DNA from: a bacterium
GTDB lineage: Bacteria; Joyebacterota; Joyebacteria; Joyebacterales; Joyebacteraceae
DNA: 41,824 nucleotides
Reading direction: 5' to 3'
Assembly: GCA_025774245.1 (NCBI GenBank)
Contig: JALGWI010000022.1
Coordinates: 1 to 41,824, forward strand
A program made the position numbers and the translations under genes. Each line of letters starts with the position of its first letter. The stretch's first letter is position 1. Positions 1-41,824 of the stretch are shown here, piece by piece. Under the pieces are notes generated by a model. That model did not search any database. It was not told the origin of the DNA and saw nothing but the letters and a program-made list of their open reading frames with translations.

Positions 1-1652
1 CTGTTGAAGAACGACGCGTTCAGAGCGATCGTGGAGCGCATGATCGCGGCGAACGCCTCCGGCCTGCTGTAGTACGTGGGGAGGATCAGGTACTCGAGCT
101 TGTCGTAGAGCGAGTCGACCTCCTCCTCGGTGTCGCTCTCCTTCTCCCAGTGCTCGCCGATCGACCACCCCGTCACTCCCTCGACGTGCCCCTCGATCCA
201 CCAACCGTCGAGGACGGAGAGGCTCGGGACGCCGTTCATCGCGGCCTTCATGCCGCTCGTTCCGGACGCCTCGAGCGGCTTCAGGGGCGTGTTCACCCAG
301 AGGTCGACGCCCGACGTGAGACAGCGGCCGAGATCCATGTCGTAGTCCTCGAGATAGACGATCGGGATTGTGTCCTTGAGCGCGGCGGCGATCTCGAAGA
401 TGTGCTTGATCGTGGCCTTCCCCTCGCCGTCCCTCGGGTGCGCCTTCCCGGCGTAGACGATCTGGAGGGGTCCCACGTCGGCCGCGATCTTCCTCAGGCG
501 GTCGAGGTCCGAAAGAAGGAGGTCCGCCCTCTTATAAGGAGTGGCGCGTCTGGCGAAGCCGATCGTCAAGAGGTTCGGGTCGAGCTCGACGCCGTTTCGC
601 TCGCGCACCGTGTCGACGAGCGCGCGCTTCGCGGCCGCGTGAGCGTCGAGGATCTCGTCGGTGTCGACCGCCACGACGTAGCGGAGATACCGGTTGTCCT
701 GCCGCCACTCGGGGATGTGCCGGTCGTAGAGCTCCTGGAACGCGTCGCCGGTCCACGATGCGGCGTGGACCCCGTTCGTGACCGAGTTGAACGGGTAGCC
801 CGGGAACATCCCCTCCGCGATCTGCTCGTGTCGCATCGAGACGCCGTTCACGTAGTGGCTGCGCCTCAAGCCGAGGTACGTCATGTTGAGCACGCCGTCC
901 GTGATGCAGCCGACGGTCTCGAGACCCGCGGCCACCTCGTCGCCGAGCACCTGGCGCACCAGGTCGACCGGGAACCTGTCGTGCCCCGCCTCCACCGGCG
1001 TGTGCGTCGTGAAGACACAGCGGTTCCGCACGCCCTCGCTGACGTCAGGCGGCACGTCGGCGAGCGCGCAGTCCGGACACTCCTGTCTCAGGAGGGCGAG
1101 CGAGAGAAGCGCGGAGTGTCCCTCGTTCATGTGGCACGTGTGGACGTCGCCGTGGCCGACGGCCTCGAGCATGGCCATGCCGCCGATCCCGAGGATCGTC
1201 TCCTGGCAGAGCCGGTATCGCGGATCGCCTCCGTAGAGATCGTCGGTCAGCGTCCGGTCGCCCGGGTCGTTCTCCTCGAGCGCCGAGTCGAGGAAGTAGA
1301 CCGGCACGACGTGCCCCGCCTGGCCCTCGATCCTGTACCGCCACGCCTTGAGGGCGACGGTCCTCCCCTCGATCGTCACGCTCGCGCGGGCGTCCAGGGG
1401 CTCGAGGAACTCCTCGGGGCGCCACTCGTCGTCGACCTCGGTCTGGTTCCCCTCGGCGTCGAGCCGCTGCCGGAAGTAGCCGTCCCGGTAGAGGAGCGTG
1501 ACGGCGACCATCGGCAGGTGGAGGTCGGCGGCGGCCCGCAGCGTGTCTCCGGCGAGCACCCCGAGCCCGCCGCTGTAGGTCGGCATCGCCGGGTCGAGCG
1601 CGATCTCCATCGAGAAGTAGGCGATCGGACGAAGCTCGAGTCCCTTCGTCAT
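1..1652 (-). CDS. glgP: Alpha-glucan (glycogen/maltodextrin) phosphorylase, 3' end cut by window
   Basis: This GT35 phosphorylase releases glucose-1-phosphate from alpha-1,4-glucans in the cytoplasm, using pyridoxal phosphate. Translation from the ATG at 1652 begins MTKGLELRPIAYFSMEIALD and continues with YSGGLGVLAGDTLR, the start of the short TIGR02094-like form that lacks the N-terminal extension of animal and E. coli enzymes. MNEGHSAL lies near codon 180. SGTSGMKAAMNG, holding the PLP-binding Lys, lies near codon 467. The frame is still open at base 1 (reading ASFFN), so about 550 residues are present and probably only a few tens are missing. It is the last gene of the minus-strand run that starts with hypF, 79 bases after hypA. 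A hairpin at 1713-1733 separates it from hypA and may reduce read-through. The family call is firm; the exact glucan substrate is unknown. Confidence 0.93.
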   Translation of the reverse strand, partial: MTKGLELRPIAYFSMEIALDPAMPTYSGGLGVLAGDTLRAAADLHLPMVAVTLLYRDGYFRQRLDAEGNQTEVDDEWRPEEFLEPLDARASVTIEGRTVALKAWRYRIEGQAGHVVPVYFLDSALEENDPGDRTLTDDLYGGDPRYRLCQETILGIGGMAMLEAVGHGDVHTCHMNEGHSALLSLALLRQECPDCALADVPPDVSEGVRNRCVFTTHTPVEAGHDRFPVDLVRQVLGDEVAAGLETVGCITDGVLNMTYLGLRRSHYVNGVSMRHEQIAEGMFPGYPFNSVTNGVHAASWTGDAFQELYDRHIPEWRQDNRYLRYVVAVDTDEILDAHAAAKRALVDTVRERNGVELDPNLLTIGFARRATPYKRADLLLSDLDRLRKIAADVGPLQIVYAGKAHPRDGEGKATIKHIFEIAAALKDTIPIVYLEDYDMDLGRCLTSGVDLWVNTPLKPLEASGTSGMKAAMNGVPSLSVLDGWWIEGHVEGVTGWSIGEHWEKESDTEEEVDSLYDKLEYLILPTYYSRPEAFAAIMRSTIALNASFFN

Positions 1653-1712
1653 GAGTGGCGTCTCCCTGTGGTGTACTCTAAGGTGATCTCCGCGGCGAGC
1701 GGCTGCCGGCGC

Positions 1713-1733
1713 GACGCGGCCTCGGGCCGCGTC
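1713..1733 (-). terminator. Hairpin overlapping the hypA stop codon
   Basis: A perfect 9-bp stem (GACGCGGCC / GGCCGCGTC) with a 3-base loop covers the end of hypA. No T-run follows on the minus strand, so it may be an attenuating or mRNA-processing hairpin between hypA and glgP rather than a full intrinsic terminator. Confidence 0.35.
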
Positions 1734-2076
1734 AGTCGCTGATCTCGAGTTCCTTGATGTTGAGCTCGAGTCCGCTCTGCATACTGATCGCCCTCGAGCC
1801 GCACGACGGGCAGCCGAGCGCGATCTCCTGGTAGTCGAAGCTCTTCCCGCAGTCGCGGCACTTGCCGACGAGCGGGATCTCGTCGATCACGAGCTCGGTT
1901 CCCTCGTAGGGTCCGCCCGAAGTGACGATCGCGAACGCGTCCCGGAGGAGGATCGGCTCGATCGTCGCTCCCTTTCCGATCTCGAGGAAGATCTTCTGGA
2001 GTTGAGCGCCCGGGTGCTTCTCCAGGGTCGCGTCGACGATGCGGAGCATGCTCTGGCAGATGGAAAGCTCGTGCAC
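1732..2076 (-). CDS. hypA: Hydrogenase nickel incorporation protein HypA
   Basis: A nickel metallochaperone for [NiFe]-hydrogenase maturation, 114 aa, the usual size for HypA. It starts GTG-His-Glu-Leu-Ser; the N-terminal MHEL carries the Ni-binding His2. The zinc site is visible as CRDCG near residue 73 and CPSCG near residue 91. The GTG at 2076 is chosen because MHEL is invariant in the family and AGGGAG lies six bases upstream; the frame stays open further upstream, so a longer start would be an artefact. It sits 71 bases after hypE. Its usual partner, the GTPase HypB, is not encoded in this window. Confidence 0.93.
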   Translation of the reverse strand: MHELSICQSMLRIVDATLEKHPGAQLQKIFLEIGKGATIEPILLRDAFAIVTSGGPYEGTELVIDEIPLVGKCRDCGKSFDYQEIALGCPSCGSRAISMQSGLELNIKELEISD

Positions 2077-2147
2077 GATTCTCCCTGGTTCGATCGGCTC
2101 GCGGTGGAGCCGGCGCCCGGCGCCATCAGCCCGGGCGTCCCCCGATG

Positions 2148-3173
2148 CTAGCAGATTCGCGGGAGCTGGACGCCCTCGAGCATCACGATCGGCCGCGTCC
2201 CGCCGACCGCGGTGCGGAGGTAGACGCCGCGGCGCCCGCCGACCTCCCCGATGACGGTAGTCTCCCGTCCGAGCGGGTGCGCGCGCATCGCCTCGACGAT
2301 CCCGTCCGCGTCTTCTGCGGGAGCGACGACGATGACCTTCCCCTCGTTCGCCATGTAGATCGGGTCGAACCCGAGGATGTCGCAGACCACTTTCACCTTG
2401 CGCTCGACCGGGATCGCGCGTTCTTCGACCGTGATCCCGACGCCTGCGCGCGACGCGATCTCGTTCAGCGTGGTTCCGAGCCCGCCGCGTGTCGGGTCGC
2501 GCAGGACGTGCACATCGGGACAGGCGCCGAGCACGACCTCGACGAGCCCGTTCAGGCACGCGCAGTCGCTCTCGATCACCTCGTCGAGCCTGAGGCTCTC
2601 GCGTGCGACGAGGATCGCCGTCTCGTGATCGCCGAGCGTCCCGGAGACGATGACGGCGTCGCCGTCCTCCGCCCTCTCGCCGGACACGACGACGCCCTCC
2701 GGGATCACGCCGACGCCGGCGGTGTTCAGGATGACGCCTCCGACGGTTCCGTGCTCGACGACCTTGGTGTCGCCGGCGGCGATCACGACGCCGGCCTCCC
2801 GAGCGGTCGACGCGATCGAGTCGAGGATGCGCTCGAGGTCGGCGATCGAGAACCCCTCCTCGACGATGAGCCCGAGGGTGAGGTACGAGGGTTTCGCACC
2901 CTTCATGGATAGATCGTTGACGGTGCCCGCGACGGCGAGCGTGCCGATGTCGCCGCCCGGGAAGAAGAGCGGCTGGACGACGTACGAGTCGGTCGTGAGC
3001 GCGATGCGGCCGCGCCCGATCGTCTCGCCGGTGAGGTCCGTGAGGTCGGCAGCGTCGTCGAGCGCGTCGAGGACGGGATTCCCGAGCCTGCCGACGATGA
3101 CCTCGGCGATGAGCTCGTGCATGAGGGCGCCCCCGCTCCCGTGCGCCATTCTGATCTTCCCGTCGCGCTTCAC
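2148..3173 (-). CDS. hypE: Hydrogenase maturation protein HypE (carbamoyl dehydratase)
   Basis: HypE takes a carbamoyl group from HypF onto its C-terminal Cys and dehydrates it with ATP to a thiocyanate, the source of the CN ligands of the [NiFe] active site. The 341-aa product has the PurM/AIRS fold. The N-terminal motif MAHGSGGALMHELI is typical, and the protein ends in PRIC, whose terminal Cys is the carbamoylated residue. The gene lies 22 bases after hypD on the same strand. An AIRS relative such as selD or thiL is excluded by the PRIC tail. Confidence 0.96.
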   Translation of the reverse strand: MKRDGKIRMAHGSGGALMHELIAEVIVGRLGNPVLDALDDAADLTDLTGETIGRGRIALTTDSYVVQPLFFPGGDIGTLAVAGTVNDLSMKGAKPSYLTLGLIVEEGFSIADLERILDSIASTAREAGVVIAAGDTKVVEHGTVGGVILNTAGVGVIPEGVVVSGERAEDGDAVIVSGTLGDHETAILVARESLRLDEVIESDCACLNGLVEVVLGACPDVHVLRDPTRGGLGTTLNEIASRAGVGITVEERAIPVERKVKVVCDILGFDPIYMANEGKVIVVAPAEDADGIVEAMRAHPLGRETTVIGEVGGRRGVYLRTAVGGTRPIVMLEGVQLPRIC

Positions 3174-3195
3174 GTCGCCTCCGTCGGGCCCGCCG

Positions 3196-4308
3196 TCAGA
3201 CGGACTCCCTGTCGTACTTGTAGAACGCCGCGCACGCGCCTTCCGTCGACACCATGCAGGGGCCGACCGGCTCGCGCGGCGTGCACCGTCCCGCGAAGAG
3301 AGGGCAGTCGGTCGGTATCTTCATGCCGAGCATGATCTCCCCGCAGATGCAGCCCGAGGGTCCCGTCGCCTCCGGGACGTCGATGTCGAGACGGTCGCGC
3401 GCGTCGAACGAGCGGTACCGCTCGCTGAACTCGTGGCCGCTCATCGGGATCACGCCGATCTCGCGCCATTCGGCGTCGCACTCGTCGAAGACGTCCGCGA
3501 TGATCGCGAGCGCGGCGCGGTTCCCCTCGGGCGTGACGGCGCGCGAGTACTGGTTCTCCACCTTCGCCGCGCCGCCCGCGCGGACCGTTTCCGCCTGCTC
3601 GAGCAGCATGACTACACCTGCGAGAATGTCGAGCGGCTCGAACCCGGTCACGACGCAGGGCATGTTGTGCTCGCGTACGGTCGGCAGGTAGGCGTCGGAA
3701 CCGATGATCGCGCTGACGTGCCCTGGACAGATGTACCCGTCGAGCGGCCGCCCCGGGACCCGCGCGAGCATGTCGAGGGCGCGGGGGACCGTCTTGAAGA
3801 ACGGGAACACGGAGAGGTTCTCTATGCCGCGGCGCTTCGCCTCGACGACCGTCGCCGCGATCGTGGGCGACGTCGTCTCGAACCCGACGCCCACGAACAC
3901 GACCTCCCGATCGGGGTTCTCCTCGGCGATCTCGATCGCCTGGAGCGGACCGTAGAGAATGCGGACGTCGGCGCCCTCGGCCTTCTCCTTCTCGAGCGTC
4001 GACTCGGACCCCGGCACCCGCATCATGTCGCCGAAGGTCGTGAGGATCACGTTCGGAAGCCTCGACGCAGCGATCGCGCGATCGATCTCCGCGAGCGGGG
4101 TCACGCAGACCGGGCAGCCCGGCCCCGAGAGGAGCTTCAAGCCCCCGGGCATGAGCGATCGGAGGCCGGCCCGCGAGATCGCGACCGTGTGCGTCCCGCA
4201 GACCTCCATGAGGGAGACGGGCTCGCGCGCAAGATCGTGGATGCGCGCGATGAGCGCCCGCGCTTCGGGCTCGGACCGGAACCGCTCCTTGTCGATGAGT
4301 GTGCTCAC
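3196..4308 (-). CDS. hypD: Hydrogenase maturation protein HypD
   Basis: HypD is the iron-sulfur scaffold that with HypC assembles the Fe(CN)2CO unit. The 370-aa product carries the diagnostic motifs MEVCGTHTVAI, LLSGPGCPVCVTP, FGDMMRVPG, GVGFETTSPT and a C-terminal Cys-rich stretch (GCICGEIMLG, CPLFAGRC, GPCMVSTEGAC) that holds the 4Fe-4S cluster. The start is the GTG at 4308, which overlaps the hypC stop as GTGA, with AGAGGA upstream. The frame is open further upstream, but there it runs inside hypC in another frame. Translational coupling to hypC fits the known HypC-HypD complex. Confidence 0.95.
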   Translation of the reverse strand: MSTLIDKERFRSEPEARALIARIHDLAREPVSLMEVCGTHTVAISRAGLRSLMPGGLKLLSGPGCPVCVTPLAEIDRAIAASRLPNVILTTFGDMMRVPGSESTLEKEKAEGADVRILYGPLQAIEIAEENPDREVVFVGVGFETTSPTIAATVVEAKRRGIENLSVFPFFKTVPRALDMLARVPGRPLDGYICPGHVSAIIGSDAYLPTVREHNMPCVVTGFEPLDILAGVVMLLEQAETVRAGGAAKVENQYSRAVTPEGNRAALAIIADVFDECDAEWREIGVIPMSGHEFSERYRSFDARDRLDIDVPEATGPSGCICGEIMLGMKIPTDCPLFAGRCTPREPVGPCMVSTEGACAAFYKYDRESV

Positions 4309-4547
4309 TTCTTCCTCTCGTCCTCTTCCTCGATGGCCTGCGCGAGTTCGCCGAAGAGACGGAGCGTCTCCTCCGCCTCCTCGGCGCTCAGGCGCTGGAT
4401 CGCGAAGCCGGCGTGGATCAGAACGTACTCCCCCACCGTCGCGTCCTCGATCAGCATCAGGTTCGCCTCGCGCGTGATGCCGCCGAAGTCGACCTTCGCC
4501 GTCTGATCTTCGATCTCGATGATACGTCCTGGCACTGCGAGGCACAT
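4305..4547 (-). CDS. hypC: Hydrogenase assembly chaperone HypC
   Basis: A small chaperone (80 aa) that shuttles the Fe(CN)2CO unit from HypD to the hydrogenase large subunit precursor. It begins MCLAVPGRI; Cys2 is the iron-binding residue, exposed after Met removal. DFGGITREANLMLI and VGEYVLIHAGFAI are the remaining family signatures. GGAAGG lies nine bases before the ATG. Its last four bases overlap hypD. The 65-base gap back to hypF contains a GC-rich palindrome near 4590-4610. Confidence 0.96.
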   Translation of the reverse strand: MCLAVPGRIIEIEDQTAKVDFGGITREANLMLIEDATVGEYVLIHAGFAIQRLSAEEAEETLRLFGELAQAIEEEDERKK

Positions 4548-4612
4548 AGCGCTTTACCTTCCCGTGGTTCCCTGTCGTGTCTGCGGTGTCACCCCCGGCG
4601 CCGCGCGCGGCG

Positions 4613-6997
4613 TCATCCGGCGGCGCCGGCGTTGGCGACGACGGCCTGGCCGAGCGAGACGCCTCCGTCGTTGGTCGGAACCTCCCTGTGGAGGAGGACC
4701 TCGAAGCCGTCCCCCTCGAGGGCGCCGACGAGTGACCTCAGGAGGAACCGGTTCTGGAAGACGCCGCCCGCGAGGGCGACCTTCCGGATGTTCCTCTCCC
4801 TGGAGAGACGGCCCACCACGTCCCGGCAGAACTCGACGACCGTCCCGTGGAACGCGGCCGAGATCTCGTGTCGCGGTCTGCCGCTCCTGACGTCATCGAG
4901 CACCGCGCGGACGGTCGGCGCGGCGTCGACGACGATCCCCCCGTCCTCCTCGACCACCTCGAACGCGTAGACGCGGCCGACGGCCGCGGCGATCAGCGAC
5001 TCGAGCTCGATCGCCGCCTGGGCCTCGTAGCTGATCTCCGAGCACACGCCGATCATCGCGGACACGGCGTCGAAGAGCCGCCCCGCGCTCGACGTGTCGA
5101 TGCAGTTGATGCCCTTCTCGGTCTGCTGGACGACGAGGTCGAGCTCGCCCGGGGGCACCTTCGGAAAGAGCTCGCGTCCGAGATCCGCGAGGGCGCCGCC
5201 TTCCGCGACCCCGGCGGCGTTGAGGTGCGAGAGCGCGACCCGGTACGGATGGCGGATCGCAGCGTCGCCGCCCGGGAGGGGTACATACTTGAGATGCCCC
5301 GCCCGCTCGAAGTCGCGCAGATCGGCCACCAGAAACTCACAGCCCCAGATCGCCCCGTCGGTTCCGTAGCCCGTCCCGTCGAGGGCGAGCCCGATCACAG
5401 GCTCGTCCACGCCGTTCTCGATCATGACGGACGCGATGTGCGCGTGGTGGTGCTGCACGCCGACGAGCTCCACCTTCGCATCGTGCTCGGAGCCGAACCG
5501 CTTCGCGTACCGCGTCGCGAGGTAGTCCGGGTGGAGGTCATGCGCGACGATCGTTGGTCGCACGCGGAACCAATCCATGAACTTATCGACGGTCTCCTCG
5601 TAGAACTCCAGCGTCGCCTGGTTCTCGAGGTCTCCGATGTGCGGACTCACGAACGCCCACCCGTCGCGGAGGAGCGTGAACGTGTTCTTGAGCTCCGTCC
5701 CACACGCCAGGATCTCGCGCGTCTCGATCCCGAGCTCGATCGGGTACGGGGCGTATCCGCGCGACCGCCGCGACATCATGGTCCTGCCCGCCTCGACGAA
5801 GACGATCGAATCGTCGTTCCTGTTGACGATGTCGCGATCGTGGTCGAGGAAGGTCCGGGTGATGCCCTGTAGCCGTGTCCGCGCCTCCTCGACGTCGGCG
5901 ACGATCGGCTCGCCGGCCCTGTTGGCGCTTGTCATTATAAGGACGTCGAGATCGTCGTCGAAGAGGAGGTGATGGACCGGCGCGTACGGCAGCATGACGC
6001 CGAGGTACGCGTTCCGCGGGGCGATCAAGGGAGAGAACCGGCGCGATGAGGCTCCGTCCGCCGGCTCCTTTCCCGTCGACCTCTTCCGCACGAGCACGAT
6101 CGGACTCCAGGGGCTTGCGAGCGACTCCGCCTCGAGCTCGTTCACGTGCGCCAGTTCTCTCGCGACCTCGAGGTTCCGGCACATGATCGCGAACGGCTTC
6201 GCCGGCCGGTTCTTCTTCTCCCGGAGCGCGCGGACGGTCTCGTCGAGCACGGCCGACGCAGCGATGTGGAATCCACCGAGACCCCGGATGCCGATGATGG
6301 CGCCCTTCTTGAGGAGCCACCTCGCTGCGCCGGCGGGGTCCTCGTCCGCCGAAGCCGCGATCTCGCCGGGCATCCGCGCGTAGCTCCGTCCGAGGACGAG
6401 CTCGGCCGTGTGCTCCCCTGGTGCTGCCGGCATCACGAGCGAGAGCGCCGGCCCGCACGCCGGACACGCGTTCGGCTGCGCGTGGAACCGGCGGTCGAGC
6501 GGATCGTCATACTCGCACTGGCAGCGATCGCACATCCGGAACGACTTCATGGAGGTCTCCGGGCGGTCGTACGGCGTGCCCTCGATGATCGAGTAGCGCG
6601 GGCCGCAGTTCGTGCAGTTGATGAACGGATAGTGGTGGCGCCGGTCGCCGGGGTCGAGAAACTCGTCGAGGCAATCGGGGCAGATCGCTACGTCCGGGCA
6701 GATGAGTGTACTCTCCTCATGCTCGGCGCGGCTCGCTCGTATCTCGAAGCCGTCGAACCCCTGCTGCGCGATCTCCTCGCGCTCGACGCTCTCGATGCGC
6801 GCCAGGGGCGGCGCCTCGTCCTCGAGCGCCCGGGCGAACGCGTCGATCTCGCCGCCTACGCCCTCGGCCTCGATCACGACCCCGCGGCTCGAGTTCACGA
6901 CCCATCCCGAGATGCCGTGGCGGTGCGCGAGGCGGTACACGAACGGCCTCATGCCGACGCCCTGGACGACCCCTCTGATGACAAGCCGTTCCGCCAT
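4613..6997 (-). CDS. hypF: Carbamoyltransferase HypF
   Basis: HypF converts carbamoyl phosphate and ATP to a carbamoyl-adenylate and transfers the carbamoyl group to HypE. The 794-aa protein is full length. In order: an acylphosphatase domain (about 1-90, IRGVVQGVGMRPFVYRLA), two zinc-finger-like segments (about 105-185, with CPDC, CTNC, CDRC and CPAC pairs), a YrdC-like domain (about 200-385, with IIGIRGLGGFHIA) and a Kae1-like C-terminal domain (HHHAHIASVM, ALDGTGYGTDG, LAGGVFQNRFL). It is the first gene of the hyp run; a plausible promoter lies at 7167-7195 with a leader of about 160 bases. Confidence 0.96.
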   Translation of the reverse strand: MAERLVIRGVVQGVGMRPFVYRLAHRHGISGWVVNSSRGVVIEAEGVGGEIDAFARALEDEAPPLARIESVEREEIAQQGFDGFEIRASRAEHEESTLICPDVAICPDCLDEFLDPGDRRHHYPFINCTNCGPRYSIIEGTPYDRPETSMKSFRMCDRCQCEYDDPLDRRFHAQPNACPACGPALSLVMPAAPGEHTAELVLGRSYARMPGEIAASADEDPAGAARWLLKKGAIIGIRGLGGFHIAASAVLDETVRALREKKNRPAKPFAIMCRNLEVARELAHVNELEAESLASPWSPIVLVRKRSTGKEPADGASSRRFSPLIAPRNAYLGVMLPYAPVHHLLFDDDLDVLIMTSANRAGEPIVADVEEARTRLQGITRTFLDHDRDIVNRNDDSIVFVEAGRTMMSRRSRGYAPYPIELGIETREILACGTELKNTFTLLRDGWAFVSPHIGDLENQATLEFYEETVDKFMDWFRVRPTIVAHDLHPDYLATRYAKRFGSEHDAKVELVGVQHHHAHIASVMIENGVDEPVIGLALDGTGYGTDGAIWGCEFLVADLRDFERAGHLKYVPLPGGDAAIRHPYRVALSHLNAAGVAEGGALADLGRELFPKVPPGELDLVVQQTEKGINCIDTSSAGRLFDAVSAMIGVCSEISYEAQAAIELESLIAAAVGRVYAFEVVEEDGGIVVDAAPTVRAVLDDVRSGRPRHEISAAFHGTVVEFCRDVVGRLSRERNIRKVALAGGVFQNRFLLRSLVGALEGDGFEVLLHREVPTNDGGVSLGQAVVANAGAAG

Positions 6998-7033
6998 CTG
7001 ACCGGTGCTCCGCGATGCCGGTTACCAGCATTC

Positions 7034-7053
7034 GGCCGGCCCGCGGGCCGGCC
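7034..7053 (-). other. 20-bp GC palindrome in the hypF leader
   Basis: GGCCGGCCCGCGGGCCGGCC is a perfect palindrome that would form an 8-bp stem with a CGCG loop in the untranslated leader, 37-56 bases upstream of the hypF ATG. It could be a processing or stability hairpin; no function can be read from it. Confidence 0.4.
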
Positions 7054-7166
7054 AGCGACTCGAAACGCGCGTACCAGTGGCCCTCAATGCACATCGGGCC
7101 CGCAATCGGTCCCCGCGAGCGGGATCCGGCGGGCTCCCCTGGGCGCGTCGATCACCCCACACAGAC

Positions 7167-7195
7167 ATCTTACCCGGGCCTCGGGGGCGTGGCAA
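7167..7195 (-). promoter_or_regulatory. Candidate sigma70-type promoter for hypFCDEA-glgP
   Basis: On the minus strand TTGCCA (7195-7190) and TAAGAT (7172-7167) are spaced by exactly 17 bases. Predicted transcription starts near 7160, about 160 bases before the hypF ATG. It lies just downstream of the GT39 stop, giving the hyp cluster its own transcript. Confidence 0.5.
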
Positions 7196-7243
7196 GGGCG
7201 CGGGCGGGGCCGGCGGCCGGAAGCCGTGAAGATGGGGCACTTC

Positions 7244-9379
7244 TTAAGGACGGGTCTCTGGGACGATAGGGCCCTCGGCAGGAGCAACGGGAGCTGGCGG
7301 AGCCTCCCCCGCCTTCCGGACACGGTACATCTTGGTCACCACGGTCCCGCCACCCAGGACCTCCCCCTCCGGCGTGACCGCGATGCTCACCCGGTACCAC
7401 GGGTAGCTCCGCTCGACCTCATCGACGATCGGCTCGTAGAGCTCCGGGAAGTTGTCGAACCAGGTCGTGAAGGGCTTGAGGCCGACCGTCCGCATGAAGA
7501 CGTACTCGATCTCGGTGTCGATGAGGTCGCGGTAGACGTCGAGCGCGCCCTCCTTCTTGATGTCGAAGTCGACCCCGACGTCCTCCTCCATCACGATGTC
7601 GTTTCCGGGGAGCGACCCGACGAGCGGATAGCGATAGGTCTGGTAGAAGTTGTGGGCCGTCGGCGCGAGAAGGAGGATCCGCGTGCCGACCGGCAGGCGG
7701 TAGATGATGGGTGGCATCCGGTAGTGCGCCGCGCGCGACTTGCCGTGATGGTGCGACCAGATGTGGTGCTCGTCGCGGAAGACGATGCGGAGCGTCTCGA
7801 GCGCGGAGAAGAGGACGGCCGCGGCCAGGACGACCGCGAGGATCGAGCGCGCCTTCCGCGAGACGCCCTCGAAGACGAACGCCATCGGAATGCACGCGAG
7901 CGCCATGGCCGGGAGGAGAAACCGCGGCAGGTGGTGCTTCCCGAACCACCAGCCCAGGACCGCGACCGCGACGAGCCCCGCGATGGCGAGGCACGACGTG
8001 CGGAACGCGGCGTCGAGCTTCCGGTTCAGCGCCCCCCGGACGCAGAGCACGAGGCCCGGCAGGAAGAGCACGGCGAACGCGGCTCCGAATCCGGCCGAGC
8101 CACTGTAGGTCTCGTCGATGTGGGTGTCCATGAACGGGTAGACCCACCAGAGCATTCTCGCCGAAACGAACTGAAACTCCTGACCGAGTCCCGAAGACTC
8201 GATCCACGAGCCGAGCACGGGCGAGAGCGGCTCGATGGGGTTCCCCGTAATGACGATGTTCCGCACGAACCAGAACGCCGAGGGAACGAGCATCGCCGCG
8301 ACGAAGGCGCCGATGAGAACGGCCGCGCGCCGCGCCGCCGCCGGGCCCTCCGACGACGCCAGGAGCGCGTGCACCACAAAGACGAGCGGCACCGCCGCCA
8401 GCACGAAGGGCAGGATCGAGTACTTCGTCCCGAACGCGAGCCCGAGCGCGAAGCCGGCGGCGAGCATCTCGTGCATGCGGTCCTTCGAGCCCGGTCCCAC
8501 GTCGAGCGACCGTATCAGGAAGAACGTCGATGCGAGCACGAGTCCTGTGACGGTCAGGTCGTTCTTGGCGATGGTCGACTGGAAGAAGACGAGCGGCGAC
8601 ATGAGGAACACGACCACCGGCACGGCGGCGGAGACGCGGGAGGCGCCGAGCCGCCGAGCGATCCCGTAGAGCGCGAGCGCGCCCAGGAGCCCGAAGGGGA
8701 GCTGGACGAGCGGCACGAGACGGTCGCTCCCGGAGAAGAAGAGCGCCAGCATCGGGAGCTCCCCGTTCGCCGGGTAGAAGGCGCCGGTCGATCCGTAGAT
8801 CCCCAGGTCCCCGTTGAGGAGCCAGCTCGCCGTCCGCGGCAGGTGGTAGGTCAGGACGTCCCAGTCGCGCGGAGCGGACGAGAGAGCCGAGGAGACGGCG
8901 ACCGCGAGGAAGATCCCGCAGACCACCGCCACGCCGAGAAGGACCCTCGTGTCGGTCTGTGGTACGCCCGCTGCGACCGCGGGCCTACTCGAGGCGGCCT
9001 TCTTCGCGGCGCGCTTCCGGCTCGACTTCGAACCGCCCTTCCCGCCGCGCTTCCCGCCGTGCTTCGAGTCGCGCCCGCCGTGAGGGCGTGAGGCCCCCGC
9101 CCGCGGCGCGGGACGACGCCGGGCCACCTTCTTCCAACCGATGCCCCAGGAGATCGCGCAGAAGATCGCCGACACGATCAGGAGGTTCGTGAGCGTAACG
9201 AACGGCGCGCCGGCGGCGAAGGCGAGGATCCCGAGGATCTGGAGCGCGAGCACGAGGAGGCCGAACGAGACGATGCCGAACGCCACGAGCGAGGCGGTCC
9301 GCGATCGCCAGAGGAGCGCGACGGGAACAGCGGCGCAGAAGATGAGCACGAATGCGACGGTGACGAGGAACGAGTTCAC
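7244..9379 (-). CDS. GT39/PMT-type membrane glycosyltransferase with polybasic loop
   Basis: A polytopic membrane protein of 711 aa resembling the PMT_2/ArnT class, which transfers sugars from polyprenyl-phosphate donors to a lipid or protein on the outer face of the inner membrane. After three hydrophobic N-terminal helices (about 1-80) comes a Lys/Arg/Gly/Ser-rich segment (about 83-133). Then the family core begins with SAPRDWDVLTYHLPRTASWL; the DWD acidic site is at about 162-164. Many further helices follow, and a soluble C-terminal domain occupies roughly the last 170 residues. AFGTKYSILPF is typical of GT39-like proteins. Donor and acceptor are unknown. It follows a small membrane protein (9438-9611) with which it probably shares a promoter. 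Confidence 0.8.
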   Translation of the reverse strand: MNSFLVTVAFVLIFCAAVPVALLWRSRTASLVAFGIVSFGLLVLALQILGILAFAAGAPFVTLTNLLIVSAIFCAISWGIGWKKVARRRPAPRAGASRPHGGRDSKHGGKRGGKGGSKSSRKRAAKKAASSRPAVAAGVPQTDTRVLLGVAVVCGIFLAVAVSSALSSAPRDWDVLTYHLPRTASWLLNGDLGIYGSTGAFYPANGELPMLALFFSGSDRLVPLVQLPFGLLGALALYGIARRLGASRVSAAVPVVVFLMSPLVFFQSTIAKNDLTVTGLVLASTFFLIRSLDVGPGSKDRMHEMLAAGFALGLAFGTKYSILPFVLAAVPLVFVVHALLASSEGPAAARRAAVLIGAFVAAMLVPSAFWFVRNIVITGNPIEPLSPVLGSWIESSGLGQEFQFVSARMLWWVYPFMDTHIDETYSGSAGFGAAFAVLFLPGLVLCVRGALNRKLDAAFRTSCLAIAGLVAVAVLGWWFGKHHLPRFLLPAMALACIPMAFVFEGVSRKARSILAVVLAAAVLFSALETLRIVFRDEHHIWSHHHGKSRAAHYRMPPIIYRLPVGTRILLLAPTAHNFYQTYRYPLVGSLPGNDIVMEEDVGVDFDIKKEGALDVYRDLIDTEIEYVFMRTVGLKPFTTWFDNFPELYEPIVDEVERSYPWYRVSIAVTPEGEVLGGGTVVTKMYRVRKAGEAPPAPVAPAEGPIVPETRP

Positions 9380-9437
9380 GGCAGTCTCGATTCTCTCCGG
9401 CCCGGGCGGCCCGAGGGCTGGCGGCCCGCGGCCGTGC

Positions 9438-9611
9438 CTAGCCGGCCTTCGCCCATCGGAAGATGAGCCCGAGTGAGTTCGCGTGAAGGAGGAGATACAC
9501 GATGAGGAAGAAGCAGCACGCGATCACGACGGTCCACGCGGCCGTGTCGCGAAGCCTGGGAACGCGCTCTTCGCACGGACCCGGACGCCTGACGTGTTTC
9601 TTCTCGTTCAT
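9438..9611 (-). CDS. Small single-helix membrane protein, unknown function
   Basis: A 57-aa protein with a charged, Pro/Arg-rich N-terminus (MNEKKHVRRPGPCEERVPRL) and one hydrophobic helix (WTVVIACCFFLIVYLLL), followed by a short tail. The ATG at 9611 is preferred over an upstream in-frame start because it follows a GGGGTGG stretch and lies within the predicted transcript from the promoter at 9711-9740. It is 58 bases upstream of the GT39-like gene on the same strand, so it may be an accessory subunit; that is inference only. No recognised family. Confidence 0.6.
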   Translation of the reverse strand: MNEKKHVRRPGPCEERVPRLRDTAAWTVVIACCFFLIVYLLLHANSLGLIFRWAKAG

Positions 9612-9710
9612 CGCCACCCCGCGGGACAAAGAAGTGGAAGGTGCTGTGTTTGTCGAGGGCCCAGGCCCCTGGAGTCGCTGGGGCCCGGCTCGGAAGCTGC
9701 CTGCGTCCAC

Positions 9711-9740
9711 ATTCTATCAGGAGTGGACGAGCGCGGTCAA
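9711..9740 (-). promoter_or_regulatory. Candidate promoter for the small membrane protein and GT39 genes
   Basis: Minus strand TTGACC (9740-9735) and TAGAAT (9716-9711) with an 18-base spacer. The predicted start is near 9704, giving a leader of about 93 bases that contains a GGCCCC/GGGGCC hairpin. It faces away from the fmdE-like promoter at 9762-9790. Confidence 0.5.
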
Positions 9741-9761
9741 CGAGCCGAGGGCCGTTGCGGG

Positions 9762-9790
9762 TGGCACGCCCGTCCTTCCTTCTGTATAAT
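9762..9790 (+). promoter_or_regulatory. Candidate promoter for the FmdE-like/ECF pair
   Basis: A perfect TATAAT at 9785-9790 with a weak -35 (TGGCAC, 9762-9767) at 17-base spacing. Transcription would start near 9797, about 65 bases before the proposed CTG start at 9862. Confidence 0.4.
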
Positions 9791-9861
9791 GCGACCCTGC
9801 GCGACGGTGCGAGCCGGCGCGGATTCGCGGACCGACACAGACACTCCTCCGGAGGCAGGAC

Positions 9862-10290
9862 CTGGACATCCCGCGGGAACTCAGCGAGGCCGCGCACTTC
9901 CACACGCACCTCGGGCCGTATCTGGTGGTCGGCCTCCGCATGGGCGGGGTCGTGACGCGCGAGCTCGGCGACAGGCCGTTCTCCTACAAGATCGTCGCCC
10001 ACACCGGCAGGGTTCCGCCGTACTCGTGCATGGTCGACGGCGTTCAGCTGTCGACGCCCTGCACGGTCGGAAACAGCGGGCTCGCGGTCGGCGACGAGCG
10101 CCTGATGACGATCGAGGCAACGGGAGAGGGCAAGGCGCTCTCGATCGCGCTTCGCCCCGAGATCTTCGACTGGATCGAGAACGAATGCCGCGAGGAGGAC
10201 TGCGAAAGGTTCGCGTGCGAGATATGGGAGATGCCGGAGGAGCGGCTCCTCTCGGTCGACGAGGCGTCGGAAGGAGAGGGTGCGGCATGA
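9862..10290 (+). CDS. FmdE-like protein, apparent CTG start
   Basis: Resembles the FmdE family (PF02663), named after a subunit-like gene of formylmethanofuran dehydrogenase operons but widespread in bacteria that lack that enzyme; its role there is not settled. The motif HFHTHLGPYLVVGLRMG and the cysteines of SCMVDGVQLSTPCTVGN match the family's metal-binding core. An acidic, Cys-containing tail follows. The family motif starts upstream of the first GTG in frame (9925), so that start would delete conserved residues. Further upstream there is no ATG, GTG or TTG in frame near a ribosome site, but a CTG at 9862 follows a perfect GGAGG at 9851-9855 with six bases between. From there the protein is 142 aa. 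Its stop overlaps the next ATG as ATGA. Confidence 0.75.
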   Translation: MDIPRELSEAAHFHTHLGPYLVVGLRMGGVVTRELGDRPFSYKIVAHTGRVPPYSCMVDGVQLSTPCTVGNSGLAVGDERLMTIEATGEGKALSIALRPEIFDWIENECREEDCERFACEIWEMPEERLLSVDEASEGEGAA

Positions 10291-10904
10291 CCTATCACCC
10301 CAAGCGCAGGCTGTCGACGGCGACGGTGACCGGGACCGCGCTCCTGCTGGCCCTCGGGATCATGCTCCCGATGCTGTTCCACATGTTCCCGCTGGGCGGC
10401 CGGATCTTCCTGCCGATGCACATCCCCGTGTTTATCGCCGGGCTCGTGCTCGGACCCGTCGCCGGGCTCATCGTGGGAGTGGGCTCGCCGATCCTCTCGA
10501 GCGTCCTGATCGGGCGACCGCCGATCTTTTACATGGTGCCGATGGTCTTCGAGCTCGCGACCTACGGGCTCGTCGCCGGGCTCGTCCGGCCGTGGATCTG
10601 CAGGCTCCTGCGGAAGCGATACGGGGAGGGCGCCGGGAACCTCGCCCTCGTCGAGGACGAATCGCCCGAGAGCCGAGCCAGGGCCGCGACCCTCTCCGTC
10701 TGGATCGCCCTCGTGGCCGCGATGATCGTCGGGCGGGTCGTCTGGGTGCTGGTCGTCGTCTGGTTCGCTCCGTTCCTCGGCATCAAGGCGCGGACGGCCG
10801 TCGCGGCGTTCGCCGCCCTTGGGGCCGGCTGGGTCGGCATGATCATCCAGCTCGGCCTCGTGCCGGTCATCGTCAGGGCGATTGAGCGGGTGAGAAAAGC
10901 GTGA
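10287..10904 (+). CDS. ECF transporter S component (substrate-binding membrane subunit)
   Basis: A 205-aa hydrophobic protein with about six helices. GGRIFLPMHIPVFIAGLVLG, GVGSPILSSVLIGRPP and ELATYGLVAGLV are typical of PF12822-like S components of energy-coupling factor vitamin or cofactor importers. The substrate cannot be read from sequence. No EcfA/EcfT genes are adjacent, so it probably uses a shared energising module encoded elsewhere (group II arrangement). ATGA overlap with the FmdE-like gene means the two are translationally coupled, which suggests the FmdE-like protein binds or processes the imported molecule; this is inference. The thrS promoter lies within its last codons. Confidence 0.8.
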   Translation: MTYHPKRRLSTATVTGTALLLALGIMLPMLFHMFPLGGRIFLPMHIPVFIAGLVLGPVAGLIVGVGSPILSSVLIGRPPIFYMVPMVFELATYGLVAGLVRPWICRLLRKRYGEGAGNLALVEDESPESRARAATLSVWIALVAAMIVGRVVWVLVVVWFAPFLGIKARTAVAAFAALGAGWVGMIIQLGLVPVIVRAIERVRKA

Positions 10905-10910
10905 TACAAT
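10882..10910 (+). promoter_or_regulatory. Candidate thrS promoter
   Basis: TTGAGC (10882-10887) and TACAAT (10905-10910) with a 17-base spacer, overlapping the 3' end of the ECF gene. The predicted start is near 10917, at the foot of a strong hairpin. Confidence 0.55.
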
Positions 10911-10916
10911 GAATCC

Positions 10917-10936
10917 CCGCGGGAGGGTTCCCGCGG
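10917..10936 (+). promoter_or_regulatory. 5'-terminal hairpin of the thrS leader
   Basis: CCGCGGGA and TCCCGCGG form a perfect 8-bp stem around a GGGT loop, placed where the thrS transcript should begin. The remaining 90 bases of leader contain a CCGG-TAAT-CCGG hairpin and a possible long-range TGCGG/TCGCA pairing (about 10945 with about 11005). There is no T-run and no T-box consensus. Role unknown: 5'-end protection or translational control are possibilities. Confidence 0.45.
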
Positions 10937-11026
10937 AGTCGTGAATGCGGAACCGGTAATCCGGCCTGAGGAAGCAAGAAGGTCCGAAGGCGTCGAACTC
11001 GCAGAGAAACCCTGGGAAACCCGATC

Positions 11027-12898
11027 ATGCGCATCCTCCTCATACACGCAGCCAAGTTCAGCTTCCACGTGACCGAGAAGACCTCGGCCGTCTCCTCGCT
11101 CGCCGAGCTCCCGGAGTCTCAGCGGAGCGGTTCGGTGGGCGAATCGCTCGTGGCCTACCTCGCTTCGGAGAAGATCGACGAGAAGAACGTCGACTCGGTC
11201 GCGCGCCAGGCCGCCACCACCATCGCCAACCACGCCCGCGAGGTCGGGGCCAAGGACGTCATGCTCTACCCGTACGCCCACCTCTCGAGCGACCTCTCCT
11301 CCCCGAGGGTCGCCACCAAGGTCCTCGCGAAGATCGCCGAGCTCATGCGCGAGAACGACGACCTCACGATCCACGAGGCCCCGTTCGGTTTCTACAAGGG
11401 CTTCGAGATCGAGTGCAAGGGACACCCGCTCTCGGAGCTCGCGAAGACGATCGTCCCGGAGAAGGAAGGCGCCGCGAAAGAGAAGGACGCCTCCGAGGCG
11501 CTCCAGGCGGAGAAGAAGCTCGAGTCGGAGTGGTGCATCATGTCGCCCGACGGCGCCTCGTGCCAGGCGTGCGACTTCGACTTCGACGGGTGCTCTTCCG
11601 CGAAGCTCATGTACGACTACGAGATCTCGGGAACGAGGGCGTCGGACGAGCCGCCGCCCCATATCGAGATCATGCGCAGGCAGGAGCTCGTCGACTACGA
11701 GCCCGCGTCGGACGGCGGGAACTTCCGCTGGTACCCGAACGGCGAGCTCGTGAAGCTCCTCTCCGAGGAGCACGTCTCGAACCTCCTCAGCGAATACGGC
11801 GCGATGAGGGTCGAGACCCCGATCATGTACGACTACCAGCACCCGAACCTCATGAGCTACCTGAAGCGGTTCCCGGCGAGGCAGTACGTCGTGCTCTCGG
11901 AGAACAAGGAGTTCTTCCTCCGCTTCGCGGCGTGCTTCGGGCAGTACCTGATGCAGCACGACATGCAGCTCTCGCACCGGATGCTCCCCGTGCGGCTCTT
12001 CGAGATCAGCCACTACTCGTTCCGCCGGGAGCAGACCGGCGAGCTCGCGGGACTCCGGAGGCTTCGCACGTTCACGATGCCCGACCTCCACACCCTCGCG
12101 AAGGACAACGCGAGCGCGAGGGAGGAGTTCCTCGCGCAGATGGACCTCTCCACGCGGTGCCTGAACGACTTCGGAATCGACTACGAGGTGGCGGTGCGGT
12201 TCGTGCGAGGGTTCATGGACGAGGACCCGGACTTCGCCGGCGAGATCGCCAGGCGGGCCGGGAAGCCGACCCTCGTCGAGATCTGGGACAAGCGGTTCTT
12301 CTACTTCGTCGCGAAGCTCGAGTTCAACTTCATCGACGCCCAGGGCAAGTCGTCGTGCCTCTCGACGGTCCAGATCGACGTCGAGAACACCGAACGTTTC
12401 GACATCACCTACGTGGATGACGATGGAGAGAAGAAGCACCCGATCCTGATGCACACCTCGATATCGGGATCGATCGAGCGGGTCCTCTGCGCGATCCTCG
12501 AACAACAGACGATCCGCACGCGCGAGGGGGGCATCCCGAACTTCCCCCTCTGGCTCGCGCCGACCCAGGTCCGCATCATCCCGGTGGCCGACCGGCACCA
12601 CGCGTTCTGCGAGTCGCTTCTCGAGAAGATCCCCTTCCGGGCGGACTTCGACGATCGCGACATGAGTGTCGGCAAGAAGATCCGCCAGGCCGGGAGACGC
12701 TGGGTTCCCTACGTGATCGTAATCGGCGACCGAGAGATCGAGAGCGACGAGTTCTCCGTCCGCATCCACGGCGGAGAGCAGGAATCGTTCTCGCTCGACC
12801 GGCTCAACTCGCTGATCGAAGAGAAGACCACGGGGCGACCGTTCAGATCCCTGAACGTCCCGAAGCGCCTCTCGCTCAGACCGATCTTCGTCGGATAG
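11027..12898 (+). CDS. thrS: Threonyl-tRNA synthetase, archaeal type
   Basis: Charges tRNA-Thr in the cytoplasm. The 623-aa protein has the archaeal layout: an N-terminal D-aminoacyl-deacylase-like editing domain (about 1-145, beginning MRILLIHAAKFSFHV) in place of the bacterial TGS and SAD editing domains. A linker (YDYEISGTR near 200) leads to a class II core, with motif 2 FEISHYSFRREQTGEL and LRRLRTFTMPDLH, the zinc-ligand Cys in FAACFGQYL, and motif 3 in ISGSIERVLCAILEQ. A C-terminal anticodon-binding domain ends RLSLRPIFVG. It is complete and looks active. The linker carries extra cysteines (SCQACDFDFDGC). The Shine-Dalgarno is weak (GGGAAA), consistent with leader-based control. It is probably an old lateral transfer from archaea. 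Confidence 0.93.
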   Translation: MRILLIHAAKFSFHVTEKTSAVSSLAELPESQRSGSVGESLVAYLASEKIDEKNVDSVARQAATTIANHAREVGAKDVMLYPYAHLSSDLSSPRVATKVLAKIAELMRENDDLTIHEAPFGFYKGFEIECKGHPLSELAKTIVPEKEGAAKEKDASEALQAEKKLESEWCIMSPDGASCQACDFDFDGCSSAKLMYDYEISGTRASDEPPPHIEIMRRQELVDYEPASDGGNFRWYPNGELVKLLSEEHVSNLLSEYGAMRVETPIMYDYQHPNLMSYLKRFPARQYVVLSENKEFFLRFAACFGQYLMQHDMQLSHRMLPVRLFEISHYSFRREQTGELAGLRRLRTFTMPDLHTLAKDNASAREEFLAQMDLSTRCLNDFGIDYEVAVRFVRGFMDEDPDFAGEIARRAGKPTLVEIWDKRFFYFVAKLEFNFIDAQGKSSCLSTVQIDVENTERFDITYVDDDGEKKHPILMHTSISGSIERVLCAILEQQTIRTREGGIPNFPLWLAPTQVRIIPVADRHHAFCESLLEKIPFRADFDDRDMSVGKKIRQAGRRWVPYVIVIGDREIESDEFSVRIHGGEQESFSLDRLNSLIEEKTTGRPFRSLNVPKRLSLRPIFVG

Positions 12899-12953
12899 CC
12901 GCCCCGACTCCGTAGCCTACACGCGACAGCCTTGACCCCGAGGGGGTGAGAGC

Positions 12954-13721
12954 ATGGAGCAGCCAGGTCTCGGAACTCCGCGCACGTTCGACCTCGGCAA
13001 CGGTGTCCACGCGATCCTCGACATGGAGACGATCGAAGGCGTCCACTCGGGCAACGTCGGGATCATCGCCACGGCGCGGGCTCAGGTCTTCATCAACTGC
13101 GGGCAGACCGAGGCGCAGGGGCGCTTCGTGTGGGACTACGCCCAGGAGAAGGCGCCGGGACGAGAGATGACGTACGTCGTCCTCACGCACCACCACCTCG
13201 ATCACTGCTTCGCCGCGAGCCTCTTCGACGATCGCCACGCGCTCATCTACGCGCACAAATCGTTCGGGAGGTGCATGGCGGAGATGCGCTCCCACCTGGG
13301 GGCGAGCGACTACCAGGGCATGCTCCAGGCGTTTCTGAACATCGACGCCGAGACCTGCAAGAAACTCATCAGGTCGGCGCACCCCATCTCCCCGCACCGG
13401 CTCGTCGGCGAGGAGGTCTCCATCGCGATCAACGGGGAAGAGGCGCTCATCCAGCACCTCCCGGGGCACACCCCCTGCGAACTCGTGGTCTACCATCCGA
13501 AGAGCAAGATCCTCTTCGCCGGAGACGCGATCAACGAGCGCGCGGGGCCCGTGACGATGTTCGGAGACGCGCGCGAGTGGAAGAAGTGGGTGGCCGGGCT
13601 GGAGAAGCTCAACAGGATGGAGATCGAACAGATCGTCCCGGGCCACGGCGACGTCTGCGGGCCGGAGATCATCGACCGGCACATCGAGGCGCTCGAGAAG
13701 AAGATCGCGGAGGCAGGCTAG
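12954..13721 (+). CDS. MBL-fold metallo-hydrolase
   Basis: A 255-aa metallo-beta-lactamase-fold protein. The dimetal motif is HHHLDH (near residue 78, in VLTHHHLDHC). Further ligands are suggested by LPGHTP and FAGDAIN, with a final metal His in IVPGHGDVCGP. It resembles the glyoxalase II/lactonase-like hydrolases rather than true beta-lactamases and has no signal peptide, so it is cytoplasmic. GGGGGTGAG lies five bases upstream of the ATG. The substrate is unknown. It follows thrS by 55 bases and may be cotranscribed. Confidence 0.85.
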   Translation: MEQPGLGTPRTFDLGNGVHAILDMETIEGVHSGNVGIIATARAQVFINCGQTEAQGRFVWDYAQEKAPGREMTYVVLTHHHLDHCFAASLFDDRHALIYAHKSFGRCMAEMRSHLGASDYQGMLQAFLNIDAETCKKLIRSAHPISPHRLVGEEVSIAINGEEALIQHLPGHTPCELVVYHPKSKILFAGDAINERAGPVTMFGDAREWKKWVAGLEKLNRMEIEQIVPGHGDVCGPEIIDRHIEALEKKIAEAG

Positions 13722-13759
13722 GTCGATTCCAGCCGCAGTCGGAGAAGCGGGAGGGTTCG

Positions 13760-14311
13760 ATGACCAGATGGATCGTGTTCCTTGCGGTGATAGCGCTACT
13801 TCCGACCGTCGGCCTCGCCGAGGAGCACGGCGGATCCGCCGAGGCTGCGGGTGAGGGCGAGCACGAAACGCTCGAGAAGCGTCACAAGGTGATGTTCGGG
13901 TTCGGCTACACCCACATTCCCGAAGGAGCGGAGCACGAGGAGAGCGAGAAGGGCGTCTTCGTCCCCACGGTCGCCCTCGACTACTTCTACCGGCTGAGCG
14001 AGAAGTGGGAGATCGGCATCATGGCCGACGGGGAGTTCGGGGAGTACCTGATCATCGACAAGGACCTGAACCGCAAGAACGCCTACATTCTCCTGGCGGC
14101 CGTCGGATACGAACTCCTTCCCTTCTGGGAAGTCATCGCGGGTGTTGGAATGGAGTTCGAGGAGAGCGAGGACCTGCCCGTCTTCCGGCTGGGAACCGCG
14201 TACGAGTTCGAACTCGGCACGGGCTGGCTCCTGGCCCCGGGGCTCTTCGCCGACGTGACGGAGGAACACACCAGCTGGGGGCTCAGCCTCGGGGTCGGGA
14301 CGCGGTTCTAG
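13760..14311 (+). CDS. Outer-membrane beta-barrel protein, unknown function
   Basis: A 183-aa secreted protein. A signal peptide (MTRWIVFLAVIALLPTVGLA) is followed by a short acidic, His-rich segment and then alternating amphipathic strands (VMFGFGYTHIP, VALDYFYRLS, WEIGIMADGEFG, LGTAYEFELGTGW). It ends LGVGTRF, with the C-terminal Phe typical of outer-membrane barrels. GGGAGGG precedes the ATG at 13760. It looks like a small eight-strand barrel of the kind often annotated as hypothetical. No partner is evident; it follows the MBL gene by 38 bases. Confidence 0.65.
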   Translation: MTRWIVFLAVIALLPTVGLAEEHGGSAEAAGEGEHETLEKRHKVMFGFGYTHIPEGAEHEESEKGVFVPTVALDYFYRLSEKWEIGIMADGEFGEYLIIDKDLNRKNAYILLAAVGYELLPFWEVIAGVGMEFEESEDLPVFRLGTAYEFELGTGWLLAPGLFADVTEEHTSWGLSLGVGTRF

Positions 14312-14370
14312 CCGCCCTCCGCCGCCACAGACGCGATCCTTGCTGGCGGCCCCTCCGTTCCAGGAATCCA

Positions 14371-15900
14371 CTACAGATCGCCGCGCCCGCTCGAGCCCTT
14401 CTCGGCATCGCGCTCTCGCGTCGACAGCAGCCTCAGGAAACCGCCGTTCGCCGTCTTCCATCTCGTCATGAAGAGAAGCGCGTAGAGCTGGTAGGGCAGC
14501 CGGAGGAACCGGAACGTCAGCAGGTTGCCGAGGGCCATCCACCACGAGTAGAACCTGCCGATCGCCTTGAAGGTCCCCCGCTGAAGCTCCAGCGCGGTCA
14601 TGTTCTTCGGTTCGAAGACTGCGTGGTGGCCGTCGTAGAGCGACCAGTCGTCCGTGAAGATCCTCCCCGTGTCCGCGAGGAGCTCTCGCGTCTTCGTTCC
14701 GGGGAACGGGGTCAGCACCCAGAACTGGATCGCGTCGATCCCCGTCGCCCGCGCGAACCGGGCAGTCTCAACGATGGTGTCCGCGTCGTCGTCCTCCGCG
14801 CCGAGGACGAACATCCCGTGGATGCTGATCCCGTACTCGTGCAGACGCTCGATGCACTTTCTGATGTCATCGACGCTCTGCTTCTTCTCGTAGGCCGCCA
14901 GCGTCTTCGGATTGATCGACTCGAAGCCGATGTAGAGGATGTGGCAGTTGGTGGTCCTCATCAGCTCGAGCAGCTCGGTGTCCTCGACGACGTCCACGCG
15001 CGACTGCGCCCTCCACTTCGGCGTGATGCCGGTGCGCAGCATCTCCCGAAGCAGGACCTTCGCTCGCCCCCGATCCGCCGTGAGGTTGTCATCGTAGAAG
15101 AAGATGTCCCTGTCCCCGACGTGTTCGATCTCGTCGATGACGCTCTCCACACTCCTCGTCCGGAACGATCTCCCCCACATCTGAGTGACCGAACAGAACG
15201 TGCAGTCGAACGGGCACCCCCGCGACGTCTGGACCGGCATCATTCCCATGGACTCGTGCCCGCGGATCAGTGTCAGGTCGGGAAAGGGGATCTCGTCGAG
15301 ATCGTCGAGGAAAGGAGCATCGGGGTTGTGGCGCGCCCCGTCCTCTCCTCGGTAGGACAGGCCGCGGACGTCCTCCACGCTCGCGCCCGTCTCCCAGGCC
15401 TCCATGAACTCGGTGAGCGTGCCCTCGCACTCCCCCCGCAGCACGAAGTCGGCGTGTTCGAGGGCCTCGTCAGCCATGAAGGTCGGGTGAGGCCCTCCCA
15501 GAATGACCGGGATGCCCTTCGATCGGAATCGGTCGGCAAGCTCGTAGGCCACCGGCGCCGTGTTCGTGAGCGCCGAGATCAACACCAGGTCGGAGGCGTC
15601 GGCGCGCGCGAAGTCGATCGGAGACACGCACTCGCAGAACACCTCGACGTCGTGGCCCCTCGACTTCAGGATGGCGCCCAGGATCGGAAGCCCGAGCCGC
15701 GGCAGGGGGATTCCCGTGAACCAGTGGTACCCGCGGGACTCCGGCTCGATGAGTGTGATCCGCTTCGCTCGGGATTCGCCGGGGAGGGCGGCGGACCGGG
15801 ACGACCGCTCGAGGGAACGACCGCTGACCTGGGACCCAGCCACGAGACCCTCCGAATCTGATAGAGTGGAGACCAGCGCGGGAAGCGAATGGTGATTCAT
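14371..15900 (-). CDS. B12-binding radical SAM protein
   Basis: A 509-aa radical SAM enzyme with an N-terminal cobalamin-binding domain (about 45-150; GLPILGAILKSRGHDVEV, LISALTNTAP, VILGGPHPT). The radical SAM core has the 4Fe-4S motif CPFDCTFC within SRGCPFDCTFCS and GFESINPKTL. The final 100 residues contain aromatic-rich hydrophobic stretches (FYSWWMALGNLLTF), suggesting membrane contact. Relatives in this class B group methylate or rearrange lipids, tetrapyrroles and antibiotics; the substrate here cannot be told. The start is ambiguous: an ATG at 15900 (used here) and another at 15918 both lie near AGGA/GGAGG. It is convergent with the barrel protein gene. Confidence 0.85.
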   Translation of the reverse strand: MNHHSLPALVSTLSDSEGLVAGSQVSGRSLERSSRSAALPGESRAKRITLIEPESRGYHWFTGIPLPRLGLPILGAILKSRGHDVEVFCECVSPIDFARADASDLVLISALTNTAPVAYELADRFRSKGIPVILGGPHPTFMADEALEHADFVLRGECEGTLTEFMEAWETGASVEDVRGLSYRGEDGARHNPDAPFLDDLDEIPFPDLTLIRGHESMGMMPVQTSRGCPFDCTFCSVTQMWGRSFRTRSVESVIDEIEHVGDRDIFFYDDNLTADRGRAKVLLREMLRTGITPKWRAQSRVDVVEDTELLELMRTTNCHILYIGFESINPKTLAAYEKKQSVDDIRKCIERLHEYGISIHGMFVLGAEDDDADTIVETARFARATGIDAIQFWVLTPFPGTKTRELLADTGRIFTDDWSLYDGHHAVFEPKNMTALELQRGTFKAIGRFYSWWMALGNLLTFRFLRLPYQLYALLFMTRWKTANGGFLRLLSTRERDAEKGSSGRGDL

Positions 15901-15954
15901 GATCCTCGCACGCTGCATCCTCCGGCGTCAACCGCGTTCCGCTCGAGGCACAGG

Positions 15955-16116
15955 GACACCTGCGAGACGGAGGAGGCTCTCGACTGGCTGGAGAAGGCGC
16001 ACGAGACGGCGCCGGCGGACCTGCTCGGGGTCAACACCGACGCCGACTTCGATTCCCTGCGTTCGGAGCCCAGGTTCCGAGAGATCATGCAGCGGGCGGG
16101 CATCCCGTCCGGTCAT
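15955..16116 (+). pseudogene. Remnant of a TPR protein C-terminus
   Basis: The plus-strand translation reads EEALDWLEKAHETAP, then TDADFDSLRSEPRFREIMQR and AGIP. This is the characteristic last TPR and tail of large TPR proteins (adenylate-cyclase or Ser/Thr-kinase associated), whose consensus runs like ALEWLEKAYEER, then DPRFDPLRSDPRFQ and LLRRMGLP. Only about 54 residues remain. No upstream TPRs, kinase domain or ribosome site is present, and the frame then runs on into the antisense of the next gene. It looks like a decayed fragment left by a deletion. Confidence 0.5.
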
Positions 16117-16189
16117 CTCGCGGAGGCGGACCACCCGACGAGTACCGACCCCACGCGTTGGGCACCCTCGATGAAGGGATCTGCAGCCC

Positions 16190-16741
16190 TCAGCCCGAGG
16201 GCCCGCCCTCCGCTCGCTCCTTCGACGGAACGCGCCATCGGATCGCCCACACGACGAGCGAGATCACCCCCGCCCAAAGAACACTGTTCAGGATCATGAA
16301 GCACCCGTACGCGTGCACCTCTAACGCGGGACTGCCGCGAGTGATCGTCACGAGAGGAGATCCGAGGATACGGGCGGCCGCGCTCCACGCCGCGTGGCCG
16401 GGTTCCGGGAAGAGGCCGAAGATCCCGCTCGTCGAGAACTCCCCGAGTTCCGCCGCCATCGTCGCGACCCAGTGCCCCACGCCGATCAGCACGAAGAACA
16501 CGAGCCGCTCCTTCCAGCGCACCTCGCGGTCCCGCGCGTAGAACCAGTAGAAACTGAGCCGCACGGCCCCGAAGATGGGGACCATCGAGATCAGGTACCA
16601 CGGCGTCCTGTCCTGCACGAGTTCCCACGCGATCATGGCCAGCCACACCGCGCCGACGACCATGAGCGTCGCGCGGTTCGCCTTCAGCCAGTGGAGCCGC
16701 TGGCGCTCGTCCATCCGCATGATGTCCATCTCGGTCTTCAC
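16190..16741 (-). CDS. Four-helix membrane protein coupled to an XRE regulator
   Basis: A 183-aa integral membrane protein with about four helices (LMVVGAVWLAMIAW, LISMVPIFGAVRLSFYWFY, LVFFVLIGVGHWVATM, CFMILNSVLWAGVISLVVW) and a charged N-terminus (MKTEMDIMRMDERQR). Its ATG overlaps the TGA of the upstream XRE gene, so the two are translationally coupled. Such pairs of a small XRE regulator and a short membrane protein are common in bacteria, but the function is mostly unknown. It may sense an envelope condition and act with the regulator; that is inference. Confidence 0.75.
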   Translation of the reverse strand: MKTEMDIMRMDERQRLHWLKANRATLMVVGAVWLAMIAWELVQDRTPWYLISMVPIFGAVRLSFYWFYARDREVRWKERLVFFVLIGVGHWVATMAAELGEFSTSGIFGLFPEPGHAAWSAAARILGSPLVTITRGSPALEVHAYGCFMILNSVLWAGVISLVVWAIRWRVPSKERAEGGPSG

Positions 16742-16986
16742 GATGCGTCCTCCTCGACCTCGAGCTCGAAGAGCTCGTCGACCCTCATGCCGAGCTCCCT
16801 CGCCAGCAGGAACGCCAGGACCGCGGACGGCACGTAGTACCCCTTCTCGATCGCGAGGATCGTCTGCCGTCGCACCCCGACCCGCGCCGCAAGATCCTCC
16901 TGCGTCAGATCGAGCCGGGCCCGATGCTGCTTGAGGTGGGTTCTGAGCCTTGCGCCCTGGCCCCCGGATTCGCCCCTGCGCCTCAT
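16738..16986 (-). CDS. XRE-family transcriptional regulator
   Basis: A small DNA-binding protein (82 aa) with one helix-turn-helix, LTQEDLAARVGVRRQTILAI (about residues 27-46). The C-terminal half, LARELGMRVDELFELEVEE, matches the compact YozG-like group. The start ATG at 16986 follows GAGGAGGG. The promoter upstream has an 18-bp palindrome between its -35 and -10 elements, the expected site for autorepression. It is coupled to the membrane protein downstream. Confidence 0.9.
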   Translation of the reverse strand: MRRRGESGGQGARLRTHLKQHRARLDLTQEDLAARVGVRRQTILAIEKGYYVPSAVLAFLLARELGMRVDELFELEVEEDAS

Positions 16987-17021
16987 CTCGCTTCCCTCCT
17001 CTATAGGAACTCCCCTCTCCT

Positions 17022-17050
17022 GATGTACGCTACACCGTACATTATGTCAA
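17022..17050 (-). promoter_or_regulatory. Promoter of the XRE/membrane-protein operon
   Basis: Minus strand: a perfect TTGACA (17050-17045), a 17-base spacer and TACATC (17027-17022). Transcription would start near 17015 and reach the XRE ATG after about 29 bases. Confidence 0.55.
17024..17041. promoter_or_regulatory. Palindromic operator, probably for the XRE regulator
   Basis: TGTACG and CGTACA form perfect inverted 6-bp arms around CTACAC. The site fills the spacer and overlaps the -10 box, so a bound dimer would block RNA polymerase. The 18-bp size fits a small XRE dimer. Confidence 0.6.
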
Positions 17051-17133
17051 GCGTGAAGTACCTCCGCATCGACCGAGGGCTCGTCCCAGGGCCCTCCGGG
17101 TGTCTCGACGCTCAGCGGCCTCCCATAATGAAA

Positions 17134-17160
17134 GAGCGCCTCCCGAAACGGGAAGCGCTC
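17134..17160 (-). terminator. Intrinsic terminator for the secreted protein gene
   Basis: A stem GAGCGC/GCGCTC (6 bp), one mismatch, then TCCCG/CGGGA (5 bp) and an AAA loop. On the minus strand it is followed by TTTCATT. It lies about 80 bases after the stop codon at 17243. Confidence 0.6.
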
Positions 17161-17242
17161 CCTCGCACCGCTCTCAGTCTGATGGCCATTTCGCGCGCGG
17201 CCGGCCTGCCGGCGTCCGCGCCCGGCGACCCGCCTAGTGCTC

Positions 17243-17848
17243 CTACTGGCCCCCCTCCAGGTTGAGGGTACCGACCAGCATGATCTCGTCCGTGCCCGGG
17301 GGGTCGACGAAGTTGAAGTTCCCGCCTCCGAGCGCGCCCGATCCGCGCATGTTGCGGAAGACGCCCTTGCCCAGCTCCGGGTTAACGGCGAGGGTGACTG
17401 TCATCTGGCAGTTCTGGTCGCGCTCGCTGGGCGAGAGCAGACCGTCGCCGTTGAAGTCGCGCACCATGATGGTGACGGCCGCAGCGCCTCCGAGCACCCC
17501 CCTTGGCTCGGTCGTCCGGATCTTGAAGCTCGGCGCCCCCCCCTGCGTGGAGCCGTCGAAGTACCCGTACCACGCCTCCGAACCGGGCGTGTCGTCGTAG
17601 TTCTCCGCGAAGTACCGGCCCCAGACGTACTCGAACTCGCCGTTCGAGCTCGATCCGCCGGTCCAGTCGTGACTGTCGAACTTGATCGACCACCCCCCGG
17701 TGAAGCCCGCGAGGAAGGTGCCCTCGTACTCCGGCTTGCGGTCGAGCAGGTTCCCGGACCCGGAGAGCGTGAGGAAGTAGTTGTCGGCGGCTGCCGTGAC
17801 GGCCAGCACCGCGATCAGAACACAGACAGCAATCGAGATCCTCTGCAT
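17243..17848 (-). CDS. Secreted protein with a dockerin-like calcium motif, unknown function
   Basis: A 201-aa protein with a signal peptide (MQRISIAVCVLIAVLAVTAAA). The mature part is Gly/aromatic-rich and probably beta-structured (FTGGWSIKFDSHDW, YVWGRYFAENY). An EF-hand or dockerin-like loop, DFNGDGLLSPSERD, lies near residue 130 and could bind Ca2+. No known family is recognised. It is flanked by a strong promoter (17926-17954) and a terminator (17134-17160), so it is a monocistronic, probably abundant exported product. Confidence 0.7.
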   Translation of the reverse strand: MQRISIAVCVLIAVLAVTAAADNYFLTLSGSGNLLDRKPEYEGTFLAGFTGGWSIKFDSHDWTGGSSSNGEFEYVWGRYFAENYDDTPGSEAWYGYFDGSTQGGAPSFKIRTTEPRGVLGGAAAVTIMVRDFNGDGLLSPSERDQNCQMTVTLAVNPELGKGVFRNMRGSGALGGGNFNFVDPPGTDEIMLVGTLNLEGGQ

Positions 17849-17925
17849 GCTTCCCTCCTCCTTCTATGTGACGCGTGTGCGTCGGGCAACAGCTCATGTT
17901 CCGGTCAGCGGATACAGCAGTCACT

Positions 17926-17954
17926 ATCATACCACAGGATAATGGTATCGTCAA
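17926..17954 (-). promoter_or_regulatory. Strong promoter with embedded inverted repeat for the secreted protein
   Basis: Minus strand TTGACG (17954-17949), a 17-base spacer and TATGAT (17931-17926). An inverted repeat, ATACCA (17929-17934) and TGGTAT (17943-17948), spans the spacer and overlaps the -10, so a regulator may bind here. Leader about 70 bases. Confidence 0.6.
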
Positions 17955-17982
17955 GGAGTCCCTGGTGTTACCCACCTGCCGC

Positions 17983-18011
17983 TGGCGGTGAGCGGCGGCG
18001 CAGTGTAGAAT
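17983..18011 (+). promoter_or_regulatory. Weak candidate promoter for the sulfatase maturase
   Basis: TGGCGG (17983-17988), 17 bases, then TAGAAT (18006-18011). The -35 is poor. It would give a leader of about 74 bases to the GTG at 18092. Confidence 0.3.
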
Positions 18012-18091
18012 CGACTGTGAGCGCGGCGCTCCCGGCGATTCCGGGGCGTCGCGCACCCGGAGTCAGCGCCTTTCTATCGGAGGGAATCGAC

Positions 18092-19504
18092 GTGGCCAAA
18101 CGCAAGAAGGGGAAGGGCAGGAGGAGGGCGCGGCGCGCCCCCGGTGGTGGGAAGCGACCGGCGAACCAGCGGCCGAAGCCGGCCGCGCAGTCGAACGAGC
18201 TCCGCCGCCCCGGCGAGCTCCCGCCGGGCTTCCACGTCATGGCGAAGCCTGCCGGCCCCTCCTGCAACCTCCGATGCGAATACTGCTTCTACCTCGAGAA
18301 GCACGCGCTCTACGCCGACGCCCCGGATCTCCGGATGTCGGACGAGGTCCTCAAGGCGTACATCCGGAAGGTCATCGCCGGCCAGGACATTCCCGAGATC
18401 GTCTTCGCGTGGCAGGGCGGCGAGCCGACGCTCCTGGGGGTCGACTTCTTCAGAAGGGCAATACGGTTCCAGCGGCAGTACGCCGGCGGGAAGAAGATCA
18501 CGAACACCTTCCAGACGAACGGCACGCTCCTCGACGACGAGTGGTGCGAGTTCCTCGCGAAGCACGACATGCTCGTCGGCCTGAGTCTCGACGGCCCTCC
18601 GGACATCCACGATCTCCACCGGTCGGATCGGGGTGGCGGTCCCACCTTCGATAAGGTCCACGACGCACTCGAACTCCTCCAGAAGCACCGCGTCGAGTAC
18701 AACGTCCTCGCGTGTGTGTCTCGCGAGGCCGCCCACCGCCCGCTCGACGTCTACCACTTCCTCAAGAAGGAGGGCGTCGATTTCGTTCAGTTCATCCCGA
18801 TCGTGGAGAGGACGCCGGGCGCTCGAGCGAAGCAGCTCGGGCTCGACCTCGGCCTCCCTCCCGACACGAAGGAGGTCCAGGAGTCGGAGGCCGTCATGCC
18901 GTGGACCGTCGAGCCCGACACGTACGGCGACTTCCTGATTGCGATCTTCGATGAGTGGGTGCGGAACGACGTGGGCTCTTTCTACGTTATGAACTTCGAG
19001 TGGGCGCTCACGAGCTGGCTCGGCCTGGCGTCGACCACGTGCTTCTTCGAGAGACGGTGCGGGCGGGCCGTCATCATCGAGCACAACGGCGACATCTACT
19101 CGTGCGACCACTTCGTCTACCCCGAGTACAAGCTCGGGAACGTGCTCACCGACGACATGGTATCGATGATCGAATCGCCGGGGCAGATCGAGTTCGGCGC
19201 GCTCAAGGAGACGACCCTGCCCCAGTACTGCCTCGACTGCGACGTCCAGTTCGCGTGCAACGGGGAATGCCCGAAGCACCGGTTCGTGCGCACGCCCGCG
19301 GGCGACCCCGGGCTCAACTACCTCTGCCCGAGTTACAGGAAGTACTTCCGGCACATCGATCGGTACATGAAGGTCATCGCGAACCTCGTCGCCGAGGGCC
19401 TCCCCGCATCGAACGTGATGCAGGCGTTCGAGGGGCCGCTCGTGATTCCTGGCAGCGATGTGGTCCACGACCTGGCGCGACCGGAGGATCAGGACCCAAC
19501 CTGA
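18092..19504 (+). CDS. Anaerobic sulfatase-maturating enzyme (radical SAM)
   Basis: Oxidises the active-site Cys or Ser of type I sulfatases to formylglycine, using SAM and iron-sulfur clusters. The 470-aa product carries the radical SAM motif CNLRCEYCF (about residue 60), then FAWQGGEPTLLG and FQTNGTLL. The C-terminal SPASM-like cysteines bind auxiliary clusters (TTCFFERRCG, YSCDHFVYPE, YCLDCDVQFACNGECP, YLCPSYRKYF). The start is the GTG at 18092 after GGAGGG. Unusually, the first 45 residues are a Lys/Arg-rich tail (VAKRKKGKGRRRARRAPGGG) not expected in the family. It is convergent with a Ser-type sulfatase, its likely substrate. Confidence 0.92.
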   Translation: MAKRKKGKGRRRARRAPGGGKRPANQRPKPAAQSNELRRPGELPPGFHVMAKPAGPSCNLRCEYCFYLEKHALYADAPDLRMSDEVLKAYIRKVIAGQDIPEIVFAWQGGEPTLLGVDFFRRAIRFQRQYAGGKKITNTFQTNGTLLDDEWCEFLAKHDMLVGLSLDGPPDIHDLHRSDRGGGPTFDKVHDALELLQKHRVEYNVLACVSREAAHRPLDVYHFLKKEGVDFVQFIPIVERTPGARAKQLGLDLGLPPDTKEVQESEAVMPWTVEPDTYGDFLIAIFDEWVRNDVGSFYVMNFEWALTSWLGLASTTCFFERRCGRAVIIEHNGDIYSCDHFVYPEYKLGNVLTDDMVSMIESPGQIEFGALKETTLPQYCLDCDVQFACNGECPKHRFVRTPAGDPGLNYLCPSYRKYFRHIDRYMKVIANLVAEGLPASNVMQAFEGPLVIPGSDVVHDLARPEDQDPT

Positions 19505-19540
19505 GCCCGCTCGCGGGATCTCGTGTCGCGAGCCGTATGA

Positions 19541-19569
19541 AGAAGGGCCGTCCACGGGACGGCCCTTCT
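19541..19569. terminator. Bidirectional terminator between maturase and sulfatase
   Basis: A perfect 13-bp stem (AGAAGGGCCGTCC / GGACGGCCCTTCT) with an ACG loop, followed on the plus strand by CTGTTTCTCC. It lies between two convergent genes, 37 bases after the maturase stop and 28 bases from the sulfatase stop. Confidence 0.75.
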
Positions 19570-19596
19570 CTGTTTCTCCTCTGACCATCGACTGCC

Positions 19597-21897
19597 CTAG
19601 TCGAGCGTGAAGATCACCTTGTCGAGTTCGCCCTTGAAGTGGAAGTGGTCGTTGTAGAGTTCCGAGACCGGCGTCCCCGTGTCCTGCCCGACGTCGAACG
19701 TCTCCGAGAGGGAGAACGTCGAGAGGTGCATCTGGGGCATGTCGACCGTGTCGACCTTCTCGCCGTTCACGTAGAGCTCGCCCGTGCCCTTGAAGGCACC
19801 CGTCCGAAGGAAGACGAACTTGAGCTCCGTCGGCCCCGTCGGCAGCTGAGGCGACTCCAGGGTGTAGTAGACCCCGTTGTAGAAGTTGTAGGCGTAGTAG
19901 AGTCTGTGGTTCTGGATGAACATCGAGTAGCCGCCGGTGAACGCGCCGCACGCGACGATCACGCCCTCCTCGTCACCCTTGAGGTCGATCGTGGTCGTGA
20001 TCGTGTGCGCCTTGTCCTTCACGGGCGCCGACGCCTTCTCGGCTATCCTGACGGCGCCGGGGTAGTAGTAGATGAACTCCGTCCGGTCCCCAAAGAGACG
20101 ATCCTGCTGTCGGCTCAGGCGCATGATCAGATCGTCGTAGAGCGGGTAGACGTTGTGCTCCCACGCCAGCTCGTCGAAGAGAGCCTTCAGCTCCTCGACC
20201 TTCTCAGGGTACTCGTCGGCGAGGTCGTGGGCCTCGGAGAAATCCTCGTTCGTGTTGTAGAGCTCCCACACGTCGTTCTCAAACGGGAGGACGACGTTCG
20301 TGTTCCAGGGCATCCGGTTCGCGTGGATCGTGACCGCCTTCCAGCCGTCGGCCCAGATCGCCCGGTTCCCGAACATCTCGTAGTACTGCACCTTCTTCTG
20401 TGTGGGCGCGTCGGCATCGTCGAACGCGTAGGCGAAACTGGTCCCGTCGTAGGACACCTGCGGGATGCCGTCGATCTCATCCAGGAACGTGAGCCCCGCG
20501 ACCTCGAGGAGCGTCGGCGCCACGTCGGTAATGTGACAGTACTGCGAGCGAATCTCTCCCCTCGCCTCGATCCCCGCGGGCCAGTGGATGACGAGCGGAT
20601 CCTGGATGCCGCCCCGGTGCACGATCTGCTTGAAGTACTGGAACGGCGTGTTCCCTGCGAGCGCCCAGCCGGCATGGAAGTGCGCGTAGGTCTCCGGACC
20701 GCCCCACTCGTCGTAGTGCTCCATGTTCGCGTCGAACGGCGTCTGGAGGCCGTTCAAGACGTACGTCTCATTGAAAGAGCCGCTGAGACCGCCCTCGCCG
20801 CTCGACCCGTTGTCCGACGTCACCATGATGAACGTGTTCTCGAGCTCGCCGATCCGCTCGAGCATGGCGATCATCCGGCCGATCTCCATGTCCACGTGAT
20901 CCATCTGAGCGGCGAATACCTCCATCTGCCGCGCGTAGAGCTTCCGCTCGTCGTCGGAGAGGGAGTCCCAGGCCGGGAGCTCTTCGGTGCGCTGGGTGAG
21001 ATCGGTGCCCCCGGGAATGATCCCGAGCTCCAGCTGGCGCTCGAAGATCATCTTGCGGGCCTCGTCCCAGCCCATGTCGAACCTGCCCCTGTACTTCTCG
21101 AGGTACTCCTCGGGTGCGTGGTGCGGGGAGTGCATCGCGCCGGGTGCCCAGAACATGAAGAACGGCCGTTCCGGATCGACCGACTTGTGGCCCGTGACGT
21201 ACTCGATGGCCTTGTCGGCCATGTCGGTGCTCACGTGGTAGTCGTCGCGACCGATCCAGGGCTCGGTCGGCGTGTGTTCCGTCCACCACACGGGCATGAA
21301 CTGGTGGCAGTCCGCCGCCATGAACCCGTAGAAGTGATCGAAACCCTCGGCCGTCGGCCAGTGATCGAACGGCCCGACCACCGAGACCTCGTAGAGAGGC
21401 GTGTGGTCCCACTTCCCGAGCGCGTAGTTCGTGTAGGCGTTCTCCTGGAAGACGTCCGCGACCGACTTCATCGTCGGCGGAATCATCGCGTTGTAGCCCG
21501 GGAACCCCATCGCCGTGAGCGAGTGCGACCCGAGGCCGATCGTGTGCGGGTTCCGCCCGGCCATGATGCACGCTCTCGAGGGTGACGAGAGCGCCGTCGT
21601 GTGGAAGTTGTTGAACCTGAGGCCGTTCTCCGCGAGCTTGTCGATGTTCGGCGTCTCGATGAGGCCGCCGAAGCTCCCGACGTGCGCGAAGCCGGTGTCG
21701 TCGAGGAGGACGATGAGCACGTTTGGCGCGCCCTCGGGAGCGCGCGCCGGCTCCGGCCACCACTCCTCGGACTCCGCGTACGACCTGGCGATCTTGCCCT
21801 TGAACTCCTGCGCCCTCTCCGATCCCCACGCAATCGCATACACGAGGAACCCGAGAACCACGAGCGCGAGCCCGTGGAGGACTCTGCTGAGTTTCAT
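19597..21897 (-). CDS. Ser-type arylsulfatase with C-terminal beta domain
   Basis: A type I sulfatase that hydrolyses sulfate esters after formylglycine formation. The 766-aa protein has an N-terminal hydrophobic segment (VLHGLALVVLGFLVYAIAW), so it is exported or membrane-anchored. NVLIVLLDDTGFAHVG holds the metal-binding Asp pair. The maturation motif is SSPSRACIMAGR, with Ser where Cys-type enzymes have CxPxR. GKWDHTP and MVTSDNGSSGEGG are further active-site segments. The last 140 residues form a jelly-roll/LamG-like domain (YVNGEKVDTVDMP). The ATG at 21897 is used; a GTG eight codons earlier is possible. A maturase that accepts Ser-type substrates lies next to it. The insertion sequence at 22048 sits just upstream of its putative promoter. 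Confidence 0.9.
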   Translation of the reverse strand: MKLSRVLHGLALVVLGFLVYAIAWGSERAQEFKGKIARSYAESEEWWPEPARAPEGAPNVLIVLLDDTGFAHVGSFGGLIETPNIDKLAENGLRFNNFHTTALSSPSRACIMAGRNPHTIGLGSHSLTAMGFPGYNAMIPPTMKSVADVFQENAYTNYALGKWDHTPLYEVSVVGPFDHWPTAEGFDHFYGFMAADCHQFMPVWWTEHTPTEPWIGRDDYHVSTDMADKAIEYVTGHKSVDPERPFFMFWAPGAMHSPHHAPEEYLEKYRGRFDMGWDEARKMIFERQLELGIIPGGTDLTQRTEELPAWDSLSDDERKLYARQMEVFAAQMDHVDMEIGRMIAMLERIGELENTFIMVTSDNGSSGEGGLSGSFNETYVLNGLQTPFDANMEHYDEWGGPETYAHFHAGWALAGNTPFQYFKQIVHRGGIQDPLVIHWPAGIEARGEIRSQYCHITDVAPTLLEVAGLTFLDEIDGIPQVSYDGTSFAYAFDDADAPTQKKVQYYEMFGNRAIWADGWKAVTIHANRMPWNTNVVLPFENDVWELYNTNEDFSEAHDLADEYPEKVEELKALFDELAWEHNVYPLYDDLIMRLSRQQDRLFGDRTEFIYYYPGAVRIAEKASAPVKDKAHTITTTIDLKGDEEGVIVACGAFTGGYSMFIQNHRLYYAYNFYNGVYYTLESPQLPTGPTELKFVFLRTGAFKGTGELYVNGEKVDTVDMPQMHLSTFSLSETFDVGQDTGTPVSELYNDHFHFKGELDKVIFTLD

Positions 21898-22001
21898 TCC
21901 TTCCCCCCTTCTGGAAACCACAGGCTAGCAGCACCCGCCGACGGGCGGAGCCCCGCGTCACCTGACATCCGATCTATGTTCGTGTAGTCCGGCGTTCAGG
22001 G

Positions 22002-22030
22002 AGGATACTCGATCCGGCAGCCGTGTGCAA
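22002..22030 (-). promoter_or_regulatory. Candidate sulfatase promoter abutting the insertion sequence
   Basis: Minus strand TTGCAC (22030-22025), 17 bases, TATCCT (22007-22002). The left target duplication of the insertion sequence begins at 22031, directly behind the -35 box, so the core promoter remains but everything upstream has been displaced. Confidence 0.35.
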
Positions 22031-22047
22031 CATCGAGGCAGTACGCC
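22031..22047 (+). repeat. Target-site duplication, left copy
   Basis: CATCGAGGCAGTACGCC, identical to 23469-23485. It marks the insertion point of the element between them. Confidence 0.9.
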
Positions 22048-22100
22048 TGTGGTAGCAAAGCACAAGTGTCCTCTCTAACTGCAAAGCAGAACTGTCCTCT
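22048..22100 (+). repeat. Left terminal inverted repeat
   Basis: Fifty-three bases starting TGTGGTAGCAAAG. It pairs with 23417-23468 over its whole length with scattered mismatches and one gap. It contains two copies of TGTCCTCT about 25 bases apart, likely transposase-binding sites. Confidence 0.85.
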
Positions 22101-22142
22101 GTGGCTGCTGGGGTAGAATACCCCCCTTACGAGGGGGGAGCC

Positions 22143-23418
22143 ATGAAGGGAAGGATCGTATTGAGTGAAGAAGAGGCCCGCCGTGCCGCGGTTCTGGGGG
22201 AGGTATCCCGGGGAACGGTGACGCTGAGGGAGGCAGCGGTGCTGCTGGGGATATCGTACCGGCAGGCGCGGCGTGTGATCCGGCGGTTCCGGGACGTGGG
22301 GGTCGAGGGACTGGTCCACCGAGGCCGTGGCCGCCCGGCGGCCAATGCGATCGATGCGGACGTCCGCAGCCGGGTCCTGGAGCTGCACGAACAGGAGTAC
22401 TGGGACTTCAACGACACTCACTTCACAGAGATGCTGGAGCAGGAGGAGAGTATCTCCGTCAGCCGGGAGACGGTCCGCAAGATCCTCCGCGGTGCCGGCA
22501 AGCCACCCAAGCGTAAGCGGCGTCTCAGGAAGCACCGATCGAGGCGCGCACCGGAACCGAAGAGAGGCATCATGGTGCAGTGGGATGGCAGTCCGCACCC
22601 TTGGTTCGGTTCCGAACACCTGCCCTGCTGTCTGTTGAGCGCCATCGACGACGCCGACAGTACGATCCTGGCCGCCCTCTTCGTTCCCCAGGAGTCCGCG
22701 ATCGGCTATCTCAGGCTGCTCGATAGGCTGACAAGAACGCACGGGACCCCGCTCTCCATCTACCAGGACTGTCACTCGATCCACAAGCGGACCGACAGCC
22801 ACTGGAGCCTCGAAGAGGAGATCCTCGGTGTCCAGTTCTCCACCCACGTCGGCAGGGTCCTCGAGGATCTCCACATCAGACCCATCTTCGCCTACTCTCC
22901 CCAGGCCAAGGGAAGGGTCGAACGAGCGTTCGGCACGATGCAGGACCGTCTGGTTCCCGAGCTCCGGCGCGCCGGCATCACCGATCTGGACGACGCCAAT
23001 CGCTGGCTTGAGGAGGTCTTCATCCCCCGACACAACCGGCGCTTCGCCAAGAAACCGCTGCAAAGAGGCTCGGCCTTCCAGAGGATCTCAAAGAGAGAGA
23101 TCCGCCTCAAGATCGCGTTCGCCTATGAGACTACCGTCAGCAACGACAACTGCGCTTCCGTGGAAGGCCTCGTGATCCACATCCCCCCGGGCAGAGGGCG
23201 TCGCGCGTCGCAGCTACGCCAGGGCCAAGGTCCTCGTCAAGCAGCACCTCGATGGCGCATGGACTGTCTGGTATCACGGCACCAGGATCGCCACACACGC
23301 GGCCAAGGAGCTCCGTGTACCCCGCCGTTCCTGGAAACGCAGGGCCAAGGGAGACCCGAGAGGCACCAGACAGATGCTCCAGGTCTACATCAGCTCCAGA
23401 CCCGCACCTCCACCCTAG
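22143..23418 (+). CDS. DDE transposase, frameshifted near its C-terminus
   Basis: Transposase of the surrounding element. It starts at the ATG 22143 (MKGRIVLSEEEARRAAVLGE) after GGGGGGAG. An N-terminal helix-turn-helix (TLREAAVLLGISYRQARRVI) is followed by the catalytic triad: D in MVQWDGSPHPWFG, D in SIYQDCHSIHK and E in KGRVERAFGTMQDR. After VIHIPPG (about 23190) the frame loses family character. The adjacent +1 frame instead reads RRSYARAKVLVKQHLDGAW and stops at TAG 23416-23418, exactly at the right inverted repeat. The shift lies at or just after a run of six C (23183-23188); five C would restore one frame. It may be a mutation, an assembly error or a +1 recoding site. About 425 aa if restored. 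Confidence 0.85.
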
Positions 23419-23468
23419 AGGACACTTCCGCTTGGCAGTTAGGGGGACATCTTGACTTTGCTCAAACA
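23417..23468 (-). repeat. Right terminal inverted repeat
   Basis: Read on the minus strand it begins TGTTTGAGCAAAG and matches the left end, including CTAACTGC, AAGC and TGTCCTCT. The transposase stop codon overlaps its inner edge. Confidence 0.85.
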
Positions 23469-23485
23469 CATCGAGGCAGTACGCC
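23469..23485 (+). repeat. Target-site duplication, right copy
   Basis: CATCGAGGCAGTACGCC, an exact copy of 22031-22047. Confidence 0.9.
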
Positions 23486-23596
23486 CCCCACACGCGCACG
23501 CTTCCGGTGTTCTCATCTGTGGCGGCCCACGGTAGCGGGAACCGCGTGGAGTCGGCAGATCGGTCCGGCGCGGTCACCCCACCCGTGAACGAACGA

Positions 23597-23628
23597 AGCC
23601 CCGACCGGGCTGACGCCCGATCGGGGCT
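23597..23628 (-). terminator. Strong hairpin in the gene-free stretch
   Basis: Stem AGCCCCGA/TCGGGGCT (8 bp), one mismatch, CGGGC/GCCCG (5 bp), loop TGAC. On the minus strand TTCGTTCGTTC follows, so it might terminate minus-strand transcription, but it is about 400 bases beyond the nearest minus-strand stop codon. Confidence 0.4.
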
Positions 23629-23992
23629 CGGAGAGACGCGGACCGAAGTGTCCGCCGGTCGGCCCCTGGCAGTGGTCACTATGCTTGCGCAGGTTCTCGG
23701 ATGACTTCGGCGAGGAGACCGACCAGCGGAGTTCCGGACCCGGCGGCCTCACGGCTTGCGTGGCGGCCGTCGGGCGATCCCGAGAGGGCGGAGCGGGTGC
23801 GCGCCGGAAGCGCGACGCGCACCTCGCACCCCGCATTTGAGTCGTCGTTGGCGTGGACCGCTCGGCGTGCTCCAGCTGCTCAACCGAGAGAGTGTCCACA
23901 TGAAGGAGCACGGAATGTGCGGCGGCTCAGGACGCGCCCCCCGATCCCAAGCACTCCACCGAGGGATGCGGATCCAGCGGCCCGATGCCCGA

Positions 23993-24022
23993 AGCCCGCT
24001 ACGTTGTGAGGTAGTGCGGGCT
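23993..24022 (-). terminator. Hairpin after the C25 peptidase gene
   Basis: AGCCCGC/GCGGGCT (7 bp) plus TAC/GTA with a two-base bulge. It lies 11 bases downstream of the peptidase stop codon on the minus strand. The T-run is absent, so termination may be weak or Rho-assisted. Confidence 0.4.
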
Positions 24023-24033
24023 CCCCTGACGAC

Positions 24034-26472
24034 TCACCTCATCAGGATCATCTTCATTTCAAAGTGCGCGCTCCCTGCCATCATCCTGGCGAAGTAGACG
24101 CTCGAGGCCGCGTCGCGGCCGGCGGCGTCCTTTCCGTCCCAGTGCACCGACGAGCGGCCGGCAGGAAGTTCCTCATCGATCAGTACGTCGACCACCCTCC
24201 CGCTCACGTCGTAGACCGTGATCGAGACGCGCCGCGTCTCGGCCAGGCTGAACGCGAGGGTCGTGAGGGGGCCGAACGGATTCGGGTAGTTCGCATAGAG
24301 CGCGGTCACACCGTGGATCTCATCGTCGGAGACGCCGGTGACCCCGTGGCCGACGACGATGCTCCCGCCGTACGGAACGGTGTTGTGGGCGGTGACCGTG
24401 ATCGTCGCCTCGACGTCGTCGGGAACGTCCACCACGAACGTGGCCCCTCCCGCGGCGTCGGTCGTGCCTACCTCGTAGATCTCCCATCCCTCGGTCGACA
24501 GGCAGACGGTCGCGCCGGCAACCGGACTCCCTCCGGCCCGCACCATCACCTCAATCGCAGCCGGCCCGTCGGCAAGATCGACGGCGTCCGGGTGGAACAC
24601 CGAGAGCCGCTGCGGGCGATCGGTCCAGATGGGCATCTCGGGATCACCGAGGAGGTTCAGCTCGTACATCGCGTAGCGCATGTAGTCGTCGGACCTCGAG
24701 AGCCCGACGTAGTGGTGCTTCGCGTCGGCGTGCACCATCCCCGCGTGCACCAGATCCTTCGCGAAGAGCGAGTTGGCGAACTGCTGGCTGTAGAGATCGG
24801 AGACACACTGGCCGGGATAGCCGGGGCAACCCCAGCCGTACCTCGAGTTCCCGACGTAGGCGACGCCGCCGCCGTCGGGGTTCGTGATCCAGTGCTCGCC
24901 GAACGTGTCGTGGTCGAGCGCCGCCGACCAGCAGCCCACCGAGTACCACAGGCCGCCCCGGGCGCCGTTCGTGAGGCCGTCGAGCACCGGAGCCGCGATG
25001 TCGTCCGGACCGATGCTGACGTAGTAGATGCTCGCGTGCCCCTCGTGCATGACGAGGTTCACGCCCTCTTCCAGCGCAGCGACCGCGGCCGAGAGAGATA
25101 GCGTCCCGTCGCGCTCGTAGAGCTTGGTGATCGGGTCGAAGCGGCTCGGAACGAAGTCGGCGTCGACCATGTCGAGCGCCATGCCGCCGTCCGTGTACGG
25201 ATCGGGCGAGTCCCAGAGGACCTCGCCCAGGAAGAGCATCCGAAGCTGATAGTCATCGAAGACGTTGAGCGCGGCTCCCTCGTACGCGAGGACCTTCGCC
25301 ACGAACGCGGCCACGTCGGCCTCGCTCGTCACGGGAGCGCGCCCGACGAACACGTCCGAGTACATGTCGACCGTGTCGTCGTCGCGCTCACCCCAGCGTC
25401 CGTCGCCGTCCGCGTCCCACGTCCCCTCGAGGTCGGCGAAATAGAGGTCACAGGGGATGCCCTGCTCGTAGAAGAAGTCGTGGGCGTCCCGCGTCGGCAC
25501 AACCTCGGTGTCGCCGCCCAGGAGAACCCAGGTGATGCCGTGCTCCATGTAGTGATGGCGTATGCAATTCCTAACCTCCTCCGCCGCGTCGACGCCGTCG
25601 AAGGAGGGATCGTCCGCAATCGACTCGAGCGTGACGATCTCGGTCCGGACCCCCTTCCGCACCTTCCAGTCCACGAGCGGCTGGAACGCGTCGCTGAACG
25701 ACTCGGGGCAAACGATCAGGTAATCGAACTCGTCGACGTCCCTCGGCGGCCGCGCCGCGGCGGCCTCCTCGATCTGCCGGGCGCCCCGCGGATTCAGAAC
25801 CGATCGCGCCACCACCTTCGCGGCGTGCCGGGAAGGCCCGCGGCCTCCGCGCGAAGCCACGTCGACGGCCTCGCCGGCCGGGTCGGTCCTGACTACGATC
25901 TCTATGTCGGTGTGAAGAACGAGCTCGCCCGTCGCCGGCGTGTACTGGAGCGGCGACACTACGACGGTCGCGATGCGGTGTCCGGCAAACAGCCCGACCC
26001 CGGCCAGCCGAGCGACCTTGCTCGGGAATGGCAGCACCGAATTGTAGATTCGTTCATTCGGCTGGGGAACTTCTGCTGCCCCTCGAGAGGAGTATGTGGC
26101 TGGCCAAGGTGCGGGCAGTATGGTGTAGCGGCCCGGGAGGTAGACGGTCCCACGCGGATGAGCCGTCACGTCCGACGGCGTCGCCCCGGGTGGAAGCAGG
26201 AGCTGGATGCTGAGCGCGGGGAGCATCGGTTCCGCTGGCTCGGTCAGGTGATCGGCGCCCTCGAGAGACACGAGGTCGAAACCCTCATGCCGTTCGAAGA
26301 CGAGATCGCTTGGGTCGAAAGCCAGGGTAGCGACCACCTCGTCGGCAGTGGCGGCCGCAGCAGGGAGAGCAGGAAAGGTTAGTACGAACAGCAGGAGTCC
26401 GACCCACCAACGAGGACGCCGGGTCACCCCGACCCCCGTAGCGAGGAAACCGCCGAGGCCGCTCCCCACCAT
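24034..26472 (-). CDS. Gingipain-type C25 cysteine peptidase with FlgD-like sorting domain
   Basis: A secreted cysteine peptidase. The signal peptide is TRRPRWWVGLLLFVLTFPAL followed by PAAAA. A propeptide-like beta region (about 30-220) leads to the C25 catalytic domain: DEFDYLIVCPESF, ITWVLLGGDTEVVPTRD, the catalytic His in NLVMHEGHASIYY and Cys in LWYSVGCWSAALD. Then come Ig-like segments and a C-terminal FlgD-like domain beginning ALYANYPNPFGPLTTLAFSL and ending FEMKMILMR, the sorting style of FCB bacteria. The start is uncertain: the ATG at 26472 is used (812 aa), but a GTG at 26427 just before TRRPRWW would give a classic signal peptide. The leader has a promoter and an attenuator-like hairpin. 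Confidence 0.88.
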   Translation of the reverse strand: MVGSGLGGFLATGVGVTRRPRWWVGLLLFVLTFPALPAAAATADEVVATLAFDPSDLVFERHEGFDLVSLEGADHLTEPAEPMLPALSIQLLLPPGATPSDVTAHPRGTVYLPGRYTILPAPWPATYSSRGAAEVPQPNERIYNSVLPFPSKVARLAGVGLFAGHRIATVVVSPLQYTPATGELVLHTDIEIVVRTDPAGEAVDVASRGGRGPSRHAAKVVARSVLNPRGARQIEEAAAARPPRDVDEFDYLIVCPESFSDAFQPLVDWKVRKGVRTEIVTLESIADDPSFDGVDAAEEVRNCIRHHYMEHGITWVLLGGDTEVVPTRDAHDFFYEQGIPCDLYFADLEGTWDADGDGRWGERDDDTVDMYSDVFVGRAPVTSEADVAAFVAKVLAYEGAALNVFDDYQLRMLFLGEVLWDSPDPYTDGGMALDMVDADFVPSRFDPITKLYERDGTLSLSAAVAALEEGVNLVMHEGHASIYYVSIGPDDIAAPVLDGLTNGARGGLWYSVGCWSAALDHDTFGEHWITNPDGGGVAYVGNSRYGWGCPGYPGQCVSDLYSQQFANSLFAKDLVHAGMVHADAKHHYVGLSRSDDYMRYAMYELNLLGDPEMPIWTDRPQRLSVFHPDAVDLADGPAAIEVMVRAGGSPVAGATVCLSTEGWEIYEVGTTDAAGGATFVVDVPDDVEATITVTAHNTVPYGGSIVVGHGVTGVSDDEIHGVTALYANYPNPFGPLTTLAFSLAETRRVSITVYDVSGRVVDVLIDEELPAGRSSVHWDGKDAAGRDAASSVYFARMMAGSAHFEMKMILMR

Positions 26473-26515
26473 CCAGCTCCATCCGGTTGCGCAGGATCCA
26501 TCCACCCCAAACAAA

Positions 26516-26552
26516 ATAGGCCCTCGATTCCGGCGTACGGTCGAAGGCCTAT
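26516..26552 (-). terminator. Terminator/attenuator in the C25 peptidase leader
   Basis: On the minus strand ATAGGCC-T-TCGA pairs with TCGA-G-GGCCTAT (T.G wobble in the middle), with a further CCG/CGG above, then TTTTGTTT. It is a textbook intrinsic terminator. It sits about 15 bases after the predicted start of the peptidase transcript and about 40 bases before its coding region, so the transcript must pass through it. Confidence 0.65.
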
Positions 26553-26573
26553 GTGATCCCCAGCACACCTCTT

Positions 26574-26602
26574 AGAATATCACAGGATGTGCAAGCTGTC
26601 AA
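26574..26602 (-). promoter_or_regulatory. Promoter of the C25 peptidase gene
   Basis: Minus strand: a perfect TTGACA (26602-26597), a 17-base spacer and TATTCT (26579-26574). The predicted start is near 26567. Confidence 0.6.
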
Positions 26603-26673
26603 CAATTATCTGAACAGGTGCGCCCTTTGTGTGCAGACCCGTAGACGGGCCCCAGGCGCTGGGCCACAGACGA

Positions 26674-26690
26674 TGTTCATGAAATGAACA
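26674..26690 (-). terminator. Inverted repeat just after thiL
   Basis: TGTTCAT-GAA-ATGAACA, a perfect 7-bp stem with a three-base loop, five bases after the thiL stop. A second GC hairpin (GGCCC/GGGCC) lies at 26648-26665. Neither has a T-run. Confidence 0.35.
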
Positions 26691-26695
26691 GCACC

Positions 26696-27703
26696 CTACG
26701 CCCCGTGGTCACCTCCTTCCACCAGGTGCTCATACCCCAGACGTGCCAGCGGTTCGCTCGACCCGTCCGTCCGGACGAGCGAGCACCCCTGCGATGCCTC
26801 GGTCACCTCGCCGATCCGGGTCACTCTCGTGCCCGTCACGGTCGCGACGTGCTCCGCCGCGCGCTCGACCTCGGACGGCGAGATCGCTACCACGAGCTCG
26901 AACTCCTCCCCGCTTCCGAGGACGAGCTTCGTCGGATCGACGCCGACTCGCTCCGCGATCTTCCGCGCCGCCGGCGCCACCGGGAGCGCCTCCTCGATGA
27001 GAGTGATGCCGACGCCGCTTTCGTCCGCGATGTGTCGGACGTCGGAGGACAGCCCGTCGCTGACGTCGATCATCGCCCTTGGCGTCGCCACGTCGATGAT
27101 CGCCTGGGCCTCCGCGAGCCGGGGTGTCGGAAGGAGGTGTTTCCGCTTCGCCTCGTCGACCGCCCCGCCTCCCTCGAGCCCCCGCGTGAGCGCCAGGAGT
27201 CCCGCCTCCGACGCGCCGAGATCGCCGGTCACGACGATGGCATCTCCCACGACGGCGCCCGCGCGCGTGACCACACGGCCCCGGTCGACCGCGCCCAGGA
27301 GCGCGACCGAGACCATCAGGCCGGACGGTGAGCCGACGACGTCACCTCCCACGATCTCGACCGCGTACCGGCGACAGACCTCGAGCATCCCGTCGTAGAG
27401 TTCGACTGCCTGCGCCTCCCCCATGTCGGGCGGGACGCAGAGCGAGACGGTCGCGCGCGTCGGGAATCCACCCATCGCCGCGATGTCGCTCACGTTCGCG
27501 ACCATGCACTTCGATCCGATCTCGCGGAACGATGCGAAATCGCGCCGGAAGTGCACACCCTCTACAAAAGCGTCGCAGGTGAAGAGTTCGAGACCACCGG
27601 GCGGCTCGTAGACGGCGGCGTCGTCACCGATCCCGACTACGGTGCCGGGTCCGGGAGCGCCGATGGTCTTCCTGATCCTGTCTATGAGGTCGAACTCACG
27701 CAT
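26696..27703 (-). CDS. thiL: Thiamine-monophosphate kinase
   Basis: Phosphorylates thiamine monophosphate to thiamine pyrophosphate with ATP, the last step of B1 synthesis. The 335-aa product is full length and has the AIRS/PurM fold. It begins MREFDLIDRI; GIGDDAAVYEPP holds the Mg-binding Asp pair, and CDAFVEGVHF, ANVSDIAAMGG, VGGDVVGSPSGL and MIDVSDGLSSDV are family signatures. GSGEEFELVVA is near the C-terminus. It is the last gene of the HAD-acpS-nnrD-M20-thiL run. No TPP riboswitch is visible upstream. Confidence 0.95.
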   Translation of the reverse strand: MREFDLIDRIRKTIGAPGPGTVVGIGDDAAVYEPPGGLELFTCDAFVEGVHFRRDFASFREIGSKCMVANVSDIAAMGGFPTRATVSLCVPPDMGEAQAVELYDGMLEVCRRYAVEIVGGDVVGSPSGLMVSVALLGAVDRGRVVTRAGAVVGDAIVVTGDLGASEAGLLALTRGLEGGGAVDEAKRKHLLPTPRLAEAQAIIDVATPRAMIDVSDGLSSDVRHIADESGVGITLIEEALPVAPAARKIAERVGVDPTKLVLGSGEEFELVVAISPSEVERAAEHVATVTGTRVTRIGEVTEASQGCSLVRTDGSSEPLARLGYEHLVEGGDHGA

Positions 27704-27752
27704 GACAGGTGGCTCCCGCCTCGGAGCATGGTCGCGCCGGGACCGACGCGAC

Positions 27753-28940
27753 CTACAGCTCGTCGAGGCAGATGAGCGCGGCGCGCGCCATGATGGCGGC
27801 GCCCATCCAGAGGCCGTCCTCGTCGAGGTCGAACTTCGGGTGGTGCCAGGGGTACGTGAACCCCTTCTTCTTGTTCATCGTTCCGAGCCTGAGCATCGTG
27901 CCGGGAACCTCGTTCACGAAGTACGCGAAGTCCTCTCCGCCCATCGACGGCTCGTCGATCTCGACGACGCTCCGCTTCCCGAGGAGCTCGATCGACGCGC
28001 GCCGCACGATGTCGGTCATGCGGGGGTCGCACGTGAGGATCGGGTAGCCGCGCTCGTAGCTGTACTCGTAGCCGCCTCCCCCGGACTTCGTCACCTGGGC
28101 GACCGTCTGCCGGATCATCTTCTCCACGCTCGTCCGGTCCTTCGCGTGGAGCGTTCGCGCCGTCCCTTCGACCTCCACCCTGTCCGCGATCACGTTCCTG
28201 CGATAGCCGCCCTTGATCGTCCCGAGGGTCACCACGACCGGGTGGACGGGGTTGATACGTCTGCTCGGAATCGTCTGGAGCGCCTGGATCACCTGCGCGG
28301 AGAGCGCGATGGCATCGACGCCGAGGTGGGGCTTCGCGCCGTGCGTGGCTTCGCCCGTCACTGCGAAATCGAAGTTGTCGGCCGCCGCCATCATCGGCCC
28401 GACCCTCAGGCCGATCCTCCCGGCCGCGATCGAGGGATCGACGTGAACTCCGATGATCGCGTCGACCTTGGGCTTCGTGAGGACGCCCTCCTTGATCATG
28501 GGAAGCGCGCCTCCGGGCGGCGCCTCCTCCGAGGGCTGGAAGAGGAACTTGACGTTCCCGGCGATCTTCTTTCTGCGCTTCGCGAGCAGCATCGCCACGC
28601 CGAGCATCGACGTCGTGTTTCCGTCGTGACCGCACGCGTGCATCTTCCCGTCGACCCTCGATCGGTACGGGACGTCGTTCTGCTCGGTGATCGGCAGTGC
28701 GTCCATGTCGGCGCGCATCGCGACGGTCTTCCCGCGGTCTACGCCCCTGAGCAGTCCGACCACGCCCGTCTTCGCGACGCCCGTCGTCACCTCGAGGCCG
28801 ATTCCGCGCAGCGTCTCCGCGACGAACTTCGCCGTCCGCTTCTCCTCGTAGGCCGTCTCCGGGTACATATGGATCTGGCGGCGAATCCTCGAGAGCTTCT
28901 TCGCCAGCGCCTCCGCGTCCTTCATGAGTGACTTCGGCAT
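27753..28940 (-). CDS. M20-family amidohydrolase (metallo-carboxypeptidase type)
   Basis: A zinc-dependent amidohydrolase of the M20D group (hippurate, N-acyl-amino-acid or IAA-amino-acid hydrolases). The 395-aa protein is full length. Visible are RRQIHMYPETAYEEKRT, ADMDALPITEQ, HACGHDGNTTSMLG (metal ligands), LFQPSEEAPPGGA (general-base Glu), ATHGAKPHLGVDA of the lid/dimerisation domain, and EPSMGGEDFAYF (last metal-proximal Glu). GGAGGAG precedes the ATG at 28940. It lies between nnrD and thiL with short gaps (35 and 49 bases). The exact substrate is unknown; no signal peptide. Confidence 0.92.
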   Translation of the reverse strand: MPKSLMKDAEALAKKLSRIRRQIHMYPETAYEEKRTAKFVAETLRGIGLEVTTGVAKTGVVGLLRGVDRGKTVAMRADMDALPITEQNDVPYRSRVDGKMHACGHDGNTTSMLGVAMLLAKRRKKIAGNVKFLFQPSEEAPPGGALPMIKEGVLTKPKVDAIIGVHVDPSIAAGRIGLRVGPMMAAADNFDFAVTGEATHGAKPHLGVDAIALSAQVIQALQTIPSRRINPVHPVVVTLGTIKGGYRRNVIADRVEVEGTARTLHAKDRTSVEKMIRQTVAQVTKSGGGGYEYSYERGYPILTCDPRMTDIVRRASIELLGKRSVVEIDEPSMGGEDFAYFVNEVPGTMLRLGTMNKKKGFTYPWHHPKFDLDEDGLWMGAAIMARAALICLDEL

Positions 28941-28975
28941 CTCTCCTCCGAGTTCGCGCGTCGCGTTCTGTATCT

Positions 28976-30526
28976 CTACAGGAATGTCTCGAGTGAAAGG
29001 AAAGCCCGCGGCAACGCGTCCATGACGTCGCCGGCGACCATGCCCACCCGACCGATCTCGTCCGCGGCCAGGTCGGCGGCGAGCCCGTGGACGTAGGCGC
29101 CCAGCGCCGCGGCCGGAAGCGCCCCGACGCCCTGTGCAAGGAGGGAGGCGATGATGCCCGTCAGGACGTCGCCGCTCCCGCCCGACGCGAGGCCGCAGTT
29201 CCCCGTCGGGTTCAGGAAGATCTCCCCCGAGCGGTCGGAAGCGACCGTCGCGGCGCCCTTCAGGAGCACCGTCGTCCTCGTCCTCCCGGCGATCTCGCTC
29301 GCGATCTCCTCGCGGCGCTTCCCGATCTCGCTCACGGGGTGGCCCGTGAGGCGGGACATCTCGCCGGGGTGCGGGGTGAGCACCATGGCGGCGTCCCCGC
29401 GCCGGCCGGCGAGCCGTTCCGGCGAGAGCGCGTTCAAGGCGTCGGCGTCGACCACGCACGGGAGGTCGATCTCCTCGATCAGAGCGTGGACGAGCGCCTC
29501 GGTCGACGGGTCCCGCGACAGCCCCGGACCGATCGCGACCGCGTCGGCATCGGCGAGCATCGCGTGGACACCGCCGAGCGCCTCTTTCGAGAGGGTGCGA
29601 CCGTCCGTCTCCGGAAGCGGCCTCGTGATCACCTCTGTGAGCTTCGACTCCAGCACGTCGTTCAGGCTCGCGGGGATCCCGAGGTAGACGAGCCCCGCGC
29701 CGCTCCGGAGCGCGGACATCGACGCGAGCGCGGCTGCCCCCGTGTAGCCGACCGATCCGGCGATCACGACGACCTTGCCGAAGGTCCCCTTGTGCGCGTC
29801 GACGGGTCTCGCAGGGAGGAGCGCGGCCGCTTCGGGATCCGTCAGCACGTTGGTCCGGATGCCGACGGCCTCGATGGCCTTGGCGGGAATTCCGATGTCG
29901 ACCACGTGGAGTTTCCCCACGCAGTCGCTGCCGGGGAAGAGGTAGAACCCGCGCTTGGGCAGGCCCATCGTGCACGTCCACGTCGCCCGGACGCACTCGC
30001 CCTCGGCGACACCGGTCGTGGCGTTCAGACCCGACGGGACGTCGACGGCGAGGACCGGCCGTCCACACACGTTCATCTGGCCGATCACCGTCCCCGAGAG
30101 TCCGCGCGGGATTCCCTCGAACCCCGTTCCGAAGACCGCGTCGACCACGACGTCGCTCTTCGTCATCGCCTCGACGAGCTCGCCCACCGACCGACCGTCG
30201 GAGAGCTCGATCACGCCGCCCGCGCCCAGCCGGTCGAGATTGGTCTTCGCGTCGCCCGTGACATCGATCGCGTGCCCCGCGAGGTAGACCTTCACCTGCG
30301 CGCCGCGCGCCGACAGCTCGCGCGCGATGACGAAACCGTCGCCGCCGTTGTTTCCCTTGCCGCAGACGACCGTGACCTTCCTGTCAGCGAGCGACCCGAG
30401 CTCCCGCTCAAGGACTCGGGCAGTTCCGACGCCGGCGTTCTCCATGAGGCGCAGCCCCGGTATCCCGAGCTCCTCGATGCACGTCTTGTCGATGGAACGC
30501 ATACCCTCGGAGCTGACGAGCTTCAT
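28976..30526 (-). CDS. nnrD: Bifunctional NAD(P)HX epimerase/dehydratase
   Basis: A metabolite-repair enzyme. The N-terminal YjeF_N domain (about 1-215; GKGNNGGDGFVIARELSARG) epimerises damaged NAD(P)HX. The C-terminal ribokinase-like domain (about 235-510; LTPHPGEMSRLTG, NCGLASGGSGDVLTGIIASL) dehydrates it back to NAD(P)H using ADP or ATP. The 516-aa length fits the fused bacterial form. It starts three bases after acpS, a neighbourhood conserved in many bacteria. Confidence 0.95.
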   Translation of the reverse strand: MKLVSSEGMRSIDKTCIEELGIPGLRLMENAGVGTARVLERELGSLADRKVTVVCGKGNNGGDGFVIARELSARGAQVKVYLAGHAIDVTGDAKTNLDRLGAGGVIELSDGRSVGELVEAMTKSDVVVDAVFGTGFEGIPRGLSGTVIGQMNVCGRPVLAVDVPSGLNATTGVAEGECVRATWTCTMGLPKRGFYLFPGSDCVGKLHVVDIGIPAKAIEAVGIRTNVLTDPEAAALLPARPVDAHKGTFGKVVVIAGSVGYTGAAALASMSALRSGAGLVYLGIPASLNDVLESKLTEVITRPLPETDGRTLSKEALGGVHAMLADADAVAIGPGLSRDPSTEALVHALIEEIDLPCVVDADALNALSPERLAGRRGDAAMVLTPHPGEMSRLTGHPVSEIGKRREEIASEIAGRTRTTVLLKGAATVASDRSGEIFLNPTGNCGLASGGSGDVLTGIIASLLAQGVGALPAAALGAYVHGLAADLAADEIGRVGMVAGDVMDALPRAFLSLETFL

Positions 30527-30529
30527 CGC

Positions 30530-30898
30530 CTAATCCTCAACGAGCACGACCGCGTGCGCGGTCCGCTTCGAGTGTGACAGCGAGGCGTGGACGCGACCGT
30601 CGCCGAGAAGCTCCGCGCAGAGCCGCCTCACCACGATCGTCGGCGCCCCGCTCTTCTCGTGAATGACCTCGACGTCGGTCCACCGCATCCCCGGCGCCAG
30701 GCCGGTTCGGAGCGCTTTCAAGAACGCCTCCTTCGCCGCGAAGACAGCGGCGTAGGAGGCGAATCTGTCCTTGAACCTCTCACAGTATGCTATCTCGCCT
30801 TCCGTGAAGAGCCTTCTCAGAAAACCCGGCCGGGAACGAGAGACCACGTATTCGAAATGCTCGATGTCGACGACGTCGGTCCCGATGCCCCGGATCAT
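30530..30898 (-). CDS. acpS: Holo-[acyl-carrier-protein] synthase
   Basis: Transfers 4'-phosphopantetheine from CoA to a Ser of apo-ACP, activating fatty-acid synthesis. 122 aa, the normal AcpS size. It begins MIRGIGTDVVDIEHFE (Asp8 is a Mg ligand); RRLFTEGEIAYCE and FAAKEAFLKALRTGL hold the second metal-binding Glu and substrate contacts, and ASLSHSKRTAHAVVLVED closes the protein. Its ATG overlaps the HAD stop as ATGA, and nnrD follows after three bases. Confidence 0.96.
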   Translation of the reverse strand: MIRGIGTDVVDIEHFEYVVSRSRPGFLRRLFTEGEIAYCERFKDRFASYAAVFAAKEAFLKALRTGLAPGMRWTDVEVIHEKSGAPTIVVRRLCAELLGDGRVHASLSHSKRTAHAVVLVED

Positions 30899-31602
30899 GT
30901 TCGTCCTCTTCCCTCCTCCTCGCTCCCCATCAGACCCTCGACGATCCCGATGAGCTCGGACACATCGGAGATCTCGTAGTCGGCCCCGGAGACGTCGGCG
31001 CCGGAGGTGTCCCCGTACTTCGCGTAGACGGTCCTGATGCCGACCCCGCGCCCGCCGGCCATGTCCCGCTCCGGCCAGTCCCCGACCATGATGACCTCGT
31101 CGGGCCTCATCTGGAGGAGCTCGATCGCCCTCATGAAGGGCGCCGGGTCCGGCTTCCTGACGCGCGTGTCTTCGAACGTGATGACGTGGTCGAAGAAGTG
31201 CTGGAGCTGCAGGTAGCAGAGCCGCGACCACGCCTGGTAGCGAGGAGCGTCGGAGAGGATGGCGAGCTTGAGACCCCGCTTGGCGAGGTCGAGAAGCGTC
31301 TTCTTCACGTGCGGATACAGGACGAGGGTGTACTCGCGCCCGCGCCTGTACCCGAGTATCGCCGCCGTGTGGATCCTCGGATCGATCTCGCCGAGCTCCT
31401 CCTTGAGGAACTTGTCGAAGACGCGCTGATCCTCGATCCCTTCCCGGTCGTAGATATCGAAGAGCTTCTTCCTCGCAACGCCGGGCTCCAACGGGAGCCC
31501 GGCGTCGATCATCTCTTCGATGGCAGCTTCGATCGAGACCCTCTTCATCCTCATGAAATCAGTGAGGGTGTTGTCGAGATCGAAGATGACTGCTCGGAGC
31601 AT
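30895..31602 (-). CDS. HAD-superfamily phosphatase
   Basis: A haloacid-dehalogenase-type hydrolase of 235 aa, probably a small-molecule phosphatase of the TIGR02253-like group. The four motifs are visible: FDLDNTLTDF (nucleophile Asp), ILSDAP, the Lys of VRKPDPAPF and GDWPERDMAGGRGVGI. A helical cap occupies about residues 15-95. The acidic tail (SEEEGRGRT) is unremarkable. It starts the tight operon leading into acpS. The substrate is not known. Confidence 0.88.
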   Translation of the reverse strand: MLRAVIFDLDNTLTDFMRMKRVSIEAAIEEMIDAGLPLEPGVARKKLFDIYDREGIEDQRVFDKFLKEELGEIDPRIHTAAILGYRRGREYTLVLYPHVKKTLLDLAKRGLKLAILSDAPRYQAWSRLCYLQLQHFFDHVITFEDTRVRKPDPAPFMRAIELLQMRPDEVIMVGDWPERDMAGGRGVGIRTVYAKYGDTSGADVSGADYEISDVSELIGIVEGLMGSEEEGRGRT

Positions 31603-31707
31603 CGGACCGTCCTTCGTTCGATCCTTGTTTGCGAGGGGTGAACACGGGTGAAACCGCTGTTCTCTTTTTAGGTACGACCCCGCCCACGATCGGGGGAAGC
31701 TCGCCGC

Positions 31708-31899
31708 CTACTTGGCGGCTTCGCCTACTCTGGTGCCTCGGCTGATCTCGCCGTTGTCGATCCTCAAGTGGTACCCACAGTTTGGATTGGAGCACACCCA
31801 CGCCTTATACGTGATGGCCGCCCCGTCTCGCCCGTAGTCTGACAGTGGAATCAGAACTCCCTTCTCACACATGCGGCACGCCGGAAACGTATTGGGCAT
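31708..31899 (-). CDS. Small zinc-ribbon protein, unknown function
   Basis: A 63-aa protein with one zinc ribbon built from two Cys pairs: CRMCEKG near residue 8 and CSNPNCG near residue 36. The ATG at 31899 (MPNTFPACRM) is chosen because GGGAGGTG lies five bases upstream; an earlier in-frame ATG has none. The layout is like stand-alone zinc ribbons that bind nucleic acid or act as adaptors. It stands between endonuclease V and the HAD gene, same strand, with gaps of about 100 bases on either side. Confidence 0.7.
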   Translation of the reverse strand: MPNTFPACRMCEKGVLIPLSDYGRDGAAITYKAWVCSNPNCGYHLRIDNGEISRGTRVGEAAK

Positions 31900-31954
31900 C
31901 TCAACACCTCCCGTCCCTATATCGTCTAGCTCCACCCGCGTTCTCCTCGCTGGA

Positions 31955-31969
31955 CCCCCTCAACGGGGG
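31955..31969 (-). other. Short hairpin between endonuclease V and the zinc-ribbon gene
   Basis: CCCCC/GGGGG around a five-base loop, about 26 bases after the endonuclease V stop. No T-run follows; a weak terminator at most. Confidence 0.25.
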
Positions 31970-31995
31970 AAGATCCGTCCTGCGTCGCCTCTCTC

Positions 31996-32685
31996 TCAGC
32001 CGGACTGCCTGCCCCGCTCTCTCTTGACGCGTGCTGCCTCGTGGTGCGCGCGCCGCGTCGGTTCGGGCAGCCGGTACCCTCTCCCTGCCTCGAGCACCAG
32101 CCTGGCCGCAGTCTCTACCGTGATCCTGTGGCCGGGCGAGATGAAGAGCGGCTTCGTGTTGTCCTTCGTGCGGAGGACGACGCCGACCTTCCGTCTCTGG
32201 AAGCTCAAGGTCCTCATCGAGCCGCGTTTCTGTTTCGGCTCCTTGAACTCGCCCACGAGCCTCGATTTCGCGCACCCGATCGACGGGCGATCGAACAGCA
32301 CGCCCATGTGGGACGCTAGCCCGAGGCCCCTCGGGTGCGCGATCCCCTGACCGTCGAACATCAGAAGATCGGGCTCGCGAGAGAGCTTCTCGTACGCCTG
32401 CAGCACGACCGGCCCCTCACGAAACGAGAGGAGGCCGGGAATGTAAGGGAAGACGGGTTCCTGCGTGGCCGCTACGATCTCGATCGGCTTCAGGGAGTCA
32501 CGCTCGAGCACGACGATCGCCGCGTGGACGAGGTTCGATCCTCGCGTGAAGGAAACATCGATGCCGGCGATCGACTCTGGTGGGTCGGGGACATCTTCGA
32601 GTACCAGTTTGTCCCTGAGCTCCTCCTGTATCCGGAACGCTTCCTGAACAGAGACCGCCCATGGGTGAGTTTCGACCCGCATCAT
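31996..32685 (-). CDS. nfi: Endonuclease V (deoxyinosine-specific)
   Basis: Cleaves DNA one bond 3' of deoxyinosine and some other lesions. 229 aa. The motifs are diagnostic: SIAGIDVSFTRG (catalytic Asp), EPVFPYIPGLLSFREGP, LLMFDGQGIAHPRGLGLASH and PSIGCAKSRLVGEF. Several ATGs cluster at the start (32691, 32685, 32682); 32685 is used because GGGAG lies six bases upstream. The C-terminal tail is basic (RRAHHEAARVKRERGR). It is transcribed away from the selenoprotein gene. Confidence 0.94.
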   Translation of the reverse strand: MMRVETHPWAVSVQEAFRIQEELRDKLVLEDVPDPPESIAGIDVSFTRGSNLVHAAIVVLERDSLKPIEIVAATQEPVFPYIPGLLSFREGPVVLQAYEKLSREPDLLMFDGQGIAHPRGLGLASHMGVLFDRPSIGCAKSRLVGEFKEPKQKRGSMRTLSFQRRKVGVVLRTKDNTKPLFISPGHRITVETAARLVLEAGRGYRLPEPTRRAHHEAARVKRERGRQSG

Positions 32686-32712
32686 CCGCATCTCCCAGTC
32701 ACCACAGAAGAT

Positions 32713-32741
32713 AGCGTACCGCACGAATGGGTGGAAGTCAA
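32713..32741 (-). promoter_or_regulatory. Candidate promoter for endonuclease V
   Basis: Minus strand TTGACT (32741-32736), 17 bases, TACGCT (32718-32713). The leader would be only about 20 bases. Confidence 0.4.
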
Positions 32742-32752
32742 TTTCAAAGTCG

Positions 32753-32761
32753 TGGTAGTAT
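32753..32761 (+). promoter_or_regulatory. Candidate extended -10 promoter for the selenoprotein
   Basis: TGGTAGTAT has the TGn extension before a fair -10 hexamer, with no clear -35. Transcription would start near 32768, about 36 bases before the GTG at 32804. Confidence 0.3.
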
Positions 32762-32803
32762 GGCCAGCAAACGAGGGAAGGCCTTGAAACAGGGGGGATT
32801 ACA

Positions 32804-34438
32804 GTGAGACAGAAGCTCATGATCGTGCTGGCGATCGTCGCGCTCCTGGGAGTGATCGCGGGGTGCTCGGAGCAGCGCCTCGCCGCGCTCGAGCGCCAGT
32901 TCGAAGGTATCACGGCGATCGAGGATCCGGCCGAACGATCTGCTGCGGCCCTCGCGTTCGCCGTTGAGAATGCCACGGGGCCCGAGGAGCTCGAGGATCT
33001 GATCGACCGAGCCGTCGACACCGCGGTGGCATCGGCGGAGGAGGCGGGTGGGTCGGAGGCGGGCTTCGAGGTCTGGGAGGCGCTCTACGCTGCCGAGGCC
33101 ACGCCGGACCGCCACTACAGCGTCATGATCCGGTACGACCACGCGCTCCTCGAGACCGGCGAGCCCGACAGGATCGCCCGGGCGGAGGAGCTCGCGCACG
33201 ACCTCCTGGTCGCCGACGACGCCCCGGAGACGCCATACGTCTTGATGACGTACTTCCACTCGTCGAGCGATCTCACCGACAAGGAGCTCGTCGTCGACGT
33301 CGCTTCCGCGGGGTATGCGAACGCCCGGCCTGAAGACGCCGACGGGTGGGCGCCGGTGCTCGACCGGGCGTACGGCGCGTACATCGGTGAGATGTCCGCA
33401 ACCGATGGGCTCGACGTCGCCCTCGAGAACACGCAGGCGCTCGCGGCCGGAGCCGACGACGCGCTCGTCGCCGGCGTGCTGAGAGCGAACATCTACCGCC
33501 TCGCGATCGAAGACAGCCCCGGCACGGCGCTGGCCGCGGCCAGCGCCATCGCGGCGTCCGAGGACTTCGACAGCTGGCAGATCCTGAACGACCTCGCGTA
33601 CGACATGGCCGACAGGGACATTGCGCCCGACCTGGCGATCGAGCTCGCCGGGCGGGCGATCGCGCTGGCCCCCTCCCGTTATGACTCCGCGATGGTCTTC
33701 GACACGGTGGGCTGGGCGACGTTCCGGGCCGGCGACTCCGATAAGGCTGCGGACTACCTCGAGCAGGCGGTCTCGCTCCTCGAGGAGACGCCGAGCTTCG
33801 ACAACGTGCTCGTCCAGCATCTGGTTGAGGTCTATCGCTCGGGAGGCATGGACGACCGGGCGATCGATTTCCTCGCGGTCATTGTCGCGCGCTCCGTCGA
33901 CACCGACGACCCGGCGCGCGCGCTCCTGGCGAGGATGCTCACCACCCGCGACGGCAGCGCCGCCGCGCTGGACGACCTTGTGGCCGAACGACGGTACGAG
34001 GGAGTCATCGCGGCCCCGGCTTTCGCGCTCCCGAACCGCGCTGGCGAGACCGTCACGCTCGCCGACCTCAAGGGAGACGTGCTGCTCGTCGCCTTCTGGG
34101 GATACACCTGAGGACCCTGCCGCGCGGAGTTGCCGCGCCTGGTCGAACTCTACGATCGGTTCGAGACCATGGGCGTCCAGTTCGTCTCGATCGACGCCGG
34201 ACAGCGGACACCCGCCGCCGAGGAGTTCCTCGACGAGAACAACGTCCGCCACATCGTCCTGAACGACGCCGACCGGAGCGTCCGGGAGGCGTACAAGATC
34301 ACCGGGATCCCGGTGACCGTCCTCATCGACCACGAGGGCAGGATCATCTATCGCCACCTCGGTTACGCCCCCGGGGATGAGGTGAAGATGGCAAAGGAGA
34401 TCGAGACCCTGATCGCCTGGAAGGGGCAGGAGGCCTGA
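32804..34438 (+). CDS. TPR-TlpA lipoprotein, selenocysteine-containing (UGA at 34109-34111)
   Basis: Probably a periplasm-facing thiol/disulfide oxidoreductase anchored by lipid. Starts GTG 32804 after GGGGGG. The signal ends in the lipobox IAGC (Cys21). Residues about 25-400 are helical with TPR-like pairs (TVGWATFRAGDSDKAADYLE). From about 405 comes a TlpA-like thioredoxin domain: FALPNRAGETVTLADL, then VLLVAFWGYT, an in-frame TGA (codon 436), GPCRAELPRLVELYDRFE, VQFVSIDAG, YKITGIPVTVLIDHEGRI. TGA falls exactly on the first Cys of the usual WCGPC motif, giving UGPC. The frame continues for 108 codons of conserved domain to a TGA at 34436. A SECIS-like hairpin follows the UGA. Reading it as two genes would split a domain through its active site. 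Total 544 aa. Confidence 0.9.
34112..34144 (+). promoter_or_regulatory. Bacterial SECIS-like hairpin
   Basis: Directly after the UGA, GCGCGG (34122-34127) and CCGCGC (34133-34138) form a 6-bp stem capped by AGUUG; a lower GACC/GGTC helix (34113-34116 with 34141-34144) encloses it. The loop GU lies about 18 bases after the UGA, within the distance bacterial SelB elements use. Confidence 0.7.
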
Positions 34439-34502
34439 CGGGGCTCTCAGCGGAACGGCCGAGATCGGTGGGACGAACCGATCGATCATCGGCAGGACGA
34501 AG

Positions 34503-34532
34503 AACGGGCCGGCACTTGAGTGCCGGCCCGTT
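34503..34532. terminator. Bidirectional terminator after the selenoprotein gene
   Basis: A perfect 13-bp stem (AACGGGCCGGCAC / GTGCCGGCCCGTT) with a TTGA loop, followed on the plus strand by TGCTTGTCC. It separates two convergent genes. Confidence 0.75.
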
Positions 34533-34546
34533 TGCTTGTCCCTCAC

Positions 34547-34574
34547 ACTCCGCGGGGCGAGCCCCGCGTGGAGT
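34547..34574 (-). terminator. Hairpin after the repeat-rich surface protein gene
   Basis: ACTCC/GGAGT and GCGGGGC/GCCCCGC with a two-base bulge, starting two bases after the stop codon on the minus strand. No T-run; it may back up the terminator at 34503-34532. Confidence 0.4.
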
Positions 34575-34575
34575 T

Positions 34576-37500
34576 CTACTGCACCGTCACGAGCACTCTC
34601 ACCACGCCCGTTCCGGACTCGAGCGACTCGAGCGCCTTTCCGAGGATGGTGCCGGGCCGGGGATCGCCGTCGCGCATGGCGTGCCCGGGGATGCTCGAGG
34701 TCACGAGGAGATCGCCGGGCTGGATCGGCCCGTTCTCGCACGAGACCTTGCACGGCACGACGCCAACGACCGCGACCGGGATCTCGTCCCGCCCCTCGGC
34801 CGGGTTGCTCCAGTCCCTCTCGGAACCGACGAACCCGGGCTTCGTGCTGTAGATGCCGGCAACGAGCGTCGAGCGAGGCTTGCTCGACTTCGTCATCTGG
34901 CGCGTGCCGCTGACGTCGATCACCATGACGTCACCCGGCTCCACCGACGCCGGGCCCGACCTCACCGCGAACATCTCGGCGAAGTCCGCACCGCCGCCCG
35001 TGAAGGCGCCGTCGGCCGTCACGTTGCCGTCGCCCCAGACCCGGAAGACCGGGTCGGACCCGCGGGCGCACTCGACGAAGTAGAGGGTGTCTGCCGCCGA
35101 CCCGCCGGTCACCAGCTCGAGCACCGTCTGGTTGCCGACCACGTCCTGCGTCGTGGAGATCGACGCGATCGTGCCGGTCGTGAACGAGTTGGCGGTGACG
35201 TTCACGGCGCCGCCCGTCGCCGTGGTGGCGACATCGAGCGCGACTCCGGGAGAAGCGGTACCCACGCCGACGTTGCCCGTGGTGTAGGAGATGTCGGAGC
35301 CACTCTGCGACCAGTACTGGCTCGTGAGGTAGCCGCCGAGACTGTGGTCCCCCCATCCGAACGCGTCGTTCCAGTTCGTGATGTCGCCGGCAACGATGCC
35401 TGCCGCAGGGTCGCCCGAGTAGACGGGATCGGTCTCGCTCTGGAGGGCGCTGTCCAGTTTCGCCTTATCGCCGGCCACCAACAGACTCGCCTCAGAGGCT
35501 GAGAAGACCGGGTCGGTCTCGGCCCCCGCAGGCAGGTTCGTCAGGGCGCTGCCGTCGCCGGCGAACGCCGTGGCCGTCACCGTGCCCGACACCTCGAGCT
35601 TCGTGGTCGGGGTGGTCGTGCCGATTCCGACGCTCCCGGCAACCGCCGAGTACATGCCGCTCCCGGAGACGGTCCAGTCGCCGTCTGCTGGGATGGGCTG
35701 CCACGTTCCGACGCCGTCGATGTCGGTCTGGAGGAAGTACCCGTCCGTCACCCCGCTCGTGAGCCTCAGTACGTTCGCCCTGAGCGTCCCGTTGACGTCG
35801 AGCTTGTTCTGCGGGGCGCCGGTCGTGCCGATACCGAGGTTTCCGCCGATCCACACCATGTTCGGCGTGTAGAGGCCGTACTTCTCGCCGAAGAAGTCGA
35901 AGAACGCGAGAGAAGCCCAGACGCTCGCGTCCTCGTTCGCTCCGAGGACCGCGCCCGTCCGGTTGAGGTCGAACTCGGTGTAGGCGGCGATACCAAACGT
36001 GAACGGGTCGCCCCACTCGTTGTACGCGGTGATGGCGTTGTTCGTCTGGCCGTAGTTGTAGTTGCTGCCGCCGTTGTAGGTGCTCCGATCGCGATACGCG
36101 TGCAGCGCCGCGCGTCCGTCCTCATCCGAGTTCGTCTCGTTGAGGTAGGCGTCGATGATCCTCCCATTGACGCCCGACACGGACAGGAGGCCTGACGGAA
36201 TGGTCACCGTCCCGCCGCTCTCGTAGACGCCCGAGTCCTCGAGCGTCGTCGCGTCCGCGAACCTCGGGAGGTAGGTGGCCGTTCCGGAGCCGCCGACACC
36301 CGAGTCCGCCGCGTCGATCGTGATCGTGTTGCCGACGTCGTCGGGCGTGATCGTGATGTTCGTGCCCGCGATGAGGTCGATGTCCCCGCCGTCGTTCACG
36401 ACGCCGTCCACGCTCGAGACGAGGTCAGGCAGGATCATGTCCAGCGTAACCGCGTCGGGCTCCGCCTCGTTCACGAAGCGCGAATCGTAGCTCTGGCCCG
36501 AGATGTACGGGCCGGTGAGCTGCACCGCGTCCGTGACGATCTCGAGACCCGTGCCCGTGTTGACGAAGAGCGTGTCCGGCCCGACCGTGATGCCCGCGCC
36601 TTCCGCGACTGCCAGATCGACGTCGCCGGAATCGCCGCCACCCAGGAGGCCGTCGTTCGCGTTCACCGCCGTGATGTCGCCACCGGCGGCCACATCGAAC
36701 GTGATGGTGTCGCCGATGTCGTCGGGCGTGATCGTGATGTTCGTGCCCGCGACGAGCGCGATGTCGCCGCCGTCGTTCGCCACGCCGCTCACGCTCGAGA
36801 CGATGTCGGGTACGGTCATGTCGGCCGTCACCGCGTCGGCCTGGCCCTCGTTGACGAAGGCCGCGTCGTACGCGCTGCCGTCGAGGTAGGAGGCCGCGAG
36901 GCCGAGGGTATCGTTGGCCGCGTCGAGCCCGGGACCGACGTTGACGTCGAGAACGACGTCGCCAGCGGTGCCGCCGCCTGCGAGCGCCACGCCCGCCTCG
37001 ACCCCCGTGATGTCGCCGCTCCCTCCGCCTGCCACGTCGAACGTGATGGTGTTGCCGACGTCGTCGGGCGTGATCGTGATGTTCGTGCCAGCGATCAGGT
37101 CGACGTCTCCGCCGTCGTTGGCCACGCCGTCGACGCTGGAGACGATGTCGGGTACGGTCATGTCGGCCGTCACCGCGTCGGCCTGGCCCTCATTGACGAA
37201 GGCCGCGTCGTACGCGCTGCCGTCGAGGTAGGCCGCCGCGAGGCCGAGGGTGTCGTTGGCCGCGTCGAGACCCGGTCCGACGTTGACGTCGAGGACCACG
37301 TCCCCGGAGTCGCCGCCGCCGGCGAGCGCCACGCCCGCCTCGACGCCCGTGATGTCACCGCTGCCACTGCCGCCCGCCTGCCAGCTGGCGAGACCGTCGG
37401 CGTCCGAGGTCAGGACGTAGCCGTCCGCGGCGCCGATCGGGAAGAGGAAGCCCTCGACCCGCACCGTGTCAGCGACGTCGAGCGCGTGCGTCGGCGTGTC

Positions 37501-37953
37501 GGTGCCGATTCCGGCGTTCCCGGAGAGGCGGTAGATGTCCCCTCCTGAGATCTCCCAGTCGATGTCCGCACCGACGTCCGCGTAGGCAGCGCGGAACGCG
37601 TACGGGGCCGTCGTCAACTCGGTCCGCGGCGTCAGCTCGTCGCCTCCGTCGACCGATATCCCGAGCCAGTACGGAACATTGAACTGAAGGAACATCGGGG
37701 TGACTTCACCGAGGAGCACGTCGAAGATGCCGTCGGCCACGGGGATCACCTGCGCCTCGCCCCAGAGGGGAACGCCTCCCGTGTCGACGTCGTAGATCTG
37801 GAACGTGAGGACGTAGGTGCCGTCCGCAACCGGGCTGCCTGCTCCGTCGAGCAGAACGCCCTGGTAGTTCATCTTCTCAGGAATGGCCGCCGACCCCTGC
37901 TGGATCATCACGACCAGCGCGAGCAGCGTGCAAAGGACAAGCGTCCGTCTCAT
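34576..37953 (-). CDS. Large repeat-rich exported surface protein
   Basis: A 1125-aa secreted protein with a signal peptide (MRRTLVLCTLLALVVMIQQG). The N-terminal domain IPEKMNYQGVLLDGAGSPVA is common in repeat-rich exported proteins of uncultured FCB bacteria. Two near-identical tandem repeats of 114 residues (about 198-311 and 312-425) and a divergent third follow, each with AGTNITITPDD. Tail-fibre-like segments (GNAGIGTDTPTHALDV, GNLGIGTTGAPQNKLDVNG) recur; in other proteins GIGT..P...LDV repeats form trimeric beta structures. A conserved C-terminal domain (DFAEMFAV, EPGDVMVIDVSGTRQMTK, GDLLVTSSIPGHAM) may be a chaperone or assembly domain. The ATG at 37953 follows AAGGAGG. It is probably an adhesin or surface fibre; no enzyme motif is seen. 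Confidence 0.75.
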   Translation of the reverse strand: MRRTLVLCTLLALVVMIQQGSAAIPEKMNYQGVLLDGAGSPVADGTYVLTFQIYDVDTGGVPLWGEAQVIPVADGIFDVLLGEVTPMFLQFNVPYWLGISVDGGDELTPRTELTTAPYAFRAAYADVGADIDWEISGGDIYRLSGNAGIGTDTPTHALDVADTVRVEGFLFPIGAADGYVLTSDADGLASWQAGGSGSGDITGVEAGVALAGGGDSGDVVLDVNVGPGLDAANDTLGLAAAYLDGSAYDAAFVNEGQADAVTADMTVPDIVSSVDGVANDGGDVDLIAGTNITITPDDVGNTITFDVAGGGSGDITGVEAGVALAGGGTAGDVVLDVNVGPGLDAANDTLGLAASYLDGSAYDAAFVNEGQADAVTADMTVPDIVSSVSGVANDGGDIALVAGTNITITPDDIGDTITFDVAAGGDITAVNANDGLLGGGDSGDVDLAVAEGAGITVGPDTLFVNTGTGLEIVTDAVQLTGPYISGQSYDSRFVNEAEPDAVTLDMILPDLVSSVDGVVNDGGDIDLIAGTNITITPDDVGNTITIDAADSGVGGSGTATYLPRFADATTLEDSGVYESGGTVTIPSGLLSVSGVNGRIIDAYLNETNSDEDGRAALHAYRDRSTYNGGSNYNYGQTNNAITAYNEWGDPFTFGIAAYTEFDLNRTGAVLGANEDASVWASLAFFDFFGEKYGLYTPNMVWIGGNLGIGTTGAPQNKLDVNGTLRANVLRLTSGVTDGYFLQTDIDGVGTWQPIPADGDWTVSGSGMYSAVAGSVGIGTTTPTTKLEVSGTVTATAFAGDGSALTNLPAGAETDPVFSASEASLLVAGDKAKLDSALQSETDPVYSGDPAAGIVAGDITNWNDAFGWGDHSLGGYLTSQYWSQSGSDISYTTGNVGVGTASPGVALDVATTATGGAVNVTANSFTTGTIASISTTQDVVGNQTVLELVTGGSAADTLYFVECARGSDPVFRVWGDGNVTADGAFTGGGADFAEMFAVRSGPASVEPGDVMVIDVSGTRQMTKSSKPRSTLVAGIYSTKPGFVGSERDWSNPAEGRDEIPVAVVGVVPCKVSCENGPIQPGDLLVTSSIPGHAMRDGDPRPGTILGKALESLESGTGVVRVLVTVQ
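36285..36678 (-). repeat. Divergent third copy of the surface-protein repeat
   Basis: It shares DITAVNANDGLLGGGDSGDV and the closing AGTNITITPDDVGNTITI with the two copies upstream, but its middle part has diverged. Confidence 0.6.
36679..37020 (-). repeat. Tandem repeat copy 2 (114 codons)
   Basis: Same length as copy 1 and differing at only a handful of residues, for example GGGTAGDVV for GGGDSGDVV and DIALVAGT for DVDLIAGT. DNA identity is also high, so it is a recent duplication. Confidence 0.85.
37021..37362 (-). repeat. Tandem repeat copy 1 (114 codons)
   Basis: It begins SGDITGVEAGVALAGGG and ends NTITFDVAGGG, directly joined to copy 2. Confidence 0.85.
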
Positions 37954-38082
37954 CTCCCAACCTCCTTCTCTGCTCTCCAGACTCCCTGTTCCGACTCGGG
38001 ACCACGGCACACGCCCGCGGCTTTTCCGCGCTCGACACCGGTCCCCCACCGGGACCGATCGCGGTTCCGAGTACCGATCCTC

Positions 38083-38610
38083 TTACTTGAGCAGCACCAT
38101 CTTGCGGGTGTCCACGAAACTGCCCGACACCATGCGGCAGAAGTAGACTCCGCTCGAGAGCCCCGAGGCCTCGACGACGGTCCTGTGGTATCCGGCCTCC
38201 ATGCGCTCGTCGACGAGCGTTCTCACCTCTCGTCCCGCAGCGTCGTAGAGCTTCATCGTCACGCGCGCGGGCTCAGGCAGTCCGAACTGAATCGTCGTGA
38301 CCGGATTGAAAGGATTCGGGTGGTTCTGCCCCAGCCAGTGGTTCGCAGGGAGCAGATCACTCTCGTCCTCGATCCCGGTCAGGATCCAGCCCGGTCGGTA
38401 CCAGAAGCCAATCTGGTTGATGTTCGAAGGACCGCTCACGACACCGATCGCGGCCTGACCAACCGTGCCCATGACGATGTTGTTCGCGCCGGTCATCTCA
38501 CCGCCGCCGCTTCCTATCACGCTGTACGGGATCACGTACTGCGCCGCCACCGTGGCGGGAAGAAGCAGAGCGACGACGGCGATCACCGCAGCCAGGATTC
38601 CCAGCCTCAT
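38083..38610 (-). CDS. Secreted protein with FlgD-like C-terminal sorting domain
   Basis: A 175-aa protein made of a signal peptide (MRLGILAAVIAVVALLLPAT), a short conserved head (YSVIGSGGGEMTGANNIVMG, TVGQAAIG, NINQIGFWYRPGW) and a C-terminal FlgD-like domain (HPNPFNPVTTIQFGLPEPA, LYDAAGREVRTLVDE, GVYFCRMVSGSFVDTRKMVL). This head-plus-tail layout is repeated many times in genomes of uncultured FCB phyla; function unknown. The ATG at 38610 follows AAGGAGGG. The repeat-rich surface protein follows after 129 bases on the same strand, so both may be exported together. Confidence 0.8.
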   Translation of the reverse strand: MRLGILAAVIAVVALLLPATVAAQYVIPYSVIGSGGGEMTGANNIVMGTVGQAAIGVVSGPSNINQIGFWYRPGWILTGIEDESDLLPANHWLGQNHPNPFNPVTTIQFGLPEPARVTMKLYDAAGREVRTLVDERMEAGYHRTVVEASGLSSGVYFCRMVSGSFVDTRKMVLLK

Positions 38611-38764
38611 TGGTCCCTCCTTCAATGAACGGGTTCGCACGAGATGCCACGCGCGCTTGTGCACAGATCGAGCGCACACCTCGCCGCCCCCCGATCGACT
38701 CTCGCTAGTCTCCAACTCCTCAAAGTATGTACTTGCGTCAAGAGCATGTCGCTCTGATCACCCT

Positions 38765-38793
38765 ATTGTATCACTATTGGCCACCGAACGCAA
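38765..38793 (-). promoter_or_regulatory. Candidate promoter for the FlgD-tailed protein and surface protein
   Basis: Minus strand TTGCGT (38793-38788), 17 bases, TACAAT (38770-38765), inside an AT-rich island. The leader to the ATG at 38610 would be about 147 bases. Confidence 0.5.
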
Positions 38794-38963
38794 TATACAA
38801 GTTGCCTTATCTCGTGACCGCCCTCGCGTTCTGGGCATTCCGGAACCAGGCATTCAGTCGGTGGCCGGCGTCGAGCCAGCCGCCCCGTAACCACTCCACT
38901 CCCCGCCGCTTGGAGCCGCGGCCGCCCTGGGTGAGACCTCCTGCCCCGCCTCGAAACGCGGGA

Positions 38964-38985
38964 GGCCCGCCAGCAACGGCGGGCC
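38964..38985 (-). terminator. Hairpin after the glutamate synthase gene
   Basis: GGCCCGCC/GGCGGGCC, a perfect 8-bp stem with a six-base loop, about 40 bases after the stop codon at 39025. Only a short T-rich stretch (GTTTCG) follows on the minus strand. Confidence 0.45.
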
Positions 38986-39024
38986 CCTCACGACAGCCTC
39001 GTGACTCTCTTCTCGCACCTCAGA

Positions 39025-40512
39025 TCACACGTGCTCGATCTCGGTGTGGCTGCAGATGTCGGTCGACGTCGTGCAGAGGTCGCTCATCGAGAGCCCGTGC
39101 ACGTCGCTGTTCCCGGTGAGACGCGCGAAGTCCTTGAGCTCGATGGTCGACACCCTGAGGAAATTCTCGAGCTTCTTCGCCGAGATGTCGACCCTGAACC
39201 TCTCGCGAAGCTCCGGGTCCTGCGTCGTGACGCCGACCGGGCACAGGCCCGTGTCGCAGAGCCGGTACTGCTGGCACGCGCACGCCATGAGCGCGGCCGT
39301 ACCGATCGCTATGGCGTCGGCCCCCATCGCAAGGGCCTTGGCGAAGTCCGGCGACACGCGGAGCCCGCCGGTGATCACGAGCGTCACGCCTCGCGCGCCG
39401 TTCGAATCCAGGAACTTCCGAGCCCGATAGAGCGCGTAGATCGTCGGCACCGAGGTCGCCGCCTTGATGAACTTCGGCGCAGCCGCCGTCGCCCCCGGCC
39501 TGCCATCGACGGTAATGAAGTCCGGCTCCGCGGCGAGCGCCACCTCGAGATCAGCCTCGATGTTGCCGGCGGCGATCTTCACGCCGATCGGCCGCCCGCC
39601 GGATTCCGTTCTGAGCCAGCCGACCTTCCTCCTGAGATCGTAGCCGTCCCTGATGTCCCGGAACCGTGCCGGGCTCACGATGTCGCTGCCCTCCGCGAAC
39701 CCCCTGATGTCGCCGATCTCCTTCGTCACCTTCTCGGCCGGGAGGTGCGCCCCCATGCCGGGCTTCGAAGACTGGCCGATCTTGATCTCGATGGCGTCCG
39801 CGGCGCGCAGGTTCTCCGGCGTCACGCTGTACTCGTTGGGGACGTACTCGAAGATGTAACGGTGGGAGCTCTCCATCGCCTCCTTCAGGATCCCGCCCTC
39901 GCCGGAGCACATCGCCGTCTCGACGGCCGCGCTGCCCTTCGCGAGCGCGAGCTTCACGTCCCTCGACAGTGCGCCGAACGACATATGGGTGACGAAGACG
40001 GGCGTCTCGATCTCGAGCGGCTGCTTCGCATTCGGCCCGATGACGGTTCGCGCACTGATCGGCTCGTCCTGGTTGAGGGGCATCCTGGCGAGCTGCGCGC
40101 CCTTGATGAGGATCTCGTCCCACGAGATCACGTCCCTCCGGGTCCTCATGGGCTCGATGATCGACTCGCCGGTCACGGACATCCTGTGGATGTCCTCCAT
40201 GTGCCGCTCGAGCTCGTCGGTCTCACGGCGCCACTCGCCGAGGTAGCTCTCCACGTCGATCGTCGTCTTGTGCGTGTAGACGATCGTGTCCTCCGCCCCC
40301 CGCGACGGATCGATGACCGTCTCCTCGACGCGCACCGTCTTCACCTTCTCCTGGAGGGGCTTCAGGTGCTCCCTCTTGGAGTCGCAGATCGGACAGCGCC
40401 AGTCCTCGGGGAAATCCTGCACGGTGGTCCCCGGCTTGATGTTCGTCCTCGAGTCACCACGCGCGTCGTCGTATTCGAAGGTCTTGCAGACATCGCAGAG
40501 GTACTTGGCCAC
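39025..40512 (-). CDS. Rubredoxin-glutamate synthase FMN domain fusion
   Basis: A cytoplasmic redox enzyme related to the FMN/iron-sulfur synthase domain of GltB. In the 495-aa protein, residues 1-55 are a rubredoxin (YLCDVCKTFEYDD, WRCPICDSKREHLKPL: four Cys that bind one iron). The rest is an FMN-binding barrel (TPVFVTHMSFGALS, SGEGGILKEAM, EIKIGQSSKPGMGAHL, ITVDGRPGATAAAP, ALAMGADAIAIGTAALMA). Cysteines CACQQYRLCDTGLCPVG bind a 3Fe-4S cluster. There is no amidotransferase domain, as in archaeal-type GltB relatives, so an ammonia source or partner must be separate, or the reaction differs. The start is the GTG at 40512 after AGGAGGTG; the rubredoxin would serve as the built-in electron donor. 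Confidence 0.9.
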   Translation of the reverse strand: MAKYLCDVCKTFEYDDARGDSRTNIKPGTTVQDFPEDWRCPICDSKREHLKPLQEKVKTVRVEETVIDPSRGAEDTIVYTHKTTIDVESYLGEWRRETDELERHMEDIHRMSVTGESIIEPMRTRRDVISWDEILIKGAQLARMPLNQDEPISARTVIGPNAKQPLEIETPVFVTHMSFGALSRDVKLALAKGSAAVETAMCSGEGGILKEAMESSHRYIFEYVPNEYSVTPENLRAADAIEIKIGQSSKPGMGAHLPAEKVTKEIGDIRGFAEGSDIVSPARFRDIRDGYDLRRKVGWLRTESGGRPIGVKIAAGNIEADLEVALAAEPDFITVDGRPGATAAAPKFIKAATSVPTIYALYRARKFLDSNGARGVTLVITGGLRVSPDFAKALAMGADAIAIGTAALMACACQQYRLCDTGLCPVGVTTQDPELRERFRVDISAKKLENFLRVSTIELKDFARLTGNSDVHGLSMSDLCTTSTDICSHTEIEHV

Positions 40513-40620
40513 GGGGCACCTCCTCTCGCGGCTGATACGGAGTGGTCTGAGCGATTGCCCGAGGGTACCACAGGCGATGCGTGAGAGGGGGGCGGAAGTG
40601 GGGGCGCGAACCACCGCGTC

Positions 40621-41791
40621 CTAGGGCGCGGCGAAGCCAAGAGCCGGGAGCGCGTTCCCGTCGAGGTCGAAGAGGATCAGGTTCTCGTAGGGGTTCGGTG
40701 GCCCGTCCGGGAGCGAGAGGAAATCGGGCTCCCAGTAGATGAAGCCCGTCCCGAGTCCGCCGGGCGTTCCCTCGATCGCCGCGAGGGCGTCCCGGAGGAA
40801 GTCGAGCTGTCCCTCCGGCGTCGCAGGGTAGCCGGGGTGGAGCTGGCCCGGCTCGGTGACGAAGTTCCCGGTCGCGTCGTTTCCGTCGAGCGTCCACGGG
40901 TAGGCGGTCTCGACGACCTGGATCTCCTTCCCGTACCGCTCTGAAAGGTCCCCGAGGTTCCCGCGAAGATCGTCGAGCGTCCCGTGCCACCACGGGTAGA
41001 AGGAGAGGCCGATCACGTCGAAGTCGACGCCGGTGGCGAACACGTCGTCGTAGAACCAGCGGCTCCTCGCATTGTCGCACCCATCCGCCACGTGGACGAC
41101 GATTCTCGGGCGCCCGTCCGGCGGCAGGCTGTCGCGCACCGCGGCCGCGGCGGCCGAGAGGAGCTGCGTGAACTGCGACCACTGCGCGGGCGTGTCCCAC
41201 TCGCTTCCCGGCCACCCGACGCGTCCCTCGTCCCAGAGGAAACCGCCGTCGATCTCGTTCCCGATCTGCACGTATGCGGGCAGGACACCCTCGTCCCTGA
41301 ACCGCCGAACGACCGCGTTCGTGTAGGTGTAGACCGAGTCGACGAGTGTCGGGAAATCGAGCCCTTCCCAGGCCGCGGGTTTCGTCTGGTGTCCGGGGTC
41401 GGCCCAGGTGTCCGAGTAGTGGATGTCGAGCATGAGGTCGAAGCCGGCCGCCTTGACGCCAGTGCTCGTCCGGCGTGTGCCAGAGACGCAGGCGCACCAG
41501 CGTGAAGCCGTGCTCGCGAAAGATGACGAGCGGATCGTTCGTCACCCCGTCGACGCCGTACTCGGCGCCGGCCGAGAGAAGCCGCGGCAGGAACGAGAGG
41601 TCGGCGCCGATCAGCCGGTCGGCCGAGCTCCGTTTCGCGTCGTGGTCGGAGTGCGCGGGTTCCGGGATGAGCGCGGAGGAGGCCGGGACAGCCGTGGTTG
41701 CGGCCACGACGAGGGTCGCGAGAAACGTGTGGAGTGCGCGTGTTCTCAGAGGGGGTCTCCCGACAGAGCGGCCGAACCGGCCGCGGCCCAC
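40621..41791 (-). pseudogene. GH53 endo-beta-1,4-galactanase, disrupted
   Basis: A secreted hydrolase of arabinogalactan side chains, now in two frames. The GTG at 41791 opens a signal peptide (RALHTFLATLVVAATTAVPA) and the first GH53 part, LIGADLSFLPRLLSAGAEYG to RLRLWHTPDEHW. The next expected segment is missing about 14 residues, and the sequence resumes in another frame as VKAAGFDLMLDIHYSDTWAD. From there it continues with the acid/base Glu in YVQIGNEIDGG, the nucleophile Glu in VVETAYPW and a complete C-terminus (NALPALGFAAP). The break is near 41456-41463. It could be a true small deletion or an assembly error. If intact, the enzyme would be about 400 aa. Confidence 0.8.
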
Positions 41792-41801
41792 CGCCGTCCT
41801 T

Positions 41802-41824
41802 CTACTTCGCGACGACCACCTTCC
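41802..41824 (-). CDS. Last codons of an upstream gene, possibly FlgD-tailed
   Basis: The minus strand reads KVVVAK then TAG. This resembles the final strand of FlgD-like sorting domains (compare TRKMVLLK at 38083). The rest lies beyond the window, so the assignment is tentative. Confidence 0.35.

What the first reader, a model, noticed from the sequence alone, without database searches (positions are those of the whole stretch)
32804..34438. A TPR-TlpA lipoprotein that is probably a selenoprotein with a UGPC active site
Seen: an in-frame TGA at 34109-34111 falls exactly on the first Cys of a thioredoxin CGPC motif, and the conserved domain continues in the same frame for 108 codons. Known: bacterial selenoproteins typically replace a redox Cys by Sec, including in thioredoxin-like proteins. 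Inference: the fusion of lipoprotein signal, long TPR-like region and Sec-containing TlpA domain looks like an undescribed selenoprotein architecture, perhaps a surface-anchored reductase.
Basis: partly seen in the sequence, partly recalled or inferred. Interest (0 to 1): 0.85.

Follow-up and report, generated by a model that had tools for sequence, protein, structure and literature searches.

The report
Selenium enzyme with protein-binding TPR arm
An uncultured bacterium reads what looks like a stop signal as the rare amino acid selenocysteine, to make a membrane-tethered enzyme that breaks or makes sulfur bridges in other proteins; the selenium chemistry is of a known kind, but this long-armed protein appears not to have been described.

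Summary
Confirmed. TGA 34109-34111 lies in frame on the first Cys of a CxxC motif, in a 544-codon gene (GTG 32804 to TGA 34438). The product is a membrane anchor, a TPR helical superhelix and a ResA/TlpA-type thioredoxin domain.

The genome encodes SelA, SelB, SelD and tRNA-Sec(UCA), and its SelD is itself a Sec protein. In the candidate phylum, 16 of 20 genomes hold the gene, as 18 copies. Twelve copies (11 genomes, 7 genera) carry TGA at exactly this codon and no other in-frame TGA. Six carry TGC/TGT (Cys), and both forms occur within one genus.

Just downstream a hairpin fits the published bacterial SECIS model. It is 100% paired in all 12 Sec copies, with compensatory changes at 3 of 6 pairs. 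Rare codons keep its loop, and the stem is weakened in 4 of 6 Cys copies.

Pseudogene, sequencing error and codon reassignment are excluded. Selenocysteine insertion is near-certain by computation but unproven by mass.

Sec UxxC redoxins of this fold are already known, so the domain is not new. The TPR-Sec-TlpA fusion, restricted to this lineage, appears undescribed. "Lipoprotein" holds for only some members (a transmembrane helix in others). "Surface-anchored reductase" remains inference.

The parts
32791..32797 (+). Shine-Dalgarno-like AGGGGGG, 6 nt before the GTG start
   Evidence: read
32804..34438 (+). TPR-TlpA selenoprotein gene, 544 codons with UGA436 read as Sec, stop TGA
   Evidence: synteny with Endonuclease V conserved across genera
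32804..32866 (+). N-terminal hydrophobic signal with lipobox VIAGC, lipidated Cys21 predicted (residues 1-21)
   Evidence: sequence; a Cys at the same place in genus g1 and one g7 ortholog, uncleaved TM-like helix in the others
32876..33988 (+). Helical TPR-like superhelix, residues about 25-395
   Evidence: AF2 pLDDT 91-95, all helical; Foldseek hits to TPR proteins; TPR_2 in 9 and TPR_12 in 8 of 16 family members
34010..34426 (+). ResA/TlpA-like thioredoxin-fold domain, residues 403-541
   Evidence: Pfam, NCBIfam ResA subfamily model 90 bits, Foldseek to ResA 1st9/1su9 TM-score 0.91-0.93 over the domain
34109..34111 (+). UGA codon for Sec436, first residue of the UGPC redox motif
   Evidence: TGA in 12 orthologs, TGC/TGT in 6
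34118..34120 (+). Cys439, resolving cysteine of UGPC
34122..34138 (+). bacterial SECIS hairpin: stem GCGCGG (34122-34127)/CCGCGC (34133-34138), loop AGUUG (34128-34132)
   Evidence: model constraints from PMC13188914

Best explanation
The gene encodes a selenoprotein. The ribosome reads UGA436 as selenocysteine because a SECIS hairpin, whose apical loop lies 16 nt downstream, recruits SelB with Sec-tRNA(Sec). The product is exported and stays tethered to the membrane by its N-terminus: a lipid on Cys21 in this genus, a transmembrane helix in most relatives. It consists of a ~370-residue TPR-type helical superhelix carrying a C-terminal ResA/TlpA-type thioredoxin domain whose nucleophile is Sec (UGPC). 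Most likely Sec436 attacks disulfides (or related oxidised thiols) of client proteins that the TPR arm holds, Cys439 resolves the mixed selenenylsulfide, and a CcdA/DsbD-type membrane protein or another periplasmic thiol donor re-reduces the pair. Shown: frame, homology, Sec/Cys exchange, SECIS covariation, Sec machinery, predicted fold. Inferred: actual Sec insertion, periplasmic location, redox direction, client binding by the TPR arm, redox partner.
For: 1) Machinery: two tRNA-Sec genes with anticodon UCA, SelB 350 bits, cut-off 242, SelA 535 bits, cut-off 268, SelD 368 bits, cut-off 125. SelD itself has an in-frame TGA at its catalytic position (CSGUASK) in all 19 phylum genomes where the motif could be read. 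2) Family: 18 copies in 16 of 20 phylum genomes; TGA at the same column in 12, TGC/TGT in 6; no other in-frame TGA in any copy. The assemblies come from several separate sequencing projects. 3) Purifying selection downstream of TGA. 4) SECIS: 72 of 72 cells paired in 12 Sec copies, 3 of 6 pairs with double changes, 0 of 500 shuffles reach the covariation score, and slid controls fail. Against a null that keeps the proteins and redraws codons by family usage, the expected number of pairs is 44.5 +/- 3.7 (maximum 57 in 5000 draws). Loop codons are TTG in 7/7 Leu and TTT in 5/5 Phe, although these make up 2.9% and 7.8% of the family's Leu and Phe codons. All four constraints of the published bacterial SECIS model are met. 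5) TGA also ends ordinary genes in the window, e.g. the C25 peptidase, HAD, Endonuclease V and glutamate synthase genes, so the code is standard. 6) Fold: ResA over the C-terminal domain, TPR superhelix for the N-terminal arm. 7) A DsbD_TM/CcdA-type protein exists in the genome.
Against: No protein or transcript evidence. The fold energy of the hairpin alone is not exceptional for such GC-rich sequence (z = -0.94); the case rests on covariation and codon choice, and related sequences are not independent. A full SelB was not found in some fragmented assemblies that carry the TGA form (G002, G016, G018, G019; G007 has SelB split over two contig ends). CcdA/DsbD was found in only 12 of 20 genomes and is not adjacent, so the redox partner is a guess. 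No operon partner: the gene stands alone beside a divergent Endonuclease V gene.
Confidence: 0.93

Rival explanations
1. The TGA is a real stop: the gene is a pseudogene or split gene, and the TlpA part is dead or a separate ORF starting at TTG 34130.
For: Mechanically a 435-aa ORF ends there and a 102-aa TTG ORF follows.
Against: The same single TGA at the same active-site codon in 12 copies of 7 genera, with no other disruptions. Downstream purifying selection. A separate ORF from 34130 would lack the catalytic motif and the first strand. Cys orthologs are uninterrupted.
Confidence: 0.01
2. TGA is reassigned or read through as another amino acid (e.g. Trp or Cys) without selenium.
For: An in-frame TGA with a functional continuation is the bare observation.
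Against: TGA ends normal genes of the window and this gene itself. TGA sits only at the redox Cys. Full Sec machinery and a covarying SECIS are present.
Confidence: 0.02
3. Sequencing or assembly error at the site.
For: The window comes from a metagenome bin (128 contigs, 3.2% contamination).
Against: The same TGA in independent assemblies from several projects, with the downstream hairpin conserved only where TGA is present or recently lost.
Confidence: 0.01
4. It is a selenoprotein, but not a reductase for TPR-bound clients: it may be a peroxidase, or a disulfide oxidase/isomerase, with the TPR part only a structural spacer or a module for complex assembly.
For: Pfam scores Redoxin and AhpC-TSA equally well, and Sec favours peroxide chemistry (general knowledge). 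The nearest TPR folds include adaptor lipoproteins such as LbcA (7rqf) and a chain of the type 9 secretion translocon that includes SprE (8gl8_I).
Against: The motif is WxxTUxPC of the ResA/TlpA type, not the TxxC/U of peroxiredoxins, and fold and profile hits are ResA/TlpA/DsbE first.
Confidence: 0.25

Closest known systems
Prx-like thiol:disulfide oxidoreductase selenoproteins (PF00578, UxxC/UxxU) and 'Redoxin family protein' (PF08534, UxxC), as listed in PMC9312934 and PMC13188914
   Same: Same domain families, Sec as first residue of UxxC, Cys forms in relatives
   Different: No ~370-residue TPR-type arm is described for these; this orthologous group was found only in one candidate phylum. 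A stand-alone short Sec-TlpA (FWATWUPSC) in another phylum shows the ordinary form
ResA / TlpA / DsbE(CcmG) membrane-tethered thiol-disulfide oxidoreductases (PRK03147; PDB 1st9, 1jfu)
   Same: Fold (TM-score 0.91-0.93 to ResA over the domain), CxxC position, cis-Pro segment GIPVT, membrane anchor
   Different: Sec instead of Cys; score 90 bits, below NCBIfam's ResA cut-off of 170; TPR arm
ResA-like WAxxUGC motif selenoproteins (NF041054; 'UGC-containing TlpA', PMC13188914)
   Same: Sec in a ResA/TlpA domain
   Different: Motif UGC versus UGPC; score 58 bits against cut-off 300
Sec-containing SelD (UxxK)
   Same: The second selenoprotein of this genome, with its own downstream hairpin
   Different: Unrelated enzyme; it serves as a positive control that Sec decoding is used

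Membership tests
Bacterial selenoproteins | In-frame UGA aligned with a Cys of homologues | tested here: met
   TGA in 12, TGC/TGT in 6 of 18 family copies
Bacterial selenoproteins | Sec machinery (SelA, SelB, SelD, tRNA-Sec UCA) in the genome | tested here: met
Bacterial selenoproteins | SECIS just downstream: loop 3-9 nt, stem 4-16 bp, G in first two loop positions, 16-37 nt from UGA, MFE <= -7.5 kcal/mol (PMC13188914) | tested here: met
   loop AGUUG of 5 nt (3 nt where A-U closes), stem 6-7 bp, G at position 2 (or 1), spacing 16-17 nt, hairpin alone -7.9 to -10.5 kcal/mol in the Sec copies; covariation
Bacterial selenoproteins | Selenium actually in the protein | not testable with these tools
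   needs mass spectrometry or 75Se labelling
ResA/TlpA-like thiol-disulfide oxidoreductases | Thioredoxin fold with AhpC/TSA-Redoxin signature and redox motif at the helix N-terminus | tested here: met
ResA/TlpA-like thiol-disulfide oxidoreductases | Curated score of ResA (NF002854, 170 bits) or TlpA (NF047696, 230 bits) | tested here: not met
   90 and 61 bits: related domain, not a member of those named subfamilies
ResA/TlpA-like thiol-disulfide oxidoreductases | Disulfide reductase activity towards clients such as apocytochrome c | not testable with these tools
   no assay; client unknown
Bacterial lipoproteins | Signal peptide ending in a lipobox with Cys +1 | tested here: inconclusive
   VIAGC in the window protein, Cys at the same place in the other g1 copies and one g7 ortholog; no Cys in the rest. 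No signal-peptide predictor available; read by eye
TPR proteins | TPR sequence repeats or fold | tested here: met
   weak in the window protein, TPR_2/TPR_12 in 9 and 8 of 16 members, Foldseek to TPR superhelices with E about 1e-4 and modest TM-scores 0.3-0.5
Peroxiredoxins with Sec (TxxU) | TxxC/TxxU motif | tested here: not met
   motif is WGYTUGPC, UxxC

The most novel reading that the evidence does not exclude
The position of the UGA makes the gene a selenium-responsive two-product switch. With selenium the cell makes the full TPR-TlpA redox enzyme. Without it, termination at 436 yields a stable, membrane-anchored, TPR-only adaptor of 435 residues with its own role, in a lineage-specific periplasmic redox system. 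That system may serve cysteine-containing secreted proteins: the window has a C25 peptidase and a type 9-type sorting tail.
Probability: 0.07. Interest if true: 0.75.

Novelty: new variant of a known kind. Interest (0 to 1): 0.55.

Why it matters
It adds a selenoprotein architecture (membrane anchor, TPR superhelix, Sec-ResA domain) conserved across a candidate phylum in which standard annotation would truncate it. It gives a clean natural series for asking why Sec is kept or lost: orthologs at the same genomic place with Sec or Cys, within one genus, with SECIS remnants fading in the Cys forms. It also shows that these uncultured bacteria decode UGA as Sec, including in SelD itself.

Tried and rejected
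Viral contigs gave no relatives; phage records gave only ordinary TlpA domains. Rfam over the locus gave nothing above threshold. Single-sequence folding energy as SECIS evidence was rejected as uninformative at this GC content. A lower SECIS helix is not consistently conserved: RNAalifold adds only 3 pairs near the UGA. Genome-wide code reassignment was rejected because TGA ends normal genes. Two TlpA copies in G018 looked like paralogs with Sec and Cys, but both sit beside Endonuclease V genes (L094, L099), so G018 is more likely a mixed bin. A search for a TPR-Sec-TlpA fusion in the literature found none; 'Eisenbacteria' with selenocysteine also found no paper.

Full report
Observation. Pfam Redoxin, AhpC-TSA and Thioredoxin_8 all match across the TGA. 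TGA replaces the first Cys of CGPC.

Sec machinery. Own-genome searches found tRNA-Sec with anticodon UCA, SelB 350 bits, SelA 535 bits and SelD 368 bits, all over the curated cut-offs. SelD carries its own in-frame TGA at the catalytic position (CSGUASKLGPEDL), as in the known UxxK SelD selenoproteins (PMC9312934). The same TGA with a GGTCC-GGA-GGACC-type hairpin was readable in all 19 phylum genomes where the SelD motif was found. tRNA-Sec scores over 68 bits in 19 of 20 phylum genomes (G017 has only a doubtful 50.6-bit match) and SelA was found in 17 of 20. SelB was complete or nearly so in 11 of 20 and split over contig ends in G007; in the rest, mostly fragmented, it was not found.

The family. 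The candidate phylum held here has 20 genomes. Public titles of matching contigs read 'bacterium' or 'Candidatus Eisenbacteria bacterium'. Sixteen genomes carry the protein as 18 copies, about 32-61% identical to the window protein. The codon at position 436 is TGA in 12 copies (11 genomes, 7 genera) and TGC or TGT in 6 (genera g3 and g4). No copy has any other in-frame TGA. Where their flanks could be read, the copies sit at one conserved place, beside a divergent Endonuclease V gene and, where the contig reaches, a HAD-ACPS-YjeF-M20-ThiL block; the second copy of G008 (L171) is an exception. A GTDB-wide pattern scan found full-length relatives only in this lineage, though such a scan finds mainly close relatives. 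Downstream dN/dS is 0.13-0.32 in the closer pairs, equal to or below the upstream value in nearly all of them.

SECIS. From 13 nt after the U of UGA, the 12 Sec copies form a 6-bp stem with a 5-nt loop AGUUG/AGUUU. All 72 pair cells are standard, three of six pairs show changes on both sides, and no shuffle reaches the covariation score or the percentage paired. The changes cross the codon logic: Arg CGC or CGT pairs with the second base of Arg, His or Tyr; Thr ACG with Tyr TAC; Val GTG with Pro CCA; Ala GCG with Pro CCG. Redrawing codons under the same proteins gives 44.5 +/- 3.7 pairs, never more than 57. The loop is kept by rare codons: TTG for Leu in 7 of 7 and TTT for Phe in 5 of 5. It meets the published bacterial SECIS constraints (PMC13188914). 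Among the Cys copies the stem is intact in two of genus g4, has one mismatch in two others and in L031, and is nearly gone in L030. This fits recent Sec-to-Cys changes with remnant SECIS, as described for other families (PMC1794560). The gene tree needs at least four Sec/Cys changes, though its inner g4 branches are unresolved. Caveat: fold energy alone is not unusual (z -0.94), and related sequences are not independent.

Anatomy and mechanism. AlphaFold2 with 17 orthologs gives pLDDT 91: about 20 helices, then a thioredoxin fold. The C-terminal domain matches ResA with TM-score 0.91-0.93 over the domain. The arm modelled alone (pLDDT 95) matches TPR superhelices, with LbcA, a TPR lipoprotein-type adaptor, first, and a chain of the type 9 translocon that includes SprE among the top four. 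TM-scores are modest (0.3-0.5), so the repeat class is supported but not the exact curvature. Sequence TPR hits occur in many members. The N-terminus has a lipobox in the own genus and one neighbour, and a transmembrane-like helix elsewhere, so the shared feature is membrane tethering. The best-supported mechanism is a tethered thiol-disulfide oxidoreductase with Sec as nucleophile and Cys439 as resolving residue, the TPR arm holding clients or a partner. A DsbD_TM/CcdA homolog exists in the genome and in 12 of 20 phylum genomes, but it is not linked. One Cys ortholog (L024, CGAS) has lost the resolving Cys.

Comparison with what is known. Reviews list UxxC selenoproteins of PF00578, PF08534 and PF13905, so a Sec redoxin domain is known. 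A short stand-alone Sec-TlpA (FWATWUPSC) turned up in an unrelated genome (L174). Curated ResA, TlpA and WAxxUGC models score far below their cut-offs. No TPR-Sec-TlpA fusion was found in the papers searched. It is therefore a new variant (architecture) of a known kind.

Verdict. The selenoprotein claim is about 0.96 likely by comparative evidence; the tethered oxidoreductase reading is about 0.75; client binding by the TPR arm is about 0.5.

Noticed in passing
L001 412-1455 (+) and L002 (- strand, around 2630): SelD of this genome is itself a selenoprotein (CSGUASK). selD is followed by tRNA-Sec and a MnmA/ThiI-like sulfurtransferase gene, the same arrangement on two contigs.
   Followed up: yes
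G000 contigs C97 (4.6 kb), C30 and C23: Two diverged selD/tRNA-Sec copies and a second SelB fragment (87% identical, C23) suggest that the bin holds contigs of a second, related organism (contamination given as 3.2%).
   Followed up: partly
G018 (L021/L094 and L049/L099): One bin holds both a Cys and a Sec form of the gene, each beside an Endonuclease V gene: probably two strains or species binned together.
   Followed up: partly
window 24034-26568 (-) and 38083-38715 (-): A C25 (gingipain-like) peptidase and a protein with a Por_Secre_tail sorting domain: signs of type 9 secretion cargo in this lineage.
   Followed up: no
window 34576-38049 (-): 1157-residue protein with repeated SGDITGVEAG-like units next to the selenoprotein gene. 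No Pfam hit; a second, tandem copy lies at the same place in G001 (L165 1451-7957).
   Followed up: no
L174 (G050:C245): A short stand-alone TlpA-like protein with TGA at the first Cys (FWATWUPSCREE) in an unrelated phylum: another probable Sec redoxin without the TPR arm.
   Followed up: partly
L024 (G005:C186): Cys ortholog with CGAS instead of CGAC, i.e. the resolving Cys is lost, hinting at a monothiol mechanism or decay.
   Followed up: no
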